Below, piece by piece: positions 1-64,000 of a stretch of 64,000 bases of DNA. Where the stretch lies: assembly GCF_003814705.1 (NCBI RefSeq), contig NZ_RKRA01000001.1, forward strand, positions 3,168,776-3,232,775, given 5' to 3'. The DNA comes from Georgenia muralis (GTDB lineage: Bacteria; Actinomycetota; Actinomycetes; Actinomycetales; Actinomycetaceae). Numbering within the stretch: position 1 is the first letter of the stretch; every line of letters starts with the position of its first letter. The position numbers and the translations under genes were made by a program. The notes beneath the pieces were generated by a model. The model had not been told where the DNA came from. It did not search any database and saw only the letters and a program-made list of their open reading frames with translations.

Positions 1-539
1 GCACCGGAGAGGAAGGACGGGCCGCCGACGTCGATGGAGCGTGGCTCGACGACGAGGCGCCCGTCCTCGACCTCGACCGTCCCGGTGGCGACGACGGGGA
101 GCTCCCGGCCGAGGACCTCCACGGTCCGGACGACGCTCGCCTGGCCGCCGTCGGCCTCGCGCAGGGTGGTCCCCTCGCCGAGCTCGGCCGCGACGACGTC
201 GAACGGCACGGTCGCCTCGAGGGTGAGCCTCGCCGCGACGATCTGCTCGTCGCTCGTGACCACGTCCCGGCCGACGGCGGTGACGTCGAGGAACGTCGAG
301 CCCGCGGCCGTGACGGCGCCGGCGTCGAGAGTGAGGTCGCCCAGCCACACCTCGTCCTCGCCGAGGTCGGCCGGTGGGCCGGTGGGCGGCGACCCGGCGC
401 CCGGCGCCGGCGGGGCGGGGTCCCGGTCGTCGCGGTCCGGCTCGGTCACCGCCCACCACGTGAGGACCAGACCGAGCGCCAGGACGAGGAGCATCGCCGT
501 GGCGCCGATGAGCCAGTCCTTCATGCGTGCCCGGTCCAT
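1..539 (-). CDS. LmeA-like phospholipid-binding (DUF2993) protein, 3' end cut by window
   Basis: Only the first 179 codons are present; the gene runs off the left edge. From ATG at 539 the protein has a short basic start (MDRARMKDW), one transmembrane/signal-anchor segment at about residues 8-30, a Pro/Gly/Asp-rich linker at 31-60, and then the start of a beta-rich domain. In that domain 'LTLEATVPFDVVAAEL' and the strand-rich repeats after it resemble the LmeA/DUF2993 family. These are envelope lipid-binding proteins of actinobacteria, and in mycobacteria LmeA acts in lipomannan maturation. The family call rests on pattern memory of a partial protein. It is divergently oriented to the helicase gene on its right. 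Confidence 0.6.
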   Translation of the reverse strand, partial: MDRARMKDWLIGATAMLLVLALGLVLTWWAVTEPDRDDRDPAPPAPGAGSPPTGPPADLGEDEVWLGDLTLDAGAVTAAGSTFLDVTAVGRDVVTSDEQIVAARLTLEATVPFDVVAAELGEGTTLREADGGQASVVRTVEVLGRELPVVATGTVEVEDGRLVVEPRSIDVGGPSFLSG

Positions 540-936
540 CCGCACAGTGTGGGGGGTCGACGGCCGGCCCGCCGCCCGGCGGCGCGAGCCGGGCGCGCCA
601 CGGAGCACCTCGCGGGCCCCGCACCACCGGCGGGGCGGTAGGATGACGCTGCACAGACGCGCAGTCGGGACGCCGGGAACGGACGGACCGGTGCCGGACC
701 GTCGACCCGGCGAGCTGCCGTCCGTGGCCGGCCCCTGACCGGGGGGCCGGAGCGTTCTGCCCTGCGGGGACGAACAGATCATGGTGGGCGCCCGCGACCG
801 TCACGTCGATCTCCCGAGATCCGTGCGGCGGGGCCACCACCCCACGCGGCCGGCCAGGCCGCTCGAGTCGACGGTTCCCGGGCAGCGGGTCCCCGTGGGC
901 CCCTCACCCCGGCCGTCAACGCAGGAGGAGCACCGA
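540..936 (+). promoter_or_regulatory. Long leader/intergenic region upstream of the SNF2 helicase
   Basis: This is 397 bases without a convincing gene. TAGGAT at 639-644 is a good actinobacterial -10 and would give a leader of about 285 nt before the GTG at 937. Within it a 15-codon frame (691-738, GTG to TGA) ends inside a GC hairpin with arms CCGGCCCC (728-735) and GGGGCCGG (743-750). A frame open from ATG 781 is continuous with the helicase but has no ribosome-binding site, whereas AGGAGGAG lies just before GTG 937. I recognise no known riboswitch or structured RNA here. Confidence 0.4.
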
Positions 937-3066
937 GTGGCGCAGAGAGCCCAGCGACAGTCCGGCACGCGCCGTCCCCAGCGCGACCAGCGACGCGCCC
1001 GCCACCACGACAACGAGGGCATCATGCCGGTCCTCGCCCGCCTCGTCCGTGAGGTCGAGGCGTCCGTCCAGCGCGGCCGGGTGGTGCCCTCGGTGCGTTC
1101 GAAGTTCCAGGTCGTGGCCCTGCTGGTACGCGAGGAGCGGGCCCGCCTCAAGGCGGAGACCACCCTCCCGGAGGCCCGGCGCGCCGAGGAGCTCAAGCGC
1201 CTGGACGGCATCGCGGGGATCCTGGCCCGGACCGCGGTGCGTGACTCCTCCCTCATGGCGCTGCTCGACGACGACGCGGTGGTCTCCGACGCGGCGAAGG
1301 AGCTCCGGCGCGAGCTGCTGCAGGGCCTGGGCTTCGAGGTCGAGCCCGACGAGGACGACGAGCCCGAGGCGGTCGAGACCGCGGCGACCGCACGGCGGGT
1401 GGTGCCGCAGTCGGTCGTCTCGCGCCAGCTCGCCAACCCCTTCCTCGCGCCCGACTACTCCGCCGCCGGACGGCGGGCCGTCCGGCCGCGACGCCTCGCC
1501 GGCTGGGAGCTGCTCGGCCCGCTGTTCCGTTCCTTCGAGCTGGGTGGGGCGTCGTCCTGCATGGACCTGCCCGAGCCGTCGCCGGTGCGCCTGCCGGGCG
1601 GCCTGGAGCTCATGCCCCACCAGGCGCGGGTCGTCGCCGCGGCCGCGGCCGGGCACCGCACCTTCCTCCTGGCCGACGAGCCGGGCCTGGGCAAGACGGC
1701 GCAGGCGCTGCTCGCCGCGCAGGCCGCCGACGCCTACCCGCTCCTCGTCGTCGTGCCCAACGTCGTCAAGACGAACTGGGCCCGGGAGGTCGGGCTGTGG
1801 ACGCCCCACCGGCGGGCCACGGTCGTCCACGGTGACGGGCACACCGTCGACGCGTTCGCCGACATCGTCGTCGTCAACTACGAGGTGCTCGACCGGCACG
1901 TCGGCTGGTTGGGTGACCTGGGGTTCCGGGGCATGGTGGTCGACGAGGCGCACTACATCAAGAACAAGAGGTCGCAGCGCTCGCAGCACGTCCTGGAGAT
2001 CGCCGAGCGGATCCGCTTCCGCACCGGCAACCCGCTGCTCATGGCACTGACGGGCACCCCGCTCATCAACGACATCGAGGACTTCCAGGCCATCTGGGAG
2101 TTCCTGGGCTGGATCGACGACAAGAAGCCGCTCGGCGAGCTCATGGCCGCGCTGGAGGAGACGGGTCTGACGCCCGCCGACCACGAGTTCTACGCCGCGG
2201 CGCGGGCGGCGGTCATCGACCGGGGGATCGTTCGCCGGCGCAAGATCGACGTGGCCGCCGACATCCCGGCCCGCCGGGTCGCCGACCTGCCTGTCGAGCT
2301 CGACGGGGAGGCCGGCCGCTCCGTCCGGGCGGCCGAGCAGGCCCTGGCCCGGCGCCTCGTGCGGCGGTACGACATGGCGCTCGAGGCGCGGCACGGCGCC
2401 GAGGTGGTCGAGGGCCTCGACCTCGAGCTCGTCCGCCAGGTCGCGCGGTGGGAGCGCAACGACAAGGCCGCGGCGAAGTCGGACGAGAACGTCTTCTCCA
2501 TGATGCGACGCATCGGCGAGGCGAAGGCGGGTCCCGCGGCGGACTACGCCGCCCAGCTGGTGCGCAGCGTCGGCAAGGTGGTCTTCTTCGCCAAGCACAT
2601 CGACGTCCTCGACGCCGCGGAGGAGACCTTCGCCCAGCGCGGGATCCGGTACGCGTCCATCCGGGGCGACCAGACGGCGTCGGCCCGGCAGAAGCACATC
2701 GACGCGTTCACGAACGACCCCGACGTCGCCGTCGCCGTCTGCTCGCTCACCGCGGCCGGGGTCGGCATCAACCTCCAGGTCGCGTCCAACATGGTCCTCG
2801 CGGAGCTGTCGTGGACCGACGCGGAGCAGACCCAGGCCATCGACCGCATCCACCGCATCGGTCAGGCGGAGCCCGTCACCGCGTGGCGGATCATCGCCGC
2901 GCAGACGCTCGACGCGAAGATCGCCGAGCTCATCGACGCCAAGGCGGGCCTCGCCGCCCGGGCGCTGGACGGGTCGGACGAGGAGATCGGGTCCTCGAGC
3001 GACGTCCAGCTCGACGCGCTCGTCGCCCTCCTCACCGACGCGCTCACCGAGCGGGCGGCCGGGTAG
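937..3066 (+). CDS. SNF2-family DEAD/DEAH-box helicase
   Basis: A 709-residue ATP-dependent DNA translocase of the SWI2/SNF2 superfamily. Visible motifs are I (PGLGKT, residues 249-254), II (DEAH, 336-339), III (LTGTP, about 371) and, in the C-terminal RecA lobe, VI (DRIHRIGQ, about 636). The first 40 residues are basic and low in complexity. Residues 45-150 form a charged helical region of unknown role before the helicase core. GTG 937 is chosen because AGGAGGAG ends 6 bases upstream; the frame is open to ATG 781 but that start lacks a ribosome-binding site. Bacterial members remodel protein-DNA or RNA polymerase complexes. There is no linked methylase or nuclease to suggest a restriction or defence role, so its substrate is unknown. 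Confidence 0.85.
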   Translation: MAQRAQRQSGTRRPQRDQRRARHHDNEGIMPVLARLVREVEASVQRGRVVPSVRSKFQVVALLVREERARLKAETTLPEARRAEELKRLDGIAGILARTAVRDSSLMALLDDDAVVSDAAKELRRELLQGLGFEVEPDEDDEPEAVETAATARRVVPQSVVSRQLANPFLAPDYSAAGRRAVRPRRLAGWELLGPLFRSFELGGASSCMDLPEPSPVRLPGGLELMPHQARVVAAAAAGHRTFLLADEPGLGKTAQALLAAQAADAYPLLVVVPNVVKTNWAREVGLWTPHRRATVVHGDGHTVDAFADIVVVNYEVLDRHVGWLGDLGFRGMVVDEAHYIKNKRSQRSQHVLEIAERIRFRTGNPLLMALTGTPLINDIEDFQAIWEFLGWIDDKKPLGELMAALEETGLTPADHEFYAAARAAVIDRGIVRRRKIDVAADIPARRVADLPVELDGEAGRSVRAAEQALARRLVRRYDMALEARHGAEVVEGLDLELVRQVARWERNDKAAAKSDENVFSMMRRIGEAKAGPAADYAAQLVRSVGKVVFFAKHIDVLDAAEETFAQRGIRYASIRGDQTASARQKHIDAFTNDPDVAVAVCSLTAAGVGINLQVASNMVLAELSWTDAEQTQAIDRIHRIGQAEPVTAWRIIAAQTLDAKIAELIDAKAGLAARALDGSDEEIGSSSDVQLDALVALLTDALTERAAG

Positions 3067-3075
3067 GGCGCGGCG

Positions 3076-4227
3076 TCAGCGTCGCGCCAGGGCGCCGGCC
3101 ATGCGCTCGACCGCCTGCTCGAGCAGCGGCCGCGGCAGCGCGAAGTTCAGGCGCACGAAGCCCCGGCCGGCGCGGCCGCACGCCGCGCCGTCGGTCAGCG
3201 CCACGTCCGCCTCGTGCAGGAAGAACTCCTGGGGCGACGTCAGTCCCAGCGTTCGGCAGTCGAGCCAGGCCAGGTAGGTCCCCTCCGGCGCGATGTAGCC
3301 GACCTCCGGCAGGCGCTCGGCGAGCAGGCGGCGCAGCAGCGTCTCGTTGCCCCGCAGGTACTCCTTGACCTCCGCCAGCCACTCCCGGCCCTGGTCGTAC
3401 GCGACCGTCGCGGCGATCGCCCCGAGGGTTCCCGTGAGGTTCTGGGTCCGGCCGCCGACGGCGTCCCACCGCTCGAGGTCGGCGTCGGCCGTGAGGACGA
3501 GCTGCCCGCACTTCAGGCCGGGCATGTTCCACGCCTTCGAGGCCGAGGTCGCGGTGATCGTGTGGGCCGCCGCGGCGGCCGAGAGGCCGGCGTAGGGCAG
3601 GTGGCGGCGTCCCGGGCCGACGAGGGGCGCGTGGATCTCGTCGGCGAAGACCCGGCCGCCGTGGCGGGCGACGACGCCGGCGACCGCGAGGAGCTCCTTC
3701 CGGTCGAACACCCGCCCGGTGGGGTTGTGCGGGTTGCACACGACGAGCAGCTCGCCGCCGGCGGAGAACGCGGCGTCGAGGGCCTCGAGGTCGTGGACGT
3801 ACCGGCCGCCGACGAGGCGGAGCGGGACCTCGAGCACCTCCCGGCCCAGCACCGGCGGCAGGGTGAGGAACGGCATGTACGCCGGCGTGGGCACGATGAC
3901 CGGCGAGCCCGGGGTGGTGAAGTGCTCGATCGTCGCCTGGAGGCCGGCGAGCACGTCCCCGACCGGCCGGACCCGGTCCTGCTCCACCGCCCAGCCGTAC
4001 TCCCGGAGCATCCACCCGGCGGTCGCCCGGGACATCTCCTCGGCCACACCCCGTGAGACGTACCCGAGCTCGCCGCGCTCCACCGCCCGGAGCAGGGCGG
4101 CCGTGACCGGCGGCGCCGTCCCGAAGTCCATCTCGGCGACGAACGCACCGATCTTCCCGGGGTAGCGCGTCCACTTCTCGCTGGACGCGGCCCAGTCGGC
4201 GGAGAGGTCGTCGAGGGGGTGAACCAT
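3076..4227 (-). CDS. PatB/MalY-like aminotransferase (cystathionine beta-lyase type)
   Basis: A 383-residue fold-type I PLP enzyme. The PLP lysine is K231 in SASKAWNMPG; CNPHNPTGRVF and VFADEIHAPL are the usual cofactor-binding segments, and the end (VRLNFALP) holds the carboxylate-binding arginine. The family splits C-S bonds of cystathionine or cysteine conjugates to give a thiol, pyruvate and ammonia; some members are aminotransferases. MetZ is transcribed away from it on the other strand, which fits sulfur amino-acid metabolism. ATG 4227 begins the conserved MVHPLDDLSADW. TAGACA lies 7 bases upstream, a near match to the leaderless -10 spacing seen elsewhere. The exact substrate is not decided by sequence. 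Confidence 0.85.
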   Translation of the reverse strand: MVHPLDDLSADWAASSEKWTRYPGKIGAFVAEMDFGTAPPVTAALLRAVERGELGYVSRGVAEEMSRATAGWMLREYGWAVEQDRVRPVGDVLAGLQATIEHFTTPGSPVIVPTPAYMPFLTLPPVLGREVLEVPLRLVGGRYVHDLEALDAAFSAGGELLVVCNPHNPTGRVFDRKELLAVAGVVARHGGRVFADEIHAPLVGPGRRHLPYAGLSAAAAAHTITATSASKAWNMPGLKCGQLVLTADADLERWDAVGGRTQNLTGTLGAIAATVAYDQGREWLAEVKEYLRGNETLLRRLLAERLPEVGYIAPEGTYLAWLDCRTLGLTSPQEFFLHEADVALTDGAACGRAGRGFVRLNFALPRPLLEQAVERMAGALARR

Positions 4228-4426
4228 GGCGCCATGTCTACGCCGCCCGGGCCCGGGCCGGCCGGGCGTGCCAACCGGTGGAACGCCGTCGTGCTGGGCC
4301 GCCGCCATCCGGGAAGATCACGGTGGCCCAGGCGTGCGCCGACGATCTCCGGTAGGGCTCACGCGCGAGGCGCGGGCGGGTGGACACCCGAGGGCCGCCC
4401 GCACCACCCCGACCACGGAGGACGAC

Positions 4427-5695
4427 ATGCCCGAGCTGCCCCAGCCAGCCATCGACCCGGCTGGCCTGCGTCCGGCCACCCTGGCCGTGCGGGGCGGGCA
4501 GTACCGCAGTGCCTTCCAGGAGACCTCTGAGGCGCTCTACCTCACCCAGGGCTACGTCTACGACCGGGCCGCCGACGCCGAGGCCGCCTTCGCCGAGGAG
4601 ATCGAGCGCTACACGTACTCGCGGTACGCCAACCCCACGGTGACGACGTTCGAGGAGCGCCTCGCGCTGATCGAGGGCGCGGAGGACTGCTGTTCCACCG
4701 CCTCGGGCATGTCCGCCGTGTTCACCACCCTGGCGTCGCTCGTCTCGAGCGGTTCCCGGATCGTCGCGGCCCGGGAGCTCTTCGGCTCCTCGCTGGTCGT
4801 CCTCGACGACATCCTCGGCCGCTGGGGCGTGCGCACCGACTACGTCCGCGGCACCGACCTCGACCAGTGGGCCCGCGCCCTGACCACCCCGGCGGACGTC
4901 GTCCTCCTCGAGTCGCCCTCGAACCCCATGCAGGACGTCCTCGACCTCCCGGAGATCGCCCGCCTCGCCCACGCGGCGGGCGCCGTCGTCGTCGTCGACA
5001 ACGTCTTCGCGACCCCGGTCCTGCAGCGCCCGCTCGAGCTCGGCGCCGACGTCGTCGTGTACTCCGCCACCAAGCACATCGACGGGCAGGGCCGGGTCAT
5101 GGGCGGGGCGGTGCTCGGCAGCCGCGACCTCGTCCGTGGACCGTTGCAGCAGATGGTCCGCAACACCGGACCCACGCTCGCCCCGTTCAACGCCTGGGTG
5201 CTCACCAAGGGCCTGGAGACGATGGCGCTGCGGGTACGGGCCCAGAGCGCCGCCGCGCTCGACCTCGCCACGTGGCTCGAGGAGCAGCCGGGGGTGGCGT
5301 CCGTGCGGTACCCGTTCCTGGCCTCACACCCGCAGCACGCGCTGGCCCGCGCGCAGATGAGCGGCGGCGGGACCGTGGTGACGATGACCCTCGAGCGCTC
5401 GGGCGGCGACGACGAGCACGAGAAGGACCGCGCCTTCGCCTTCCTCGACGCCCTGCGCGTCATCGACATCTCCAACAACCTCGGCGACGCCAAGTCCCTC
5501 GTCACCCACCCGGCGACGACCACGCACCGCCGCGTCGACCCGGCGGTGCGCGCGGAGCTGGGCATCACGGCGACGACGGTCCGCCTGTCCGTGGGCCTCG
5601 AGGACGTCGAGGACCTGCGGGAGGACCTCGACGCCGCGCTGGCGGTCCTGCGCGGCGACGACCGTCCCCGAGCAGCGGCGAAGATGAACCCGTGA
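4427..5695 (+). CDS. metZ: O-succinylhomoserine sulfhydrylase
   Basis: A 422-residue Cys/Met-metabolism PLP enzyme that would use sulfide to convert O-succinyl- (or O-acetyl-) homoserine to homocysteine in direct sulfhydrylation. Family marks are YTYSRYANPT, SGMSAVF, LESPSNP and the PLP lysine K216 in YSATKHIDGQG. The MetZ call over MetB or MetY comes from FQETSEALYLTQGYVY near the N-terminus and overall length. The ATG at 4427 has a GGAG 6 bases upstream and removes an open stretch starting at 4226. The downstream HAD gene begins inside the stop codon (GTGA overlap), so both are probably one transcript. No SAM or T-box riboswitch was recognised in the 200-base upstream region. Confidence 0.88.
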   Translation: MPELPQPAIDPAGLRPATLAVRGGQYRSAFQETSEALYLTQGYVYDRAADAEAAFAEEIERYTYSRYANPTVTTFEERLALIEGAEDCCSTASGMSAVFTTLASLVSSGSRIVAARELFGSSLVVLDDILGRWGVRTDYVRGTDLDQWARALTTPADVVLLESPSNPMQDVLDLPEIARLAHAAGAVVVVDNVFATPVLQRPLELGADVVVYSATKHIDGQGRVMGGAVLGSRDLVRGPLQQMVRNTGPTLAPFNAWVLTKGLETMALRVRAQSAAALDLATWLEEQPGVASVRYPFLASHPQHALARAQMSGGGTVVTMTLERSGGDDEHEKDRAFAFLDALRVIDISNNLGDAKSLVTHPATTTHRRVDPAVRAELGITATTVRLSVGLEDVEDLREDLDAALAVLRGDDRPRAAAKMNP

Positions 5696-6516
5696 GACGA
5701 CGACGAGCGATCTTCCTCGACGTGGACGGCACGTTCGCCGACCGCGGCGTCGTCCCGGCCGGGCACGTGACAGCGGTGCGTGCCGCCCGCGCCGCCGGCC
5801 ACCTGGTCCTGCTGTGCACCGGCCGGCCGCGCTCCATGCTGCCCGAGCGCATCCTCGAGGCCGGCTTCGACGGGTTCGTCGCCGCCGCCGGCGGCTACGT
5901 CGAGGTGGCGGGGGAGGTCCTGGTGGACCGGCGGTTCCCGGCCGCGCTCGCCGCCCGTGTCGTGGAGGTCCTCGACACCCACGACGTCGCCTACGTCCTC
6001 GAGGCGCCCGACGCCCTCTACGGCCCGGTCGGCATCGACGAGCGGCTGCGCTCGCTCCTGTCCGGCCAGCTCGGCGGCGACGACGAGCAGGAGGGTCCGG
6101 TGGACATCCTCCGGGCGCTGCGCATGTCGGCGGACCTCACCGGTGCCTCGTTCGGGAAGGTCACGATGTTCGACTCCCCGGTGCCGATCGCCTTGCTGGG
6201 CACCACCCTGGGCGAGGAGGTCGGGGTGCTGCCGAGCTCGATCCCCGGCATGGGTGACTCGGCCGGCGAGCTGTTCCTCACCGGCGTCCACAAGGCCGCC
6301 GGCATGGCGGTGGTCGCCGAGCACCTCGGGGTCGCCCAGCACGACACGGTCGCCTTCGGTGACGGTCTCAACGACCTCGAGATGCTCCAGTACGCCGGCG
6401 TCGGCGTGGCGATCGAGGGCGCCGACCCCAGGGTGCTCGCGGTCTCCGACCGGACCGCCCGCGGACCCGGCGAGGAGGGCCTCGCCGACGCGTTCGCCGC
6501 GCTCGGGCTTCTCTGA
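5692..6516 (+). CDS. Cof-type HAD-family hydrolase
   Basis: A 274-residue cytoplasmic phosphatase of the haloacid dehalogenase superfamily with a type IIB cap. Motif I is FLDVDGTF, motif II CTGRP, motif III the lysine in GVHKAAG, and motif IV FGDGLNDLEML. The nucleophile and acid/base aspartates are the two D of DVDGT. Such enzymes dephosphorylate sugar phosphates, nucleotides or flavin/PLP intermediates, and the substrate cannot be read from sequence. It starts with GTG overlapping the metZ stop by 4 bases, so it is translationally coupled to metZ. A PLP- or homoserine-linked role is possible but unproven. Confidence 0.85.
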   Translation: MRRRRAIFLDVDGTFADRGVVPAGHVTAVRAARAAGHLVLLCTGRPRSMLPERILEAGFDGFVAAAGGYVEVAGEVLVDRRFPAALAARVVEVLDTHDVAYVLEAPDALYGPVGIDERLRSLLSGQLGGDDEQEGPVDILRALRMSADLTGASFGKVTMFDSPVPIALLGTTLGEEVGVLPSSIPGMGDSAGELFLTGVHKAAGMAVVAEHLGVAQHDTVAFGDGLNDLEMLQYAGVGVAIEGADPRVLAVSDRTARGPGEEGLADAFAALGLL

Positions 6517-6596
6517 GCCGGTGACGTGACCCGGGGACCGCTGAGGGGGTCCGAAGGTCCTCCGAGTGCGGCGTCGGGCGACCGGACAATGGTGGC

Positions 6597-6767
6597 GTGA
6601 GCACCAAGGCCCCGTGGTCCAGCCCGACACCGGCGTTCGCGCGCGCCCGCCAGGCGTTCCAGCAGCGTCGCGAGGCCGAGCGGCGTCGCGCCGAGCCCGC
6701 CCCGCGCACCGCGGCGTCGGCGCCCCGACGGCAGCGGAGCGGCACCTCGGAGCGCCGCGGAGGCTGA
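6597..6767 (+). CDS. Small Arg-rich hypothetical protein (56 aa)
   Basis: A short frame from GTG 6597 to TGA 6767 encoding a basic, Ala/Arg/Gln-rich peptide (begins MSTKAPWSSPTPAFARARQA). The middle (FQQRREAERRRAE) looks helical and the tail is disordered. There is no Shine-Dalgarno, but GACAAT lies 6 bases before the GTG, the same spacing as the leaderless promoters elsewhere in the window. It has no membrane segment and no recognised domain. A hairpin with arms GGGCGGC (6774-6780) and GCCGCCC (6787-6793) follows the stop. It could be a real small protein or chance coding in GC-rich DNA. Confidence 0.45.
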   Translation: MSTKAPWSSPTPAFARARQAFQQRREAERRRAEPAPRTAASAPRRQRSGTSERRGG

Positions 6768-6909
6768 CCGTGCGGGCGGCGGCGTTGCCGCCCACGGCGG
6801 GCCGGAGGACAGTGGGACGGGCAGGGGCGCCACGACGGCACCCTCGCGCCCAGCCCGAGCCCACCGCACGCAGCCGGACCGCCCCCGGACCGGCGAGAAG
6901 GGACCTGCC

Positions 6910-7509
6910 ATGGCGTTCACGATCGGCTACTTCGTCGGGAGCCTCGCGACCGGCTCGATCAACCGCACCCTGTCCAAGGCGCTGATCCGGCTCGCTCCCG
7001 AGGAGCTCGAGTTCACCGAGATCCCCATCAAGGACCTCCCGCTGTACAGCTACGACTACGACGCCGACTTCCCGCCGGAGGGCCGGGCGCTCAAGGAGGC
7101 GATCGAGGCCTCCGACGGGATCCTCTTCGTCTCCCCGGAGTACAACCGGTCCATCCCCGGCGCCCTCAAGAACGCCATCGACTGGGGCTCGCGGCCGTGG
7201 GGGACCAACTCCTTCGCCCGCAAGCCCACCGGGATCATCGGGGCCTCGCCCGGCGGCATCGGCACCGCCGTGATGCAGTCCTCGATGCGCAGCGTCCTGA
7301 GCTTCCTCGACGCGCCCCAGCTCAACGCCCCCGAGGCGTACATCACGTTCAAGCCGGAGGTGTTCGGTGACGACGGCGAGGTGACGGACGAGTCGACGGC
7401 CCAGTTCCTGCGCCACTACATGGAGGAGTACTCCGCGTTCGTCCAGCGCGTCCTGGCGGTGACGGCGCCCGGTCACATCGGCGACGAGGACCCGAGCTCG
7501 CGCAAGTGA
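6910..7509 (+). CDS. NAD(P)H-dependent FMN reductase
   Basis: A 199-residue flavodoxin-like reductase. The phosphate-binding start is GYFVGSLATGSINR, SPEYNRSIPGALKNAIDW is the diagnostic family segment that binds FMN, and IIGASPGGIGTAVMQ is the second flavin-contact loop. These cytosolic enzymes move electrons from NAD(P)H to FMN, quinones, azo dyes or chromate. It starts at ATG 6910 behind a modest AAGGGA. It is monocistronic as far as I can see: the next gene starts 114 bases later behind its own promoter and a short repeat tract. Confidence 0.87.
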   Translation: MAFTIGYFVGSLATGSINRTLSKALIRLAPEELEFTEIPIKDLPLYSYDYDADFPPEGRALKEAIEASDGILFVSPEYNRSIPGALKNAIDWGSRPWGTNSFARKPTGIIGASPGGIGTAVMQSSMRSVLSFLDAPQLNAPEAYITFKPEVFGDDGEVTDESTAQFLRHYMEEYSAFVQRVLAVTAPGHIGDEDPSSRK

Positions 7510-7600
7510 GCCGGGCTTGCTCGCGTGCGGCGGGCCGGGATTGCGCGCGCGGCCGGCCGGGCTTGCTCGCGCGGCCGGCAGGCTCGAGCGCGTGCGGCGG
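7510..7600. repeat. Four imperfect tandem repeats of 22-24 bp
   Basis: Units begin at about 7510, 7534, 7556 and 7578 and follow GCCGGGCTTGCTCGCG plus a variable CGGC-rich end. Units 1 and 3 share the first 16 bases exactly; unit 4 is the most diverged. The tract sits between the FMN reductase stop and the pirin promoter. It has no open frame of interest. Confidence 0.6.
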
Positions 7601-7611
7601 GCCGCCGTGGC

Positions 7612-7617
7612 TAGGCT
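7612..7617 (+). promoter_or_regulatory. -10 element of leaderless pirin promoter
   Basis: TAGGCT lies 6 bases before the pirin ATG (7624), with no Shine-Dalgarno between, so the transcript would begin at or next to the start codon. Confidence 0.55.
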
Positions 7618-7623
7618 TCGACG

Positions 7624-8640
7624 ATGAGCAACCGGGAGACCGCGCCGGTCGAGACGATCTGCGTCAGCGGTGACGGCACCGCGGGCGTCGAGCTGCTGGA
7701 GCCTCGCGTCGTGCCCCTCGGCGGGCCGCGCGCGATGGGTGTGCGCCGCACGCTGCCGCAGCGGCGCCGCAGCCTCATCGGCGCCTGGTGCTTCCTGGAC
7801 CACTACGGCCCGGACCGGGTGGGCGAGACCGGCGGGATGTACGTCCCGCGCCACCCGCACACCGGGCTGCAGACCGTCAGCTGGCTCTTCACCGGGGAGA
7901 TCGAGCACCGTGACTCCGCGGGCCACCACGCGCTCGTGCGCCCGGGCGAGGTCAACCTCATGACCGCCGGCCGGGGGATCAGCCACTCCGAGCTCTCCAC
8001 GGCCGGCACCGAGGTCCTGCACGGGGCGCAGCTCTGGGTGGCGCTGCCCGACGCCGCCCGGCACACCGCTGCGGGGTTCGAGCACCACCGGCCCGAGCCC
8101 GTGTCCGGACCCGGCTGGGAGGTTCGGGTCTTCCTCGGCTCGCTGGCCGGCAGCGTCTCGCCCGTGCGCACGCACACGCCGCTCCTCGGCGCCGAGGTCC
8201 TGCTCCGGCCCGGTACCGAGCTGCGGTTGGACGTGGAGACCTCGTTCGAGCACGGCGTCCTCGTCGACGACGGCGACCTCGCCCTCGACGGCCGGGCGGT
8301 GCCGGTGGACCACCTCGCCTATGTCCCGACCGGCCGCACCGGGATCACGCTCGCGGTGGGGGAGCGGCCCGTCCGGGCCCTGCTCATCGGCGGCGAGCCG
8401 CTCGGCGAGCAGATCGTCATGTGGTGGAACTTCGTCGGCCGGGACCACGACGAGGTGGTGCGCTACCGGGCGGAGTGGATGGCCGAGATCGGCGCCGACG
8501 GCGACGTCGTGACCGACGACCCGGCGCTCGTGGGCCCCGGCGGTGAGCGGCTGCCCCGCTTCGGCACCTTCCCGCCCGGGGAGCCCCCGCCCCTGCCCGC
8601 GCCGGAGCTGCCGCAGGTGCGGATGCGCCCGCGGGGCTGA
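7624..8640 (+). CDS. Pirin family protein
   Basis: A 338-residue bicupin. The N-terminal metal-binding cupin shows RHPHTGLQTVSWLFTGEIEH and GRGISHSE, which supply the His/His/His/Glu ligands typical of pirins and of quercetinase-type YhhW. The C-terminal cupin is degenerate (RALLIGGEPLGEQIVMWWNF), as usual. Bacterial pirins are iron proteins with reported quercetin dioxygenase activity or redox-sensing/partner-binding roles; the physiological substrate is generally unknown. Start ATG 7624 fits a leaderless transcript (TAGGCT at -12). It is transcribed alone; the VOC gene downstream has its own ribosome-binding site. Confidence 0.9.
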   Translation: MSNRETAPVETICVSGDGTAGVELLEPRVVPLGGPRAMGVRRTLPQRRRSLIGAWCFLDHYGPDRVGETGGMYVPRHPHTGLQTVSWLFTGEIEHRDSAGHHALVRPGEVNLMTAGRGISHSELSTAGTEVLHGAQLWVALPDAARHTAAGFEHHRPEPVSGPGWEVRVFLGSLAGSVSPVRTHTPLLGAEVLLRPGTELRLDVETSFEHGVLVDDGDLALDGRAVPVDHLAYVPTGRTGITLAVGERPVRALLIGGEPLGEQIVMWWNFVGRDHDEVVRYRAEWMAEIGADGDVVTDDPALVGPGGERLPRFGTFPPGEPPPLPAPELPQVRMRPRG

Positions 8641-8705
8641 GCACGGTCGCCCTTCCCGGTGTCGGTGCGCCGTGGTTGTCTGGGCGCACCGACCGAGGAG
8701 GACCC

Positions 8706-9140
8706 GTGGCGGCTACCGTCCAGATCACGTTCGACGCCCACGACCCCGGCGCCCTCGCCCAGTTCTGGGCGCAGGTGCTCGGGTACGAGCTCGACCCGCC
8801 CCCGCCCGGGTTCGCCACCTGGGACGAGGCGCTGGAGGCGTGGGGCGTCCCCCCGGAACGGCGCAACGACCGCTCGGCGCTCAGCGACCCCGACGGCGCA
8901 GGACCCCGGCTGTTCTTCCAGCGCGTGCCCGAGGGCAAGACGGCGAAGAACCGGGTGCACCTCGACGTCCGCGCGGCACCGGGGCTCACCGGGGAGGACC
9001 GGATGGCCGTGCTCGAGGCCCGGTGCGCCGACCTCGTGGCGCTCGGCGCGCGGCGCCTGACCCGGTTCGAGCCGGACGCGATGGACGCCGGCTGGATCGT
9101 CATGCAGGACCCCGAGGGCAACGAGTTCTGCCTGGACTAG
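8706..9140 (+). CDS. VOC-family (glyoxalase-like) protein
   Basis: A 144-residue vicinal-oxygen-chelate protein. It opens with VQITFDAHDPGALAQFWAQVLGYEL, the first beta-alpha-beta module, and ends with the matching second module (GWIVMQDPEGNEFCLD). The WDEALEAWGVPPE insertion and NRVHLDVRA are typical of the actinobacterial 'glyoxalase-like domain' group, whose substrates are mostly unknown. GTG 8706 is chosen because GAGGAGG lies 5-11 bases upstream. Its stop overlaps the stop of the convergent gene by 4 bases at a CTAG palindrome. Confidence 0.8.
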   Translation: MAATVQITFDAHDPGALAQFWAQVLGYELDPPPPGFATWDEALEAWGVPPERRNDRSALSDPDGAGPRLFFQRVPEGKTAKNRVHLDVRAAPGLTGEDRMAVLEARCADLVALGARRLTRFEPDAMDAGWIVMQDPEGNEFCLD

Positions 9141-9385
9141 CTTGCGACGGCGTCGTCGTCTGCGTCGGCCCGGCTCCGCAGGTGCTGGACGGCCTGGCGG
9201 ATGGCGCCCGCGACGTCGTCCGGCCCGCCGACGACCTCGTACTCCACCGCCCGTCCGGGCTCCCCCCGGTGGAGGTAGTGCAGGACCCAGCCCTCGCGGC
9301 GCCGCCAGACGAGGACGGGGGCGTCGAGGATGCTCGGGTCGTCGTCCGGTTCGAACAGGACGTCCAGGGTCGTCGTCGCGGTCAT
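9137..9385 (-). CDS. Hypothetical protein (82 aa)
   Basis: A small protein beginning MTATTTLDVLFEPDDDPS, with a strand-rich middle (VLVWRRREGWVLHYLHRG) and a helix ending in a charged tail. I do not recognise the family. ATG 9385 has GGAGGT 4 bases upstream, which beats the in-frame GTG two codons earlier. TAGTGT on the minus strand (9423-9428) would serve as -10 and give a leader of about 30 nt. It is soluble, with no cysteine cluster. It converges on the VOC gene and shares 4 bases of stop codon with it. Confidence 0.6.
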   Translation of the reverse strand: MTATTTLDVLFEPDDDPSILDAPVLVWRRREGWVLHYLHRGEPGRAVEYEVVGGPDDVAGAIRQAVQHLRSRADADDDAVAS

Positions 9386-9452
9386 ACCCACCTCCGGGGA
9401 TTGCCTGCACTTTGCTCAACCAACACTATGGCGTGAGGCTAGCGTGGTCCGA

Positions 9453-10454
9453 TCAAGACTCGGGCGGGACGTTCGGCCCGGCGGCCGTGCGGAGGAGGGA
9501 CCGCAGGACCCGGCGGGTGTGGGGCTCGTCGAGCACCTCGCCGACCCAGGCGGCGGAGTCCGCCCGGTCCGGCGAGCGGACGTTGGGCGCCAGCCAGTCC
9601 TCGGCCGCGACCTCGGTGATGTGCCCGAGCTGGGCGATGAGCATGGTGAAGTGACCCGGCCGCTCGACCCGGCCGGGTCCGCCCGCGCCCTCGTACGCCG
9701 CGACCAGCGCGCGGACGCGACCGGGATCGGTGCGGGCGAACTCGAAGAGCACGGCGCCGAGCTCGTTGCTGGGGTCGGCCGGCCCGGCCTCCTCCCAGTC
9801 GATGACGCACAGGCCGTCGTCGGTGGGAAGGAGGTTGTCGGCCCACAGGTCGCGGTGGCAGGTGCGCAGCGTCCGTGGCGGCTCGATCCAGGACTCGAGC
9901 GCGACGAGCTCGTCGCGCAGGGCGGCGAGCCGGCCGGCGAACGGGGCGCCCCCGGCCCGCAGCCTCGCGAGCAGGTCGTCCCACCGGTCGGCGCCGACCG
10001 GGGTGTGCGACCAGGGGTCCGGGGGACCGCTCGGACCGGCGTCCCGCACCTGGTGCAGGGCCCCGAGGACGGTCCCCACCATCTCCGGTTCCACGAGGGG
10101 GTCGGGTGGGAGCAGGTCCACCCACTCGAACACGCGGACCGCGACGCCCCGGACCTCGGCCAGGACATCTCCCTCGGTCGTGCGCACGACCGCCGGGGTC
10201 GGCACGCCGGCGGCGTGCGCGGCCTCCTGGAACCGGGTCGCGGGCAGGACCTCGGCCTCCCGGCGCGGGTGGAAGGAGGTCTTGACCGCCCAGACGCCGT
10301 CGCTGGTCGTCAGGCGCCAGACCTCGCCCTGGCGCCCGCGCGCCACGGGCCCGGCCGACAGGCCCGGGGCGGAGCCGAGCCCGAACCGCCGCGCCACCTC
10401 CGCCGCCTCCACGGACCCACTGCACCACACCGGCGCGCCGCGGGGTAGTGGCAC
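9453..10454 (-). CDS. Aminoglycoside phosphotransferase-family kinase
   Basis: A 333-residue protein-kinase-like small-molecule kinase. The catalytic loop is CHRDLWADNLL (HxD plus Asn) and the metal-binding motif is VIDWEEAGPADP. The N-lobe has QGEVWRLTTSDGVWAVKTS with the ATP-contacting lysine. Family members phosphorylate choline, homoserine, macrolides or aminoglycosides; no feature here shows antibiotic resistance. The frame opens at GTG 10454, and another GTG at residue 16 (just before EAAEVARRFG) is a plausible shorter start. Neither has a strong ribosome-binding site. It lies downstream of the damaged oxidase gene on the same strand, 36 bases away. Confidence 0.78.
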   Translation of the reverse strand: MPLPRGAPVWCSGSVEAAEVARRFGLGSAPGLSAGPVARGRQGEVWRLTTSDGVWAVKTSFHPRREAEVLPATRFQEAAHAAGVPTPAVVRTTEGDVLAEVRGVAVRVFEWVDLLPPDPLVEPEMVGTVLGALHQVRDAGPSGPPDPWSHTPVGADRWDDLLARLRAGGAPFAGRLAALRDELVALESWIEPPRTLRTCHRDLWADNLLPTDDGLCVIDWEEAGPADPSNELGAVLFEFARTDPGRVRALVAAYEGAGGPGRVERPGHFTMLIAQLGHITEVAAEDWLAPNVRSPDRADSAAWVGEVLDEPHTRRVLRSLLRTAAGPNVPPES

Positions 10455-10490
10455 GGGTTTGTCCCCGCCCCCGGCGGGGCCGCTGCTGAC

Positions 10491-11769
<1,279 letters not shown>

Positions 11770-11841
11770 TTTCGGCCTCCGGGGACGTGGCGGGTTCTGG
11801 TCGAGGACCCCGGCTGGGCCCGGGGCGGTCGGGCAGGAACG

Positions 11842-11877
11842 CGAGAACCCCAGCACCGAGAGGTGCTGGGGTTCTCG
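11842..11877 (-). terminator. Strong hairpin between csp and the AldO-like gene
   Basis: A perfect 16-bp stem (CGAGAACCCCAGCACC with its complement) closed by a 4-base loop. It lies 15 bases beyond the cold-shock gene stop and about 70 bases before the oxidase start. There is no T run, which is common in high-GC actinobacteria. It probably ends the csp transcript. Confidence 0.75.
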
Positions 11878-11891
11878 AGGTCTACGAGGCG

Positions 11892-12095
11892 TCAGAGCGG
11901 ACGAACGTTCTCCGCCTGCGGGCCCTTGTTGCCCTGCGTGACGTCGAACTCGACCTTCTGGTTCTCCTCGAGCGAGCGGTACCCGGAGGTAGAGATCGCC
12001 GAGTAGTGGACGAAGACGTCCGCGGTGTTGTCGTCGGGGGCGATGAAGCCGAACCCCTTCTCAGCGTTGAACCACTTGACGGTTCCGGTGGCCAT
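11892..12095 (-). CDS. Cold-shock protein (CspA family)
   Basis: A 67-residue single cold-shock domain. RNP1 (KGFGFIAPD) and RNP2 (VFVHYSAI) are intact, and the N-terminus [18 protein letters not shown] is canonical. It acts as a single-stranded RNA/DNA chaperone in the cytoplasm. ATG 12095 has AAGGAG 6 bases upstream. The leader is long and clearly lower in GC than its surroundings, as is usual for csp genes whose mRNA structure responds to temperature. A perfect terminator hairpin follows. Several csp paralogues usually exist per genome, so I give no letter. Confidence 0.95.
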
Positions 12096-12349
12096 GGCTA
12101 CTCCTTCTAGAGCTGTCAAACGACCCCGCGTGTCGAGGCCGCTTGTCACGGTGTTTCTCTGTCTGCTCCGCAAAGGAATAGCTAACCCGGACGGGTCCGG
12201 GGGCACACAAGACTTCGACGCACTGCAACTGTTCCCTGAGCCTACGGCAATCTCGGCTGTTGTGCGAGCGTCTGCGTGTGGGGCGTGTCTCGCCGGTGGT
12301 CCCACCTGAGACGGACGTCGCACCGGTGCGCCGCGCAGGTCTGGTTTAC
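12096..12349 (-). promoter_or_regulatory. Low-GC leader and promoter region of the cold-shock gene
   Basis: This non-coding stretch is visibly lower in GC than its flanks. On the minus strand TAGGCT (12239-12244) is a candidate -10, giving a leader of about 140 nt. Inside it CCCGGAC (12186-12192) pairs with GTCCGGG (12195-12201). This fits a cold-shock mRNA leader but I cannot prove thermoregulation. The far end abuts the promoter of the siderophore operon. Confidence 0.4.
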
Positions 12350-12368
12350 TAAGGTAATGCTTACCTTA
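12350..12368 (+). promoter_or_regulatory. DtxR/IdeR-type iron box over the siderophore-operon start
   Basis: TAAGGTAA-TGC-TTACCTTA is a perfect 8+8 inverted repeat. It matches the DtxR/IdeR consensus (TWAGGTWAGSCTWACCTWA) in layout and length. It covers the ATG at 12357 and abuts a possible -10 (TTTACT, 12345-12350). Iron-loaded repressor would block initiation. Confidence 0.85.
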
Positions 12369-13364
12369 CCTACGTCGACGGTCGGCGTGCGCAAGGACGA
12401 CCGGCCCGCCTACCGCCCCTTCGCGGTCCGTGTGCGCGCCGTGCGCGAGCTCACCCCGCACTTCGTCCGCGTGACGTTCGCGGGCGAGGACCTCGCGTGG
12501 TTCGGCACCGACGGCCTGGACCAGCGGGTCAAGCTGGTCCTGCCCGGGGCCGACGGGACCCTCGCCGACGTCGGTGCCGAGGACCCCGAGGTCATCCTCG
12601 CGGGCACGTGGTACGCCAGGCTCCGGGCGCTGCCCGAGCCGCCGCCCTTCCGGACCTACACGGTGCGGTACGTGCGCCCCGTCGCCCGCGAGATCGACGT
12701 CGACATGGTGCGCCACGACGACGCTCCTGGCCCGGTCGGGCCGGCCGCGCGCTGGCTCGCCGGGGTGCGGGTCGGCGACGAGGCGGTCGTCGTCGGGCCG
12801 GACGTGCGGTCCCGCACCTCCGCCACGGGGATCGACTGGGCCCCTGGCAGCGCCGCCGACCTCCTGCTCGCCGGTGACGAGACCGCCGCGCCGGCGATCT
12901 GCTCGATCCTGGAGTCCCTCCCGGCCGGGCGCCGCGCCCGGGCCTTCGTCGAGGTGCCCACGGCCGCCGACGTGCTCGACGTCACCGTCCCGCCCGGCAC
13001 GCACATCACGTGGCTCGGCCGCGAGGGCCGGCCGCACGGCGACCTCCTCGTCCCCGCCGTCCAGCAGTGGGTGGGTGCCAACGCCGAGGTGGTCGACGAC
13101 GCCCGCGCCGTCGCGGAGCAGACCCTCGACGAGGTCGACGTCGACCGCGAGACCCTCTGGGACTCGCCCGTGGTGCAGGTCCTGCCGGTGGACCTGTGCG
13201 GACGCGGGGGCGAACGGTGCGGGAGCGACTTCTACGCGTGGTTCGCGGGGGAGGCGGCGGTCATCCGCACCCTGCGCCGGACGCTCGTGTCCGAGATCGG
13301 CGTGTGCCGGCGCCGGGTCGCGTTCATGGGGTACTGGCGCCTCGGTCGCGCCGAGGCCCAGTGA
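12357..13364 (+). CDS. Siderophore-interacting protein (FAD-dependent ferric-siderophore reductase)
   Basis: A 335-residue SIP/ViuB-family flavoprotein. The FAD-binding barrel carries [10 protein letters not shown] and its C-terminal NAD(P)H-type domain has [16 protein letters not shown]; the family end ([11 protein letters not shown]) is intact. It reduces ferric siderophores in the cytoplasm so that iron is released. A cysteine pair near the end ([14 protein letters not shown]) is unusual to my eye. ATG 12357 lies within the iron box and would be leaderless; GTG at residue 11 is the alternative start. It heads a run of overlapping genes with two FecCD permeases and an ATPase, so it serves the siderophore imported by that system. 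Confidence 0.9.
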
Positions 13365-14530
13365 GCCCCGCGGGGTCCTTGGAGAGGTCGCGGGCGCGGT
13401 CGACGTCGCGCCGGACGCCCACGTCGCCCCGGACGCCCACGACTCCGACGGGTGCCACGACGCAGCGGCCGGCACCGGCGAGCTCAGCCGCGACGGGCCT
13501 GCGCACCGCGGGTGCGGGGCCGCTGCCGGCGCCGGCGCGCGTGCGGCGGGCGACCGGGCTGCTGCTGGCCGTCGCGGCGCTCACCCTGGTCGTCCTCGCC
13601 TCGCTCGCTCTCGGCGCGCGCGACATCGCCCCGGGTGTGGTCCTCGGTGCGCTCGTCGACCCGACCGGGAGCACCGACCACGCCGTCGTCCTCGACCAGC
13701 GGCTGCCCCGCACGGTCGTCGGCCTCGCCGCCGGTGCGGCCCTCGGCCTGGCAGGCGCGGTGATGCAGGGCATCACCCGCAACCCCCTCGCCGACCCCGG
13801 ACTCCTGGGCATCAACGCCGGTGCCTCCCTCGCCGTCGTGCTCGCCACCGCCGTCCTGGGCGTGACGAGCCCGTCACGGTTCATCTGGTTCGCCCTGGCC
13901 GGCGCCGCCGTGGCGGCCGCGATCGTCTACGGCGTCGGTGCCATCGGCCGCGAGGGGGCCACCCCGGTCAAGCTCGCCCTGGCCGGCACCGCGGTCACGG
14001 CCGGGCTCACCTCGGTCATCACCCTCCTGCTCATCACCGACACCGACACCATCGCCGCCTACCGGCGCTGGTCGGTGGGCTCCCTCGCCGGACGCGACCT
14101 CGACACGGTCGTCGCGCTCGTGCCGTTCCTCCTCGCCGGGGCAGGGCTCGCCCTGGTCACCGCGCGCGCCCTCAACCTCCTCGCCCTGGGCGACGACCTC
14201 GCCCGCGGCCTCGGGCAGAACGTCCACCTCGCGCGGGCCGCTGCCGCGGGCGCGGTCGTCCTCCTCGCCGGCGCGGCGACGGCCATGGCGGGCCCGGTCG
14301 TCTTCGTCGGCCTCGTCGTCCCGCACCTCGCCCGGCCCCTCACCGGCCCCGACCATCGGTGGCTCCTGCCGTACTCGGTCGTCCTGGGCCCGGTGGTCCT
14401 CCTGGCCGCCGACGTCGTCGGGCGGCTCGTCCTGCGTCCGGGCGAGCTCGAGGCCGGCCTCGTCGTCGCCGTCGTCGGCGCCCCCGCCCTGGTGGCGATC
14501 GTCCGGCGCACCAAGGTGGCCGGCCTGTGA
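13361..14530 (+). CDS. FecCD-family iron-siderophore ABC permease (first)
   Basis: A 389-residue inner-membrane permease, about 10 helices, of the BtuC/FecCD family. Family segments are RLPRTVVGLAAGAALGLAGA, MQGITRNPLADPGLLGINAGAS and the coupling region near GLVVPHLARPLTGPDHR. It starts at GTG 13361 inside the SIP stop codon (GTGA overlap). Between that start and the first helix lie about 65 residues rich in Thr, Pro, Arg and Ala (RTPTSPRTPTTPTG), an unusually long cytosolic lead. If translation really begins later, GTG codons nearer the first helix are the options. It would pair with the next permease as a heterodimer. Confidence 0.88.
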   Translation: MSPAGSLERSRARSTSRRTPTSPRTPTTPTGATTQRPAPASSAATGLRTAGAGPLPAPARVRRATGLLLAVAALTLVVLASLALGARDIAPGVVLGALVDPTGSTDHAVVLDQRLPRTVVGLAAGAALGLAGAVMQGITRNPLADPGLLGINAGASLAVVLATAVLGVTSPSRFIWFALAGAAVAAAIVYGVGAIGREGATPVKLALAGTAVTAGLTSVITLLLITDTDTIAAYRRWSVGSLAGRDLDTVVALVPFLLAGAGLALVTARALNLLALGDDLARGLGQNVHLARAAAAGAVVLLAGAATAMAGPVVFVGLVVPHLARPLTGPDHRWLLPYSVVLGPVVLLAADVVGRLVLRPGELEAGLVVAVVGAPALVAIVRRTKVAGL

Positions 14531-15573
14531 CCGCGGCGGCGGTCGCCGCGGCGACGGCGCCCCGGCCGGTCCCCGACCCGGCGGGCGCCCTGCGGCGGGC
14601 GGTGCGCCGGCGGCGGCTCGTCCTCACCGCGCTCGTGGCGGCCGGCCTCCTGCTCGCCTGGGTCACCCTCACCGTCGGAGGGCACGCCGGCGACCTCCTC
14701 CGCCTGGTCTCCGGGCAGGCCGGTGCGGGGGAGTCCTTCGTGCTCGAGCGGCTCCGGCTGCCCCGCCTCGCGCTCGGCGCCGGGGTCGGCGTGGCCCTGG
14801 CCCTGTCGGGGGCGCTGTTCCAGACCGTCCTGCGCAACCCGCTCGCCAGCCCGGACATCCTCGGCGTCAGCGGCGGGGCGAGCCTGGCCGCCGCGGCGGC
14901 GATCCTCCTCGGCGGGCTCTCGGGCGCCGGGGTCTCCCTCGCCGCCCTCGCCGGGGCGGTCGTGGCCGCCGTCGCGATCTACCTGCTCGCCTGGCGCGAC
15001 GGCGTGTCGGGCTACCGCTTCGTCCTCATCGGTGTGGCCGTGGCCTTCGTCGTCAACGCGGGCCTGGGCTACCTCGTCAGCCGCGCGGGCATCAACGACG
15101 TGCGCGAGGTGCTGGTGTGGACCGTGGGGAGCATCGGCACCCCGGCCTGGGACGAGGTCGCAGTGCTCGCGGTCGCGCTCGCCGCGCTGGTGCCGGGCGT
15201 GGCGCTGCTCGCCCCGCGGCTGCGCATCCTCCAGCTCGGTGACGACGCCGCCGCCGGCCTCGGTGTCCGGGTGGAGGCCGCCCGGCTGACGGCCCTCGGG
15301 GTCGCCGTCGCCCTGGCGGCCGCGGCGACGGCCCTGGCCGGGCCGGTCGCGTTCGTCGCGTTCGTCAGCGCCCCCGTCGCCCGGCGCCTGCTGCCCGGGC
15401 TGGCCCTGGTGCCCAGCGCCGTCGTGGGGGTCGTGCTCGTGCTGGCGGCCGACCTCGCCGCGCAGCACCTCCTCGCCCAGCCGGTGCCGGTCGGGATCGT
15501 CACGGGGGTGGTCGGCGCCCCCTACCTGCTGTGGCTGCTGGCGACCGGCAACCGGGAAGGACGCGGAGCATGA
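14527..15573 (+). CDS. FecCD-family iron-siderophore ABC permease (second)
   Basis: A 348-residue permease and partner of the preceding one. It has LRLPRLALGAGVGVALALSG, LFQTVLRNPLASPDILGVSGG and FVAFVSAPVARRL, the corresponding family landmarks. The usual 'PH' of the cytoplasmic loop (VPHxxR) is replaced by APVARR, which is common in the FecD/FepG side of heterodimers. It starts with GTG in the previous stop codon (4-base overlap) and ends overlapping the ATPase start, so the genes are translationally coupled. It is about 80% hydrophobic, with a short basic N-terminus. Confidence 0.88.
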   Translation: MTAAAVAAATAPRPVPDPAGALRRAVRRRRLVLTALVAAGLLLAWVTLTVGGHAGDLLRLVSGQAGAGESFVLERLRLPRLALGAGVGVALALSGALFQTVLRNPLASPDILGVSGGASLAAAAAILLGGLSGAGVSLAALAGAVVAAVAIYLLAWRDGVSGYRFVLIGVAVAFVVNAGLGYLVSRAGINDVREVLVWTVGSIGTPAWDEVAVLAVALAALVPGVALLAPRLRILQLGDDAAAGLGVRVEAARLTALGVAVALAAAATALAGPVAFVAFVSAPVARRLLPGLALVPSAVVGVVLVLAADLAAQHLLAQPVPVGIVTGVVGAPYLLWLLATGNREGRGA

Positions 15574-16376
15574 GACCCGCCCACCAGCTCCAGGCGCGCG
15601 GGCTGAGCCTGGCCTACGACGGCGACCTCGTCGTGCGCGACCTCGACCTCGTGGTGCCCGACGGCGCCACCACGGTGGTCGTCGGGGCCAACGGCTGCGG
15701 CAAGTCCACCCTGCTGCGGGGCCTGGCCCGGCTCCTGCGGCCGCGCGCGGGACAGGTGCTGCTCGACGACGCACCGGTGCACCGGCTGCCCGCGAAGGAG
15801 GTGGCGCGCGTCGTCGGCATCCTGCCCCAGTCGCCGACCGCCCCGGAGGGCATCACGGTCGCCGACCTCGTGGGCCGGGGTCGCTACCCCCACCAGGGCC
15901 GGTTCCGGCGGTGGAGCAGCACCGACGACGACGTCGTGGCCGCGTCGCTCGCCGCGACGGGCACCGCGGACCTGGCGGCCCGCCGGGTCGAGGAGCTCTC
16001 CGGGGGCCAGCGTCAGCGGGTGTGGATCGCGATGGCGCTCGCCCAGGACCCCGACATCCTTCTGCTGGACGAGCCCACCACGTTCCTCGACGTCGCCCAC
16101 CAGCTCGACGTGCTCGACCTCCTGCGCGCCCACAACCGCGAGCGCGGGACCACCGTGGTCATGGTCCTGCACGACCTCAACCTCGCTGCGCGCTACGCCG
16201 ACCACCTCGTGGTCATGGCGGAGGGCTCGGTGGTGGCGGCCGGCACGCCGGCCGAGGTCATCACCCCGGACCTGCTGCGCCTGGCGTTCGGCCTCGACGC
16301 CGAGGTCCTTCCCGACCCCGTCGCCGGTGCGCCCATGGTCGTCCCGCGCGGCCGGGTGACGCAGGTCACGTCCTGA
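15570..16376 (+). CDS. Iron-siderophore ABC transporter ATPase (FepC/FecE type)
   Basis: A 268-residue ABC ATPase. Walker A is GANGCGKST, the Q-loop is in GILPQSP, the signature is LSGGQRQR, Walker B is ILLLDEPTTFLD and the switch histidine is in VLHDLNLA. GRGRYPHQGRF is characteristic of iron-siderophore and B12 importers. It starts at ATG 15570 overlapping the permease stop. Together with the two permeases and the lipoprotein downstream it makes a complete importer; the lipoprotein gene has its own iron box. Confidence 0.92.
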   Translation: MRPAHQLQARGLSLAYDGDLVVRDLDLVVPDGATTVVVGANGCGKSTLLRGLARLLRPRAGQVLLDDAPVHRLPAKEVARVVGILPQSPTAPEGITVADLVGRGRYPHQGRFRRWSSTDDDVVAASLAATGTADLAARRVEELSGGQRQRVWIAMALAQDPDILLLDEPTTFLDVAHQLDVLDLLRAHNRERGTTVVMVLHDLNLAARYADHLVVMAEGSVVAAGTPAEVITPDLLRLAFGLDAEVLPDPVAGAPMVVPRGRVTQVTS

Positions 16377-16402
16377 CGGTTCGACGCCCGGCCGGATATA
16401 GG

Positions 16403-16421
16403 TAAGGTAAGGCTTGCCTAA
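16403..16421 (+). promoter_or_regulatory. DtxR/IdeR-type iron box before the siderophore-binding protein
   Basis: TAAGGTAAGGCTTGCCTAA matches the DtxR/IdeR consensus at nearly every position, with one off base in the right arm. It lies 44 bases before the ATG of the binding-protein gene and overlaps a TATAGG-like -10 region, so that gene can be induced separately when iron is scarce. Confidence 0.85.
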
Positions 16422-16464
16422 GTCGCCCGTCGGCGACGCTCGTCCGGAACACCCTGGAGACTCC

Positions 16465-17457
16465 ATGAACTACCGGCTCGCGGCCGTGGCCGTCCCGCTG
16501 GTCCTCGCCCTGTCCGCCTGCTCCGGTCCTGCCGGCGGGGAGGCGGACGCACCCGCCACGACCGCGGCCGGCGTCACGCTCACGCACGCGTTCGGGCAGA
16601 CCGAGGTGCCCGGCGACGCCCGGCGCGTGGTGACCCTGGGCTGGGGGAGCACCGAGGCGGCACTGGCGCTCGGCGTCGTACCGGTGGGTATCGAGGCCCA
16701 GACCTACGCTGCGGACGAGGACGGCCGGCTCCCGTGGGTGACCGAGGCGCTCGCGGAGACCGGCGAGGAGCCCACGATGGTGCCGGCGAGCGTGGAGGAG
16801 CCCGCCTACGAGGAGATCGGCGCGCTCGAGCCGGACGTCATCCTGGCCCCGTACTCGGGCCTGACCGCCGAGCAGTACGAGATCCTCAGCGAGATCGCCC
16901 CGACGGTCGCCTTCCCCGAGGAGCCCTGGACGACGCCGTGGCGCGAGGTCATCACCATCGTCGGCGAGGCGTTGGGCCGCACCGCCGAGGCCGAGGAGCT
17001 CGTCGCCGACCTCGACGCCCGGATCGAGGAGGAGGCCGCCGCCCACCCCGAGCTCGAGGGGAAGAGCGTGGCCGCGGTGTGGGACGTCGGCGGGACGTTC
17101 TGGGTGTACAAGCCGCAGGACTCCCGGGTGGACTTCCTCCTCGACCTCGGGCTGGTCAGCGCCCCGGCCGTCGAGGAGCTCGCCAGCGGCGAGGAGAGCT
17201 TCGTCTACACCCTCAGCTACGAGGAGACCGACCGGCTCGAGTCCGACATCCTCGTCACCTACGCCAGCACCGAGGAGGAGGTCGAGACCTTCCTCGGGCA
17301 GTCCTACGCCCAGGCGATCCCCGCCGTGGCGGAGGGCTCGGTGGCCGCGATCACCGGCGACGAGCTCGTCGCGGCGATGTCCCCGCCCACCGCGCTGTCG
17401 GTCGACTGGGGTCTGGACACCTACGTCGAGCTGATCTCCGCCGCCGCGGCGGACTGA
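16465..17457 (+). CDS. Iron-siderophore ABC transporter substrate-binding lipoprotein
   Basis: A 330-residue lipoprotein with signal peptide MNYRLAAVAVPLVLALSAC; the lipobox is LSAC with Cys19. The mature part is a class III (BtuF/FepB) helical-backbone binding protein. It shows RRVVTLGWGSTEAALALGV, EPDVILAPYSGLTAEQYEIL, FPEEPWTTPWREVITIVGEAL and an end (LSVDWGLDTYVELISAAAA) shared with actinobacterial iron-siderophore binders. It acts outside the membrane, handing ferric siderophore to the permease pair encoded upstream. GGAG precedes the ATG. The last 37 bases overlap the end of rlmC on the other strand. Confidence 0.92.
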   Translation: MNYRLAAVAVPLVLALSACSGPAGGEADAPATTAAGVTLTHAFGQTEVPGDARRVVTLGWGSTEAALALGVVPVGIEAQTYAADEDGRLPWVTEALAETGEEPTMVPASVEEPAYEEIGALEPDVILAPYSGLTAEQYEILSEIAPTVAFPEEPWTTPWREVITIVGEALGRTAEAEELVADLDARIEEEAAAHPELEGKSVAAVWDVGGTFWVYKPQDSRVDFLLDLGLVSAPAVEELASGEESFVYTLSYEETDRLESDILVTYASTEEEVETFLGQSYAQAIPAVAEGSVAAITGDELVAAMSPPTALSVDWGLDTYVELISAAAAD

Positions 17458-18677
17458 TCGCGGCCGGGGCTGCGGGGCGCGCGGCCCGCGGCGCCGGGGA
17501 CCTCGAGGTGGCCCGCGACGACGCGGGCCACCGCCGCGTCCGCCGCCGGGCGGTGCGGGTTCTCCCGCTCGAGCAGGACGATCACCTCGCAGTGGTCGGT
17601 CTGGGGGAACATGTCCAGCACCCGGGCCCGGCGCACGGCCAGGGACGGCATGGCGGCGAGGTCCCGGGCGAGAGAGGCCGCGTTGCAGCTGGAGTACACC
17701 ACGTGCCGGGTGCCGGAGGCCTCCAGCCAGGCGGCCAGGTCGGCCCCGATGCCCCGCCGCGGCGGGTTGACCACCACGAGGTCCGGGACGTCCTCGGCCG
17801 ACAGGGCGTAGGTCGTGGCGTCGCCGGCGAGGAAGCGCACCGACGTCAGCCCGGCGGCGTCCCGGCCGGCCTCCGCACTGGCGACCGCCTCGTGGCTGGT
17901 CTCGATCCCGACGACGTCGCGCCGGCCGTCCGCCAGGTGCAGGGCGAACCCGCCGACCCCGCAGTACAGGTCCCACACCGTGCCGGGGTCGACCTCGGCC
18001 ACCCACTGTCTTGCCTGGCGGTACAGCGCGGCCGCGACGGCGGTGTTGGTCTGGAAGAAGCTCTGCGGACGCAGGTGGAGGTCGACGTCGCCGACGCGCA
18101 TCCGCAGCGCGGTGGCCTCGGTCAGCACGATCTCGCGCGGGCCCTCGAGCACGGCCTTGTGCTCGGGCTGGAGGTTGACCGAGACGACCTCAAGGCGCGG
18201 CAGGGCGGCCCGGAGCCAGGGCAGGTGCTTGCGCAGGCGTGTGAGGGGCTCCTGGGAGCGCAGGACGAACCGCAGCATGAGCTCGCCGTCGGCGGAGCCG
18301 GTCAGGAGCAGGTACTTCAGCTCTCCGCGGCGGGTGGGGACGTCGTACGGGGTGAGGTGCGCACGGGTGACGAAGGCGGCGAGGACGTCGAAGGACGCGC
18401 GCAGGTCGGCGGCGGTCACCCCGCACCCGCGCAGGTCCACCCCGCGTCCGTCCGCGTCGAGGATGCCCAGCGTCGGGTGCTCGACCGTGCCGGCGACGAC
18501 CATCTTGGCCTTGTTGCGGTACCCGGACTCCTGGCTCGGCACCGGTGGCAGCCACTCGACCCCGGCCGGCAGCAGCTCCTCGCAGTGGCGCTGCTTGCCG
18601 GCGAGCTGGTCGTCGTAGGGCCGGCCCATGAGGGAGCAGGAACGGCAGCGGTCCGCGTCGAAGTAGGAGCACTGCAC
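17421..18677 (-). CDS. rlmC: 23S rRNA (uracil-C5)-methyltransferase RlmC
   Basis: A 418-residue TrmA/RumB-type enzyme that methylates U747-type uracil of 23S rRNA using SAM. The start MQCSYFDADRCRSCSLM mirrors E. coli RlmC and supplies three of the iron-sulfur cysteines (C3, C11, C14), with a fourth in LRGCGV. The SAM site is DLYCGVGGFALHLA. VVVNPPRRGIG and the nucleophile region YSSCNAASLARDL follow, and the end motif is DMFPQTDHCEVIVLLE. About 45 extra C-terminal residues, Ala/Arg-rich, overlap the binding-protein gene antisense. GTG 18677 lies 8 bases after a perfect TAGACT -10, so it is probably leaderless. Confidence 0.9.
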   Translation of the reverse strand: MQCSYFDADRCRSCSLMGRPYDDQLAGKQRHCEELLPAGVEWLPPVPSQESGYRNKAKMVVAGTVEHPTLGILDADGRGVDLRGCGVTAADLRASFDVLAAFVTRAHLTPYDVPTRRGELKYLLLTGSADGELMLRFVLRSQEPLTRLRKHLPWLRAALPRLEVVSVNLQPEHKAVLEGPREIVLTEATALRMRVGDVDLHLRPQSFFQTNTAVAAALYRQARQWVAEVDPGTVWDLYCGVGGFALHLADGRRDVVGIETSHEAVASAEAGRDAAGLTSVRFLAGDATTYALSAEDVPDLVVVNPPRRGIGADLAAWLEASGTRHVVYSSCNAASLARDLAAMPSLAVRRARVLDMFPQTDHCEVIVLLERENPHRPAADAAVARVVAGHLEVPGAAGRAPRSPGRDQSAAAAEISST

Positions 18678-18685
18678 AGGGTGGG

Positions 18686-18691
18686 AGTCTA
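18686..18691 (-). promoter_or_regulatory. -10 element of rlmC (leaderless)
   Basis: TAGACT on the minus strand, 8 bases before the rlmC GTG. It matches the actinobacterial -10 consensus and leaves no room for a ribosome-binding site. Confidence 0.6.
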
Positions 18692-18774
18692 CGTCGGGCG
18701 GGAGGCGGGCGGTCGGGCGGTCGGGCGGAGGGGGTCAGGGGCGTCGGGGTCTGGCGGGACGCACTCCCGCGACG

Positions 18775-18780
18775 TAACGT
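18775..18780 (+). promoter_or_regulatory. -10 element of the LolA-like gene (leaderless)
   Basis: TAACGT, 6 bases before ATG 18787. Together with the rlmC promoter it makes a compact divergent promoter region of about 109 bases. Confidence 0.55.
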
Positions 18781-18786
18781 CGTGCC

Positions 18787-19938
18787 ATGAGGCGCGACGC
18801 GTGGACCAGGTGGATCCCGGCGATCGTCGTGCCGGCGGCGATCGGGGCGGGCTCGCTCGTCGTCGCCGGGCAGGCCGGCGCGGCCGTGGACCTGCCCGAC
18901 CTCACCGCCGAGGAGGTCCTCGTCATGGCGGCGGAGCACGAGGTCGAGTCCTTCTCCGGCGCCTTCGAGCAGACCTCGGACCTGGGCCTGCCCGAGCTCC
19001 CCGGCGGGTTTGCCGGACCGGGCGACCCCTCGGCCGGCCCGTCCGGGGCCGACCCGGCCGCGGTGGTCGGCGAGGTGCTGGCGGCGCTGACGCAGGACCG
19101 GTCCGGCCGGATCTACGCCGACGGTCCCGAGCGCGTGCGGGTGCAGCTCCTCGACCGGTTCGACCAGGTCGACCTCGTCCGCTCGGGCACGCAGGTGTGG
19201 CTCTACGACTCCGCCGAGAACACCGCCACCCACCTCACCCTCCCGGCGGACGCCGTCCCGGGCGGCGCGACGACGGGGCACTCGCTCACCCCCGAGGAGG
19301 TGGCCGCACGGTTCGTCGCGGCCGCCGAGGACGGTGCGGACCTCACGGTCGGCGAGGACCGGCTCGTCGCCGGCCGGCCCGCGTACGAGCTGGTCGTGGA
19401 CCCCCGCACCGAGGACACCCTCGTGGACTCGGTGAGCCTCGCCGTCGACGCGGAGACGGGCTTCCCGCTGGCGGTCACCGTCCGCGCCGTCGGGCAGCAG
19501 GACCCCGCCCTCTCGCTCGCGTACACCTCCTTCGACCCGGTCGCCCCGGACGCGGGTCTGTTCGCCTTCGAGCCCCCCGAGGGGGCCGAGGTCGTCGAGA
19601 AGGAGCTGCCCGAGGGGCTCGCGGACGGACTGCCCGAGAACCCGCACGGCGTCGACCGGTCGCACCCTGGCCTGCCCGGCGACGACGCGACGGCGGGCCC
19701 CCGCGACCTCGCGGCCGCGGAGGGCTTCGGGCTCGAGGGCTCGGGCTGGGACGCTGTGGTCGTCGCCCCGGCCGGGACCGACCTCCTGGACGACCCGCTG
19801 CTCGACCAGCTCACCACCGAGGTCGACGACGGCCGGGCTCTGTCGACGTCGCTGCTCACCGTCCTGCTCACCGACGACGGCCGGGTGCTCGCCGGCGCCG
19901 TCCCCCTCGAGCGGCTCCTCGCCGTCGCCGCGTCCTGA
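18787..19938 (+). CDS. LolA-like exported protein (outer-membrane lipoprotein carrier fold)
   Basis: A 383-residue secreted or membrane-anchored protein. A basic start and hydrophobic segment (residues 9-32) form a signal peptide or anchor. The body shows a LolA/RseB-type half barrel: SFSGAFEQTSDLGLPEL, SGRIYADGPERVRVQLLD, GTQVWLYDSAENTATHLTLP, RPAYELVVDP and SLAVDAETGFPLAVTV. The family binds acyl chains. In monoderm bacteria its role is unclear, though it is often coded beside an ABC-2 exporter as here. The downstream ATPase starts 1 base after the stop. ATG 18787 is leaderless (TAACGT at -12). A C-terminal 100 residues resemble a separate alpha/beta domain. Confidence 0.7.
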   Translation: MRRDAWTRWIPAIVVPAAIGAGSLVVAGQAGAAVDLPDLTAEEVLVMAAEHEVESFSGAFEQTSDLGLPELPGGFAGPGDPSAGPSGADPAAVVGEVLAALTQDRSGRIYADGPERVRVQLLDRFDQVDLVRSGTQVWLYDSAENTATHLTLPADAVPGGATTGHSLTPEEVAARFVAAAEDGADLTVGEDRLVAGRPAYELVVDPRTEDTLVDSVSLAVDAETGFPLAVTVRAVGQQDPALSLAYTSFDPVAPDAGLFAFEPPEGAEVVEKELPEGLADGLPENPHGVDRSHPGLPGDDATAGPRDLAAAEGFGLEGSGWDAVVVAPAGTDLLDDPLLDQLTTEVDDGRALSTSLLTVLLTDDGRVLAGAVPLERLLAVAAS

Positions 19939-19939
19939 C

Positions 19940-20920
19940 GTGGGCACCGCCGTGGCGCCCGGGGCGACGGAGCTGGCGATCGAGACCACGGCCCTGACCA
20001 AGCGGTTCGGCCGGCAGCGAGCCGTGGACGCGGTCGACCTCGCCGTCCCGCGCGGCGCGGTCTTCGGCTTCCTCGGTCCCAACGGGTCCGGCAAGACCAC
20101 GACGATCCGTGTGCTCCTCGGCCTCGCCTCGGCCACCGAGGGCGGCGCCCGGGTCCTCGGGCAGGAGGTCCCGCGCGGGCTGCGCGAGGTCCTGCCCCGG
20201 GTCGGCGCCCTCGTGGAGGGACCGGCGTTCTACCCCTTTCTCTCCGGTACCGCCAACCTCGAGCGCCTCGACACCGCGAACCGGTACGCCCCGTCGGCCA
20301 CCCGGACCGAGCGGGTCCACCGCGCGCTGGAGCGGGTGGGCCTGTCGCACGCGGCGGGCAAGCGGGTGCGGGCCTTCTCGCTCGGCATGAAGCAGCGGCT
20401 CGGCATCGCCGGTGCGCTCCTCTCCCCGCGTGACCTCCTCGTCCTGGACGAGCCCACCAACGGCCTGGACCCCCAGGGCACGCGCGAGGTGCGCAGCCTC
20501 GTCCGCTCCCTCGCCGCGGAGGGCGCGACGGTGTTCGTCTCGAGCCACCTGCTGGCCGAGGTCGAGCAGATGTGCACACACGTGGCCGTCATGAGCGCGG
20601 GGTCCCTCGTGGCGCAGGGCAGCCTGGCGGAGCTCCGCCGCTCGGGCGGGGCGGCCCGTGTGCGGGTGCGCACCCCCGACGGCGCCGCCGCGGCCGCCGA
20701 GCTCGCCCGGCTCGGGCTCGACCCGGAGCCGGCCGGTGACGCCGTCCTGGCGAGGTTCGGCGGCGCGACCGGGGACGCCACGCCCGGTCCGGCGCCCGAG
20801 ACGATCGTCGTCGCGCTCGTCGCGGCCGGGGTCCGGGTCCGCGGGTTCGCCGTGGAGGAGCCCACCCTCGAGGAGCGGTTCGTGGCCCTGACCGGGGAGG
20901 GGTTCGACGTTGCCCAGTGA
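19940..20920 (+). CDS. ABC-2-type exporter ATPase
   Basis: A 326-residue ATPase of the DrrA/CcmA class. Walker A is GPNGSGKTT, the signature is FSLGMKQRLGI (degenerate LSGGQ, typical of this class), Walker B is LLVLDEPTNGLD and the switch region is VSSHLLAEV. The C-terminal 90 residues (AARVRVRTPDGAAA, EEPTLEERFVALTGEG) are the usual regulatory tail. It starts with GTG just past the LolA-like stop and overlaps the permease start by 11 bases. The three genes form one export unit of unknown cargo; the LolA partner suggests a lipid or lipoprotein, which is inference. Confidence 0.88.
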   Translation: MGTAVAPGATELAIETTALTKRFGRQRAVDAVDLAVPRGAVFGFLGPNGSGKTTTIRVLLGLASATEGGARVLGQEVPRGLREVLPRVGALVEGPAFYPFLSGTANLERLDTANRYAPSATRTERVHRALERVGLSHAAGKRVRAFSLGMKQRLGIAGALLSPRDLLVLDEPTNGLDPQGTREVRSLVRSLAAEGATVFVSSHLLAEVEQMCTHVAVMSAGSLVAQGSLAELRRSGGAARVRVRTPDGAAAAAELARLGLDPEPAGDAVLARFGGATGDATPGPAPETIVVALVAAGVRVRGFAVEEPTLEERFVALTGEGFDVAQ

Positions 20921-21743
20921 GGCCTCGCCGGGGTGGGCCCTGCTGGGCTCGGAGCTGGCCGTGCTGTTCCGCCGGCGCCGGACCTGGGCGATGCTCCTCG
21001 CGCTCGCGGCGATCCCCGTCCTCATCGCCGTCGCGGTGCGGCTGTCGTCCTCCCCGCCGGGGCCGGGGGAGGGGCCAACCTTCATCGACCGGATCACCCA
21101 GAACGGCCTGTTCGTCTCGGTGACGGCGCTCGTCGTCACCGTGCCGCTGTTCCTCCCCCTGACCGTGGGCGTCGTCGCCGGGGACACGATCGCCGGCGAG
21201 GCCGGCCTGGGGACGCTGCGGTACCTGCTCATCGCCCCGGCCGGGCGGGTCCGGCTGCTCCTGGTCAAGTTCGCGGGCGCCGCGGCGTTCTGCGTGGCCG
21301 CGACCCTGACGGTGGTGCTCACCGGCGCCGCGATCGGCGCCGCCCTCTTCCCGGTCGGCCCCGTGACCCTGCTCTCCGGCGACACGGTCGGGACGGGCGA
21401 GTCGGTGGTCCGGTCCCTCCTCGTGGCCGGCTACGTCACGGTCTCCCTCCTCGGGCTCGCCGCCGTCGGGCTGTTCGTCTCCACCCTCACCGAGGTCCCG
21501 GTCGGCGCCATGGCGACCACCGTCGTCCTCGCCATCGTCTCCCAGGTGCTCGACTCCCTCGCGCAGCTCGAGTGGCTCCACCCGTGGCTGCTCAGCCACC
21601 ACTGGCTCGGCTTCGCCGACCTCCTGCGCAACCCGATGGCGTGGGGGTCCTTCACGGACAACGCGCTCCTGCAGGCGGGGTACGTGCTCACCTTCGGTGC
21701 GCTCGCCTACGGGCGCTTCGTGACCAAGGACGTGCTTTCCTGA
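20910..21743 (+). CDS. ABC-2-type permease
   Basis: A 277-residue membrane protein with about six helices. It begins with a helix carrying RRRRTWAMLLALAAIPVLIAV and continues with VTALVVTVPLFLPLTVGVVAGD, AGEAGLGTLRYLLIAPAGR (the coupling helix region), KFAGAAAFCVAATLTV and VTVSLLGLAAVGLFVSTLTE. It starts at a rare TTG (20910) with GGAGGGG 7 bases upstream, inside the ATPase gene. It pairs with the ATPase upstream. The end 'YGRFVTKDVLS' is normal for the family. Confidence 0.85.
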   Translation: MPSEASPGWALLGSELAVLFRRRRTWAMLLALAAIPVLIAVAVRLSSSPPGPGEGPTFIDRITQNGLFVSVTALVVTVPLFLPLTVGVVAGDTIAGEAGLGTLRYLLIAPAGRVRLLLVKFAGAAAFCVAATLTVVLTGAAIGAALFPVGPVTLLSGDTVGTGESVVRSLLVAGYVTVSLLGLAAVGLFVSTLTEVPVGAMATTVVLAIVSQVLDSLAQLEWLHPWLLSHHWLGFADLLRNPMAWGSFTDNALLQAGYVLTFGALAYGRFVTKDVLS

Positions 21744-21775
21744 TCCTCCGACCCCTCTTTCGGAAGGCACCCCAC

Positions 21776-23062
21776 GTGGACACGACCGGCCTCATCTATG
21801 CCGCCGCGGGCCTCGCCGCCCTCCTCGCGGCGCTCCTGCCCGTCGCGCTGCGGCGTGCCCCGGTGTCCATGCCCATGGCCTTCCTCGGCGCGGGGGTCCT
21901 CGCGTTCGCCACGATCCCCGAGCTGCCCGACCCGGACCCGCTGGCGCACGGCGGCGTCGCCACGCACCTGACCGAGGTCGTCGTCATCATCTCCCTCATG
22001 GGCGCGGGTCTGGCGCTCAACCGCCCGATCGGGTGGCGGCGGTGGATCACCACCTGGCGGCTGCTGGGCATCACGATGCCGCTGACCATGCTCGCGGTGG
22101 GTCTCCTCGGCGGCTGGCTGCTGGGCCTGGGTGCGGCGGGCGCCGTGCTCCTCGCCGCCGCCCTGGCCCCCACCGACCCGGTCCTGGCGAGCGAGGTGCA
22201 GGTGGGCGAACCGTCCGACGACCCGTCGGACGAGGACGAGGCACGGTTCGCGCTGACCTCCGAGGCCGGCCTCAACGACGGCCTGGCCTTCCCCTTCACC
22301 TACGCCGCGATCGCCATCGCGACGGCGGGGGTGGCACCGTCGGGCTGGCTCGGTGAGTGGCTGCTCGTCGACGTGGTGTGGCGCCTGACGGCCGGGGTGC
22401 TCGTCGGCGTCGGGGTCGGGTGGCTCCTGCGCACCCTGTTCTTCCGGGCCCCCTCCGAGCGCTTCCGGCTGGCCGAGCACGGCGAGGGCTTCGTCGCGCT
22501 CGCAGCCACCTTCGCCGCCTACGGCGCGGCCGAGCTCATCGAGGGGTACGGCTTCGTCGCCGTCTTCGTCTGCGCGTTGACCATCCGATCGGCCGAGCGG
22601 GACCACGGCTACCACAAGATCCTCCACGAGTACGTCGAGCAGATCGAGCGGCTCCTCACCATCGTCGTCCTCATCCTCCTCGGGGGTGCCGTCGCCCGCG
22701 GGCTCCTCGCCGAGGTGGGCTGGCAGCACGTCGCCCTGGCGCTGGCGGCGGTGCTCCTGGTGCGCCCCCTCACGGGTTGGGTGGGGCTCGCCGGCGGGAA
22801 GACCGGGCCCCGTGAGCGCGGCGCGATCGCGTACTTCGGCATCCGCGGGATCGGCTCGCTGTACTACGTCTCCTACGCCCTGGGGAAGGCGGAGTTCGAC
22901 CAGGCGGAGACGCTCTGGGCCACCGTCGGGCTCGTCGTGGTGACCTCCGTCGTCATCCACGGCGTCACCGCCACACCGTTCATGGCCGAGCTCGACCGCC
23001 GCCGGGAGCGGGCGGCCGCCGTCAGCGGCCGGCCGGAGGCGGCGCCGACCACCCCCGTGTGA
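21776..23062 (+). CDS. Na+/H+ antiporter (CPA1/NhaP type)
   Basis: A 428-residue transporter with about 12 helices. The conserved ion-binding segments are AAALAPTDPVLASEVQVG and LTSEAGLNDGLAFPFTY; the ND pair is diagnostic of CPA1 exchangers. YFGIRGIGSLYYVSYAL is the helix 10-11 family motif. It exports Na+ (or K+) in exchange for protons. GTG 21776 is preceded by CGGAAGG at 8-15 bases. It follows the ABC-2 permease by 32 bases on the same strand and may share its transcript. A charged tail of about 25 residues ends it. Confidence 0.87.
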   Translation: MDTTGLIYAAAGLAALLAALLPVALRRAPVSMPMAFLGAGVLAFATIPELPDPDPLAHGGVATHLTEVVVIISLMGAGLALNRPIGWRRWITTWRLLGITMPLTMLAVGLLGGWLLGLGAAGAVLLAAALAPTDPVLASEVQVGEPSDDPSDEDEARFALTSEAGLNDGLAFPFTYAAIAIATAGVAPSGWLGEWLLVDVVWRLTAGVLVGVGVGWLLRTLFFRAPSERFRLAEHGEGFVALAATFAAYGAAELIEGYGFVAVFVCALTIRSAERDHGYHKILHEYVEQIERLLTIVVLILLGGAVARGLLAEVGWQHVALALAAVLLVRPLTGWVGLAGGKTGPRERGAIAYFGIRGIGSLYYVSYALGKAEFDQAETLWATVGLVVVTSVVIHGVTATPFMAELDRRRERAAAVSGRPEAAPTTPV

Positions 23063-23077
23063 CCACCAGGGGGCCCG

Positions 23078-24595
23078 CTACCCCCCGCCGAGCCGCCGGA
23101 GCAGGAGGACGCACACGTCGTCGTGCCCCTCACCGCCCTCCAGGAGGCGGGCGGTGAGGGCGGCGACGAGGTCGGCGGGCGGCAGGCCGCCCACCTCGTC
23201 GAGGTGAGCGGTGAGAGTGGCCAGTCCCGTGCGCAGGGACCGGTCGCGCCGCTCGACGAGCCCGTCGGTGAACAGCAGAAGGCGGTCCCCGGTCGCCAGC
23301 TCGAGCGTGTCCTCCACGCGGCCCCGGCCGGGGTGCCCGAGGCCGAGCGGCGTCGAGCGCCCGCCCCACACCAGGCGCCCGGGGCCGTCGACGGGCAGCA
23401 GGAGGGGCGGCATGTGGCCGGCGCACGCGTAGCGCGCCCGGCCGGTGCCCAGGTCGAGCTCGACGTAGGCCAGCGTCGCCGACACGGCGCCGTCGACCTG
23501 CTCGACGAAACGGTCCAGCCGTGTGAGGACCTCGGCCGGGGACGTCCCCGGACCGGCCACCGCACGCACGGCGCTGCGCAGCTGGCCCATCGCGATCGCG
23601 GCCCCGAGCCCCCGGCCCACCACGTCCCCGACGACGAGGGCGAGGGTGTCCTCGTCGACCCGGAACGCGTCGAACCAGTCCCCGCCCACCTCAAGGCTGT
23701 CCACACCCGGGTGGTAGGCGGTGGTGACGTCGAAGCGGGGGTCGCTGGGCGGCTCGCCGGCGAGCAGCGAGTCCTGGAGCTGGTGGGCGATGCTCGTGCT
23801 CTGCTCGTAGAGCAGGGCCCGGTCGAGGGCGAGGCCGGCCTGCTCGGCGACGGCGGTGACGATCTCGGGGTCGAGCGGCTCGGCGCCGGGCGCCGGGCTC
23901 GGCAGGAGCGAGAGGAAGCCGTGGAGGCGGGTCTGGCCGTGGAGCGGCGCGACGAACCACTCGCCCTCGGACCGGGTGGATCGCCCCTTCCGGGCCGGCC
24001 GCAGACGCGGACGCGGCGAGGCCGGTCCGAGGTGGGAGCGAAGGACCAGTCCGTCCGGGTCGGTGAGCCAGAGGCTCGCGGCAGCGGCGCCGAGCCGACC
24101 GGTCGAGGCCTCGAGCAGCGCGGCGCCGACGCCGTCGACGCCCACGCCCAGGGAGAGGGCGGAGGTCGCGGCGAGCAGCGCCGCCGTCCGCGCCGTCGAG
24201 GTCTCCGCCGCGCGGCGGGCGGCGAGGAGGTCCCGCTCGTACCGGCTGCGCTCCCGGGCACCCGAGACGGCGACGAGCACCTCGTCCTGCCCGGCGCCGT
24301 CGGGACGCGCGGTGGCGGCGACGAGCACCGGGAGGCGGCCGTGGGGCGTCCTCAGCTCGAGGGCGACCTCGTCGAACCTGCCGTCCACGAGCAGCAGCGG
24401 GGAGAGGTGGGTCTCCCAGAAGATCCGCCCGCCCACGGACAGCAGCTCGGTGAACCGGGCACCGCCCAGGACCTCGGCGACCGGCCGTCCGACCCAGGAG
24501 AGGAACGTCTTGTTCGCGGCCGAGACGGTCCCGTCGGGCCGGAGCCGGACGAGCCCGCACGGCGCACCGTCCCAGGGGTCCGGTGGGGCGTTCAC
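23078..24595 (-). CDS. PAS-GAF-PP2C serine phosphatase, RsbP-like
   Basis: A 505-residue signalling phosphatase. Residues 8-115 are a PAS domain (NKTFLSWVGRPVAEVLGG, GRIFWETHLSPLL), 113-140 a coiled linker, 140-265 a GAF-like domain (SLWLTDPDGLVLRSHLG), and 290-500 a PPM/SpoIIE phosphatase. Metal ligands are D306 (GGDWFD), D324 (GDVVGRG), D444 (FTDGL) and D492/D493 (HDD). Such enzymes dephosphorylate an anti-anti-sigma protein and so release an alternative sigma factor. It starts with GTG overlapping the stop of the RsbQ-like hydrolase, in the same gene order as Bacillus rsbQ-rsbP. No sigma, anti-sigma or STAS gene is nearby, so its target is encoded elsewhere. Confidence 0.88.
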   Translation of the reverse strand: MNAPPDPWDGAPCGLVRLRPDGTVSAANKTFLSWVGRPVAEVLGGARFTELLSVGGRIFWETHLSPLLLVDGRFDEVALELRTPHGRLPVLVAATARPDGAGQDEVLVAVSGARERSRYERDLLAARRAAETSTARTAALLAATSALSLGVGVDGVGAALLEASTGRLGAAAASLWLTDPDGLVLRSHLGPASPRPRLRPARKGRSTRSEGEWFVAPLHGQTRLHGFLSLLPSPAPGAEPLDPEIVTAVAEQAGLALDRALLYEQSTSIAHQLQDSLLAGEPPSDPRFDVTTAYHPGVDSLEVGGDWFDAFRVDEDTLALVVGDVVGRGLGAAIAMGQLRSAVRAVAGPGTSPAEVLTRLDRFVEQVDGAVSATLAYVELDLGTGRARYACAGHMPPLLLPVDGPGRLVWGGRSTPLGLGHPGRGRVEDTLELATGDRLLLFTDGLVERRDRSLRTGLATLTAHLDEVGGLPPADLVAALTARLLEGGEGHDDVCVLLLRRLGGG

Positions 24596-25389
24596 GCGGC
24601 GAGGTACCCGCGCATCGCGGCGACGAGCTGGTCCGGCGCGCTGAGGTTGGGGCAGTGCCCGACGGCGTCGAGGGTGACCAGCTCGGAGCCGGCGAGGTGC
24701 CGGTGGACGAACGCGCCCACCGAGGGCGGGGCGATGACGTCCTCCCGGGTCTGGACCACCAGGGCGGGGGTGCTCACCCGCGCCAGGTCGGCGCGGTTGT
24801 CGGAGCGGAAGGTCGTGCGGGCGAAGTGGCGCGCCACGGCCGGGTCGGTGCGGCAGAAGCTGGAGGTGAGCTCCTCGCCGAGCTCGGGCCGGTCGGGCAC
24901 GCCCATGATCGTCGGGGCGATGAACGCCGACCAGCCGAGGTAGTTCTCGTCCATGGTCTCGAGCAGCTCGTCGATCTCCGCGCTCGTGAACCCGCCGCGG
25001 TACTCGCCGTCGTCGGTGTACCGGGGGTTCGGGCACACGAGCACGAGGCGGGCGAAGCGCTCGGGGCGCCGGGCGGCGGCGAGCGCGCCGATCATCGCGC
25101 TGACCGAGTGCCCGACGAAGGTCACGGGGGCGAGGTCGACGGTGTCGAGGATCTCCAGGACGTCCTCGGCGTAGCCGTCGAGGGAGGAGTAGCGCTCCGG
25201 GCGGAAGGCGGCGACGTCGGAGCCACCGGCACCGACGTGGTCGAACAGGACGACCCGGTGGGAGCGCTCGAACGCCGGGGCCACGTGACGCCACATGCCC
25301 TGGTCGCACCCGAAGCCGTGCGCGAGGACCATGGGCGGGGCGCCCTCGGGCCCGCTGAGCCGGACGTTGTTGCGCTCGAGCACTCTCAC
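24592..25389 (-). CDS. rsbQ: RsbQ-like alpha/beta hydrolase
   Basis: A 265-residue hydrolase of the RsbQ/KAI2/D14 group. The nucleophile is S95 in FVGHSVSAMIG, with D217 (QTREDVIAPP) and H245 (AVGHCPNLS) completing the triad at almost the same spacing as Bacillus RsbQ. Family segments include HGFGCDQGMWRHVAPAFE and YSSLDGYAEDVLEIL. RsbQ is needed for RsbP activity in Bacillus energy stress, probably by binding or hydrolysing a small hydrophobic ligand. Here it is directly upstream of, and overlaps, a PAS phosphatase, which supports the same partnership. GTG 25389 lies 6 bases after TAGCCT, so it is probably leaderless. Confidence 0.88.
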   Translation of the reverse strand: MRVLERNNVRLSGPEGAPPMVLAHGFGCDQGMWRHVAPAFERSHRVVLFDHVGAGGSDVAAFRPERYSSLDGYAEDVLEILDTVDLAPVTFVGHSVSAMIGALAAARRPERFARLVLVCPNPRYTDDGEYRGGFTSAEIDELLETMDENYLGWSAFIAPTIMGVPDRPELGEELTSSFCRTDPAVARHFARTTFRSDNRADLARVSTPALVVQTREDVIAPPSVGAFVHRHLAGSELVTLDAVGHCPNLSAPDQLVAAMRGYLAA

Positions 25390-25395
25390 CCCGGC

Positions 25396-25401
25396 AGGCT
25401 A
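25396..25401 (-). promoter_or_regulatory. -10 element of the rsbQ-rsbP-like operon (leaderless)
   Basis: TAGCCT on the minus strand, 6 bases before the GTG of the hydrolase. No Shine-Dalgarno sits in between. Confidence 0.55.
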
Positions 25402-25465
25402 CGGGACGGCGCGCCGCCGCCGCGCGCCGGCCCGGCGCAGCGGGGCAGGCGCGCTGCCGGCGGTG

Positions 25466-26683
25466 CTAGAGCCAGCGTCGGATCGGCGCGACGGCCGCCT
25501 CCAGCGCACGCTGCCGGGGGGAGCGCTGCCGCCACCGGTCGAGGTCGATCTCGCGGCTGCGCCCGAGGTCGTCGAGGAACTGCTGCTCGAGGACCTCGAC
25601 GACGGCGGCGTCGAGGACGACCATCGCGACCTCCTCGTCGTGGTCGAGGGAGCGGCGGTTGAGGTTGCTCGACCCCACGAGGGCGGCGGTGCCGTCGACG
25701 ACCATGATCTTCGTGTGCAGCATGCTGGGCTGGAAGTTCCACACGCGCACCCCGGCGTCGGCGAGCTCGGCGTAGACCGCCTCGCCGGCGAGCTGGGCCA
25801 CCCGCTTGTCCGCGTGCGGACCGGGCACGAGGACGTCGACCTCGACCCCGCGCGCGGCCGCCTCGCGCAGCGCGGCCCGCATCGCCTCGTCGGGGGCGAA
25901 GTAGGCGCTCTGGAGACGGATGCGCCGGCGGGCCGAGCGCATGAGGACGTACCACACCGTGTGGATGTCGTCCCAGCCGATGCTGGCCGAGCCACGCACG
26001 ACCTGGACCACCGCGTCGCCCCGGTGGGGGTGGTCGGGGAACCGGTCGCGCTCGTCGTAGAGGGACCGGCCGGTCTCGGCCCAGTCCTGGACGAACGCCG
26101 CGGCGAGGCCGTCCACCGCCGGGCCCTCGACCCGGAAGTGGGTGTCGCGCCACTGCGTCTCGTCGCGGGCGTCGCCGGCCCACTCCTCGGCGATGCCGAC
26201 CCCGCCGGTGAACGCGAGGGACTCGTCCACGACGCAGACCTTGCGGTGGCCGCGGTGGTTCTGCTTGAAGGGCGAGCGCACGAGGGGACGTCGGAACCAC
26301 TGGACGTCCACGCCCGCGGCCTCCATCGCCTGGACGAGGCCGGGCTCGATGTGGAAGCCGCCGAGGGCGTCGATGAGCACGCGCACCCGCACGCCCGCGC
26401 GGGCCCGGTCGGACAGTGCGTCGGCGAACGCCCGGGCGGGCCAGCCCTTCCAGTACACGAACGTCATGAGGTCGACGCTGCGGCGGGCCCCACCGATCGC
26501 CTCGAGCATGGCGGGGAAGATCTCGTCGCCGTTGTGCAGCACCTGGACGGCGTTGCCCTCGGTGAAGTGCACCCCGATGAGGCACTCGAGGGTGCGCCGC
26601 AACCGGCGGCGCGAGTCCTCCCCGCCCTCGGCCCCGGGCCCGGTCACGCCCTCGCCGGGTTCAGGCCGGGTCGCCTCGCTCAT
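25466..26683 (-). CDS. Phospholipase D-family protein (cardiolipin synthase-like)
   Basis: A 405-residue enzyme with two HKD motifs: HRKVCVVD in the first half (followed by ESLAFTGGVGI) and HTKIMVVDGTAALVGSSN in the second. GNAVQVLHNGDEIFPAMLEAI and VDLMTFVYWKG are typical of cardiolipin synthases of the ClsB type. It has no transmembrane segment, unlike ClsA, so it may act at the membrane surface or on other phosphodiesters. ATG 26683 is followed by a Glu/Gly-rich lead of 30 residues. It starts 5 bases after the aldo/keto reductase stop and lies last in an operon with that gene and the DDN reductase. Confidence 0.85.
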   Translation of the reverse strand: MSEATRPEPGEGVTGPGAEGGEDSRRRLRRTLECLIGVHFTEGNAVQVLHNGDEIFPAMLEAIGGARRSVDLMTFVYWKGWPARAFADALSDRARAGVRVRVLIDALGGFHIEPGLVQAMEAAGVDVQWFRRPLVRSPFKQNHRGHRKVCVVDESLAFTGGVGIAEEWAGDARDETQWRDTHFRVEGPAVDGLAAAFVQDWAETGRSLYDERDRFPDHPHRGDAVVQVVRGSASIGWDDIHTVWYVLMRSARRRIRLQSAYFAPDEAMRAALREAAARGVEVDVLVPGPHADKRVAQLAGEAVYAELADAGVRVWNFQPSMLHTKIMVVDGTAALVGSSNLNRRSLDHDEEVAMVVLDAAVVEVLEQQFLDDLGRSREIDLDRWRQRSPRQRALEAAVAPIRRWL

Positions 26684-26688
26684 GGTGG

Positions 26689-27720
26689 TCAGGCCCGGCG
26701 GAAGCCGGCCCACAGGTCGATGCCCGCGTCGCGCGCGTGGTCGTCGATCGTGGCGAGCTCGTCGTCGGTGAAGGAGAGGTTGTCCAGGGCGCCGAGGTTC
26801 TGCTCGAGCTGGGCCACGCTGGAGGCGCCGATGAGGACCGAGGTCACCCGCTCGTCGCGCAGCGCCCACGCCAGGGCCATCTGGGCCAGGCCCTGCCCGC
26901 GGCCCTCGGCGATCTCGGCGAGCTTGCGCACGTGGTCGAGTGTGGCGTCGGTGAGCAGGTCGGGGGAGAGCGACTTGCCCTGGCTGGCGCGCGAGCCCTC
27001 GGGGATGCCGCCGAGGTACTTGCCGGTGAGCATGCCCTGCGCGAGCGGCGAGAACGCGATGCACCCGGCTCCGACGTCGGCGAGGGCGTCGAGGAGCCCC
27101 TCGCTCTCGATCCAGCGGTTGAGCATCGAGTACGACGGCTGGTGGATGAGCAGCGGGGTGCCGAGGTCGGCGAGGATCTGCGCGGCGCGCCGGGTGTCCT
27201 CGGGGCCGTAGGAGGAGATCCCGGCGTACAGCGCCTTGCCGCTCGTGACGGCGGTGTGCAGGGCCCCCATCGTCTCCTCCAGCGGGGTGGAGGCGTCGAA
27301 GCGGTGGGAGTAGAAGATGTCGACGTAGTCCAGGCCCATCCGGGCCAGGGACTGGTCCAGGCTCGCGAGAAGGTACTTGCGCGAGCCGCCGCCCTGACCG
27401 TACGGGCCCGGCCACATGTCGTACCCGGCCTTGGTCGAGATGACGAGCTCGTCGCGGTAGGGACGGAGGTCGTCGGCGAGGTGGCGGCCGAAATTGCGCT
27501 CCGCCGAGCCGTAGGGCGGGCCGTAGTTGTTGGCCAGGTCGAAGTGGGTGACGCCCAGGTCGAAGGCGCGACGCAGGATCGCGCGCTGGGTCTCGAAGGG
27601 CATGTCGTCCCCGAAGTTGTGCCACAGGCCCAGCGACACCGCAGGGAGGTCGAGGCCGCTGGCGCCGGTGCGGCGGTAGACCATGTCGTCGTAACGGGCG
27701 GGGGAAGGGTTGTACGTCAT
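26689..27720 (-). CDS. Aldo/keto reductase (YghZ/L-glyceraldehyde 3-phosphate reductase type)
   Basis: A 343-residue NADPH-dependent TIM-barrel reductase. The catalytic tetrad is seen in FDLANNYGPPYGSAE (Asp, Tyr), the lysine of VISTKAG and the histidine of DIFYSHRFD. The YghZ-group marks are MVYRRTGASGLDLPAVSLGLW, HQPSYSMLNRWIE and FSPLAQGMLTGKYL, with the cofactor motif VLIGASSVAQLEQN. E. coli YghZ reduces methylglyoxal and L-glyceraldehyde 3-phosphate, so aldehyde detoxification is the likely role. ATG 27720 overlaps the DDN stop (ATGA) and the next gene begins 5 bases past its stop. Confidence 0.9.
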   Translation of the reverse strand: MTYNPSPARYDDMVYRRTGASGLDLPAVSLGLWHNFGDDMPFETQRAILRRAFDLGVTHFDLANNYGPPYGSAERNFGRHLADDLRPYRDELVISTKAGYDMWPGPYGQGGGSRKYLLASLDQSLARMGLDYVDIFYSHRFDASTPLEETMGALHTAVTSGKALYAGISSYGPEDTRRAAQILADLGTPLLIHQPSYSMLNRWIESEGLLDALADVGAGCIAFSPLAQGMLTGKYLGGIPEGSRASQGKSLSPDLLTDATLDHVRKLAEIAEGRGQGLAQMALAWALRDERVTSVLIGASSVAQLEQNLGALDNLSFTDDELATIDDHARDAGIDLWAGFRRA

Positions 27721-28184
27721 GGCGACGAGTCTGGCCCGTCCGCGACGCCGTGTCCAAGGGCCGGTGCCAGGACGACGACGGCGATCTCCCGGCTGGTCCG
27801 CTCCTGGTACCGGGCGTACAGCGGGTGACCGGCGACGATCCGCGGCCACAGCTCGGCCCGCTCCGCGGGGCCGGCGACCCGGGCGTGCATCGCGCGGCCC
27901 GGGGCCCCGGGCGGACGCACGTGGACACGCGGGTCCGCGGTGAGGTTGACCAGCCACGCCGGCGGCCGGTCGTCACCGCCGCGGGAGGCGACGACGACGT
28001 AGCCGGCGCCGTCGTGGAGCGGGGCGGTGAGCAGGACGGTGTGGCGCCGGCCGGTGCGCCGGCCGGTCGTCGTCAGCTCCAGGACGGGCATGCCGGCCGC
28101 GACCCGCCCCACCCGGCCGCGGGAGAGGACCAGGAGCGCGCGGTGGCCGGCGTTCATCGCCCGGAGCAGGGCGTCGGCGGGCAT
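27717..28184 (-). CDS. DDN-type nitroreductase, deazaflavin (F420)-dependent
   Basis: A 155-residue split-barrel protein of the family that includes mycobacterial Ddn. VLELTTTGRRTGRRHTVLLTA is the family's F420-phosphate contact; GYVVVASRGG and PPAWLVNLTADPRVHV follow, and WPRIVAGHPLYARYQERTSREI ends the conserved part. Such proteins use reduced F420 to reduce quinones or nitroaromatics, and some use other flavins. ATG 28184 has GAGGAGG 5 bases upstream, better than the GTG 14 codons earlier. It is first in a three-gene operon with the aldo/keto reductase and phospholipase D-like gene. Confidence 0.85.
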   Translation of the reverse strand: MPADALLRAMNAGHRALLVLSRGRVGRVAAGMPVLELTTTGRRTGRRHTVLLTAPLHDGAGYVVVASRGGDDRPPAWLVNLTADPRVHVRPPGAPGRAMHARVAGPAERAELWPRIVAGHPLYARYQERTSREIAVVVLAPALGHGVADGPDSSP

Positions 28185-28234
28185 CGGGCCTCCTCGGTCC
28201 GCGCGGTGGGCGCGTTGCGGGCACACTACCGAAG

Positions 28235-30724
28235 GTGCCCGTTGACCCCGTCGCCCGGCTGCTCGCCGACCCGCCCGACCTGCCCGTCGCGGGGGCGCTG
28301 GCCGAGCTCGTCGACGCCGTGCGCGCCCGCGGCGCCGCCGTCGTCCATGCCCCGCCGGGCACCGGCAAGACGACCCTCGTGCCGCCCGCGCTCGCCGCGC
28401 ACGTGCCGGGCACGGTCGTGCTCACCCAGCCCCGGCGGGTCGCCGTCCGGGCCGCGGCCCGCCGACTCGCGTACCTGCTGGGCGAGCCCCTCGGAGCGAC
28501 CGTGGGCTACAGCGTCCGGGGTGACCGGGTGGTCGGGCCGCGCACGCGCGTCGAGGTCGTCACCACCGGGGTGCTGCTGCGCCGGCTCCAGCGCGACCCC
28601 GAGCTCCCCGGCGTCGGCGCGGTCGTCCTGGACGAGGTCCACGAGCGTCATCTTGACGCCGACCTCGCCCTGGCGCTGCTCGTGGACGTCCGCGCCAACC
28701 TGCGCCCGGACCTCCCGCTCGTGGCGATGTCGGCGACCGTCGAGGCCGCGAGGACCGCCGCGCTGCTCGGCGAGGGGGTCCCGGTGGTCTCGGTGACGGG
28801 CGCCCTGCACCCCGTCGAGATCCTGTGGTGCCCGCCGCCCGCGGCGCGGGCGGACCACCGGGGGGTGACCCCGGCGTTCCTCGGCCACGTGGCCCCGACG
28901 GTCCGCCGGGCGCTGGGGGAGCGGTCCGGCGACGTGCTCGTCTTCCTGCCCGGCGCCGGTGAGATCGGCGCGGTGGCCCGCCGGCTGGCGGGGGTCGACG
29001 CCGACGTCCGGCCCCTCCACGGCCGCCTGCCCGGACCCGAGCAGGACCGCGCGCTCGACCCCGGCCCGCGCCGGAAGGTGGTGCTCTCCACCGCGGTGGC
29101 GGAGTCGTCCCTCACCGTCCCGGGCGTGCGGGTGGTCGTCGACGCCGGGTTCTCCCGGGAGCCGCGCACCGACCACCGCCGCGGTCTGGCCGGGCTGGTG
29201 ACCGTTGGCGTGAGCCGGGCCGCGGCCGAGCAGCGGGCCGGGCGGGCGGGTCGGGAGGGCCCCGGCGCCGTGTACCGGTGCTGGTCGCCGGCGGAGCACG
29301 CCGGCCTGCGCGAGCACCCCGCCCCGGAGATCGCCACCGCCGACCTGGCGTCCTTCGTCCTCGAGGTCGCGTGCTGGGGCGGGGGCGACCTGACCCTGCT
29401 CGACCCGCCACCGCCCGCGGCGGCGGACGCCGCCCGGGCGACCCTGCGCCGGCTCGGGGCGCTCGACGACGCCGGCACGGTGACCGCCCGAGGGCGGGCG
29501 ATCGCCGCGGTCCCGGCGGACCCGCGCCTGGCCCGGGCGCTGCTCGACGCCGCCCCGGTGGTCGGCGCCCGACGAGCGGCGGAGGCGGTGGCGCTGCTGA
29601 CCGAGTCCACAGCGGGGGACGATCTCGTCGCGGCCCTGCGAGCGCTGCGGCGCGGCGGCGCGGGGTCGGCCGCGTGGGCCGCGCAGGCCCGGCGCCTGCG
29701 CAGCCTCCTCGACGAGCGGCGCGGCGGGACCGGCGCGGCGCCGGGTGCTGCGCTGCCCGACGACCTCGCCGTCGGGCTCGTCGTCGCCCTCGCCCACCCC
29801 GACCGCCTGGCCCGGCTGCGTCCCGGCGGGTCGGGGTACCTCATGGTCTCGGGCACGGGGGCGGTCCTGCCGCCGGGCTCGGGACTGGCCGGCTCACCCT
29901 GGCTCGCGGTCGCCGACGCCGAGCGCACCGCCGGGCGACGCGACGCCCTCATCCGCTCCGCCGTCCCCGTCGACGAGGACCTCGCCCTGGAGGCAGCCGG
30001 CGCGACGCTCCACGAGGAGGAGGAGGTGCGCTGGGAGGGACGGGTGATCGCCCGCCGCACCCTCGCCCTGGGAGCGGTGGAGCTGACCTCGACCCCGTTC
30101 GACCCGGCTCCGGACCAGGTGGTCGGCGCCGTGCGGGAGGCGCTGCGCAGCGACGGCCTGGACACCCTCGCGTGGTCGGCGGCGGCCCGCGCCCTGCGCG
30201 CCCGGCTCGCGTTCCTCCACCGCGCGCTGGGCGAGCCCTGGCCCGACGTCGGCGACGACGCCCTGCTCGAGCTCGACTCCTGGCTCGGGCCCGACCTCGC
30301 CCGGGTCCGGGGCGCCGGCGACCTGCAGCGCCTCGACCTTCTCGGTGCCCTGCGCCGGCTCCTGCCCTGGCCCGAGGCCGCCCGCCTGGACGAGCTGGCC
30401 CCCGAGCGGGTGACCCTGCCCAGCGGCTCGTCCGCCGCGGTGGACTACACCGGGGAGCGGCCCGTCCTGGCGGCCCGGATCCAGGAGGTCTTCGGCTGGC
30501 AGGAGGCCCCCCGTCTGGCCGGCGGGCGGGTGCCGGTGCTCGTGCACCTGCTCTCCCCGGCCCGTCGCCCCGCCGCGGTCACCGACGACCTGGCGTCGTT
30601 CTGGGCCACCGGGTACACCCAGGTGCGGGCCGAGCTGCGCGGGCGCTACCCGCGCCACGCGTGGCCGGAGGACCCGCTCACGGCGGCGCCCACCCGCGGC
30701 ACCGGCCGGCCCCGGCGTGCGTGA
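28235..30724 (+). CDS. hrpB: ATP-dependent helicase HrpB
   Basis: An 829-residue DEAH/RHA-type helicase. Walker A is APPGTGKTT at about residue 40; motif II is DEVHERH; SATV, STAVAESSLTVPGV and QRAGRAGR are motifs III, V and VI. The C-terminal HrpB-specific domain (about 500-810) has LPSGSSAAVDYTGERPVLAARIQEVFGWQ and the TGYTQVRAELRGRYPRHAWPEDP end, which separates it from HrpA. The cellular substrate is poorly known; an RNA helicase role is assumed. GTG 28235 has no ribosome-binding site; CACACT at 7 bases upstream is a weak leaderless -10. It converges with the photolyase gene, 9 bases between stops. Confidence 0.92.
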   Translation: MPVDPVARLLADPPDLPVAGALAELVDAVRARGAAVVHAPPGTGKTTLVPPALAAHVPGTVVLTQPRRVAVRAAARRLAYLLGEPLGATVGYSVRGDRVVGPRTRVEVVTTGVLLRRLQRDPELPGVGAVVLDEVHERHLDADLALALLVDVRANLRPDLPLVAMSATVEAARTAALLGEGVPVVSVTGALHPVEILWCPPPAARADHRGVTPAFLGHVAPTVRRALGERSGDVLVFLPGAGEIGAVARRLAGVDADVRPLHGRLPGPEQDRALDPGPRRKVVLSTAVAESSLTVPGVRVVVDAGFSREPRTDHRRGLAGLVTVGVSRAAAEQRAGRAGREGPGAVYRCWSPAEHAGLREHPAPEIATADLASFVLEVACWGGGDLTLLDPPPPAAADAARATLRRLGALDDAGTVTARGRAIAAVPADPRLARALLDAAPVVGARRAAEAVALLTESTAGDDLVAALRALRRGGAGSAAWAAQARRLRSLLDERRGGTGAAPGAALPDDLAVGLVVALAHPDRLARLRPGGSGYLMVSGTGAVLPPGSGLAGSPWLAVADAERTAGRRDALIRSAVPVDEDLALEAAGATLHEEEEVRWEGRVIARRTLALGAVELTSTPFDPAPDQVVGAVREALRSDGLDTLAWSAAARALRARLAFLHRALGEPWPDVGDDALLELDSWLGPDLARVRGAGDLQRLDLLGALRRLLPWPEAARLDELAPERVTLPSGSSAAVDYTGERPVLAARIQEVFGWQEAPRLAGGRVPVLVHLLSPARRPAAVTDDLASFWATGYTQVRAELRGRYPRHAWPEDPLTAAPTRGTGRPRRA

Positions 30725-30733
30725 GGGGCTGGG

Positions 30734-32086
30734 TCAGCGACGGGCGGCCTCGTAGCGGGCGAGCGCCTCCACCCGCTCGGCGGCGTGGTCGACCACCCGC
30801 TCGGGGTATCCCGGTGCCCCGCCGTGGCGCCACGGCTCGTGCGCGGCGGCGCCGGCCGGGTGTGCGAGCTCGGGGACGTACCGGCGCACGTAGTCGCCGT
30901 CGGGGTCGAACCGCAGGCCCTGGGCCACGGGGTTGAAGACGCGGAAGTAGGGGGCGGCGTCCGTGCCGGTGCCCGCGGCCCACTGCCACCCGTGGCTGTT
31001 GGAGGCGATGTCGCCGTCACGCAGGAGGTCGAGGAAGTGGCGGGCCCCGTGCGGCCACCACACGTGGAGATCCTTGACGAGGAAGGACGCCGTGACCATG
31101 CGGACCCGGTTGTGCATCCACCCCTCGGCGAGGAGCTGGCGCATGCCGGCGTCGACGAACGGGTAGCCCGTGCGTCCGGCCCGCCACGCCTCGAACCGGG
31201 TGGCGGTGGGCTCTGCGGCGGGGTCGTCGTACACGAGCGAGCCGAGATCCGCGCGCAGGTCGGCCCACGCCGAGGCGGGGTGGTGGTGGAGGACATCGGC
31301 GTAGAACTCACGCCAGCACAGCTCGCTGACGAAGGTCTGCGCGCCCCTGCTGCCGCCCGCCCGGTGCGCGGCGACGTCGGCGAGGAGCGTGCGGGGGTGG
31401 ACCGTGCCGAGCTTGAGGTCGGCCGACAGGCGCGACGTTCCCGCCACGTCCGGCCGGTCCCGTCGCTCGGCGTAGCGCTCGAGCCCGTTGTCGAGGAACG
31501 CCTCCCACCGGCGCAGTGCGGCGTCCTCGCCGGCCCCTCCGGCCCTGCCGGTGTCCGGTCCCGCGAGGACCCGCGCGCCCGCGGGGTCCGTGGGCGCCGC
31601 GCCCCACCGGACCGCGGGCAGGGGCGCCGGGCCGGGCGCCCCGTGGTCGCGCCAGGCCCGGGAGAACGGGGTGAAGACGCGGTAGGGGGTGCCGTCGGCC
31701 TTGCGCAGGACCCCGGGGCCGACGGCGTAGGGGGTGCCGGTGGCCACGAGGTCCACGTCGAGGGCCCGCTCCACCTCGGCGTCGCGCCGGCGCCCGTACG
31801 GGGTGGTCTCCCGGCTGACGTGCACCGCGGCCGCCCCGGTCTCGCGGACGAGAGCGGGAAGGACCTCCTCGGGCCGGCCGCGCCGCACGACCAGGGCGCC
31901 GCCGGTGGCCTCGTGCAACGACCGCAGGGCGCCATGGAGCGCGTCGCGCCGGGCTGCGCCCGCGCCGTCGAAGGCCGGGTCGAGGACGAACACCGGCACC
32001 ACCGGGCCGGCCCCCGCGGCGGCGAGCAGGGCGGGATGGTCCCGCAGGCGCAGGTCGCGGCGGAACCACAGGACGGTGGTGGGCAC
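30734..32086 (-). CDS. phr: Deoxyribodipyrimidine photolyase
   Basis: A 450-residue class I photolyase that repairs UV cyclobutane dimers by light-driven electron transfer from FADH-. The N-terminal antenna domain begins TVLWFRRDLRLRDHPAL. The FAD domain has LSADLKLGTVHPR, ELCWREFYADVLHHHP, GYPFVDAGMRQL, GWMHNRVRM and ASNSHGWQWAAGTGTDAAPYF. The WxW/Asn surroundings in the last segment are those of true photolyases rather than cryptochromes. GTG 32086 lies 6 bases after TAGTGT, so it is likely leaderless. Confidence 0.93.
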   Translation of the reverse strand: MPTTVLWFRRDLRLRDHPALLAAAGAGPVVPVFVLDPAFDGAGAARRDALHGALRSLHEATGGALVVRRGRPEEVLPALVRETGAAAVHVSRETTPYGRRRDAEVERALDVDLVATGTPYAVGPGVLRKADGTPYRVFTPFSRAWRDHGAPGPAPLPAVRWGAAPTDPAGARVLAGPDTGRAGGAGEDAALRRWEAFLDNGLERYAERRDRPDVAGTSRLSADLKLGTVHPRTLLADVAAHRAGGSRGAQTFVSELCWREFYADVLHHHPASAWADLRADLGSLVYDDPAAEPTATRFEAWRAGRTGYPFVDAGMRQLLAEGWMHNRVRMVTASFLVKDLHVWWPHGARHFLDLLRDGDIASNSHGWQWAAGTGTDAAPYFRVFNPVAQGLRFDPDGDYVRRYVPELAHPAGAAAHEPWRHGGAPGYPERVVDHAAERVEALARYEAARR

Positions 32087-32092
32087 GTCCGG

Positions 32093-32098
32093 ACACTA
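32093..32098 (-). promoter_or_regulatory. -10 element of phr (leaderless)
   Basis: TAGTGT on the minus strand, 6 bases before the phr GTG. Confidence 0.55.
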
Positions 32099-32204
32099 TC
32101 CGTGCCTACCCGGCCACGCCGCTGGGACCAGCCGGCCGAGGGGACACGCCTGAGCCTGAGAACCCCGGCGCAGGGCCGCGAGGTCGCGCCGGGTCGAACA
32201 GGCG

Positions 32205-32210
32205 TACGAT
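32205..32210 (+). promoter_or_regulatory. -10 element of the 87-aa hypothetical gene (leaderless)
   Basis: TACGAT, 7 bases before ATG 32218. This spacing favours that ATG over the in-frame ATG at 32209, which lies inside the hexamer. Confidence 0.5.
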
Positions 32211-32217
32211 GGCGCGC

Positions 32218-32481
32218 ATGACGGTCGGGGCGGACGGCGTCGCCCCGTGGTGGGCGGGCCGGCAGAGGATCCTCAACAGCCGTGGCGTGCCCGGGCGGTT
32301 CACGACCGCCCAGGCGCCGGTCCCCGTCGTCGCCCGGCTCGTGTGGGCCGACGACGGCGAGGAGCTCGTGGAGACCGTCGCCACCGCCTGGACGTCACCG
32401 CTCGTCCTCGTGGCGGTGGGCGACCCGCGGTCGGCCTACCGGGGGGTGTGGGTGCCCGCCCGGGACGTCACCCGCCGGTGA
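32218..32481 (+). CDS. Hypothetical protein (87 aa)
   Basis: A small soluble protein beginning MTVGADGVAPWWAGRQRILN. The middle alternates short strands (VPVVARLVWADDGEELVETVA, PLVLVAVGDPRSAYRGVWV), suggesting a compact beta domain. I do not recognise the family. It is probably monocistronic: a leaderless promoter lies directly upstream and a hairpin 34 bases after the stop separates it from the convergent pgi. Confidence 0.6.
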   Translation: MTVGADGVAPWWAGRQRILNSRGVPGRFTTAQAPVPVVARLVWADDGEELVETVATAWTSPLVLVAVGDPRSAYRGVWVPARDVTRR

Positions 32482-32515
32482 GGGCGCCGCGACTGCCGTC
32501 CCCGGACCGCCGCCC

Positions 32516-32543
32516 CGGCACCGGCCCGCCTGGACTGGTGCCG
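32516..32543. terminator. Hairpin between convergent genes (87-aa gene and pgi)
   Basis: CGGCACC (32516-32522) pairs with GGTGCCG (32537-32543), extendable by a G-T and a G-C pair. It lies between two stop codons and could end both transcripts. There is no T run. Confidence 0.5.
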
Positions 32544-32545
32544 CG

Positions 32546-34168
32546 TTAGCGTCGCTGCTCGCGGTAGCGGCGGATGAGCGCGTTGGTGGAGGAGTCGTGG
32601 GCCGGCTCGTCCTCCCCGGTCAGCTCCGGCACGATCCGCCCGGCGAGGACCTTGCCGAGCTCGACGCCCCACTGGTCGAAGGAGTTGATGCCCCACACGA
32701 CGCCCTGCGTGAAGACCTTGTGCTCGTACAGGGCGACGAGCTGGCCGAGGACGGACGGGGTGAGGGCCGGAGCCAGGACCATCGTGGTCGGGTGGTTGCC
32801 GGCGAACGTGCGGTGCGGCACGAGGTCGGCGGCGACGCCGTCGGCCCGTACCTCGTCCGCGGTCTTGCCGAAGGCCAGCGCCTCGGCCTGGGCCAGGAGG
32901 TTCGCGGTGAGGAGGTCGTGGTGCGGGTCGATCTCCACGGCCGGCCGGACGAAGCCGAGCAGGTCCGCCGGGACCAGCTGGGTGCCCTGGTGGATGAGCT
33001 GGTAGAAGGCGTGCTGGCCGTTGGTGCCGGGCTCGCCCCACACCACCGGGCCCGTCTCGACGCGCACGGGCTCGCCGTCGACGGTGACGGACTTGCCGTT
33101 GGACTCCATGTCGAGCTGCTGGAGGTAGGCGGGAAAACGCGCGAGGTGCTGGTTGTACGGCAGGACGGCGTGCGTGGCCGCGCCGAGGAAGTTGCGGTAC
33201 CAGATCCCGATCAGACCCAGCAGCGCAGGGACGTTGCGCTCGAGCGGGGTGGTGCGGAAGTGCTCGTCGACGGTGTGGAACCCGTCGAGCATCTCGCGGT
33301 AGCGCTCGGGGCCGATGGCGATCATGAGCGACAGGCCCACCGCCGAGGTGAACGAGTAGCGGCCGCCGACCCAGTCCCAGAACCCGAACATGTTGGCGGT
33401 GTCGATGCCGAACCCGGCGACCTCGGTGGCGTTGGTGGAGACGGCCACGAAGTGCTTGGCGACCGCCGCGTCGTCGCCGAGGCCCTCGACCAGCCAGGCG
33501 CGGGCCGTGCGGGCGTTGGTGATGGTCTCGATGGTGGTGAAGGTCTTCGACGCGACGACGAAGAGGGTGCTCGCCGGGTCGAGGCCGTCGAGCGCGTCGG
33601 CGATGTCGTCGCCGTCGACGTTGGAGACGAAGAGCGATCGGATGCCGGGGTGGCTGAAGGGTGCCAGGGCGCCGGCGGCCATGGCGGGGCCGAGGTCGGA
33701 CCCGCCGATGCCGATGTTGACCACCGTGGAGATGCGCGCGCCGGTGTGGCCGGTCCAGGCCCCGGTGCGGACCTGCTCGGCGAAGGCGGCCATCTGGTCG
33801 AGGACGGCGTGGACGTCGGCGACGACGTCCTGGCCGTCGACGACGAGCTCGGCCGAGCGCGGGGCGCGCAGGGCGGTGTGCAGGACGGCGCGGTCCTCCG
33901 TGGTGTTGATGTGCTCGCCGCGGAACATCGCCTCGGTCCGCTCGGGCAGCCCGGCGGCCCGCGCCAGGTCCACCAGGAGCGCGAGCGTCTCGTCGGTCAC
34001 GCGGTTCTTCGAGTAGTCGACGTAGAGGTCGCCCACCTCGGCCACGAGGCGTGTGCCCCGCTCGGGGTCGGCCGCGAAGAGGTCCCGCAGGTGCGCGTCG
34101 CCGGCGGTCGCCGCGTGCGCGGCCAGGGCCTGCCAGGCGGGGGTGGTGGAGATGTCGGGTCGGCTCAC
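32546..34168 (-). CDS. pgi: Glucose-6-phosphate isomerase
   Basis: A 540-residue cytosolic isomerase linking glucose 6-phosphate and fructose 6-phosphate. Family marks are [11 protein letters not shown] (phosphate loop), [53 protein letters not shown] (catalytic His/Glu region) and [11 protein letters not shown] with the catalytic lysine. Length and motifs are those of the long bacterial/eukaryotic PGI form. GTG 34168 ([12 protein letters not shown]) has GGAGG about 9-13 bases upstream. It is transcribed alone toward the 87-aa gene. Confidence 0.95.
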
Positions 34169-34303
34169 GGGGTGCGCTCCTCCGCCGGGCTGGCCCCGGC
34201 CTCGTCGGTCCGCCGGGTCCGGCCCGGCCTTGACGGGACCATCATGGCGCGGTGAGGGCACCGGGACGAACCCGCGGCGCGGCGACGGCGTCGCGGCGCG
34301 CAC

Positions 34304-35212
34304 TCAGCCGACGGTGACGGTCCTGGTGTCGACGGTCGGCTCACCGCCGGCGCCGCCGGAGGGGTCGTCCTCGGTGATCTCCACCGTGTAGGTGCCCGGG
34401 TCGAGCTCGACCGTGAAGGAGAACGGCGCGAAGGTCTGGCCCTCGCTCGTCATCGTGAAGCCCGCCTCGACCTCGGTGCCTGCGTCGTCGAGGACCCGCC
34501 ACGGCAGGTTGGCCTCGAAGACGGCCGCCTCACCGGAGACGGTCAGCGGCGAGGTGACCGCCGCGCCCTCGGCGGGCCGGTCGATCTGCACGAGCTGCCG
34601 AACGTCGAGCGGGTCCTCGGCCGCGACAGGCTCGTCCCACACGAGCGTGCCCCACAGCTCACCGGCGGGCTCGCCGTCGATGAGGAGGAGGACGTCCGCG
34701 TCCTCGGCGCCGGCGGCGCCGGTGACCGTGTGGACGAGCTGCTGGACCATCATGGCCGCGCCCTCGGAGCCCACGTTGGCGGTGCGCGCCTCGGTGGAGA
34801 GGTCCACGACGAGGGTGCCGTCGTCGTCCTCGACGCCGAGGACCTCGGTGGCCGGGTCCCACGTGGTCGTGTAGTCGGGGTCCTGCGGGCCCGCGACCAT
34901 CGTCTCGACGGCGCCGACGAGGGGGTCGCCGACGACCTCACGCAGCTCACGCGCCAGGCGGATGCCGTTGCGCGTGTCCACGACGAAGTACACCGGCACC
35001 TCCTCCGTCCCGGCGGGCTCCGTGGCGGGCTCCGTGGTCGGCTCCGCGCCGGGTTCGGTGGTGGGTTCACCGGTGGGGCCGGCGGTGGCGGTGGCCCCAC
35101 CGGTGGGCGACGCGCTCGTCGTCGGGTCGGTGCCCGGGTCGACGTCGGTGCACGCCGTCAGGACGAGGACGAGGGCGGCGACCGGCCCCCATCGTCGAAG
35201 GTGTCTGGCCAT
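34304..35212 (-). CDS. GerMN-domain lipoprotein with Gmad2 immunoglobulin-like domain
   Basis: A 302-residue lipoprotein. The signal is MARHLRRWGPVAALVLVLTAC with lipobox LTAC. A disordered Thr/Glu/Pro linker with TEP repeats spans about 30-68. A GerMN domain follows (VPVYFVVDTRNGIRLARELR, DGTLVVDLSTEA, AMMVQQLVHTVTG). The C-terminal 95 residues are a Gmad2-type beta sandwich (IDRPAEGAAVTSPLTVSGEA, VELDPGTYTVEITEDDPSG). These domains are named from spore germination proteins, but in non-sporing actinobacteria the pair occurs in surface lipoproteins of unknown role, so no sporulation is implied. A good ribosome-binding site (GAGGAGG) precedes ATG 35212. Confidence 0.82.
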   Translation of the reverse strand: MARHLRRWGPVAALVLVLTACTDVDPGTDPTTSASPTGGATATAGPTGEPTTEPGAEPTTEPATEPAGTEEVPVYFVVDTRNGIRLARELREVVGDPLVGAVETMVAGPQDPDYTTTWDPATEVLGVEDDDGTLVVDLSTEARTANVGSEGAAMMVQQLVHTVTGAAGAEDADVLLLIDGEPAGELWGTLVWDEPVAAEDPLDVRQLVQIDRPAEGAAVTSPLTVSGEAAVFEANLPWRVLDDAGTEVEAGFTMTSEGQTFAPFSFTVELDPGTYTVEITEDDPSGGAGGEPTVDTRTVTVG

Positions 35213-35345
35213 GTCGGCCTCCTCGGTGGGGCGGCGTCGCGGGTGGGGCCGGTGCGCCGGCCCGGACGGCCCGAAGGCCGGACCATCCCCGCCGCACGCT
35301 CCCAGTGTGGCACCGCCGGGCCGCGACGGACGGGGGTTGGGGACG

Positions 35346-35351
35346 TAGGCT
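35346..35351 (+). promoter_or_regulatory. -10 element upstream of the DUF72 gene
   Basis: TAGGCT, 22 bases before GTG 35374. Unlike the leaderless cases, it leaves room for the GGAGAGGGGG ribosome-binding site. Confidence 0.5.
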
Positions 35352-35373
35352 CGCCGCGGAGAGGGGGCCGCCG

Positions 35374-36099
35374 GTGATCCACGTCGGCACGTCGGGCTGG
35401 AGCTACGACCACTGGGACGGGGTGCTGTACCCCCCGGGCTCGCCGCCGCGCGAGAGGCTGGGGCACTACGTGCAGCGGTTCGGCACCGTCGAGCTCAACG
35501 CCAGCTTCTACCGCTGGCCGCGGGAGGCCGCCTTCGCGAGCTGGCGCCGGCGGACGCCCGAGGGCTTCCTCCTCTCGGTCAAGGCGCCCCGCGGGCTCAC
35601 CCACGCCCGGCGCCTGTACGCCCCCGAGCCCTGGGTCGAGCGCCTCGCGGTGGCGTGGCACACCCTGGGACCGCGCCGAGGCGTGGTGCTCGTCCAGCTC
35701 CCGCCCGGGCTCGAGCGCGACGACGCCCGGCTCGGCTACTTCCTCGGCCGGCTCCCGCCGTGGATGCGGGTGGCGATCGAGATGCGCCACCCCAGCTGGC
35801 ACGACGAGGCCGTGCTGGACATGCTCGCCGGCCACGGCGCCGCCTACTGCGTGATGAGCGGCGCGGGTCTGCCGTGCCTGCTGCGCGCCACCGCGCCGCA
35901 CGTCTACGTCCGCCTCCACGGGCCCGACCACCACCACCTCTACGGGGGGCAGTACTCCGAGGACGACCTGCGGTGGTGGGCCGACCGTCTCCGGGAGTGG
36001 GAGGGGTCGGGCCGGGAGGTCTTCGCCTACTTCAACAACGACGGCGGCGGCAACGCCGTGCGCAACGCCGGCCGGCTCCGCGAGCTGCTGGACCGCTGA
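35374..36099 (+). CDS. DUF72 domain-containing protein
   Basis: A 241-residue TIM-barrel-like protein of the YecE/DUF72 family. It opens with IHVGTSGWSYDHWDGVLYPP and continues with FGTVELNASFYRWPREAAFASW, SVKAPRGLTHARRL, VAIEMRHPSWHDE and VYVRLHGPDHHHLYGGQYS, ending AYFNNDGGGNAVRNA. All are family signatures. The biochemical role is not established, though a link to nucleic acid or Fe-S metabolism has been proposed for relatives. GTG 35374 follows a G-rich Shine-Dalgarno. The last 73 bases overlap the end of the convergent transglutaminase gene. Confidence 0.9.
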   Translation: MIHVGTSGWSYDHWDGVLYPPGSPPRERLGHYVQRFGTVELNASFYRWPREAAFASWRRRTPEGFLLSVKAPRGLTHARRLYAPEPWVERLAVAWHTLGPRRGVVLVQLPPGLERDDARLGYFLGRLPPWMRVAIEMRHPSWHDEAVLDMLAGHGAAYCVMSGAGLPCLLRATAPHVYVRLHGPDHHHLYGGQYSEDDLRWWADRLREWEGSGREVFAYFNNDGGGNAVRNAGRLRELLDR

Positions 36100-38405
36100 A
36101 GCCCCACGGAGCCGAGCCGCCGGACCGCCGCGGCCACGGCGGTGCGCGCGCCGGCGCCGAGGGCGGCCAGCCGGTCGACCCCCGTCACCGGCAGGAGGGC
36201 GGCCCGCAGCCGGGCGCGGCGCGGAGCCGCGGCCCTGACCTCCGCCAGGACGGTCTCAACGTCGGCAGTCATGGCACCGTCCCGGACCGGGCCGGGTGCG
36301 TAGCGCACGCGTTCGACCCGGTCGGTGATCCGCGCGAGCGCCTCGGCGCCGGCGCCGTTCAGCGCGGCGGCCCCGACCAGCAGCTCGCGGGAGCGCCGGG
36401 GGCTCGCGCCCACGGGCACGGCGATTCCCAGGTCGCGCAGCGAGGCCACGAGCAGGTGCCACCGAGCCTCGACCCGGGTAGCGTCGTCCTCGGCGCGTCG
36501 CAGCGGCGCCGTCCGCGCACGCCGGCCGGCGAGGGGGACCAGGAGGACGAGCGCGGCGAGCACGACGACCGCAGCGAGGGCGGGCAGGAGCAGGCCACGG
36601 ACGCGGTCGGTCCAGGAGGAGCTGGTGCCCACGTCGGTGACGTCGCCGGCGTCGAGGCCCGGCGCGGTGCGCTCGGGGGCGACCGGGGCGGCGGTGGCGC
36701 CCGGTGCGGCGGTCGCCTCGGGGGCGTCCTGGACGAAGTACAGCGGGCGGCTGCCCGCCCGCACAGCCGGGGTTGGCTCGAACCTGGTCCACCCCAGGCC
36801 GGTGACGTAGAGCTCGGGCCAGGCGTGGGCGTCCGCGGCGACGACGGTGCGTGCCCCGTCCTCATCCTGCTCGCCGGGCAGGAACCCCACCGCCAGGCGG
36901 GCCGGGATGCCGCTCGCCCGGGACATCATGATCATCGCCGTCGCGAACTGCACGCAGTAGCCGCGCCGGGTGGCCAGGAAGTGGCTGACCGGGTCCAGCT
37001 CGATGCCGTCGGCGCCGACGACCGGGTCGGCGAGGGTGAGGCTGTAGACGAACGCCTCGCTGCTGAGGAAGGCCTGGATGGCGGAGGCGGCGTCGACCTG
37101 GTTGGCGCTGCCCGCGGTGAGTTCTCGCGCCAGGGCGGTGACGGTCTCCCGGGACGCCTCGTCGACGTGGAGGAGGTCGGGATCGCCCAGCTCCGGGATG
37201 GTCCAGGCGCCGGTCCCCGGTGGGAGGCTGCCCACCGTCCGGTAGGACGTCGCCTCGTAGCTGGCGGGCTGGTCCGCGACGAGGGCGGTGCCGGTGGCGG
37301 CGTCCAGGCCCCACGTGATGTCCCCGACGTCGGCGGCGACGAGCGGGTGCGGCATCGCGACCTGGGGGGCGCTGAGCCGGTTGAGCAGGACGGTCATCGA
37401 CCACGGTTCCGTCTCGACGCCGACGGGCAGGAGAGGCTCGGGCGGCGGCGGGTCGCCCATGCGGCGGGCGCTGGGCAGCCAGCGCCCGTCCTCGTACCGG
37501 GTGCTGACCGTCACCCGCAGGGGGGTCGGACGGTTGGAGTCGGTCCGGAAACGCAGCACCGGTGCCTCGCTGCGGGAGGCGAGGTCCTGGGCGAGGTCGA
37601 GGGTCTCGGTGAAGGTCACCGGGCCCCGGGCGCCGCCGGCCGCCCGGGCCAGGCCCTCCACCACCGTCGTAGGTGGCAGGTGCGGGACGACCGCCGGGAG
37701 GGCGGCGGCCAGCGCGACGGTGGCGGCGACGAGGACGCGTCCCCGCTGGGAGTAGCGCCGTCGGCTGCGCTCGACAGCAGGCCCGAGCCAGACCGACGTG
37801 GTGAGCTCGTCCGTGCGGGCGGTGGACCAGCGCCGCACCGTGCCGAGCCCCTCACGCGCGACCAGCAGCAGCCACACGACGGCGGTGGAGGCGAAGTACC
37901 ACGGGTGCAGGGCGTCGCCGGTGTTGGAGGCCGTCACCGTCCCCACGACGAGGAGCGGGACGCCGGCCAGCGCCGGCGACCGGCCGGTGACCCCGATGGC
38001 GTCCACGGCCAGCCCCACCGCGGCGAGCGAGGCGACGACGAGGAGCACCAGGCCGGCGGTGGCCGGCGCCGGGACCTGCTCGTCACGGACGGTGGTGAGT
38101 CCCTCGGTCCACAGCGCCGCGGCGGCGGCGAGGGTGCGGGAGGTGGGCAGGCCGTAGAGGTGGTCGCCGGGCACCAGGAGCCAGGACAGGACGAGCGTCG
38201 CGAGGGTCCCCTGGACGCCGAGGACGGCCGGGGCCGGCAGGCGCAGCGCCCGCGCGGCGCTGCCGGTCACGGCCACGGTCGCGAGGACGAGCAGCAGCGG
38301 CCCGACCCAGGGCTGCTCGCGGAGGAGCGGGGTGACCGACCAGCTCGCCACCGCGGTCGCGAGGGCGGCGAGGAGGGCGTCGGGCCAGCGGCTGCGCTCG
38401 ATCAC
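36027..38405 (-). CDS. TgpA-like membrane transglutaminase (DUF3488)
   Basis: A 792-residue membrane protein. Several helices in the first 190 residues (DUF3488 region) are followed by an extracytoplasmic part with the transglutaminase core. The nucleophile cysteine is in RRGYCVQFATAMIMMSR, the histidine in DAHAWPELYV, and WTRFEPTPA takes the place of the third catalytic position. One more helix lies near residues 540-565, then a cytosolic tail with a DUF4129-like segment. It starts in an ATGA overlap with the DUF58 gene and is last of a MoxR-DUF58-TgpA operon. The final 25 or so residues overlap DUF72 antisense and look non-conserved (Ser/Arg/Pro-rich). Confidence 0.87.
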   Translation of the reverse strand: MIERSRWPDALLAALATAVASWSVTPLLREQPWVGPLLLVLATVAVTGSAARALRLPAPAVLGVQGTLATLVLSWLLVPGDHLYGLPTSRTLAAAAALWTEGLTTVRDEQVPAPATAGLVLLVVASLAAVGLAVDAIGVTGRSPALAGVPLLVVGTVTASNTGDALHPWYFASTAVVWLLLVAREGLGTVRRWSTARTDELTTSVWLGPAVERSRRRYSQRGRVLVAATVALAAALPAVVPHLPPTTVVEGLARAAGGARGPVTFTETLDLAQDLASRSEAPVLRFRTDSNRPTPLRVTVSTRYEDGRWLPSARRMGDPPPPEPLLPVGVETEPWSMTVLLNRLSAPQVAMPHPLVAADVGDITWGLDAATGTALVADQPASYEATSYRTVGSLPPGTGAWTIPELGDPDLLHVDEASRETVTALARELTAGSANQVDAASAIQAFLSSEAFVYSLTLADPVVGADGIELDPVSHFLATRRGYCVQFATAMIMMSRASGIPARLAVGFLPGEQDEDGARTVVAADAHAWPELYVTGLGWTRFEPTPAVRAGSRPLYFVQDAPEATAAPGATAAPVAPERTAPGLDAGDVTDVGTSSSWTDRVRGLLLPALAAVVVLAALVLLVPLAGRRARTAPLRRAEDDATRVEARWHLLVASLRDLGIAVPVGASPRRSRELLVGAAALNGAGAEALARITDRVERVRYAPGPVRDGAMTADVETVLAEVRAAAPRRARLRAALLPVTGVDRLAALGAGARTAVAAAVRRLGSVGLQRSSSSRSRPALRTALPPPSLLK

Positions 38406-39630
38406 GAGCGCACCCGTTCACCGCGCGTGACCTCGGCCCAGGCCCGGTGGACGCTCTCACCGTGGCGGGTGACGTGGCAGTGCCAGCCCGCCGCACGGGC
38501 CCGCGTGGCTGCCTCCTGGGTGCGGCGCCCGGGCACGGTGGCGGAGGTGAACGTGGCGGTGTCCAGGAGCAGCAGCAGGCCCACCCCGCCCGTTGGCCGG
38601 ACGCCGACCAGGCGCGGGAGGTTCTCACCGAGGCCGTCGGCCACGGCCGCGACCGCCATCCCCGCGCGGGCGTGACGTGCGGCGCGCAGGACCCCGGCGA
38701 GGTCGCCGTCGTCGGGGCGGGCGAGCGCGAGGTGGCGCAGGACGGCCTGGACGGGCAGCGGCTCGCTGGCCAGGCCCTGGGCGGCGGTCCCGGCCGAGGC
38801 CAGCACGAGCGAGAAACCCAGCCGGTGCAGGTGCACGGCGGCCGAGGCCAGGGCGCTGACGGCCCACTCGAAGGAGCTGTCCTCGCCGCTGCCACGGTGG
38901 GCGGCGGGGCGGGGGTCGAGCACGAGGACGGCGCGGCGGCGGGCGTGGCGCTCCTCCTGGCGCACCATGAGCTCGCCGCGGTGGGCCGTGGCGGGCCAGT
39001 GGATGCGGCGCAGGTCGTCGCCCTCGCAGTAGGAGCGCGTGCTGGCGTCGTCCTCGCCCTGGGTCCCCACCGAGTGCGGCAGGACGCCCTCGCCGGCGAC
39101 GCCGAGCCGGCGCAGGACCGCCGGGTCGAGCTCCTCCACCCGGGGCAGGACGACGACGTCGGCGGTGGCGTGCAGCTCCAGCCGCGAGGTCGTCAGGCCG
39201 AACGGGTCCTCCTGGCGCAGGCTCAGGGGGCCGACCCGGTAGCCTCCCCGCGTGGCACCGCGCACCCGGTACGACGCCTGGTGGTGCTCGCCAGGACGCA
39301 TGTCGGGCAGGAGCAGCCGCGGAGGCCGCCCCAGCGCCGGGTCGAGGTGCTCCTCGGCGAGCTGCAGGACGGTGGTGGTCGTGCCGGTGTTGCGGATGTC
39401 GAGGTGGACGTCGGCGCTCTGCCCGGGTCGCAGCAGGGTGGGGCTGACGGTCCGGCGCACCGAGATCTGCGGCGTGCGCCGCCAGCCGGCGACCAGCGCG
39501 AGGACCGGCAGCACGGCGAGGAGGTCACCGATGCGGGTGATGTCGGGGAACCCGAGCACCATGCCGACCAGGGAGATCGTCAGTCCCGCGGCCAGGAACG
39601 ACTGTCCCCGGGTCGTCAGGCGCGGGCTTC

Positions 39631-39634
<4 letters not shown>
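38402..39634 (-). CDS. DUF58 domain-containing protein
   Basis: A 410-residue protein with two N-terminal helices (about 8-50), a beta-rich segment, and the DUF58 signature YCEGDDLRRIHWPATAHRGE followed by LMVRQEERHARR. The C-terminal part has a von Willebrand-like fold (AVLVLDPRP). DUF58 proteins are the usual partners of MoxR ATPases and are thought to be chaperone or assembly factors for secreted or complex proteins. It overlaps MoxR upstream (ATGA) and TgpA downstream (ATGA), so the three are translationally coupled. Confidence 0.9.
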
Positions 39635-40629
<995 letters not shown>

Positions 40630-40660
40630 CGGCGGCCCGCACGGAAGGGATCGGGGCGTC

Positions 40661-40666
40661 TACGCT
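40661..40666 (+). promoter_or_regulatory. -10 element of the 92-aa membrane gene (leaderless)
   Basis: TACGCT, 6 bases before ATG 40673. Read on the other strand, the same few bases give the TAGACG proposed for moxR, so the two divergent promoters overlap. Confidence 0.5.
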
Positions 40667-40672
40667 GCGGGG

Positions 40673-40951
40673 ATGGCCCACCACCGGGCGCGCGACGTCG
40701 GCCGCGGCGCCGCCGCCGTCGTCGGGGTCCTCCTGCTGCTGGTGCTCCTGCCGGTCTTCCTCTCCTCGGGGCTGCTGGCCCCGGGGTGGGCGGTGGTCGC
40801 CCTCGTCCTGGTGTGGGTCGTGGCCCTGGTCCTCGCGGTCCGGTGGTTCCGGCGGCACCCCGGGCGGGTGCTGGCCCTGCCCTTCGCCCTGGCGGCCGTG
40901 TGGCTCGTGACGATGTACGTCGGCGACCTCGTCCTGGGGTGGACGGCCTAG
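40673..40951 (+). CDS. Small hypothetical membrane protein (92 aa)
   Basis: Three hydrophobic stretches are visible: AAVVGVLLLLVLLPVFLSSG (about 12-31), GWAVVALVLVWVVALVLAVRW (about 36-56) and LALPFALAAVWLVTMYVGD (about 66-85). The first begins MAHHRARDVGRG. I do not recognise the family. It is divergent from MoxR and probably leaderless. It sits next to, and converges with, the membrane protein at 40973-41440. It has no cysteine or charged motif that hints at function. Confidence 0.6.
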   Translation: MAHHRARDVGRGAAAVVGVLLLLVLLPVFLSSGLLAPGWAVVALVLVWVVALVLAVRWFRRHPGRVLALPFALAAVWLVTMYVGDLVLGWTA

Positions 40952-40972
40952 CGGGCAGCGCCGACCGGAGGG

Positions 40973-41440
40973 TCAGGCGGTCGGGCAGGACGTCTGGCCG
41001 ACCAGCCGCTGCGTGAGGCCGAAGGCGGCGAAGGAGACGGCGAACATCGCGCCGGGGACGGCGTGCGCGGGGTTGTTCGCCAGGGTCACCACGGCGCCGA
41101 CGACGCCGACGGCCGCCAGCGCCGCGCACGTCGAGCAGCCGGTGTCCACCACCGTACCGGCGCCGGTGAGCGGGACGTACGAGGCGAGCGTGCCCGCCGC
41201 GAGGACGGCCGCTGCGAGCACGAGCGCGCTCCACGCGGGCGGGCCGCCCCAGCCGCCCCCGGCGACGACCAGGACGACGGCGAGGGCGGGTGCCGCCACG
41301 GCCGCGACCAGGAGCCGCCGGGCCGGCCATTGGTCGCGCAGCCGCGGACCCGCGACCGCCGCCAGGGCAGGGCTCGTGAGGTCCAGGCCGGCGTGGGCGG
41401 TCTCCTCGGTCGGCGGGACGGGGGCGGACGGGGCAGCCAT
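40973..41440 (-). CDS. Four-helix membrane protein with CxxC, under CsoR-like operator
   Basis: A 155-residue hypothetical membrane protein: a 38-residue cytosolic lead, then helices at about 42-61, 68-88, 104-121 and 128-146. C102 and C105 form a CxxC (TGCSTCAAL) at the mouth of helix 3, and C152 lies in the tail (TSCPTA). I know no named family. ATG 41440 is preceded by TATGGT with a 6-base gap, so it appears leaderless, and that -10 overlaps the first ATACCCC-GT-GGGGTAT palindrome. It is divergent from the six-cysteine peptide gene, which has a second copy of the operator. Co-regulation by a CsoR-family repressor, and therefore a copper or reactive-sulfur role, is inference. Confidence 0.7.
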   Translation of the reverse strand: MAAPSAPVPPTEETAHAGLDLTSPALAAVAGPRLRDQWPARRLLVAAVAAPALAVVLVVAGGGWGGPPAWSALVLAAAVLAAGTLASYVPLTGAGTVVDTGCSTCAALAAVGVVGAVVTLANNPAHAVPGAMFAVSFAAFGLTQRLVGQTSCPTA

Positions 41441-41448
41441 GAGCGCAC

Positions 41449-41466
41449 CATACCCCGTGGGGTATG
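41449..41466. promoter_or_regulatory. CsoR-like palindromic operator 1
   Basis: CATACCCC-GT-GGGGTATG has perfect 8-base arms with a 2-base spacer. It overlaps the minus-strand -10 TATGGT (41447-41452) of the four-helix membrane protein gene. The TACCCC...GGGGTA core is the hallmark of CsoR/CstR-family operators. Confidence 0.75.
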
Positions 41467-41498
41467 CGTCACTCTGGCTCCCGCCGGGTGGACAGCAC

Positions 41499-41514
41499 AT
41501 ACCCCGTGGGGTAT
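41499..41514. promoter_or_regulatory. CsoR-like palindromic operator 2
   Basis: ATACCCC-GT-GGGGTAT is identical to operator 1 over 16 bases and starts 49 bases away. Its right end runs into TATAAA (41512-41517), the likely -10 of the six-cysteine peptide gene, so bound repressor would occlude that promoter. Confidence 0.75.
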
Positions 41515-41553
41515 AAAAGTCGGGTACCCCTTCCTGAGACCGAGGAGAGAACC

Positions 41554-41670
41554 ATGTGCAGTCCCGCTCGATGCAACAGCTGTGGCAAGATCACCTGGAC
41601 CGGCTGCGGCATGCACGTCGACCAGGTCTTCGCAGGCGTTCCCACGGAGCAGCGCTGCACCTGCCGCTGA
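41554..41670 (+). CDS. 38-residue Cys-rich peptide (candidate metal/thiol binder)
   Basis: The protein is 38 residues with cysteines at 2, 7, 10, 18, 35 and 37 and a histidine at 21. The core ARCNSCGKITWTGCGMHVDQ joins a CxxC knuckle to a CGxH, and the end RCTCR gives a second CxC. This resembles a small conserved family of uncharacterised peptides I remember only as hypothetical; it is not MymT or a known metallothionein. ATG 41554 has GAGGAGAG 5-12 bases upstream. The promoter carries operator 2 and a terminator hairpin follows, so it is a separate regulated transcript. Metal buffering, a zinc-ribbon role or persulfide handling are all possible. Confidence 0.82.
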   Translation: MCSPARCNSCGKITWTGCGMHVDQVFAGVPTEQRCTCR

Positions 41671-41686
41671 CGCGGACACCCTGACC

Positions 41687-41730
41687 GACGGCCCGTCGCG
41701 ACGCCTTCCCCCGGCACGCGGCGGGCCGTC
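41687..41730 (+). terminator. Terminator hairpin after the Cys-rich peptide gene
   Basis: GACGGCCCGTCGC (41687-41699) pairs with GCGGCGGGCCGTC (41718-41730): 13 pairs, one of them G-U, with an 18-base loop. It lies 16 bases after the stop codon and also faces the end of the convergent VWA gene. Confidence 0.65.
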
Positions 41731-41783
41731 CTCCACGTCCGGGACCGCGTCGCGGCACGGGTCGCCCGCCACGTCGGCGCGGC

Positions 41784-43445
41784 TCAGCGGCGGGGCCGGT
41801 TCAGCAGGGCGTCGACGAAGACGGTCCCGATGTCCTCCGGGTTCTCGGCGAGGTAGCTCCGCCCGCCCGTCTGGGCGGCGATGACCCGCAGCTCGGTCTC
41901 GTCGGTGCCCGGCCCCATGCCCACCGTGATGACCGGCACGGGCCGGTCCGGGTCGCCCGCCGCCTGGAGCTCGGCGAGGAGCCGGTCGAAGCTGATCCCC
42001 TCGCCGTCCTCGTTCTTGCCGTCGGTGAGCAGCACGACCGAGTTGACGAATCCTGGCTCGTAGCTGTCCTGGACCGCACGGTACGCCGCGAGCACCGTGT
42101 CGTAGAGGCCGGTGTCGCCCTCGGCGCGCGCCGGCAGGGACTGCGCCGCCGCCAGCAGGGCGTCGCGGTGCGTCCCGTCGCCGGCGGGGGAGTCGATCCG
42201 GGCGACCGGGACGAGCTCGGTCCAGTCGCGGCCCTCGCCGTGGTCGGTCGAGAAGGCCCACAGGCCCACCTGCGAGGTCGGCGGGAACTGCTGCATCGCC
42301 ACCTGGGCGGCGCCGGCCGCGAGCTCGATGCGGGACCGCCCGCCCGCGTCGTCGAGCATCGAGCCCGAGATGTCGATGACGGCGAGCATGCGCATGTCCA
42401 CCGCGACGGTGCGCCACGAGGCCAGGGCGGTCTCGACGGCCGCCGCGGAGGGATCCGGCCTCGGCTCGGTGTCCTCCGGGATGCCCGGCACGCCCGGGGA
42501 GCCGCCGCCGTCGGTGTCGCGGAAGCCGGCCGCGGCGAACGCGGCGCGCCCCGCGGACCCGGTCAGGGCCTCCTCGAGCGCCGCCACGGCGGGTTCGGGT
42601 GCTGCGGCGACCCGGACGAAGGGGAATGCGAACGCCCCGGTCCCCTCGGCCGGGACGACGGCGACCAGCGGGGCGCCGGGGTTGGCCGCGAGGTGGCGGA
42701 AGAGCCGCTGCTCGCTGGCGGGGAACGCGACGGCGTCGGGGGAGTCCGCCCGGTCGAACAGCTCGTCCTCGGTCGTCTCCTGCCGGGACAGGACGATCGT
42801 GGCGCGGCCCAGGGCCTGCTCGCCCTCGGGCGTGCCGCCGAGGACCTCCCCGGCGCTGACGAGGGCGAGGAGGGAGGCGGTGGACTCCTCGGGATCGGCC
42901 ATGAGCAGGTCCACCCCGCCGGTGAGGAACGTCTGCCAGGGCTGGGCGCTGCCGAGCTCCTCGGTCATCGCGCGCGGCAGGGCGATGACGACCGGGCTGG
43001 TCGCCAGGACCGGCCCCACCTCGAGGGCCTCACCACGCGCGGCCGCCGCACGCTCGGCCCAGACGGGGGAGTCGGGCACCCACACGTGGGGACCGGTGGC
43101 CGTGGCGACGGTGAGCTGCGCGGCTGTCTCCGCGGCGGGCGCGGCCGTGACCGCGTAGGTCGCGCAGGCCTCCTCCTGGATCCTGGCCGCCACCTCCTCC
43201 AGGACCGGTGCCAGGTCGGGGGTCGTGGTCACCCGCACCTCCGCGGGCTCCTCGCAGGGGGCGGCGGTGGCGGTGGCCGCGGCCGTGGTGGCTGCCGGGC
43301 CGTCCGCCCGGTCCCGGCCGGCGGGCTCGTCCGCGCGCGGCCAGTTCGCCCAGGCGATGCCGCCCAGCACCACGAGCAGCACGACGAGTGCGGTGGGTGC
43401 CACCCACCACAGCCCGCTGCGTCGCGAGTCGTCGTGCCGACCCAT
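41784..43445 (-). CDS. Solute-binding-like plus VWA fusion membrane protein
   Basis: A 553-residue protein anchored by one N-terminal helix (about 12-34, WWVAPTALVVLLVVLGGIAW). After a Thr/Ala-rich linker, residues 65-300 look like an extracellular solute-binding domain (EVRVTTTPDLAPVLEEVAAR, GPHVWVPDSPVWAERAA, GPVLATSPVVIALP). Residues 350-545 are a von Willebrand A domain with an intact MIDAS: DISGSM at about 357, a Thr in GDTGLYDT, and LLTDGKNEDG. A metal-dependent adhesion or complex-assembly role outside the cell is likely. ATG 43445 is 6 bases after TAGGTT (leaderless). It is transcribed alone; the next gene upstream on the strand ends 58 bases away. Confidence 0.82.
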   Translation of the reverse strand: MGRHDDSRRSGLWWVAPTALVVLLVVLGGIAWANWPRADEPAGRDRADGPAATTAAATATAAPCEEPAEVRVTTTPDLAPVLEEVAARIQEEACATYAVTAAPAAETAAQLTVATATGPHVWVPDSPVWAERAAAARGEALEVGPVLATSPVVIALPRAMTEELGSAQPWQTFLTGGVDLLMADPEESTASLLALVSAGEVLGGTPEGEQALGRATIVLSRQETTEDELFDRADSPDAVAFPASEQRLFRHLAANPGAPLVAVVPAEGTGAFAFPFVRVAAAPEPAVAALEEALTGSAGRAAFAAAGFRDTDGGGSPGVPGIPEDTEPRPDPSAAAVETALASWRTVAVDMRMLAVIDISGSMLDDAGGRSRIELAAGAAQVAMQQFPPTSQVGLWAFSTDHGEGRDWTELVPVARIDSPAGDGTHRDALLAAAQSLPARAEGDTGLYDTVLAAYRAVQDSYEPGFVNSVVLLTDGKNEDGEGISFDRLLAELQAAGDPDRPVPVITVGMGPGTDETELRVIAAQTGGRSYLAENPEDIGTVFVDALLNRPRR

Positions 43446-43451
43446 GCCGTG

Positions 43452-43457
43452 AACCTA
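43452..43457 (-). promoter_or_regulatory. -10 element of the SBP-VWA gene (leaderless)
   Basis: TAGGTT on the minus strand, 6 bases before ATG 43445. Confidence 0.55.
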
Positions 43458-43503
43458 ACGATGGTCCGGCCATGGTGATACCGCGCGTTCTGGGGGCAGA
43501 GGG

Positions 43504-43956
43504 TCAGTGCGGACGGCGCCCAGGGATCAGTCGCGGGGTGCGCGCGGCGTAGTGGCGGTAGGGCTCGCCGAAGTGGCGGTGCAGGGCGTCCTCCTCGACC
43601 CGGGCCTTCGTGGCGAGGACGACGGTCAGGAGCGCGGCGGCGGCGAGCGGGCCACGGCGCCCGCGCAGCAGCGCCACGCCGAAGGAGGCGGTGGCGAGAC
43701 CGGCGTAGATGGGGTTGCGGGTGTGGGCGTAGACGCCGGTGGTGATGAGCCCGGCGTCGGCGGGCGGGCGCACGCGTGGGGTGATCCGCCGTCCGTGCGG
43801 GGCGAGCCCGGCGAGGGAGAGGGCTCCGCCGGCCAGGGTGAGCGTCCAGGCGAGGCGGCGGGTGGCCGGCGCGGGCCGCCACCGGGCCCGTCCGGGCCAC
43901 AGCACGCCGGCGAGCGCAGCGGCCTGGCCGGCGACGAGCAGGTCGGTACGGTCCAT
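43504..43956 (-). CDS. Isoprenylcysteine carboxyl methyltransferase-family membrane protein
   Basis: A 150-residue membrane protein with about four helices. The ICMT/PEMT signature is at TTGVYAHTRNPIYAGL and the end EEDALHRHFGEPYRHYAARTPRLIP, which in the family binds the SAM headgroup. Bacterial members methylate lipids or unknown small substrates; there is no protein prenylation here. ATG 43956 begins MDRTDLLVAGQAAALAG. It is 32 bases downstream of ArfB on the same strand. Confidence 0.82.
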   Translation of the reverse strand: MDRTDLLVAGQAAALAGVLWPGRARWRPAPATRRLAWTLTLAGGALSLAGLAPHGRRITPRVRPPADAGLITTGVYAHTRNPIYAGLATASFGVALLRGRRGPLAAAALLTVVLATKARVEEDALHRHFGEPYRHYAARTPRLIPGRRPH

Positions 43957-43988
43957 ACGCCCAGGGTGCCACCAGCGACGGGTGCCCG

Positions 43989-44414
43989 TCAGTCCGGCGG
44001 GCGCCGCCGGAGCTCCTTGGTGGCGCTGCGGCGCTGCTTGTCCTCCGCCCGGCGGCGGCGCACGCCCCGGGACGGGCGCGACGCGCGCCGCGGCGGGGGT
44101 GGCGGGGCCAGCGCGTCCCGCAGCAGGGCGAGCAGGCGCTCCTGGGCGGCGCGCCGGTTCTGCAGCTGCGAGCGGTGCTCGGACGCGACCACCGTCAGCA
44201 CGTCGCCGACGAGGCGCGACGCGAGCACCGCCCGGACCCGGTCGCGCTGGGCGGGGCTGAGCGCGGCGGACCGGGCGACGTCGAACGAGAGCTCGACGCG
44301 GGAGTCCGCCGTGTTGACGCCCTGGCCGCCCGGTCCGCCCGCGCGCGAGAAGCGCCACGCCAGGTCGGCGGGGTCGAGGACGACCGCAGCGGTGACCCGC
44401 AGTGGGTCAGGCAT
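43989..44414 (-). CDS. arfB: Alternative ribosome-rescue factor / aminoacyl-tRNA hydrolase ArfB
   Basis: A 141-residue release-factor-like protein. The catalytic GGQ is in FSRAGGPGGQGVNTADSRVEL. The codon-recognition domains of class I release factors are missing. The C-terminal tail is highly basic (RPSRGVRRRRAEDKQRR), as needed for insertion into the empty mRNA channel. It hydrolyses peptidyl-tRNA on stalled ribosomes. A Pro run (PPPPP) precedes the basic tail. It overlaps the DUF6328 gene by 8 bases and is probably coupled to it. Confidence 0.93.
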   Translation of the reverse strand: MPDPLRVTAAVVLDPADLAWRFSRAGGPGGQGVNTADSRVELSFDVARSAALSPAQRDRVRAVLASRLVGDVLTVVASEHRSQLQNRRAAQERLLALLRDALAPPPPPRRASRPSRGVRRRRAEDKQRRSATKELRRRPPD

Positions 44415-44892
44415 CGCGACGGCGCACGCCGTGCGGCAGCACGAGCCAGGCCAGCACGACGAGCAGGCCGAGCACGCCGGCGACGGTGAGCGCCGTCGTG
44501 CGGGTGGTGACGACGTCGAAGACGAGCAGGACGACGCCGACGACGACCACGCCGAGCAGGGCCAGGCCGCCCTTGACCAGGCGGTTGCCGGTGTCGACGG
44601 TCTCGGACTTGAGCCGCTTGCCGAAGAGGATGCGGTGCAGGCTCACCGGGGCGACCACGGCGATGGTCGTCATCGTCGACAGGACCACCAGCGCGAGGTA
44701 GGTGCCCACCTGGAACGCGTCGAGCTCGGTGAAGCGGGACTGGAACGGCAGCGTGAGGAGGAAGCCGGTGAGGATCTGGGTGCCCGTCTGCATGACGCGC
44801 ATCTCCTGGAGAAGCTCGTTCCAGTTCCGGTCCGAGCGCTCCTCGGGTGTCTCGTCCCGGCCCTTCTCCAAGCCGCCGTTCCTGCCGCGCAC
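44407..44892 (-). CDS. DUF6328 family membrane protein
   Basis: A 161-residue protein with a charged cytosolic lead (EKGRDETPEERSDRNWNELL), then helices starting at QEMRVMQTGTQILTGFLLTLP. The remaining helices are around residues 66-86, 110-128 and 134-153. The NELLQEMRV...GFLLTLPFQSRF pattern is the DUF6328 hallmark; its role is unknown. GTG 44892 has GGAGGAGG 4 bases upstream. Its end overlaps arfB by 8 bases. Confidence 0.82.
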   Translation of the reverse strand: MRGRNGGLEKGRDETPEERSDRNWNELLQEMRVMQTGTQILTGFLLTLPFQSRFTELDAFQVGTYLALVVLSTMTTIAVVAPVSLHRILFGKRLKSETVDTGNRLVKGGLALLGVVVVGVVLLVFDVVTTRTTALTVAGVLGLLVVLAWLVLPHGVRRRDA

Positions 44893-44949
44893 CCGTCCTC
44901 CTCCGTGATGTCCAGGCCGCCAGGGTAGGTCCTCCGAGCCGCGGCGGCC

Positions 44950-46587
44950 CTAGCGACCGGTGCCGGCGTCGACCTCGTCCCCCCGCACGAAGGCCTCGGT
45001 CCGCACGCGGGCGTGGAGCCGGTCGAACATCTCCGCCTGGTCCCGGGCCTGCTGCGCGAGGGCGTCGAACCGGGCGGCGGTCAGCCCGAGGTCCGCCGCG
45101 TGGTGGGAGAGCACCTGCCACAGCCCGAGCTTGCCCATGACGGCACCGCGGAAGAGCTCGATCTCGAGCAGCGGCGTCATCGGGGAGCGGGAGAGCACCC
45201 GGCGGTTGAGCTTGAGCCTGCCCACCCGCTCGCCGGCCCACGCGGCCGCCTGACGGTAGCGGCGGCGCGGCAGGCCGAGCCCGTCGATGACCGTGGTGAG
45301 GACGTCGACCTCCTCCGTGAGCTCGGTGACCAGGCGCCGCAGGTCGGGCGCGAGGGCGGTGTCCGCGTAGTGCTCGGCCATGAACCGGGCCCGGTTCAGC
45401 CCGCCGGTGGCGCCGGTGAGGTGGTCGGAGAGGTAGAGGCCGAGGAGCCCGTCGTCGAGGCGGTGCGGGACGTGCGGGCCCATGGTTCCTCCGAGGGACG
45501 TGCTCGCGCCGGACGGCGCCGGCGCGGTGGGGGTGTCGGGGACGCCGGCGGGACGCATCGGCGGACTGGCCGTGCCGTGGCCGGCCGCCATGCCCTCCAG
45601 CAGCTCGGCGAGGGTGGCGGCGGCGTCGTGCTGCGGCCGCCAGCCCAGCACGTCGCGGGCACGGTCGGTGGACATCAGGGGGACGCCCATGCCCATGTCC
45701 AGCCAGCCCGCGTCGGTGGGGACCAGGCGGGTCTGCCAGGCGAGGGCGAGGACGCGTCGCAGCGCGGCCGGCGGCACCTCGACGAGCCGGCCGTGGTCGA
45801 CCACTCGGGCGAGGTCCGCCGCGCGCAGGACCGGCTCGCCGGCCACGTTGAAGGCCCCCGGCGCACGCCGGACGACCACCTGGACGTAGGCGCGGGCGAC
45901 GTCGTCGGCGTGGACGACCTGGAGGCGCAGCCCCGCCGGCAGGGGCAGCACGGGGAGGCGGCCCGGAGCCAGCAGCCCGGCGGGGACGAGTGGACCGAGG
46001 AAGTAGCGCACGATCTCGGCGCCGGCGTCGTCCTGGAAGATCAGGGCCGGTCGCAGGCGCGAGACGACCAGGTCGGGGTGGGCGGCGGCCACCTTGTCCA
46101 GGACCCGCTCCTGCGCGACCTTGTCCACGGAGTAGTGGGACGTCGGGATCCCGCCGGTCGGCCAGGACTCCTCGCGGGGGACGTCGTCGTCGACGGGGGA
46201 GTACGCGCCCACCGAGGAGGCGCACACGAGGTGCCCGACGCCGGCCCGCACACACGCCTCGGCCACCCGGCGGGTGCCGGCGACGTTCGCGCGGCGCAGA
46301 ACCTCCCGCTCGTGGTTGGGCTGGATCAGCCAGGCGAGGTGGATGACGGCGTCCGCGCCCGCCAGGTGGGCGGCAAGCCGGGTGACGAGCGCGTCCTCCT
46401 CACCGGGGCCGGCGGTCGGGGCGCCGACGTCGACCGTGGCCCACTCGGCGTCGGCGTAGGGCTCGGCCGTCCGGTCCGGCAGCCGGCGCGCCAGGCCCAG
46501 CACGGAGGTGACCGCCGGCTCGGCCCGCAGCGCGCGCAGGACGGCGGTGCCGGCGTTGCCGGTCGCCCCGACGACGACGACCCTCAT
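44950..46587 (-). CDS. NAD-dependent epimerase/dehydratase fused to a helical domain
   Basis: A 545-residue protein. Residues 1-330 are an extended SDR (Rossmann GATGNAG at 7-13, ASSVGAYSP, the YxxxK in HYSVDKVAQ, VVHADDVARAYV, DVLGWRPQHD). A linker rich in Pro, Ala and Thr spans about 330-368, then a 177-residue helical part (from MGPHVPHRLDDG) that I do not recognise. The in-frame ATG at 45483 (residue 369) has GGAGG 4 bases upstream, so the helical part may also be made as a separate protein. The start overlaps the alcohol dehydrogenase stop (ATGA). Substrate unknown. Confidence 0.8.
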   Translation of the reverse strand: MRVVVVGATGNAGTAVLRALRAEPAVTSVLGLARRLPDRTAEPYADAEWATVDVGAPTAGPGEEDALVTRLAAHLAGADAVIHLAWLIQPNHEREVLRRANVAGTRRVAEACVRAGVGHLVCASSVGAYSPVDDDVPREESWPTGGIPTSHYSVDKVAQERVLDKVAAAHPDLVVSRLRPALIFQDDAGAEIVRYFLGPLVPAGLLAPGRLPVLPLPAGLRLQVVHADDVARAYVQVVVRRAPGAFNVAGEPVLRAADLARVVDHGRLVEVPPAALRRVLALAWQTRLVPTDAGWLDMGMGVPLMSTDRARDVLGWRPQHDAAATLAELLEGMAAGHGTASPPMRPAGVPDTPTAPAPSGASTSLGGTMGPHVPHRLDDGLLGLYLSDHLTGATGGLNRARFMAEHYADTALAPDLRRLVTELTEEVDVLTTVIDGLGLPRRRYRQAAAWAGERVGRLKLNRRVLSRSPMTPLLEIELFRGAVMGKLGLWQVLSHHAADLGLTAARFDALAQQARDQAEMFDRLHARVRTEAFVRGDEVDAGTGR

Positions 46588-47816
46588 GCGCCCGTGCCCC
46601 CGTCGGTGCCCGTACGGCGCGCCGGCAGGGTCGGGTCGAGCACGACCTTGATCGCGCCGTCGAGCTTCTTCTGGAAGATCTCGTACCCGTACGGGGCGTC
46701 CTCGAGGGCGATGCGGTGCGTGCGCAGGTCGAGGACGCCGAGCGGGTCGGCGGCGTCGGAGACGAGCGGGAGGAGGTCGTCGACCCAGCGGCGCACGTTG
46801 GCCTGTCCCATCCGCACGGTGACCTGCTTGTCGAACAGCTGCAGCATCGGCAGGGGGTCGCGGGCGCCGCCGTAGACCCCGGAGACGGAGAGCGTCCCAC
46901 CGCGCCGCACCAGCTCGATCGCGGTGAGCAGGGCCGCGAGGCGGTCCACCCCCAGCTTCTTGAACACCGGCCGGGCGAGGGCGTCGGGCAGGAGGTTCGC
47001 CCCGGCGTGCAGCGCCTCGGCGACGGGCGAGCCGTGAGCCTCCATCCCGACGGCGTCGATGACGGAGTCGGGCCCGCGACCACCGGTGAGGGCCCGGACG
47101 GCGTCGGGGAGGTCGTCGACCTCGCGCAGGTCCAGGGTGTCCACGCCGTGCCGGCGCGCCATCGCCAGACGCTCGGGGACGAGGTCGACCCCGACCACCA
47201 GCTCCGCCCCGCGGTGGCGGGCGACCCGGGCGGCCATCTGGCCGACCGGTCCGAGCCCGAGCACCACGACCGACCCGCCGGGGGGCACCTGGGCGTACTC
47301 GACCGCCTGCCACGCGGTGGGCAGGACGTCGGAGAGGTAGAGGTAGCGCTCGTCCGGCTCGCCGTCGTCGGGGACCGGGACCGGGCCGTAGTGCGCCTGG
47401 GGCACGCGCAGGTACTCGGCCTGCCCGCCGGGGACCTGCCCGTAGAGCTTGGTGTAGCCCAGCAGCGACCCGCCCGTGCCGTGCTCGTGGTTCTGGGTGG
47501 TCTCGCACTGGCTCTGCAGGCCGCGGGTGCACATCCAGCACCGGCCGCACGAGACGTTGAAGGGGACGACGACACGGTCGCCCGGGCGGATGTGCGCGAC
47601 CTCGGGCCCGACCTCCTCGACGACGCCCATCGGCTCGTGGCCGAGCACGTCGCCGGCGTCCAGGAAGGGGCCGAAGACGTCGTAGAGATGCAGGTCCGAG
47701 CCGCAGATCGCCGTGGACGTCACTCGGATGACGGCGTCGGTCGGTTCGACGATCCTCGGGTCGGGGACGTCCTCGACCCGGACGTCCTCCTTGCCCTGCC
47801 AGGTCAGTGCGCGCAT
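46584..47816 (-). CDS. Zinc-dependent alcohol dehydrogenase (formaldehyde-dehydrogenase-like)
   Basis: A 410-residue medium-chain dehydrogenase. The catalytic zinc site is CGSDLHLY with GHEPMGVVEEVG. The structural zinc site is CGRCWMCTRGLQSQC, all four cysteines present. The NAD site is VVVLGLGPVGQMAARVA. GPDSVIDAVGMEAHG and the overall length place it with glutathione-independent FDH-like and sorbitol-type dehydrogenases found in actinobacteria. It is followed in a 4-base overlap by the SDR fusion gene, and preceded by a 46-aa acidic small gene 10 bases upstream. The substrate is an alcohol or aldehyde, unspecified. Confidence 0.88.
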   Translation of the reverse strand: MRALTWQGKEDVRVEDVPDPRIVEPTDAVIRVTSTAICGSDLHLYDVFGPFLDAGDVLGHEPMGVVEEVGPEVAHIRPGDRVVVPFNVSCGRCWMCTRGLQSQCETTQNHEHGTGGSLLGYTKLYGQVPGGQAEYLRVPQAHYGPVPVPDDGEPDERYLYLSDVLPTAWQAVEYAQVPPGGSVVVLGLGPVGQMAARVARHRGAELVVGVDLVPERLAMARRHGVDTLDLREVDDLPDAVRALTGGRGPDSVIDAVGMEAHGSPVAEALHAGANLLPDALARPVFKKLGVDRLAALLTAIELVRRGGTLSVSGVYGGARDPLPMLQLFDKQVTVRMGQANVRRWVDDLLPLVSDAADPLGVLDLRTHRIALEDAPYGYEIFQKKLDGAIKVVLDPTLPARRTGTDGGTGA

Positions 47817-47826
47817 CGGCGGAGGG

Positions 47827-47967
47827 TCAGCTTCCGCCGGTCTCGGCGGGGTCGTCCTCGCCCTCGGCCTGGTCGGGCTGGTCGGCCGCCTCGCGCGAGG
47901 TCAGGCTGCCGGGGTCGGCGTCGGGGTCGGTGGTGGGGTCGTACGGCTGCTCCGATGGTGTGCTCAT
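47827..47967 (-). CDS. Small acidic disordered protein (46 aa)
   Basis: It begins MSTPSEQPYDPTTDPDADPG and continues with SLTSREAADQPDQAEGEDDPAE: acidic, no hydrophobic core, probably disordered. ATG 47967 is in frame with another ATG two codons earlier, and neither has a clear Shine-Dalgarno. The stop is 10 bases before the alcohol dehydrogenase start, so it would be first gene of that operon. Acidic DP-rich peptides of this kind occur in actinobacteria, but I know no function. Confidence 0.5.
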   Translation of the reverse strand: MSTPSEQPYDPTTDPDADPGSLTSREAADQPDQAEGEDDPAETGGS

Positions 47968-48063
47968 GATCATCACGGTGGCACCGGCACCCTCGGCGCG
48001 CATCTCGGGGCGGTGGTCCGGCACCGGATGACCGTTCGGGTCGCAGCGCGCGGGGAAGCGTCC

Positions 48064-48092
48064 TACCTTCAGGGCACATCGACGTCCGTCGA
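48064..48092 (+). promoter_or_regulatory. Promoter and inverted repeat before the sugar ABC operon
   Basis: TACCTT (48064-48069) is a reasonable -10, and the inverted repeat TCGACG-TC-CGTCGA (48079-48092) sits at the expected transcript start. A sugar-responsive repressor could act here. No regulator gene is adjacent. Confidence 0.45.
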
Positions 48093-48125
48093 AGCGAGCT
48101 TTGCCGGATCGAAGGAGACAGACTC

Positions 48126-49520
48126 ATGCGTCACCACCTCACCGCGACGTCGCTGACCGCGGCGCTCGCGCTCACGCTGGCCGCCTGCGCACAGGGCAGC
48201 GGCGGCGACGACCAGGACCCCGCGCCCACCGGCGACGACGCCGGCCAGTTCGACCCCGAGGCCGAGCTCTCGGGCAGCCTCGACATCCTCGGCTTCGGCG
48301 CCGGGGACGAGGTCGCGACCGTGCGGATGGAGCGCGCCGAGGAGATCCTCGGCGACGTCGAGGTCTCGCTGACCGAAGGTGACCTCGACATCCAGCAGTT
48401 CCTCTCCGCGGTCGCCTCCGGGGAGCCGCCCGAGCTCATCTACGCCAACCGCGACCAGATCGGCACGTTCGCCTCCCGGGGCGCGATCATCCCCCTCACC
48501 GGCTGCATCGAGGGCGAGGGCATCCGCACCGAGGACTTCCGTGAGCCCGCCCTCGAACAGGTCACCTTCGACGGGGAGGTCTACGGCATCCCGGAGTTCA
48601 ACTCCGTCCAGCTCACCATGGCCAACTCCGAGCTCCTCGAGGCCGCCGGTCTGAGCGTCGAGGACGTCAACGGCTCCGACTGGGACGCGGTGACGTCGGC
48701 CAGCGAGGCGCTGGCCGACCCGGGGGCGGGAGTCATCGGCTACGACTCCAAGCTCCCGGAGTTCCTCCCGCTGTGGGCCCACGTCAACGGCACCGACCTC
48801 ATCTCCGAGGACGGCCGCACCGCCCAGCTCGACGACCCCGCCGTCGTCGAGGCGCTGGAGTGGGCCGTGGGGATCTACGACGCCCAGGGCGGCTTCCCGG
48901 CCGTGAAGGCCGTGCGCGACTCCGCCGACTTCTTCGGCTCCGGCAACCAGTTCGCCTCCGCAACCCTCGGGGCGATGCCGATGGAGCAGTGGTACGTCAA
49001 CGTCCTCAACGACGTCTCGCCCGACGCCCCGCTCGTCTTCGACACGGTGCGCGACCACGACGGCGCACCCGTCGCCTACGCCTCCGGCTCGGCCTGGGCG
49101 ATCCCGGCCGACACCGAGAACCCCGCCGCCGCGTGCCGCTGGGCCCGTGCGATGACCGAGGTCGACGCGTGGGTGGCCGCCGCCGAGGAGCGCAAGTCGA
49201 TCCGCGACGGCGAGGGCAAGCCCTTCACCGGGCTGCTCACCGGCAACCAGGCCGCCGACGACGCCGTCGCCGAGCTCGTCGAGCCCAGCGGGGAGGAGGT
49301 CTGGGACAGCGCCGTCGAGGCGATGTACGAGGCCAACGACAACACCTTCTCCCTGCCGGCCAACCCCGCCGACGCCGAGTTCAAGACGGCCTGGCAGGAC
49401 GCGGTCAACCGGGTCCTCAACGGCCAGGCCGAGCCGGCCGACTCCCTCGCCCAGGCACAGGAGGAGGCGCAGGCGGCCCTCGACGAGCGGTGGGCGGCCT
49501 GGGACGACGGCGAGGGCTGA
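48126..49520 (+). CDS. Extracellular sugar-binding lipoprotein of an ABC importer
   Basis: A 464-residue family-1 solute-binding protein. The signal is MRHHLTATSLTAALALTLAAC with lipobox LAAC. Mature parts include LDILGFGAGDEVATVRMERA, FDGEVYGIPEFNSVQLTMAN, DSADFFGSGNQFASATLGAMP and SGSAWAIPADTENPAAACRW, typical of oligosaccharide/sugar binders. The mature start is Asp/Gly-rich linker. ATG 48126 has GAAGGAG 8 bases upstream. It is followed after 1 base by the first permease. The substrate is not readable from sequence; no glycosidase lies nearby. Confidence 0.9.
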   Translation: MRHHLTATSLTAALALTLAACAQGSGGDDQDPAPTGDDAGQFDPEAELSGSLDILGFGAGDEVATVRMERAEEILGDVEVSLTEGDLDIQQFLSAVASGEPPELIYANRDQIGTFASRGAIIPLTGCIEGEGIRTEDFREPALEQVTFDGEVYGIPEFNSVQLTMANSELLEAAGLSVEDVNGSDWDAVTSASEALADPGAGVIGYDSKLPEFLPLWAHVNGTDLISEDGRTAQLDDPAVVEALEWAVGIYDAQGGFPAVKAVRDSADFFGSGNQFASATLGAMPMEQWYVNVLNDVSPDAPLVFDTVRDHDGAPVAYASGSAWAIPADTENPAAACRWARAMTEVDAWVAAAEERKSIRDGEGKPFTGLLTGNQAADDAVAELVEPSGEEVWDSAVEAMYEANDNTFSLPANPADAEFKTAWQDAVNRVLNGQAEPADSLAQAQEEAQAALDERWAAWDDGEG

Positions 49521-49521
49521 C

Positions 49522-50469
49522 ATGACCGCCCTCACCGGGCCGCTCGCCCGGGTCCGCGCGCAGGTCTCGACGCGCTCCCAGCGTCGGGACCTGCGCGCGG
49601 CCCTGCTCTTCATCAGTCCGTGGGCGGTCGGCTTCCTCGTCTTCACCGCCTGGCCGCTGCTGTACTCGGCGTACCTGTCGCTCACCGACTACGACGTCCT
49701 CAACGACCCGAGCTTCATCGGCCTGGAGAACTACCGCACGCTCCTCGAGGACGACAAGATCGCGCTGTCGCTGCGCAACACGATCTTCTACACGGTGATC
49801 CAGGTGCCGGCGTACGTCCTGGTCTCCCTCGGCCTGGCCATGCTGCTCAACCAGGCGGGCCGCGCGGCGGGGTTCTTCCGCACCGCGTTCTACCTGCCCA
49901 ACATGACCCCGCCGGTCGCCGTCGGGGTGCTGCTCCTGCTGATCTTCAACGGCCAGAACGGCCTCATCAACGAGGTGCTCGGCTTCTTCGGGATCGACGG
50001 GCCGTCGTGGACCACGGACCCGAACTGGGTCAAGCCCGCCATCATCGTCATGAGCCTGTGGTCGGTGGGCGGCTCCGTCATCATCCTGCTCGCCGCCCTG
50101 CGCAACGTCCCCACCGAGCTCTACGACGCCGCCCGGGTCGACGGTGCCGGGCCGTGGCAGCGGACGTGGAGCGTGACGCTGCCGATGATCTCCCCGGCCC
50201 TGTTCTTCGTCACGGTCGTCAACACGATCGCCGCGTTCCAGACCTTCACCGAGACGTACACGGCGTTCTTCGGCTCGGGCAACTCCACCTACAGCAACGA
50301 CGCGGCCCTGTTCTTCTCGATCTACCTGTTCCAGCAGGCGTTCCAGTTCCTCAACATGGGCTACGCCTCGGCGATGGCCTGGGTGCTCTTCGTCATCATC
50401 ATGGTCATCACCGTGATCCAGCTGCGGGTCTCCCGCCGGCTGGTCTACCTCGAGGGGGAGCAGCGATGA
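49522..50469 (+). CDS. Sugar ABC permease, MalF type
   Basis: A 315-residue inner-membrane permease with six helices. The EAA loop that docks the ATPase is ELYDAARVDGAGPWQRTWSV followed by TLPMISP. SPWAVGFLVFTAWPLLYSAYLS opens the first helix, and NTIFYTVIQVPAYVLVSLGLAM and SAMAWVLFVIIMVITVIQL are further helices. It starts 1 base after the binding-protein stop and overlaps the next permease by 4 bases. It forms a heterodimer with that permease. Confidence 0.92.
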   Translation: MTALTGPLARVRAQVSTRSQRRDLRAALLFISPWAVGFLVFTAWPLLYSAYLSLTDYDVLNDPSFIGLENYRTLLEDDKIALSLRNTIFYTVIQVPAYVLVSLGLAMLLNQAGRAAGFFRTAFYLPNMTPPVAVGVLLLLIFNGQNGLINEVLGFFGIDGPSWTTDPNWVKPAIIVMSLWSVGGSVIILLAALRNVPTELYDAARVDGAGPWQRTWSVTLPMISPALFFVTVVNTIAAFQTFTETYTAFFGSGNSTYSNDAALFFSIYLFQQAFQFLNMGYASAMAWVLFVIIMVITVIQLRVSRRLVYLEGEQR

Positions 50470-51422
50470 GCGCCTCCACCGACACCGCCCGTCCGGCCGC
50501 TGCCGCCCGCGGCGTCGACCTCACCCCGGGCGGGCCCACCGGGCCGCTGCCCACCCCGCCGCCGCGGGCCGCACGGCCCGCGGGCGGCGGGCGGCGGTGG
50601 GGGCCCGGCCGGGTCGTCGTCGTCATGGCCCTCGTCGCGCTCACCGGTGTCTTCGTCTACCCGTTCGTCTGGCTGGTGAGCGCGTCGCTCAAGCCGCAGG
50701 GCGAGGTCTTCGACAACCGCATCATCCCCCTGACGCCCACGCTCGAGAACTACGTCAACGTGTGGGCCGAGGCGCCGATGCTCCTGTGGCTGGGCAACAC
50801 CGTCCTCGTCACGGTCCTCGCGGCCGTGACGGTGACCGTCTCCAGCGCGATGGTCGCGTGGGGGTTCGCCTACTTCCGCTTCCCCGGGCGCGGGCCGCTG
50901 TTCGGCCTCGTGCTGGCCACGATGATGCTGCCCGGCGCGGTGACGATGATCCCCACGTTCCTCATCTGGAACTCGCTCGGCCAGGTCAACACGCTCACCC
51001 CGCTGTGGGCCGGCAACCTCTTCGGCAGCGCCTTCTACATCTTCCTGCTGCGCCAGTTCTTCCTCGGACTGCCCCGCGAGCTCTTCGAGGCGGCGAAGCT
51101 CGACGGTGCGGGCAACTGGGCGATCTTCCGCCGCATCGCGATGCCGCTGACGAAGCCGGCGCTGGTGGTGACGCTGCTGTTCGAGTTCCAGGCGGCCTGG
51201 ACGGACCTCATGCGTCCGCTCATCTACCTGCGCGACTCCGACAAGTTCACCATCCCGCGCGGGCTGAAGTCGCTCCTCGACCAGTTCGGCTTCGGCGGGA
51301 ACTGGCACTGGGAGATCATCGTCACCGCCTCCGTCATCACGACGGTGCCCATGATCATCCTGTTCTTCCTCGGTCAGCGGCACTTCGTCGAGGGCATCGC
51401 GACGACCGGCTCCAAGGGCTGA
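50466..51422 (+). CDS. Sugar ABC permease, MalG type
   Basis: A 318-residue permease with six helices. The EAA loop is ELFEAAKLDGAGNWAIFRRI followed by AMPLTKPA. YPFVWLVSASLKPQGEVF opens the external loop, and the helix 2-3 region is GNTVLVTVLAAVTVTVSSAMV. The first 50 residues are a Pro/Ala/Gly-rich cytosolic lead (PTGPLPTPPPRAARPAGGGRR), longer than usual. ATG overlaps the upstream stop (ATGA). No ATPase gene follows, so a shared MsiK-like ATPase encoded elsewhere probably powers the pair. Confidence 0.92.
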   Translation: MSASTDTARPAAAARGVDLTPGGPTGPLPTPPPRAARPAGGGRRWGPGRVVVVMALVALTGVFVYPFVWLVSASLKPQGEVFDNRIIPLTPTLENYVNVWAEAPMLLWLGNTVLVTVLAAVTVTVSSAMVAWGFAYFRFPGRGPLFGLVLATMMLPGAVTMIPTFLIWNSLGQVNTLTPLWAGNLFGSAFYIFLLRQFFLGLPRELFEAAKLDGAGNWAIFRRIAMPLTKPALVVTLLFEFQAAWTDLMRPLIYLRDSDKFTIPRGLKSLLDQFGFGGNWHWEIIVTASVITTVPMIILFFLGQRHFVEGIATTGSKG

Positions 51423-51447
51423 GCCGCGGCGACGGGACGCCCGTCCC

Positions 51448-51522
51448 GCCGCCGCGTCCCGTCGCCCGTGCCGCCGCCGCGTCCCGTCGCCCGTGCCGCC
51501 GCCGCGTCCCGTCGCCGGTGCC
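51448..51522. repeat. Three tandem copies of a 25-bp repeat
   Basis: The unit GCCGCCGCGTCCCGTCGCCCGT plus GCC starts at 51448, 51473 and 51498; the third copy differs at one base. It lies right after the permease stop. The CGTCCCGTCGCC part can pair with GGCGACGGGACG (51429-51440), so each copy offers a hairpin arm and the tract may serve as the operon terminator. Confidence 0.7.
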
Positions 51523-51541
51523 GCCGGCACGGCCGGCCCTC

Positions 51542-52429
51542 TCAGCCCGTCGTCGCGTGACCGGCCCGGACGACGGCGACGAGCGGCGCGCGGTGGAGCA
51601 CCCCGCGGCTGACCGAGCCCAGCAGCAGCCCGGCGAGCCCCCCGCGGCCGCGGCTGCCCACGACGACGACGCCGGCGGTCCCCGCCTCGGCCGCGAGTGC
51701 GTCCACCGGGTGCTCGGGCACCTGCACGAGCTCGACTCCGACGTCGGGGTAGTGCTCGGTCCACGACGCGACCGCGTCGCGGACCGCCTGCTCCGCACGC
51801 TCGTCGAGGTCGGCGAGGGTCTGCATCGCGAAGGAGTCGAAGTACTCCCCGGTCACGGCCTCGCGGTAGCGCGAGTGGATCACCCGGACCCCGACGCCCC
51901 GGCGCCGGGCCTCCGCCATGGCGAAGGCCATCGCCTCGGGGGAGCCGTCGGCCGGGTCGATGCCCACGACCACCGGCCCGTCCGTGTCCCGGGCCTCCTC
52001 CCGCACCACGAGGACCGGACCGTGGGCGTGCGCGGCCACCTTCTGCGACACCGAGCCCAGCAGGGGTCCGGCCAGGCGCCCGAGGCCACGTGCCCCGACG
52101 ACGACGAGCGCGGCGTCCTCCGACGCCGCGACGAGCTCGACGGCCGGCGCACCGAGGTGGACGGACGTGGTGATCGCGAGCTCGGGGTGCGCCGCGGCGA
52201 CCTCGGCGGCGAGGTCGTCCACCAGCTTCCCGCCACCGGCGAGCAGGTCCACGACGGGCATGACGTCGAAGTCCGCGCCCGACGGCAGCGGGGGGAACGC
52301 GTAGAGCAGGTGCAGCCCGGCGCCGCGCCGGGCGGCCTCGTTCGTCGCGACCTCGGCGGCGTGCCGGGCGCGGGGCGAGCCGTCGACACCGACGACGACG
52401 CTTCCTCGGGGGATCTCGGTGGACGTCAT
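51542..52429 (-). CDS. Tandem universal stress protein (two UspA domains)
   Basis: A 295-residue protein with two UspA folds in tandem. Domain 1 (about 8-142) has VVVGVDGSPRARHAAEVA and ends VVGARGLGRLAGPLLGSVSQ. Domain 2 (about 152-290) has VVVGIDPADGSPEAMAFAM and ends VVGSRGRGGLAGLLLGSVSR. Both keep the ATP-binding G-x2-G-x9-G-S pattern. Such proteins bind ATP and are induced in stationary phase, hypoxia or dormancy. ATG 52429 has AAGGGG 7 bases upstream; it lies convergent to the sugar operon and divergent from pepN. Confidence 0.92.
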   Translation of the reverse strand: MTSTEIPRGSVVVGVDGSPRARHAAEVATNEAARRGAGLHLLYAFPPLPSGADFDVMPVVDLLAGGGKLVDDLAAEVAAAHPELAITTSVHLGAPAVELVAASEDAALVVVGARGLGRLAGPLLGSVSQKVAAHAHGPVLVVREEARDTDGPVVVGIDPADGSPEAMAFAMAEARRRGVGVRVIHSRYREAVTGEYFDSFAMQTLADLDERAEQAVRDAVASWTEHYPDVGVELVQVPEHPVDALAAEAGTAGVVVVGSRGRGGLAGLLLGSVSRGVLHRAPLVAVVRAGHATTG

Positions 52430-52584
52430 GACGCACCCCTTCTCCGGCGCGCCCCGTCGCGGCCGGCACCCGGAACCGGGGCGAACCACCCTGTGGTCCA
52501 CCCAGCGTCCCACACCCGTGCACGACGCCCTCGGACGAACGTCCCGCCTGGCCGCGGGACCGCCGGAGGTGGTTGAGTGCCCCG

Positions 52585-55161
52585 GTGAGCGCAGCGACCC
52601 AGAACCTGACCCGGGCCGAGGCGCAGGAGCGCTCGGCGCACCTGCGGGTGGCGACGACGCAGGTCCACCTCGACCTCGCCGGTGACGCCGAGACCTTCGG
52701 GACCACCACGACCGTGACCTTCGAGGCCACGACCGGCGCGACGTTCCTGGACTTCCTGGGCCCGGTCGTGGAGCGGGTGGTCCTCAACGGCGCCGAGCTC
52801 GACCCGGCCGCGTGCTTCGACGGCGCGCGCATCCACCTCGCACCGCTCGCGGCGGAGAACGTGGTCACCGTCGTCGCCCGCGGCGCCTACTCCCGTTCGG
52901 GCGAGGGGTTGCACCGCTTCGTCGACCCGGTCGACGGGCAGACCTACCTCTACACCCAGTACGAGCCGGCCGACTCCCGCCGGGTCCTGGCCACGTTCGA
53001 GCAGCCCGACCTCAAGTCCCGGTTCACCTTCTCGGTGACGGCGCCGGCCCCGTGGCTGGTCCTGTCGAACCAGCCGGCCGTGGGGTCCGAGCCGGTGGGG
53101 GACGGCCTGACGAGGACGACGTTCGCCCCCACCCCGCCGCTGTCGTCCTACCTCACCGCCGTCGTCGCCGGGCCCTACCACCACGTGCGCGACGTGTGGG
53201 AGTCCCCGGACGGCCTGCGCGTCCCGCTGGGCGTGCTGTGCCGCGCCTCCCTCGCCCCGCACCTCGACGCCGACCGGGTCCTCACCGTGACGAGGCAGGG
53301 CCTGGACTTCTACCACTCCGCGTTCGCCTTCCCGTACCCGTGGGGCAAGTACGACCAGGTCTTCGTCCCCGAGTACAACCTCGGCGCCATGGAGAACCCG
53401 GGGTGCGTGACGTTCACCGAGCGCTACGTCTTCCGCTCCGCCGCCACCCGTCACCAGTACCAGGGCCGGGCCAACACGATCCTGCACGAGATGGCCCACA
53501 TGTGGTTCGGCGACCTCGCCACCCCGCGGTGGTGGGACGACCTGTGGCTCAAGGAGTCCTTCGCCGACTACATGGGCTCCCACGCCTCGGTCGCCGCCAC
53601 CGAGCACACCGACGCGTGGGTGGCCTTCGCCAACCGGCGCAAGGCCTGGGCCTACACCCAGGACCAGCTCCCGACCACCCACCCCGTGGTGGCGGACATC
53701 CCGGACCTGGAGGCGGCCAAGCAGAACTTCGACGGCATCACCTACGCCAAGGGCGCCGCCGTCCTCAAGCAGCTCGTCGCCTACGTCGGGGTGGAGGCGT
53801 TCTTCGACGGCGCGCGCCGCTACTTCCGTGACCACGCCTACGCCGCGACGACGCTGGCGGACCTCCTCGGGGCGCTCGAGGCGGCGTCGGGCCGGAACCT
53901 GGGGGAGTGGGCGCGGCTGTGGCTGCAGACCGCCGGCACGGCGGAGCTGCGGGCGCAGGTCGAGGCCCGGGACGGCCGCATCGAGCGGCTCACGGTCCAC
54001 CAGCGGGGCACGGACCCGCGCACCGGCTCACCGGTGCTGCGGCCGCACCGCCTCGCCGTGGGGCTCTACGGCCTGGCCGACGGCGTCCTCGTGCGGACCG
54101 CCCGGTACGAGGTCGACGTCACCGGCGCGGTGACGGAGGTGGCCGGGGCCGTGGGGGCGCCGGTACCGGACCTCGTGGTCGTCAACGACGACGACCTCAC
54201 CTACGCCAAGGTCGTGCTGGACGAGCGGTCCGCCGCCACGGCGCTGGCCCACGTCGGTGCGATCCCCGACGCCATGCCCCGCTCGCTGGTCTGGTCGGCG
54301 CTGTGGAACGCCACCCGGGACGCCCGGCTGCCCGCCGCGGACTACCTCACCGCGGTCCTCGCCCACGGCGCGGCCGAGAGCGACACCGCTGTCCTCACCG
54401 GCCTCACGGCCAACGCCCGGACCGCCGTCGAGCGCTACGTCCCGGCCCCGCGCCGCCGCCACGAGCGGGAGCGCCTGTGCGCGGGCGCATGGGAGCACCT
54501 GCGTGCGGCGGCGCCCGGCTCGGACGACCAGCTCATCTGGGCGCGCGCCTTCGCCGCGGCCGTCGCCACGGTCCCGGCCGCCGCGGGGCGTGCTCGCGAG
54601 GTCCTCGCCGGGACCGTGCCCGGCCTGCCGCTCGACCCGGAGCTGCGGTGGGCGATGTGGCAGTCCCTGGCCGCGACCGGGTGCGCGAACCGTGCCGAGC
54701 TTGACGCCGAGCTGGCCCGCGACGCGACCGCCGACGGGGCCACCCGCCACCTCGCCGCGCTCTCCGCGCTGCCGGAACCGCAGGTGCGCGAGACGGCCCT
54801 CGAGACCCTGCTGCTCCCGGGCGCGCTGACGAACGACCAGGTGGACGCCACCCTGGAGGGGTACGGCCAGCCGCTCCACCCCGAGCTGACGGCGCCCCTG
54901 ACCGAGCGGTACTTCGCCGCCCTGCGCACCCTCTGGGCCGAGCACAGCATCGAGATCGCCGACCGGCTCGTCCAGGGCCTCTACCCCGGCCACCAGGACG
55001 CCGGCGACGGCGACCCTGCCGACCACCCCGTGGCCGCGCGGACGACCCGGTGGCTCGAGGACAACGCCGACGCACCCGCCGCCCTGCGTCGCCTGGTGCT
55101 GGAGGAGCGCGACCACCTCCTGCGGTCGCTGCGCGCCCAGCGGGCGGGTCAGGACCGCTGA
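52585..55161 (+). CDS. pepN: Aminopeptidase N (M1 family)
   Basis: An 858-residue zinc metallopeptidase that removes N-terminal residues from peptides. The substrate motif GAMEN is at about 267-271, and zinc ligands are H301, H305 (HEMAH) and E324 (LWLKESFADYM). YTQYEPADSRRVLATFEQPDLK and TYAKGAAVLKQL are M1 landmarks, and an ERAP-like C-terminal half follows. The start is uncertain: TTG 52573 has GGAGGT only 3 bases away, while GTG 52585 lies 6 bases after TTGAGT in the leaderless pattern; I prefer GTG. Length is normal. It is transcribed alone and converges with the HtrA-like gene. Confidence 0.92.
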   Translation: MSAATQNLTRAEAQERSAHLRVATTQVHLDLAGDAETFGTTTTVTFEATTGATFLDFLGPVVERVVLNGAELDPAACFDGARIHLAPLAAENVVTVVARGAYSRSGEGLHRFVDPVDGQTYLYTQYEPADSRRVLATFEQPDLKSRFTFSVTAPAPWLVLSNQPAVGSEPVGDGLTRTTFAPTPPLSSYLTAVVAGPYHHVRDVWESPDGLRVPLGVLCRASLAPHLDADRVLTVTRQGLDFYHSAFAFPYPWGKYDQVFVPEYNLGAMENPGCVTFTERYVFRSAATRHQYQGRANTILHEMAHMWFGDLATPRWWDDLWLKESFADYMGSHASVAATEHTDAWVAFANRRKAWAYTQDQLPTTHPVVADIPDLEAAKQNFDGITYAKGAAVLKQLVAYVGVEAFFDGARRYFRDHAYAATTLADLLGALEAASGRNLGEWARLWLQTAGTAELRAQVEARDGRIERLTVHQRGTDPRTGSPVLRPHRLAVGLYGLADGVLVRTARYEVDVTGAVTEVAGAVGAPVPDLVVVNDDDLTYAKVVLDERSAATALAHVGAIPDAMPRSLVWSALWNATRDARLPAADYLTAVLAHGAAESDTAVLTGLTANARTAVERYVPAPRRRHERERLCAGAWEHLRAAAPGSDDQLIWARAFAAAVATVPAAAGRAREVLAGTVPGLPLDPELRWAMWQSLAATGCANRAELDAELARDATADGATRHLAALSALPEPQVRETALETLLLPGALTNDQVDATLEGYGQPLHPELTAPLTERYFAALRTLWAEHSIEIADRLVQGLYPGHQDAGDGDPADHPVAARTTRWLEDNADAPAALRRLVLEERDHLLRSLRAQRAGQDR

Positions 55162-55201
55162 GTCCCTGCCCCGCCCGGCCGGACGGCGAGGCCCGGCCCG
55201 G

Positions 55202-56149
55202 TCAGACGGCGAGCTCGGCCAGGGTGGCCACGACGTCGACCAGGGCGCCGCGCCGGAAGACGGTCACCGGCAGGTCCCGGCCCACCGCGGTGCCGAGCAT
55301 GAGTCGCTGAAGGTCCTGGGCGGTGCTGACGGGCCGCCCGCCCGCGCTGATGACGACGTCGCCCAGGTAGATGCCCGCGGCGGCGGCCGGACCGCCGGGG
55401 ACCACCTCCCGCACGTGCAGGCCGGTGCGCCGGCCCAGCCGGCCGGCGAGAGCGGGCGGTACCGGCGCGGTGACCCCGCCGACGCCGAGCCAGGCCCGGC
55501 GCACCCGGCCGGTGCGGACGAGCTCGTCGAGGATCCGCCGCGTCGTGGGGTTGACCGGCACGGCGAGGCCGAGCCCCACGCCGGCGACCGCCGTGCTGAC
55601 CCCCACCACCCGCGCGGCGGAGTCCGCCAGCGCCCCGCCGCTGTTGCCGGGGTTGAGCGCGGCGTCGGTCTGGATGACGTCGTCGATGGAGTGGGCGCCG
55701 TAGGCGGTGCGGACCGGCAGGGAGCGGCCGAGCGCACTGACGACACCGGCGGTGACCGACCCGGCGAGGCCGAGCGGGCTACCGACCGCGACGACGAGCT
55801 GGCCCACCTGCAGCGTGTCGGCGTCCCCGAGCACCGCCGGCGGCGAGAGGCCGTCCCGGGTGCGCAGGACCGCCAGGTCCGAGAGCCGGTCGGTGCCGAC
55901 GACGTCGAAGGGCGACTCCTCGCCGTCGGCCGCGACGACCCCGCCGCCACGGACACCCTCGACCACGTGGGCGCTGGTGAGCAGCAGGCCGTCGGCGGAG
56001 AGCGCCACGGCGGAGCCGGCGCCGCCGCCGCGGCGGCCGTGCACCCGCACGGACAGCACCGACGGCGCGAGCGCCGCAGCGACCGTCGTGACCACCCGGG
56101 AGTAGGCGTCCATGGCCTCGTCCACGACAGCGCAACGCCGCCGGGCCAC
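55202..56149 (-). CDS. HtrA-like trypsin/PDZ serine protease without a visible signal
   Basis: A 315-residue S1C protease. The catalytic triad is His in TSAHVVEG, Asp in LSDLAVLR and Ser in NPGNSGGAL. The fold also shows VGQLVVAVGSPLGLAGSVTAG. A C-terminal PDZ domain (LGVGGVTAPVP, VVPGGPAAAAGIYLGDVVISAGG) follows. Unlike most HtrA/DegP proteins, no signal peptide or membrane anchor is present in the stretch before the protease domain (VVDEAMDAYSRVV), so it may be cytosolic. GTG 56149, GTG at residue 9 and ATG 56113 are possible starts with no strong ribosome-binding site, which leaves the N-terminus open. Confidence 0.85.
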   Translation of the reverse strand: MARRRCAVVDEAMDAYSRVVTTVAAALAPSVLSVRVHGRRGGGAGSAVALSADGLLLTSAHVVEGVRGGGVVAADGEESPFDVVGTDRLSDLAVLRTRDGLSPPAVLGDADTLQVGQLVVAVGSPLGLAGSVTAGVVSALGRSLPVRTAYGAHSIDDVIQTDAALNPGNSGGALADSAARVVGVSTAVAGVGLGLAVPVNPTTRRILDELVRTGRVRRAWLGVGGVTAPVPPALAGRLGRRTGLHVREVVPGGPAAAAGIYLGDVVISAGGRPVSTAQDLQRLMLGTAVGRDLPVTVFRRGALVDVVATLAELAV

Positions 56150-56279
56150 GGTGCGATACCCGTGTTCGCCCGGGGCTTATCCACCCCGGCGACGCTGCGG
56201 TCCGAGGTGCGGTCACCGGGTCCGCGAGGCGGCCGGCCGGGGGCGGGTCGGAGGGAGCCGGCCCGGGGAGCGGTCGCCG

Positions 56280-56882
56280 TCAGAACGAGCCGGTGCGGAC
56301 CTCGCCGGCAGGGACCCAGGCGGTGTACACGGCGCCGCCCGCGGTCGCGCGGGTCTCGACGGCCCGCAGCGTCCGCGCGGGCGCCCCGTCGGCGAAGATC
56401 CGCTTGCCGCGGCCCAGCACCACCGGGTAGGTGAACAGGCGGTACTCGTCGACCAGGTCGTGGATGTGCTGGAGGAGCCGGCTGCTGCCCTGGATGAGGA
56501 TCTCGCCGTCGCCGCCCTGCTTCAGCTCCGCGACGACGTCGTGGGCCTCACCGCGCAGGACCGTGGTGTTCTCCCACGTCGCGTCGGTCAGCGTCCGGGA
56601 GACCACGTACTTGGGCATCCGACCCAGTGATGCGGCGAACTGGTCACCGGCCTCGGCCTGGCCGGGCCAGTACGCCGCGAAGATGTCGTACGTCCGGCGG
56701 CCCAGGAGGAGCGCGGACGCCGAGCGGAAGTAGTCACCGACGATGGTGCCGAGCTCGTCGTCGGCGAACGGGACCTGCCACCCGCCGAACGGGAAGCCGC
56801 CCTCGGTGTCCTCGCCCGGGCCGCCCGGTGCCTGTATGACGCCGTCGAGGGTCACGAACCCGGCCATGATCAGCGTGCGCAC
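56280..56882 (-). CDS. Dihydrofolate reductase-like (RibD C-terminal) protein
   Basis: A 200-residue NADPH-binding fold of the DHFR/RibD-C family. It begins MRTLIMAGFVTLDGVIQAPG and shows LLLGRRTYDIFAAYWP, KYVVSRTLTDATWENTTVL, GEILIQGSSRLLQHI and LVDEYRLFTYPVVLGRGKRIF. True folate reduction is unlikely; the actinobacterial relatives are annotated only as 'dihydrofolate reductase family'. GTG 56882 has AAGGAGG 6 bases upstream, a strong start. It follows the YccF gene by 59 bases on the same strand and may share its transcript. Confidence 0.87.
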   Translation of the reverse strand: MRTLIMAGFVTLDGVIQAPGGPGEDTEGGFPFGGWQVPFADDELGTIVGDYFRSASALLLGRRTYDIFAAYWPGQAEAGDQFAASLGRMPKYVVSRTLTDATWENTTVLRGEAHDVVAELKQGGDGEILIQGSSRLLQHIHDLVDEYRLFTYPVVLGRGKRIFADGAPARTLRAVETRATAGGAVYTAWVPAGEVRTGSF

Positions 56883-56941
56883 GGTCTCCTCCTTCTCGTG
56901 GCGGGAACCCTCGGCCCGCTCCTGGCGGGCGCGCCCTGCGG

Positions 56942-57370
56942 TCAGCGGCCGCCGCGCTGCACCCGGTGCACGGCCACCCAGCCCTCGGGCACGTACTGGT
57001 CCGAGGGGATGATGCGCTTGCCGAACGGCACGACCGTGACCGGCAGCATCTTGAGGTTCGCCAGGGCCAGCGGGATGCCGACGATCGTCACGGCCTGCGC
57101 GGCGGCGGTCGTGATGTGCCCGATCGCCAGCCACACCCCGGCGACGACGAACCAGACGACGTTCGCCACCGCCGACCCCGCCCCGGCGCCCGGCTTGGCC
57201 ACCACCATGCGGCCGAACGGCCACAGGGCGTACGAGGCCATCCGGAAGGAGGCCACCCCGAAGGGGATGGTGACGATGAAGAGGCACGCGACGATCCCGA
57301 ACACCACGTAGCCGAGGGCGAGCCACAGACCGCCGAAGAGGAGCCAGACGACGTTGAGCAGAGCGGACAT
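56942..57370 (-). CDS. YccF-domain inner-membrane protein
   Basis: A 142-residue membrane protein made of two YccF repeats: WLLFGGLWLALGYVVFGIVA and WFVVAGVWLAIGHITTAAAQ, each followed by TIPFGVASFRMASYALWPFG or VGIPLALANLKMLPVTVVPF. That repeat is the family definition; the role is unknown. ATG 57370 is 7 bases after CAACCT, a weak leaderless -10. It lies between EF-G2 and the DHFR-like gene, same strand as both. Confidence 0.87.
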   Translation of the reverse strand: MSALLNVVWLLFGGLWLALGYVVFGIVACLFIVTIPFGVASFRMASYALWPFGRMVVAKPGAGAGSAVANVVWFVVAGVWLAIGHITTAAAQAVTIVGIPLALANLKMLPVTVVPFGKRIIPSDQYVPEGWVAVHRVQRGGR

Positions 57371-57419
57371 GGCTACGAGGTTGCCACACCCGCGCGCCGG
57401 ACGGGGAGGTGCCGGCTCC

Positions 57420-59501
57420 TCAGCGGGCGGCCCCGACCGTCGTGCGGGTGGCGGCGGTGAGGTGGGCGGGCACGGGGTCGTAGTGGTCGTGCACCGCCCG
57501 GTAGGTGCCGCGGCCGCCGGTCAGGGCCCGCAGGTCGATGGCGTAGCGGCGCAGCTCGGCGGTGGGCACGTGGGCCTCGATGACGCCCTCGCCGTCGGCG
57601 CCGGTGCCGGTGTCCACGACGCGTCCGCGCCGGCCGGCCAGGTCCGCCAGGACGTCGCCCTGGCTGGCGACCGGGACCGTGACCGTGACGGCGGAGACCG
57701 GCTCGAGCACGAGCGAGCCGGCCTGCTGCAGCGCCTGGGCCACGCCCAGGCCCGCGGCGGTCCGGAACGCCATGTCGGAGGAGTCGACCGAGTGGTACTT
57801 GCCGTCGACGCACTCGACGCGCAGGTCGGTCAGGCGGTGCCCGTTCGGCCCGCCCGCGAGGAGGGCGTCCTGCACCCCGTGCTCGACGGCGGGCAGGTAG
57901 TTGCGCGGGATCGCACCGCCGACGATGGAGTCGATGAAGACCAGGCCCGTGCCACGCTCGGCGGGGGAGACCACGAGGCGCACCACGGCGAACTGGCCGT
58001 GCCCGCCGGACTGCTTCTTGAGCTTGCCCTCCACCTCGACCGGCCCCGCGATGGTCTCGCGGTAGGCGACCTTGACGTCCTCCGTCTCGACCCGCACGCC
58101 GAACTTGCGCTCGAGGCGCTCGAGCGCGACCGCCAGGTGGGTGTCCCCGACCGCGGTGAGCAGGGTCTGCCCCGACTCCTCGTCCTGGGTCACGGTCAGC
58201 GCCGGGTCCTCGGCGGCGAGGCGGCGCAGGGCGTCGGTGAGCTTGTCGTCGTCGGACTGGGTGAGCGGGCGCACCCCGAGGGTGTAGCCCGCCTCGGGGG
58301 TGGGCCGGGCCGGCAGGGCCACCGGACGGCCGGGCCGGGCCAGGAGGGTACGGGTGGGGGAGTCACCGAGCTTGGCGACGGCGGCGAGGTCGCCGGCCAC
58401 GACCGAGCGGACGTCCAGGTGCTCGCGCCCCCGCAGGGTGAACAGGCCGTGGAGCCGCTCGTCCGCGCCGGTGGAGGTGTTGGTGAGGCGCTCGTCGCCG
58501 CGCACGGTCCCCGAGAGGACCTTGAGGAGCGAGATCTGCCCGACGAACTGGTCGGCGACGGTGCGGAAGACGTGGACGAGGGGCTCCCCGCCGGGGTCGG
58601 CCGGCACCGCGGTGGGCTCGCCGCCGACGAGGACCTCGGTGGGGTGCATGTCCGGCGAGGGGCCGATCTCGCAGATGAAGTCCCCGAGCCGGTCCACCCC
58701 GGCGCCGGTGGTGGCCGAACCCACGAGGACCGGGAAGATCGCCGAGGCCCCGACTGCCCGGCGCAGGGTGCGCTCGACGTCCGCGGGGGCCGGCTCGTCG
58801 CCGGAGAGGTAGCGCTCGAGCTGGTCGTCGTCGCCGCTGACGACCTCCTCGACGAGCTCCTCGTGGCGGATCCGCTCGATCTCCTCGACGTCGGCGGGTA
58901 CCGGCGCGGTGGTCTCGTGCCCCTCGGCGTCGTAGAGGTGAGCGATGTCGAAGAGCACGTCGGCGACGCCGCGGAAGTCCTGCTGCTCCCCGATGGGAAG
59001 CTCGAGGGGGAACAGCCGCTCGCCCAGGCGGGCGCGCAGGTCGGCCAGGACGGACTCGAAGTCCGCGCTGGGCTTGTCCTCCTTGGTCACGAAGATCATC
59101 CGGGCCAGGCCGAGCTCCCGGCAGCGGGCCCACACCCGCTCGTCGCCCGCCTGGACGCCCTCCACCGCGGAGACGACGACGACGGCGAGGTCGGCCACCT
59201 CGAGCGCCGTGTCGACCACCTGGGTGAAGTCGTCGTGGCCGGGGGTGTCCAGGAGGTTGATCTTGCAGGTCTCGCCGTTCGCGGTCGTCCACGGCACGGC
59301 CGCCAGGGCGAGCGAGAGGGTCTGGTGGCGCCGGGTCTCCTCGGGGTCGGCGTCGAGCAGCGAGGTGCCGTCGTCCACGCGCCCCAGGCGGGCCGTCGCG
59401 CCGGCACGGAAGAGCAACGCCTCGGCGAGGGAGGTCTTGCCGCTGCCCGCGTGGCCGACCAGGACCACGTTGCGGATGGCTGAGGTGACGACGTCGTCCA
59501 T
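57420..59501 (-). CDS. EF-G2-type elongation factor G-like GTPase
   Basis: A 693-residue paralogue of EF-G. The P-loop is GHAGSGKT (16-23) and G3 is DTPGH (85-89). Where EF-G has the guanine-specificity motif NKxD, this protein has TKED (139-142); and where switch I normally carries the RGIT stretch it has RRHQTLSLA. The C-terminal domains IV and V are intact (GVRVETEDVKVAYRETI, FIDSIVGGAIPRNYLPAVE, EPVSAVTVTVPVASQGDVL, HVPTAELRRYAIDLR). Actinobacterial EF-G2 proteins do not replace EF-G in translation and their role is unsettled. ATG 59501 has GGGAG 6 bases upstream; TACGAT (59533-59538) is a likely -10. Confidence 0.9.
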   Translation of the reverse strand: MDDVVTSAIRNVVLVGHAGSGKTSLAEALLFRAGATARLGRVDDGTSLLDADPEETRRHQTLSLALAAVPWTTANGETCKINLLDTPGHDDFTQVVDTALEVADLAVVVVSAVEGVQAGDERVWARCRELGLARMIFVTKEDKPSADFESVLADLRARLGERLFPLELPIGEQQDFRGVADVLFDIAHLYDAEGHETTAPVPADVEEIERIRHEELVEEVVSGDDDQLERYLSGDEPAPADVERTLRRAVGASAIFPVLVGSATTGAGVDRLGDFICEIGPSPDMHPTEVLVGGEPTAVPADPGGEPLVHVFRTVADQFVGQISLLKVLSGTVRGDERLTNTSTGADERLHGLFTLRGREHLDVRSVVAGDLAAVAKLGDSPTRTLLARPGRPVALPARPTPEAGYTLGVRPLTQSDDDKLTDALRRLAAEDPALTVTQDEESGQTLLTAVGDTHLAVALERLERKFGVRVETEDVKVAYRETIAGPVEVEGKLKKQSGGHGQFAVVRLVVSPAERGTGLVFIDSIVGGAIPRNYLPAVEHGVQDALLAGGPNGHRLTDLRVECVDGKYHSVDSSDMAFRTAAGLGVAQALQQAGSLVLEPVSAVTVTVPVASQGDVLADLAGRRGRVVDTGTGADGEGVIEAHVPTAELRRYAIDLRALTGGRGTYRAVHDHYDPVPAHLTAATRTTVGAAR

Positions 59502-59532
59502 GCTCACTCCCGGCTCTGGGTCTGTGGCTGCG

Positions 59533-59538
59533 ATCGTA
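59533..59538 (-). promoter_or_regulatory. -10 element of EF-G2 gene
   Basis: TACGAT on the minus strand gives a leader of about 25 nt with a proper Shine-Dalgarno. Nearby, ACGAAG-ATCCCA-CTTCGT (59564-59581) is an inverted repeat upstream of it that could bind a regulator. Confidence 0.5.
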
Positions 59539-59720
59539 GCGCCGAGGGGGCCGGGGGTATGTGACGAAGATCCCACTTCGTACTGCGCCGGCCGGTGTAC
59601 AGCCCGCGCCGGGTGCCCGGACCGGCCGCGCCGGGCGTGTCCGGTTTCGGGGTGGACCGTCCGGCGTTGCACAGTGGTCCCCGGCCGGCCGCGTCCGCGG
59701 GCGCGACAGAAGGGGTGGAC

Positions 59721-60506
59721 GTGGCAGGGACCTGGTCGACGCAGACGGAGCTGGGTGCCGCGTACGCGCTCACCGCGCGGCAGGTGGGCACCCACCTCGC
59801 CGCCCTCGGGCTGAAGGAAGGCGCCCGGGCGAGCGAGGACGCGGTGACCGACGGGCTCGCCCGCGAGGCGACGCTCCGCGACGGCACAGGGTTCTTCGTG
59901 TGGCACACCGAGCGGGTCACCGCCCTCCTGGCCGGGCGAGGGCTCACCCGCGCCCCCGGTGGCGCGGGAGCGCCCGCCGCCGGGCGCGGAGCGGCGCGCA
60001 CCGCCGGGGCGAGCGGCGGGGCGCCGGCACGCGGCGCCGTCCCGGCGGACGGTGCGACGCGGCCGAACGGTCACGACCGCGTGGTGGCCACCGACGGCTC
60101 GGCGCTGGGCAACCCGGGCCCGACGGGGTGGGCGTGGGTGGACCAGACCACGGGGGAGACCGGCTCGGGCGGGCTGGCCCACGGCACCAACAACATCGGC
60201 GAGCTGCTCGCGCTGCGCGAGGCGCTGCGCCACGCCGGGCCCGAGGGCGACCTCCTCGTCCGTGCGGACTCGCAGTACGTCATCAACATCGCCACGAGAT
60301 GGGCGGTCGGCTGGCGGCGGCGCGGCTGGCGCAAGGGGGACGGCAAGGTCCCGGAGAACCTCGAGATCGTCCAGGACATCCTCGTCGCCCTGGAGGCCCG
60401 CGAGGGGCGGACGGACTTCGAGTGGGTGCGCGGCCACGCCGGCGACGAGCACAACGAGCGTGCCGACGCCCTCGCCAACGCCGCCGCGCGGGCCGCCCGC
60501 GGGTAG
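59721..60506 (+). CDS. rnhA: Ribonuclease HI with an extra N-terminal domain
   Basis: A 261-residue protein. Residues 115-258 are RNase HI with all four acidic residues: D125 (ATDGSALGNPG), E161 (NNIGELLALREAL), D183 (RADSQYVIN) and D249 (ADALANAAA). It cuts RNA in RNA-DNA hybrids. Residues 1-75 form a small helical domain (STQTELGAAYALTARQVGTH, ALGLKEGARASEDAV, FVWHTERVTALLAG) resembling a winged-helix/MerR-like reader, then a Gly/Ala/Arg linker. I do not know that domain's family. GTG 59721 has AAGGGG 6 bases upstream. A strong hairpin ends the transcript. Confidence 0.88.
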   Translation: MAGTWSTQTELGAAYALTARQVGTHLAALGLKEGARASEDAVTDGLAREATLRDGTGFFVWHTERVTALLAGRGLTRAPGGAGAPAAGRGAARTAGASGGAPARGAVPADGATRPNGHDRVVATDGSALGNPGPTGWAWVDQTTGETGSGGLAHGTNNIGELLALREALRHAGPEGDLLVRADSQYVINIATRWAVGWRRRGWRKGDGKVPENLEIVQDILVALEAREGRTDFEWVRGHAGDEHNERADALANAAARAARG

Positions 60507-60516
60507 CCGTGCCCTG

Positions 60517-60563
60517 GCTCGCCGCCCGCGGGGGCGAGCACGCGCTACCCGCGGGCGACGAGC
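60517..60563. terminator. Long hairpin between rnhA and the LLM oxidoreductase
   Basis: GCTCGCCGCCCGCGGG (60517-60532) pairs with CCCGCGGGCGACGAGC (60548-60563): 16 positions with one mismatch and a 15-base loop. It lies between two convergent stop codons and should serve both. Confidence 0.75.
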
Positions 60564-60567
60564 TCGC

Positions 60568-61590
60568 TCAGTCCTCCCAGGAGCGCACCCCGGCCAGGGC
60601 CGGCATCACCTCGTGCTCGAAGAGCTCGATGCTCTCCGTGGTGTAGGCCGCGTCCGGGAAGTAGAAGATCCCGTAGGTCATGCCGGCCTCGCGCAGCGCC
60701 AGGAGCTTCTCCACGATCTGCTCGGGAGTGCCGAAGGCCGGCAGGTCCCGGAAGCCCGCGAGCTGCCGCTCGAGGTCATCGGCGCCCAGGTGGGGCGCGA
60801 GCCGGGCGGCCAGCTCGTCGAGCTTGGCCGCCACGTCCGCCTCGGTGCGTCCGATCGTGACGTTGTAGTTCGCCGAGCGGACGATCTGGTCGAAGTCCGT
60901 GCCCTGGACGGCGCAGTGCTCGGCGAGGATCTCGCTCTTGCGGGTGAAGCCCTCGAGGGTCCCGTCGAAGTTGGTGTACCGCGCGTGCTGGGCGGCGATG
61001 CGCAGCGTGACCTTCTCCCCGCCGCCGGCGATCCACAGCGGGATCCCGCCGGGCTGGACGGGCAGGGGGAAGCACAGGGCGCCGTCGACGTCGTAGTGCT
61101 TGCCGTGGAGGGTGGCCGAGCCCGTGCGCCACGCCTGCTCGAAGATCTGCACACCTTCGTCGAGCCGCGCCAGCCGCTCGCCCGCGGACGGGAAGCCGTA
61201 GCCGTAGGCACGCCACTCGTGCTCGTACCACCCCGCGCCGATCCCCATCTCCAGGCGGCCCCCGCTGATGTGGTCGACCGTCGCCGCCACCTTGGCCAGG
61301 TACATGGGGTTGCGGTAGCTCATGCAGCTGCACATCTGCCCGATCCGGACCCGGTCGGTCACCGCGCCGAGGCCCGCCATGAGGGACCAGGCCTCGTGCG
61401 TCGCCTCCTCGCTGGGCACGGGGGTGGTGTGGAAGTGGTCGTACACCCACACCGACTCCCACAGGCCGCCGTCGTCGGCGCGCCTGGCGAGGGAGGACAT
61501 GACGTTCCAGTGCTGCGACTCGTCGATCCCGACGAGGTCGAAGCGCCAGCCCTGCGGGATGAACATCCCGAACCGCATGTGATCAGCCAT
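60568..61590 (-). CDS. LLM-class F420-dependent oxidoreductase
   Basis: A 340-residue TIM-barrel oxidoreductase of the luciferase-like family. It begins MRFGMFIPQGWRFDLVGID and shows WESVWVYDHFHTTPVPS, VRIGQMCSCMSYRNPMYLAK, VDHISGGRLEMGIGAGWYEHE and GFTRKSEILAEHC, typical of F420 (rather than FMN) using members such as F420-dependent TIGR-type reductases. The substrate is unknown. ATG 61590 (MADHM) is 7 bases after TAGGGT; the internal ATG at residue 5 is also possible. The -10 lies inside the end of the DUF4126 gene upstream. Confidence 0.85.
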   Translation of the reverse strand: MADHMRFGMFIPQGWRFDLVGIDESQHWNVMSSLARRADDGGLWESVWVYDHFHTTPVPSEEATHEAWSLMAGLGAVTDRVRIGQMCSCMSYRNPMYLAKVAATVDHISGGRLEMGIGAGWYEHEWRAYGYGFPSAGERLARLDEGVQIFEQAWRTGSATLHGKHYDVDGALCFPLPVQPGGIPLWIAGGGEKVTLRIAAQHARYTNFDGTLEGFTRKSEILAEHCAVQGTDFDQIVRSANYNVTIGRTEADVAAKLDELAARLAPHLGADDLERQLAGFRDLPAFGTPEQIVEKLLALREAGMTYGIFYFPDAAYTTESIELFEHEVMPALAGVRSWED

Positions 61591-61597
61591 GACGCCA

Positions 61598-61603
61598 ACC
61601 CTA
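61598..61603 (-). promoter_or_regulatory. -10 element of the LLM oxidoreductase (leaderless)
   Basis: TAGGGT on the minus strand, 7 bases before ATG 61590. It overlaps the last codon of the DUF4126 gene. Confidence 0.5.
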
Positions 61604-62206
61604 GAGGGGGGCCTCGTGCCTCGCGCGCGAGCGGGCGGCGAGCCACCTGCGCACCGCCAGGACCGCCAGGACGAGGACCACGACCGCCAGCACCGTCACG
61701 AGGACGGGGACGAGCACGGCCACGAGCACCAGGCCGACCGCGGAGACGTCCTCGACGGTGGAGGCGACCGGCGCGCCGACTCCGGCGGTCGCGGTGTTGA
61801 CCACCGGGCGGGACAGGGACTTCGCGGCGTGGGTCGTCAGCGCCAGCAGCACTCCCAGCACGACCGGCACCCACTGCCAGTCCTGCAGCAGGGTCGAGGG
61901 GTCGGGCACGGCCTGGGTCTGCGACGCGGAGCCCGCGGCGAAGACGATCCCCCCGGCGGTCGGGCGCACCGCCGTCTGGATGACGTCGTTCACCGAGTCG
62001 ACCGCGGGGATCTTGTCGGCGACGACCTCGACGACGAGGAGGACGCCCAGCACCACCAGCGCCGGGGTCGACTCCAGCCACGACCACCCCGCCGGGAGGG
62101 CGAGCAGGTCGGAGAAGCGTGAGAGCAGCCCGAGGGCGATCAGCGGCACGTAGGCGTTGAGGCCGGCGGCCATCGCCATCCCGGACCCGGTCATCAGCTC
62201 GAGCAC
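61601..62206 (-). CDS. DUF4126 membrane protein
   Basis: A 201-residue membrane protein. It begins MLELMTGSGMAMAAGLNAYV and continues with PLIALGLLSRFSDLLALP, LVVLGVLLVVEVVADKIPAV, QTAVRPTAGGIVFAAG and VNTATAGVGAPVASTVEDVS. These are the DUF4126 hallmarks, with about six helices. Its function is unknown. GTG 62206 has no ribosome-binding site; GACGCT 6 bases upstream suits the leaderless pattern loosely. It ends 10 bases before the LLM start. Confidence 0.87.
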   Translation of the reverse strand: MLELMTGSGMAMAAGLNAYVPLIALGLLSRFSDLLALPAGWSWLESTPALVVLGVLLVVEVVADKIPAVDSVNDVIQTAVRPTAGGIVFAAGSASQTQAVPDPSTLLQDWQWVPVVLGVLLALTTHAAKSLSRPVVNTATAGVGAPVASTVEDVSAVGLVLVAVLVPVLVTVLAVVVLVLAVLAVRRWLAARSRARHEAPL

Positions 62207-62316
62207 GTCGTCAGCGTCCCACGACCGCGGCGTCGCCGCCGGGGGGGCGTGGTCACGGAACGGTCTCGTCCCGGTCCGGCGGCCTCGTCCGGGCCCGGGG
62301 CGTCGGGGCGGCTGCG

Positions 62317-62322
62317 TAGGCT
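62317..62322 (+). promoter_or_regulatory. -10 element of the CDP-alcohol phosphotransferase operon (leaderless)
   Basis: TAGGCT, 6 bases before GTG 62329. Confidence 0.6.
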
Positions 62323-62328
62323 GGGCGG

Positions 62329-62934
62329 GTGAGCAGCCAGGCCCCCCGGGAGCGGACTCGGACCGCCGCCCCGAGCGAGAGGGTCTGGACCGTGCCCAAC
62401 GCCATCTCGGGCGTGCGGCTGCTCCTCGTGCCGGTCTTCGCGGTGCTGATCTTCACCGGTCGTGACGTCGCGGCGATCGTCGTCCTCGTCGTCGCCGGTG
62501 CCAGCGACTGGCTCGACGGCGTCATCGCCCGCCGGTTCGACCAGACCAGCCGCGTAGGTCAGCTCCTCGACCCCGCCGCGGACCGGCTCTACATCTTCGT
62601 CACCCTCATCGGTCTTGGGTGGCGCGAGGTCGTGCCGTGGTGGCTCGTCCTGGTCATCGCCGCCCGCGACGTCTTCCTCGCGGGGATGATCCCCACGCTC
62701 AGCCGCCACGGGTACGGGCCGCTGCCCGTCCACCTCGCGGGCAAGGCGGGCACCTTCGCGCTCATGTACTCCTTCCCCCTCCTGCTGCTCGCGGGCCGCC
62801 CCGGCACGCTCGGAGACGTCGCCAGCACGGTCGGCTGGGCGTCGGCGCTGTGGGGCGTGGGCCTGTACTGGTTCGCGGCGCTGCTCTACCTCGAGCAGGT
62901 GGTGCGCATCGTGCGTGAGGACCGGGCCGCGTGA
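62329..62934 (+). CDS. CDP-alcohol phosphatidyltransferase family protein
   Basis: A 201-residue membrane enzyme with six helices. The active-site motif is complete: DGVIARRFDQTSRVGQLLDP then AAD, i.e. DG-x2-AR-x8-G-x3-D-x3-D. RVWTVPNAISGVRLLLVPV opens helix 1. The family makes phospholipids such as phosphatidylglycerol phosphate or cardiolipin by swapping CMP from CDP-diacylglycerol for an alcohol. In actinobacteria this copy sits just before DUF881 and small basic protein genes, as here. GTG 62329 is leaderless. It overlaps the DUF881 gene by 4 bases. Confidence 0.9.
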   Translation: MSSQAPRERTRTAAPSERVWTVPNAISGVRLLLVPVFAVLIFTGRDVAAIVVLVVAGASDWLDGVIARRFDQTSRVGQLLDPAADRLYIFVTLIGLGWREVVPWWLVLVIAARDVFLAGMIPTLSRHGYGPLPVHLAGKAGTFALMYSFPLLLLAGRPGTLGDVASTVGWASALWGVGLYWFAALLYLEQVVRIVREDRAA

Positions 62935-63959
62935 ACGCACCCGCCCACCGCACGGACCCGGCGCCGCACCGCGCGGGGCCGTCCTCGCACCGGACGGGGC
63001 CGTCGGCGCACCGGACGGGGCCGTCGGCGCACCGCCCGGCGGCGTCACCCCCGCCGCCGCGCCGCCCCGACGAGTCCATGTCGCTCCTGCGCGAGCTGCT
63101 CGACAACCCGCTCGACGCCGGCTACCGCACCGCACCCCGCAGCCCGGAGTCCGGGCCGGGCCGCCCGCTCACGTGGCGCCAGGTCATCGTGGTGGTCGCG
63201 GCGATCGTCATCGGCGCCGGTGCCGTGTGGTCGGCCCGCGAGCTGCGGGCCCCCGAGGGCACGGTGACCGCCCGCACCGTGCTCCTCGACCAGATCGTCG
63301 AGCGCCGCGCCGTCGGTGACGAGCTGCAGGCCGCCAACGAGAGCCGGCAGATCGAGATCGAGGAGCTGCGCGCCGCCGCGCTCGAGGGCGCCGACCAGGA
63401 GCTGCTGGATGAGCTCGCGGTGCTGGGGGTGGCGTCCGGGATGTCCCGGGTCTCCGGACCGGGGATCGTCGTCGAGCTCACCGACTCCGAGGCGGCGCAG
63501 GCGGGCGAGGCCGGCACGGAGGAGGAACGGGTCAAGGACATCGACCTCCAGGTCCTCGTCAACGGCCTCTGGGCCTCGGGCGCGGAGGCGATCGCCGTCG
63601 ACGGCCAGCGGCTGAGCTCGACGAGCGCGATCCGCGCGGCGGGGCAGACGATCCTCGTCAACCTCGCCCCCGTGGCCTCCCCGTACACGGTGGAGGTCGT
63701 CGGCGACCCCGTGGAGCTGCAGACCCGGCTCGCGCGCACGGTGGCCGGGGCCCACCTCGGTGTGCTCCGCTCGAGCTTCGGGATCCGTTCGGAGATCACG
63801 GTCGCCGGCGAGCTCGTCCTCTCCGCGCCGACCCTGTCGGAGCTGAGGTACGCCGAACCGCTCGGCGGTGAGGCCACCGCGGCCTCCGACGTCGGGGCAC
63901 AATCACCGGGGGCGCCGACGCAGGGGCGCCCGGGTCCCACCGACGAAGAGGGAGACTGA
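62931..63959 (+). CDS. DUF881 family membrane-anchored protein
   Basis: A 342-residue protein. The N-terminal 45 residues are cytosolic and built of three to four copies of a 7-residue repeat (SHRTGPS / AHRTGPS). A single helix follows at about 84-102 (VIVVVAAIVIGAGAVWSA), then an extracytoplasmic coiled region (about 110-150) and the DUF881 domain (SRVSGPGIVVELTDSEAA, LQVLVNGLWASGAEAIAVDG, SSTSAIRAAGQTILVN, LQTRLARTVAGAHLGV). It starts GTGA over the upstream stop; MSLLRELLDN at residue 50 is an alternative start. DUF881 proteins are probable cell-division or envelope factors in actinobacteria. Confidence 0.9.
   Translation: MNAPAHRTDPAPHRAGPSSHRTGPSAHRTGPSAHRPAASPPPPRRPDESMSLLRELLDNPLDAGYRTAPRSPESGPGRPLTWRQVIVVVAAIVIGAGAVWSARELRAPEGTVTARTVLLDQIVERRAVGDELQAANESRQIEIEELRAAALEGADQELLDELAVLGVASGMSRVSGPGIVVELTDSEAAQAGEAGTEEERVKDIDLQVLVNGLWASGAEAIAVDGQRLSSTSAIRAAGQTILVNLAPVASPYTVEVVGDPVELQTRLARTVAGAHLGVLRSSFGIRSEITVAGELVLSAPTLSELRYAEPLGGEATAASDVGAQSPGAPTQGRPGPTDEEGD
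62966..63049. repeat. Four tandem 21-bp repeats inside the DUF881 gene
   Basis: Units start at 62966, 62987, 63008 and 63029 with core GCACCGGACGGGGCCGTCGG; units 2 and 3 are identical and the outer two diverge. The 21-base period keeps frame and encodes a His-Arg-Thr-Gly-Pro-Ser heptad in the cytosolic tail. Confidence 0.75.
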
Positions 63960-64000
63960 GTGCTAGCGCTGATCGGACTGGTCGTGGGGGTCGTCGCCGG
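63960..64000 (+). CDS. sbp: Small basic family protein (DUF1290), cut by window edge
   Basis: Only the first 13 codons are present: GTG 63960 then LALIGLVVGVVAG, one hydrophobic segment. GAGGGAG precedes it. The identity rests on the short sequence and, mainly, on the known order CDP-alcohol phosphotransferase, DUF881, small basic protein, DUF881 in actinobacteria. Confidence 0.6.
   Translation, partial: MLALIGLVVGVVA

What the first reader, a model, noticed from the sequence alone, without database searches (positions are those of the whole stretch)
41437..41730. Candidate new regulon: Cys-rich 38-mer and CxxC membrane protein sharing twin CsoR-like operators
Seen directly: two identical ATACCCC-GT-GGGGTAT palindromes 49 bp apart. 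One overlaps the -10 (TATGGT) of the leftward membrane-protein gene; the other overlaps the -10 (TATAAA) of the rightward peptide gene. The peptide (six Cys, one His, CxxC...CGxH...CxC) has its own ribosome-binding site and terminator; the membrane protein has a CxxC at a helix mouth. Known: TACCCC...GGGGTA is the CsoR-family operator core (copper CsoR, persulfide CstR, formaldehyde FrmR). Inference: a two-gene module in which a small thiol peptide buffers or carries copper, zinc or reactive sulfur, with the membrane protein as partner. I know no named system of this form.
Basis: partly seen in the sequence, partly recalled or inferred. Interest (0 to 1): 0.82.

Follow-up and report, generated by a model that had tools for sequence, protein, structure and literature searches.

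The report
Overlooked thiol peptide in sulfur-stress regulon
A tiny, often unannotated cysteine-rich protein of actinobacteria is switched by the same DNA sites as genes that clear toxic reactive sulfur, and its conserved cysteines and histidine suggest it binds zinc while holding or passing on reactive sulfur.

Summary
In detail: two identical ATACCCCGTGGGGTAT palindromes, 49 bp apart, lie between a 38-residue Cys-rich peptide gene and a divergent membrane-protein gene. The site (TAC-X8-GTA) is that of the persulfide-type CsoR repressor (ScCsoR/CstR); copper operators are X9. Of this genome's 7 exact sites, 2 are these, 4 lie by rhodanese, persulfide-dioxygenase, CoA-disulfide-reductase or thioredoxin genes, 1 by a multicopper oxidase. 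The peptide belongs to an unnamed family found in 100 of 151 family genomes. Of 116 copies, 56 lie within 2.2 kb of a CsoR-family gene. Upstream sites have a spacer of 4 (62) rather than 3 (1) or 5 (1). A site lies upstream in 74 of 88 copies from CstR genomes, 2 of 26 from others. All 153 sequences keep C2, C10, C18, H21, C35 and end in CxC or a CxGH-type swap, suggesting a metal site. I read it as a zinc-thiolate mini-protein buffering or relaying sulfane sulfur; that function is inferred. The membrane partner is confined to close relatives.

The parts
41554..41670 (+). 38-residue Cys-rich peptide gene (start ATG to stop), member of an unnamed Actinomycetota family
   Evidence: homologues in 100 of 151 family genomes and 50 of 396 phylum genomes, own genome counted in both; no Pfam or NCBIfam match at E<=1; protein-level selection
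41499..41514 (.). Operator 2, ATACCCCGTGGGGTAT, overlapping the -10 of the peptide promoter
   Evidence: enrichment of such sites upstream of family members
41450..41465 (.). Operator 1, identical copy, overlapping the -10 of the divergent membrane gene
   Evidence: a like site just upstream of the membrane homologue of G061 (L226:4334)
41489..41517 (+). Peptide promoter, TGGACA-17-TATAAA (read by eye)
   Evidence: not reported by the stricter scan
41542..41549 (+). Shine-Dalgarno-like GAGGAGAG
   Evidence: SD-like 4-mer in 142 of 155 family copies
40973..41440 (-). 155-residue membrane protein with GCxxC and a C-terminal Cys conserved in seven aligned homologues; mRNA probably leaderless
   Evidence: no Pfam/NCBIfam match at E<=1; low-confidence model, mean pLDDT 53.9
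41687..41730 (+). Imperfect inverted repeat after the peptide, no T-run; terminator not shown
   Evidence: By eye, letters; one search found no intrinsic terminator

Best explanation
The peptide is a dedicated component of the actinobacterial persulfide (sulfane-sulfur) stress response. A CstR-type CsoR-family repressor (here C1:1810998-1811258) sits on the twin TAC-X8-GTA sites and blocks the peptide promoter and the divergent membrane-gene promoter. When persulfide modifies its cysteine it lets go, as reported for ScCsoR of Streptomyces, and both genes come on together with rhodanese, persulfide-dioxygenase, CoA-disulfide-reductase, thioredoxin and sulfide:quinone-reductase genes. The peptide is most likely a miniature zinc-thiolate protein (ligands from C7xxC10, C18xxH21, C35 and C37 or its His swap) with an invariant Cys2 right after Met1 (a free N-terminal Cys if Met is removed). 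It takes up sulfane sulfur on its thiolates and hands it to rhodanese or thioredoxin, keeping or releasing zinc. Strongly supported by comparison: regulon membership and the conserved ligand set. Inferred: zinc binding, persulfide carrying, Met removal, and help from the membrane protein.
For: Operator: ATACCn6GGTAT is the reported ScCsoR persulfide-sensor site (passages of PMC7533328); the sites here fit it. Own genome: 7 exact ATACCCn4GGGTAT sites and 7 with one mismatch, reversed control 0. Of the 7 exact, 2 are the finding's and 4 lie by rhodanese-PDO, rhodanese-CoADR, thioredoxin and lipoprotein-rhodanese genes; of the 7 near-matches, one precedes the CstR-type gene and one precedes SQR-DsrC-DsrE2. 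Relatives: site in -300..-1 of 42 of 114 family copies and 11 of 41 phylum copies; 62 upstream sites with spacer 4, 1 with 3, 1 with 5, 0 with the rest of 0-12, reversed 0. Linkage: 56 of 116 copies within 2.2 kb of a CsoR-family hit; 76 of 82 genomes with a CstR hit of at least 50 bits carry the peptide. The 33 CsoR-family proteins of the cluster all lack the copper His ahead of the second Cys (my reading). Dependence: site within 2.6 kb upstream in 74 of 88 copies from CstR genomes and 2 of 26 from others; 76 of 91 and 0 of 23 if three genomes with a low-scoring but adjacent CsoR-family gene count as CstR genomes. Neighbours: CstR or a tested sulfur gene within 3.5 kb in 73 of 111 family and 22 of 40 phylum loci; annotated CsoR-family gene within 5 kb in 11 of 13 annotated plasmid stretches. 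Metal ligands: C37 in 87, CxGH-type His in 66, neither in 0 of 153. Precedent: metallothionein-3 binds sulfane sulfur as C-S-S-Zn and is restored by thioredoxin (abstract of PMC12618007); sulfide lowers zinc availability in S. aureus (passages of PMC5480029).
Against: No expression, binding or metal data. 23 of 111 family loci and 13 of 40 phylum loci show no site within 300 bp, no CstR and none of the tested sulfur genes. The peptide persists in 19 genomes counted as CstR-less, without any X8 site within 2.6 kb upstream, and one of these (L082, G015) has an X9, copper-type, site at -59, so its role is not tied to this repressor alone. Some CstR genera show few or no upstream sites: g15 0 of 3, g17 0 of 1, g7 1 of 3 genomes. 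One of the 7 exact own-genome sites lies by a multicopper-oxidase operon, and five of the seven near-matches have no clear link. The zinc-finger-like fold is not established: pTM 0.41, best PDB fold matches E 5.4-10. In this genome neither the CstR gene nor a recognised sulfur gene is next to the peptide. Counts are not corrected for kinship.
Confidence: 0.6

Rival explanations
1. Zinc buffer: the peptide is a small zinc store made during sulfide stress to hold zinc that would otherwise be lost as sulfide or released from persulfidated proteins; it does not carry sulfur itself.
For: Conserved Cys/His ligands with a Cys/His swap; zinc-limitation response to sulfide in S. aureus (passages of PMC5480029); one named plasmid locus has an ArsR-family regulator and a CDF transporter nearby (L237).
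Against: CxxC/CxxH spacing and the conserved K12, T14 and W15 look like a defined fold rather than a metal sponge; neighbours are mainly sulfurtransferases and related genes. Zinc genes were not searched for systematically.
Confidence: 0.18
2. Adaptor: a tiny zinc finger that binds and tunes a partner protein (rhodanese, CoA-disulfide reductase, PDO or CstR itself) or recruits it to the membrane.
For: Conserved residues beyond the ligands; 74 of the 116 unique copies longer than 43 residues carry a loosely defined hydrophobic C-terminal motif; the gene is often directly beside a CoADR or CstR gene.
Against: The short form of the window has no tail; no partner interface was tested.
Confidence: 0.17
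3. Copper metallothionein of a copper CsoR/RicR regulon, like mycobacterial MymT (recalled).
For: CsoR-type palindrome; Cys-rich peptide; two copper-type CsoR genes in the genome; an X9 site upstream of one family member (L082); multicopper oxidases near one own-genome X8 site and near the peptide on a Rhodococcus antarcticus plasmid.
Against: Copper operators are TAC-X9-GTA (passages of PMC3902906), as before this genome's copper-type csoR; upstream of the peptide, spacer-5 sites number 1 against 62 with spacer 4; CopA-like genes within 3.5 kb in 0 of 151 loci.
Confidence: 0.03
4. Leader peptide: a cysteine-sensing attenuator whose translation, not whose product, matters.
For: Short Cys-rich ORF; cysteine attenuators are known in mycobacteria (recalled; not among the 8 of 99 papers listed).
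Against: No run of Cys codons in the window gene; invariant or near-invariant Gly, Trp, Lys, Thr and His; third-position variation and use of all synonymous codons; often the last gene of an apparent operon.
Confidence: 0.02

Closest known systems
ScCsoR sulfane-sulfur circuit of Streptomyces coelicolor (passages of PMC7533328)
   Same: CsoR-like repressor released by persulfidation, 16-bp ATACCn6GGTAT sites, two sites in one promoter, PDO and rhodanese targets
   Different: The passages read name four genes (CsoR, PDO, rhodanese, sulfite transporter) and no peptide
CstR regulon of Staphylococcus aureus (passages of PMC5480029)
   Same: Persulfide-sensing CsoR-family repressor controlling tauE, cstA, cstB and sqr
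   Different: No such peptide named in the passages read; the tables list some hypothetical genes that I did not check
Growth inhibitory factor/metallothionein-3 (abstract of PMC12618007)
   Same: Cys-rich zinc protein that binds sulfane sulfur and is reduced by thioredoxin
   Different: Mammalian; no sequence relation tested; ligand spacing here is finger-like
Mycobacterial MymT in the RicR copper regulon (recalled)
   Same: Tiny Cys-rich peptide under a CsoR-family repressor
   Different: Copper regulon; the peptide here has no NCBIfam match at E<=1

Membership tests
CstR/ScCsoR persulfide regulon | Operator ATACCn6GGTAT (TAC-X8-GTA) at the promoter | tested here: met
CstR/ScCsoR persulfide regulon | CsoR-family repressor with two Cys and no copper His in the genome | tested here: met
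   L036 gene: PF02583 88.1 bits...DC...SMRQC, against HLNHC and HMRHC of the two copper-type copies (by reading)
CstR/ScCsoR persulfide regulon | Same operator at sulfane-sulfur genes of the same genome | tested here: met
   4 of the 5 other exact sites, and near-matches at SQR and CstR
CstR/ScCsoR persulfide regulon | Derepression by persulfide/polysulfide | not testable with these tools
   Needs RT-qPCR and gel shifts
Copper CsoR/RicR regulon | TAC-X9-GTA operator | tested here: not met
   Window sites are X8; 1 X9 site upstream in 151 regions; X9 rule
Copper CsoR/RicR regulon | Copper-export genes beside the target | tested here: not met
   CopA-like in 0 of 151 regions, +-3.5 kb
Described peptide or metallothionein families | Match to a Pfam or NCBIfam model | tested here: not met
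   0 families at E<=1
Zinc fingers of known fold | Significant sequence or fold match to a solved structure | tested here: inconclusive
   Best sequence E 0.15; best fold E 5.4; model strand-strand-helix, mean pLDDT 80.5, pTM 0.41
Metallothionein-like metal/sulfur binder | Binds metal; binds sulfane sulfur | not testable with these tools
   Only indirect: Cys/His ligand swap in 153 sequences

The most novel reading that the evidence does not exclude
A new protein family of 37-84 residues, often missed by annotation, is the bacterial counterpart of a zinc-persulfide buffer: a CstR-induced sulfane-sulfur carrier with an N-terminal Cys and a zinc-thiolate core. In some close relatives it works with a CxxC membrane protein that moves sulfane sulfur or its electrons at the membrane.
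Probability: 0.35. Interest if true: 0.85.

Novelty: new variant of a known kind. Interest (0 to 1): 0.72.

Why it matters
Bacterial persulfide responses are described as enzymes plus a sensor. A near-constant small-protein partner (in 76 of the 82 family genomes with a CstR hit of at least 50 bits) means the actinobacterial system may have a missing part, overlooked because of its size: it is listed as a gene in 3 of the 13 annotated plasmid stretches examined (that gene table is known to be incomplete). If it carries sulfane sulfur on a zinc-thiolate core it would join zinc and reactive-sulfur homeostasis, a link reported for a mammalian metallothionein, in a small and easily tested protein.

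Tried and rejected
Copper reading: disfavoured by operator spacing and neighbours. Leader peptide: contradicted by codon-level evidence. Chance palindromes: rejected. A general membrane partner: rejected outside close relatives. Of eight strong homologues, the window's own included, seven lie within 1.1 kb of a peptide gene (two divergent, five downstream on the same strand); the eighth (G061, 72% complete) has an X8 site but no peptide match in its genome or on its 8-kb contig (best 7 bits). The G126 copy has an in-frame TGA in the stretch aligned; it was only described. Membrane-protein model: mean pLDDT 53.9, not used. Longer frames of two membrane homologues gave no Pfam match at E<=0.01. 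Named-genome scan: my pattern was one N short, so its single hit is meaningless and the scan is lost; names come only from plasmid records. Literature: the titles listed (20 of 70; 20 of 50; 20 of 42; 14 of 14; 8 of 99; 12 of 36) included none that I recognised as describing this peptide; six peptide strings hit three unrelated papers. 'Not in print' means only these searches of an open-licence library.

Full report
OBSERVATION. The sequence is as described. Two identical 16-bp palindromes (41450-41465, 41499-41514) lie between a leftward membrane-protein gene (40973-41440) and a rightward 38-codon gene (41554-41670). None of 100 dinucleotide shuffles of the window held an exact match, and the genome of 4,143,265 bases holds ATACCCCnnGGGGTAT three times. 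The peptide promoter reads TGGACA-17-TATAAA with site 2 over the -10; site 1 overlaps a TATGGT that lies 6 nt before the ATG of the membrane gene (by eye; letters; the stricter scan reported no promoter and no intrinsic terminator).

OWN GENOME. ATACCCnnnnGGGTAT with up to one mismatch occurs 14 times, reversed control 0. Seven are exact: the two of the finding; 1315307, before a rhodanese and a PDO-like gene; 1809808, before a rhodanese-like frame and a CoA-disulfide-reductase-like gene; 1810035, at a thioredoxin-DUF302 pair; 2932781, at the start of a lipoprotein-like rhodanese; and 3035734, by a SHOCT/multicopper-oxidase operon, unexplained. Seven have one mismatch: 1810950 precedes the CsoR-family gene at 1810998, 1814182 precedes an SQR-DsrC-DsrE2 operon, and five have no clear link (1115045, 1464573, 2886367, 3757861, 4135132). 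Genes were read and partly checked: thioredoxin, DUF302, rhodanese, Lactamase_B+Rhodanese and Pyr_redox_2 domains, DsrC and DsrE2; NCBIfam gives SQR 633 bits (cut-off 525), while the CoADR-like protein reaches 389 (cut-off 578.8).

WHICH REGULATOR. Three PF02583 genes exist. By reading, two sit by CopZ/CopA-like or P-type-ATPase genes and keep HxxHC; the third (L036) has SMRQC, the persulfide type. NCBIfam RicR gives 141 bits to the first copper-type copy and 41 to L036, both under the cut-off of 175. Spacing separates two operator classes: the S. lividans copper CsoR motif is TAC-X9-GTA (passages of PMC3902906), and an X9 site precedes this genome's copper-type csoR at 1214429 (the five other X9 sites were at most glanced at); ScCsoR, the S. 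coelicolor sulfane-sulfur sensor, binds ATACCn6GGTAT, i.e. X8 (passages of PMC7533328). The sites of the finding are X8.

THE PEPTIDE FAMILY. Pfam and NCBIfam give nothing at E<=1. It was found in 100 of 151 family genomes and, with alignment A1 of 19 sequences, in 50 of 396 phylum genomes. In plasmids, 77 of 72,556 records hold it; of the 40 rows listed, 35 show no annotated feature there, 4 'hypothetical protein', 1 has no annotation (gene table incomplete). I fetched 112 family regions (covering 115 of the 119 other places; four weak ones dropped) and 40 phylum regions (of 55 other places); 151 of 152 contained the peptide by HMM, 155 copies (L221 had none).

OPERATOR CONSERVATION. TACCCn4GGGTA lies in -300..-1 of 42 of 114 family and 11 of 41 phylum copies. 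In family loci the last 250-bp bin before the start holds 51 sites in 113 windows; downstream bins hold 0 to 3; a second rise (30 sites in four bins) at -2.5 to -1.5 kb fits operons in which the peptide follows a CoADR gene. Spacer control in 151 regions (1,267,810 bases): 62 upstream sites with spacer 4, 1 with 3, 1 with 5, 0 with any other of 0-12; reversed control 0 upstream; spacer-4 sites elsewhere in the regions 64. The single spacer-5 (X9) site is in L082 of G015, a genome without a CstR hit.

LINK TO THE REPRESSOR. Of 116 family copies, 56 (53 of 98 genomes) lie within 2.2 kb of a CsoR-family hit (hits down to 46 bits used). At a 50-bit cut 76 genomes have CstR and peptide, 6 CstR only, 22 peptide only, 47 neither (Fisher p 1e-15, not corrected for kinship). 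An X8 site lies within 2.6 kb upstream in 74 of 88 copies from genomes above the cut and in 2 of 26 from the rest. If three genomes with a low-scoring CsoR-family gene within 200 bp of the peptide (G042, G102, G125) count as CstR genomes, it is 76 of 91 against 0 of 23. In the five genera that hold both kinds, genomes with a site are: g10 2 of 2 against 2 of 7, g16 4 of 4 against 0 of 1, g23 5 of 8 against 0 of 3, g26 5 of 5 against 0 of 3, g32 4 of 5 against 0 of 2. Against the rule: CstR genomes of g15 (0 of 3), g17 (0 of 1) and g7 (1 of 3).

NEIGHBOURS. Within 3.5 kb, tblastn (E<=1e-7, over 50 bits) found CstR in 54, CoADR in 59 and rhodanese in 63 of 111 family loci, and CstR in 19 and rhodanese in 14 of 40 phylum loci; CstR or a tested sulfur gene (CoADR, PDO, rhodanese, SQR) in 73 and 22; none of these and no site within 300 bp in 23 and 13; CopA-like in 0 of 151; a copper-type CsoR query hit 6 and 5 loci but scored below the CstR queries in each. 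I fetched 14 of the 77 plasmid places, picked from the 40 listed for variety of organism. In the 13 annotated ones, by my reading, a CsoR-family ('metal-sensitive') regulator lies within 5 kb in 11, and rhodanese, MBL-fold (PDO-like), TauE or DsrE genes in 10. A site lies within 300 bp upstream in 7 of 14 and within 2.6 kb in 10 of 14. NZ_CP092363.2 of Mycolicibacterium crocinum has the coordinates of hit G188:C2, a 'same class' genome, which places the window in the class Actinomycetes.

SEQUENCE LOGIC OF THE PEPTIDE. In 153 unique sequences C2, C10, G17, C18, G19, H21 and C35 are invariant, C7 is in 152, W15 in 150, T14 in 148, K12 in 140. Position 37 is Cys in 87; the other 66 have a CxGH-type His instead (G or K allowed in the pattern); none lacks both. 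A Cys/His exchange is typical of metal sites, so I infer zinc. AlphaFold2 gives strand 3-6, strand 13-16 and helix 19-27, so C18xxH21 lies at the helix start (mean pLDDT 80.5, pTM 0.41). Foldseek matches are not significant (E 5.4-10); of five, one is a zinc finger by title and two more by recall. Of 153 sequences 37 are short (up to 43 residues, as here) and 116 longer, 74 of these with a hydrophobic tail motif.

MEMBRANE PROTEIN. Strong homologues: own genome, G052, G133, G107 (two), G126, G008, G061; 13 further genomes matched only weakly (E 4e-4 to 8e-3). Seven of these eight lie within 1.1 kb of a peptide gene, divergent in two and 0.5-0.7 kb downstream on the same strand in five (the window's own pair). 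Seven aligned sequences (G008 not included) share GCxxC and a C-terminal Cys. Hydropathy and charges suggest that these Cys face the cytoplasm (inference).

MECHANISM. Strongly supported by comparison: regulon membership. Supported by conservation: a folded, probably metal-binding peptide. Inferred: sulfane-sulfur buffering or relay, by analogy with metallothionein-3 (abstract) and with the zinc limitation that sulfide causes in S. aureus (passages). Rivals are a pure zinc buffer and an adaptor finger.

NOVELTY. The repressor, operator and enzymes are known kinds; the peptide matched no Pfam or NCBIfam family and no paper title that I recognised in the listings, nor any relevant paper. I saw passages of PMC7533328, PMC3902906 and PMC5480029 and the abstract of PMC12618007; all other papers as listings only. 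Hence 'new variant of a known kind'.

Noticed in passing
L223:9284-11410 (own genome C1:1814283-1816409): Sulfide:quinone reductase matching NCBIfam 'type III SQR, selenoprotein subtype' (633 bits), followed by DsrC and DsrE2 genes, behind a one-mismatch operator.
   Followed up: partly
L138 and, by gene clusters, L080, L128, L140: In one genus (g23) the peptide gene sits a few hundred bases from a SUF iron-sulfur assembly operon; SufBD domains were confirmed in L138 only.
   Followed up: partly
L225:7735 (own genome C1:3035734): A clean X8 site next to a SHOCT/multicopper-oxidase operon; the Rhodococcus antarcticus plasmid locus L148 also has the peptide near a multicopper oxidase and a DUF4395 gene.
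   Followed up: no
L082 (G015): A family member in a genome without a CstR hit has an X9, copper-type, palindrome at -59; it may answer to another CsoR-family protein.
   Followed up: no
L065, L069 (downstream of the peptide): Between peptide and membrane homologue lies a similar reading frame without a Pfam match, continuous with the membrane part.
   Followed up: no
L232 (MT835623.1): A peptide homologue (57% identity) in an unannotated gut phage scaffold.
   Followed up: no
L146, L234, L239, L240: Plasmid-borne sulfane-sulfur clusters repeatedly add an MMPL transporter, a YgaP-like/DUF2892 membrane protein, DUF302 and TauE beside the peptide.
   Followed up: no
CstR-less genomes, e.g. L139 (G080), L077 (G074): The peptide persists in 19 genomes counted as CstR-less, without any X8 site within 2.6 kb upstream, so it may have a housekeeping role there.
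   Followed up: partly
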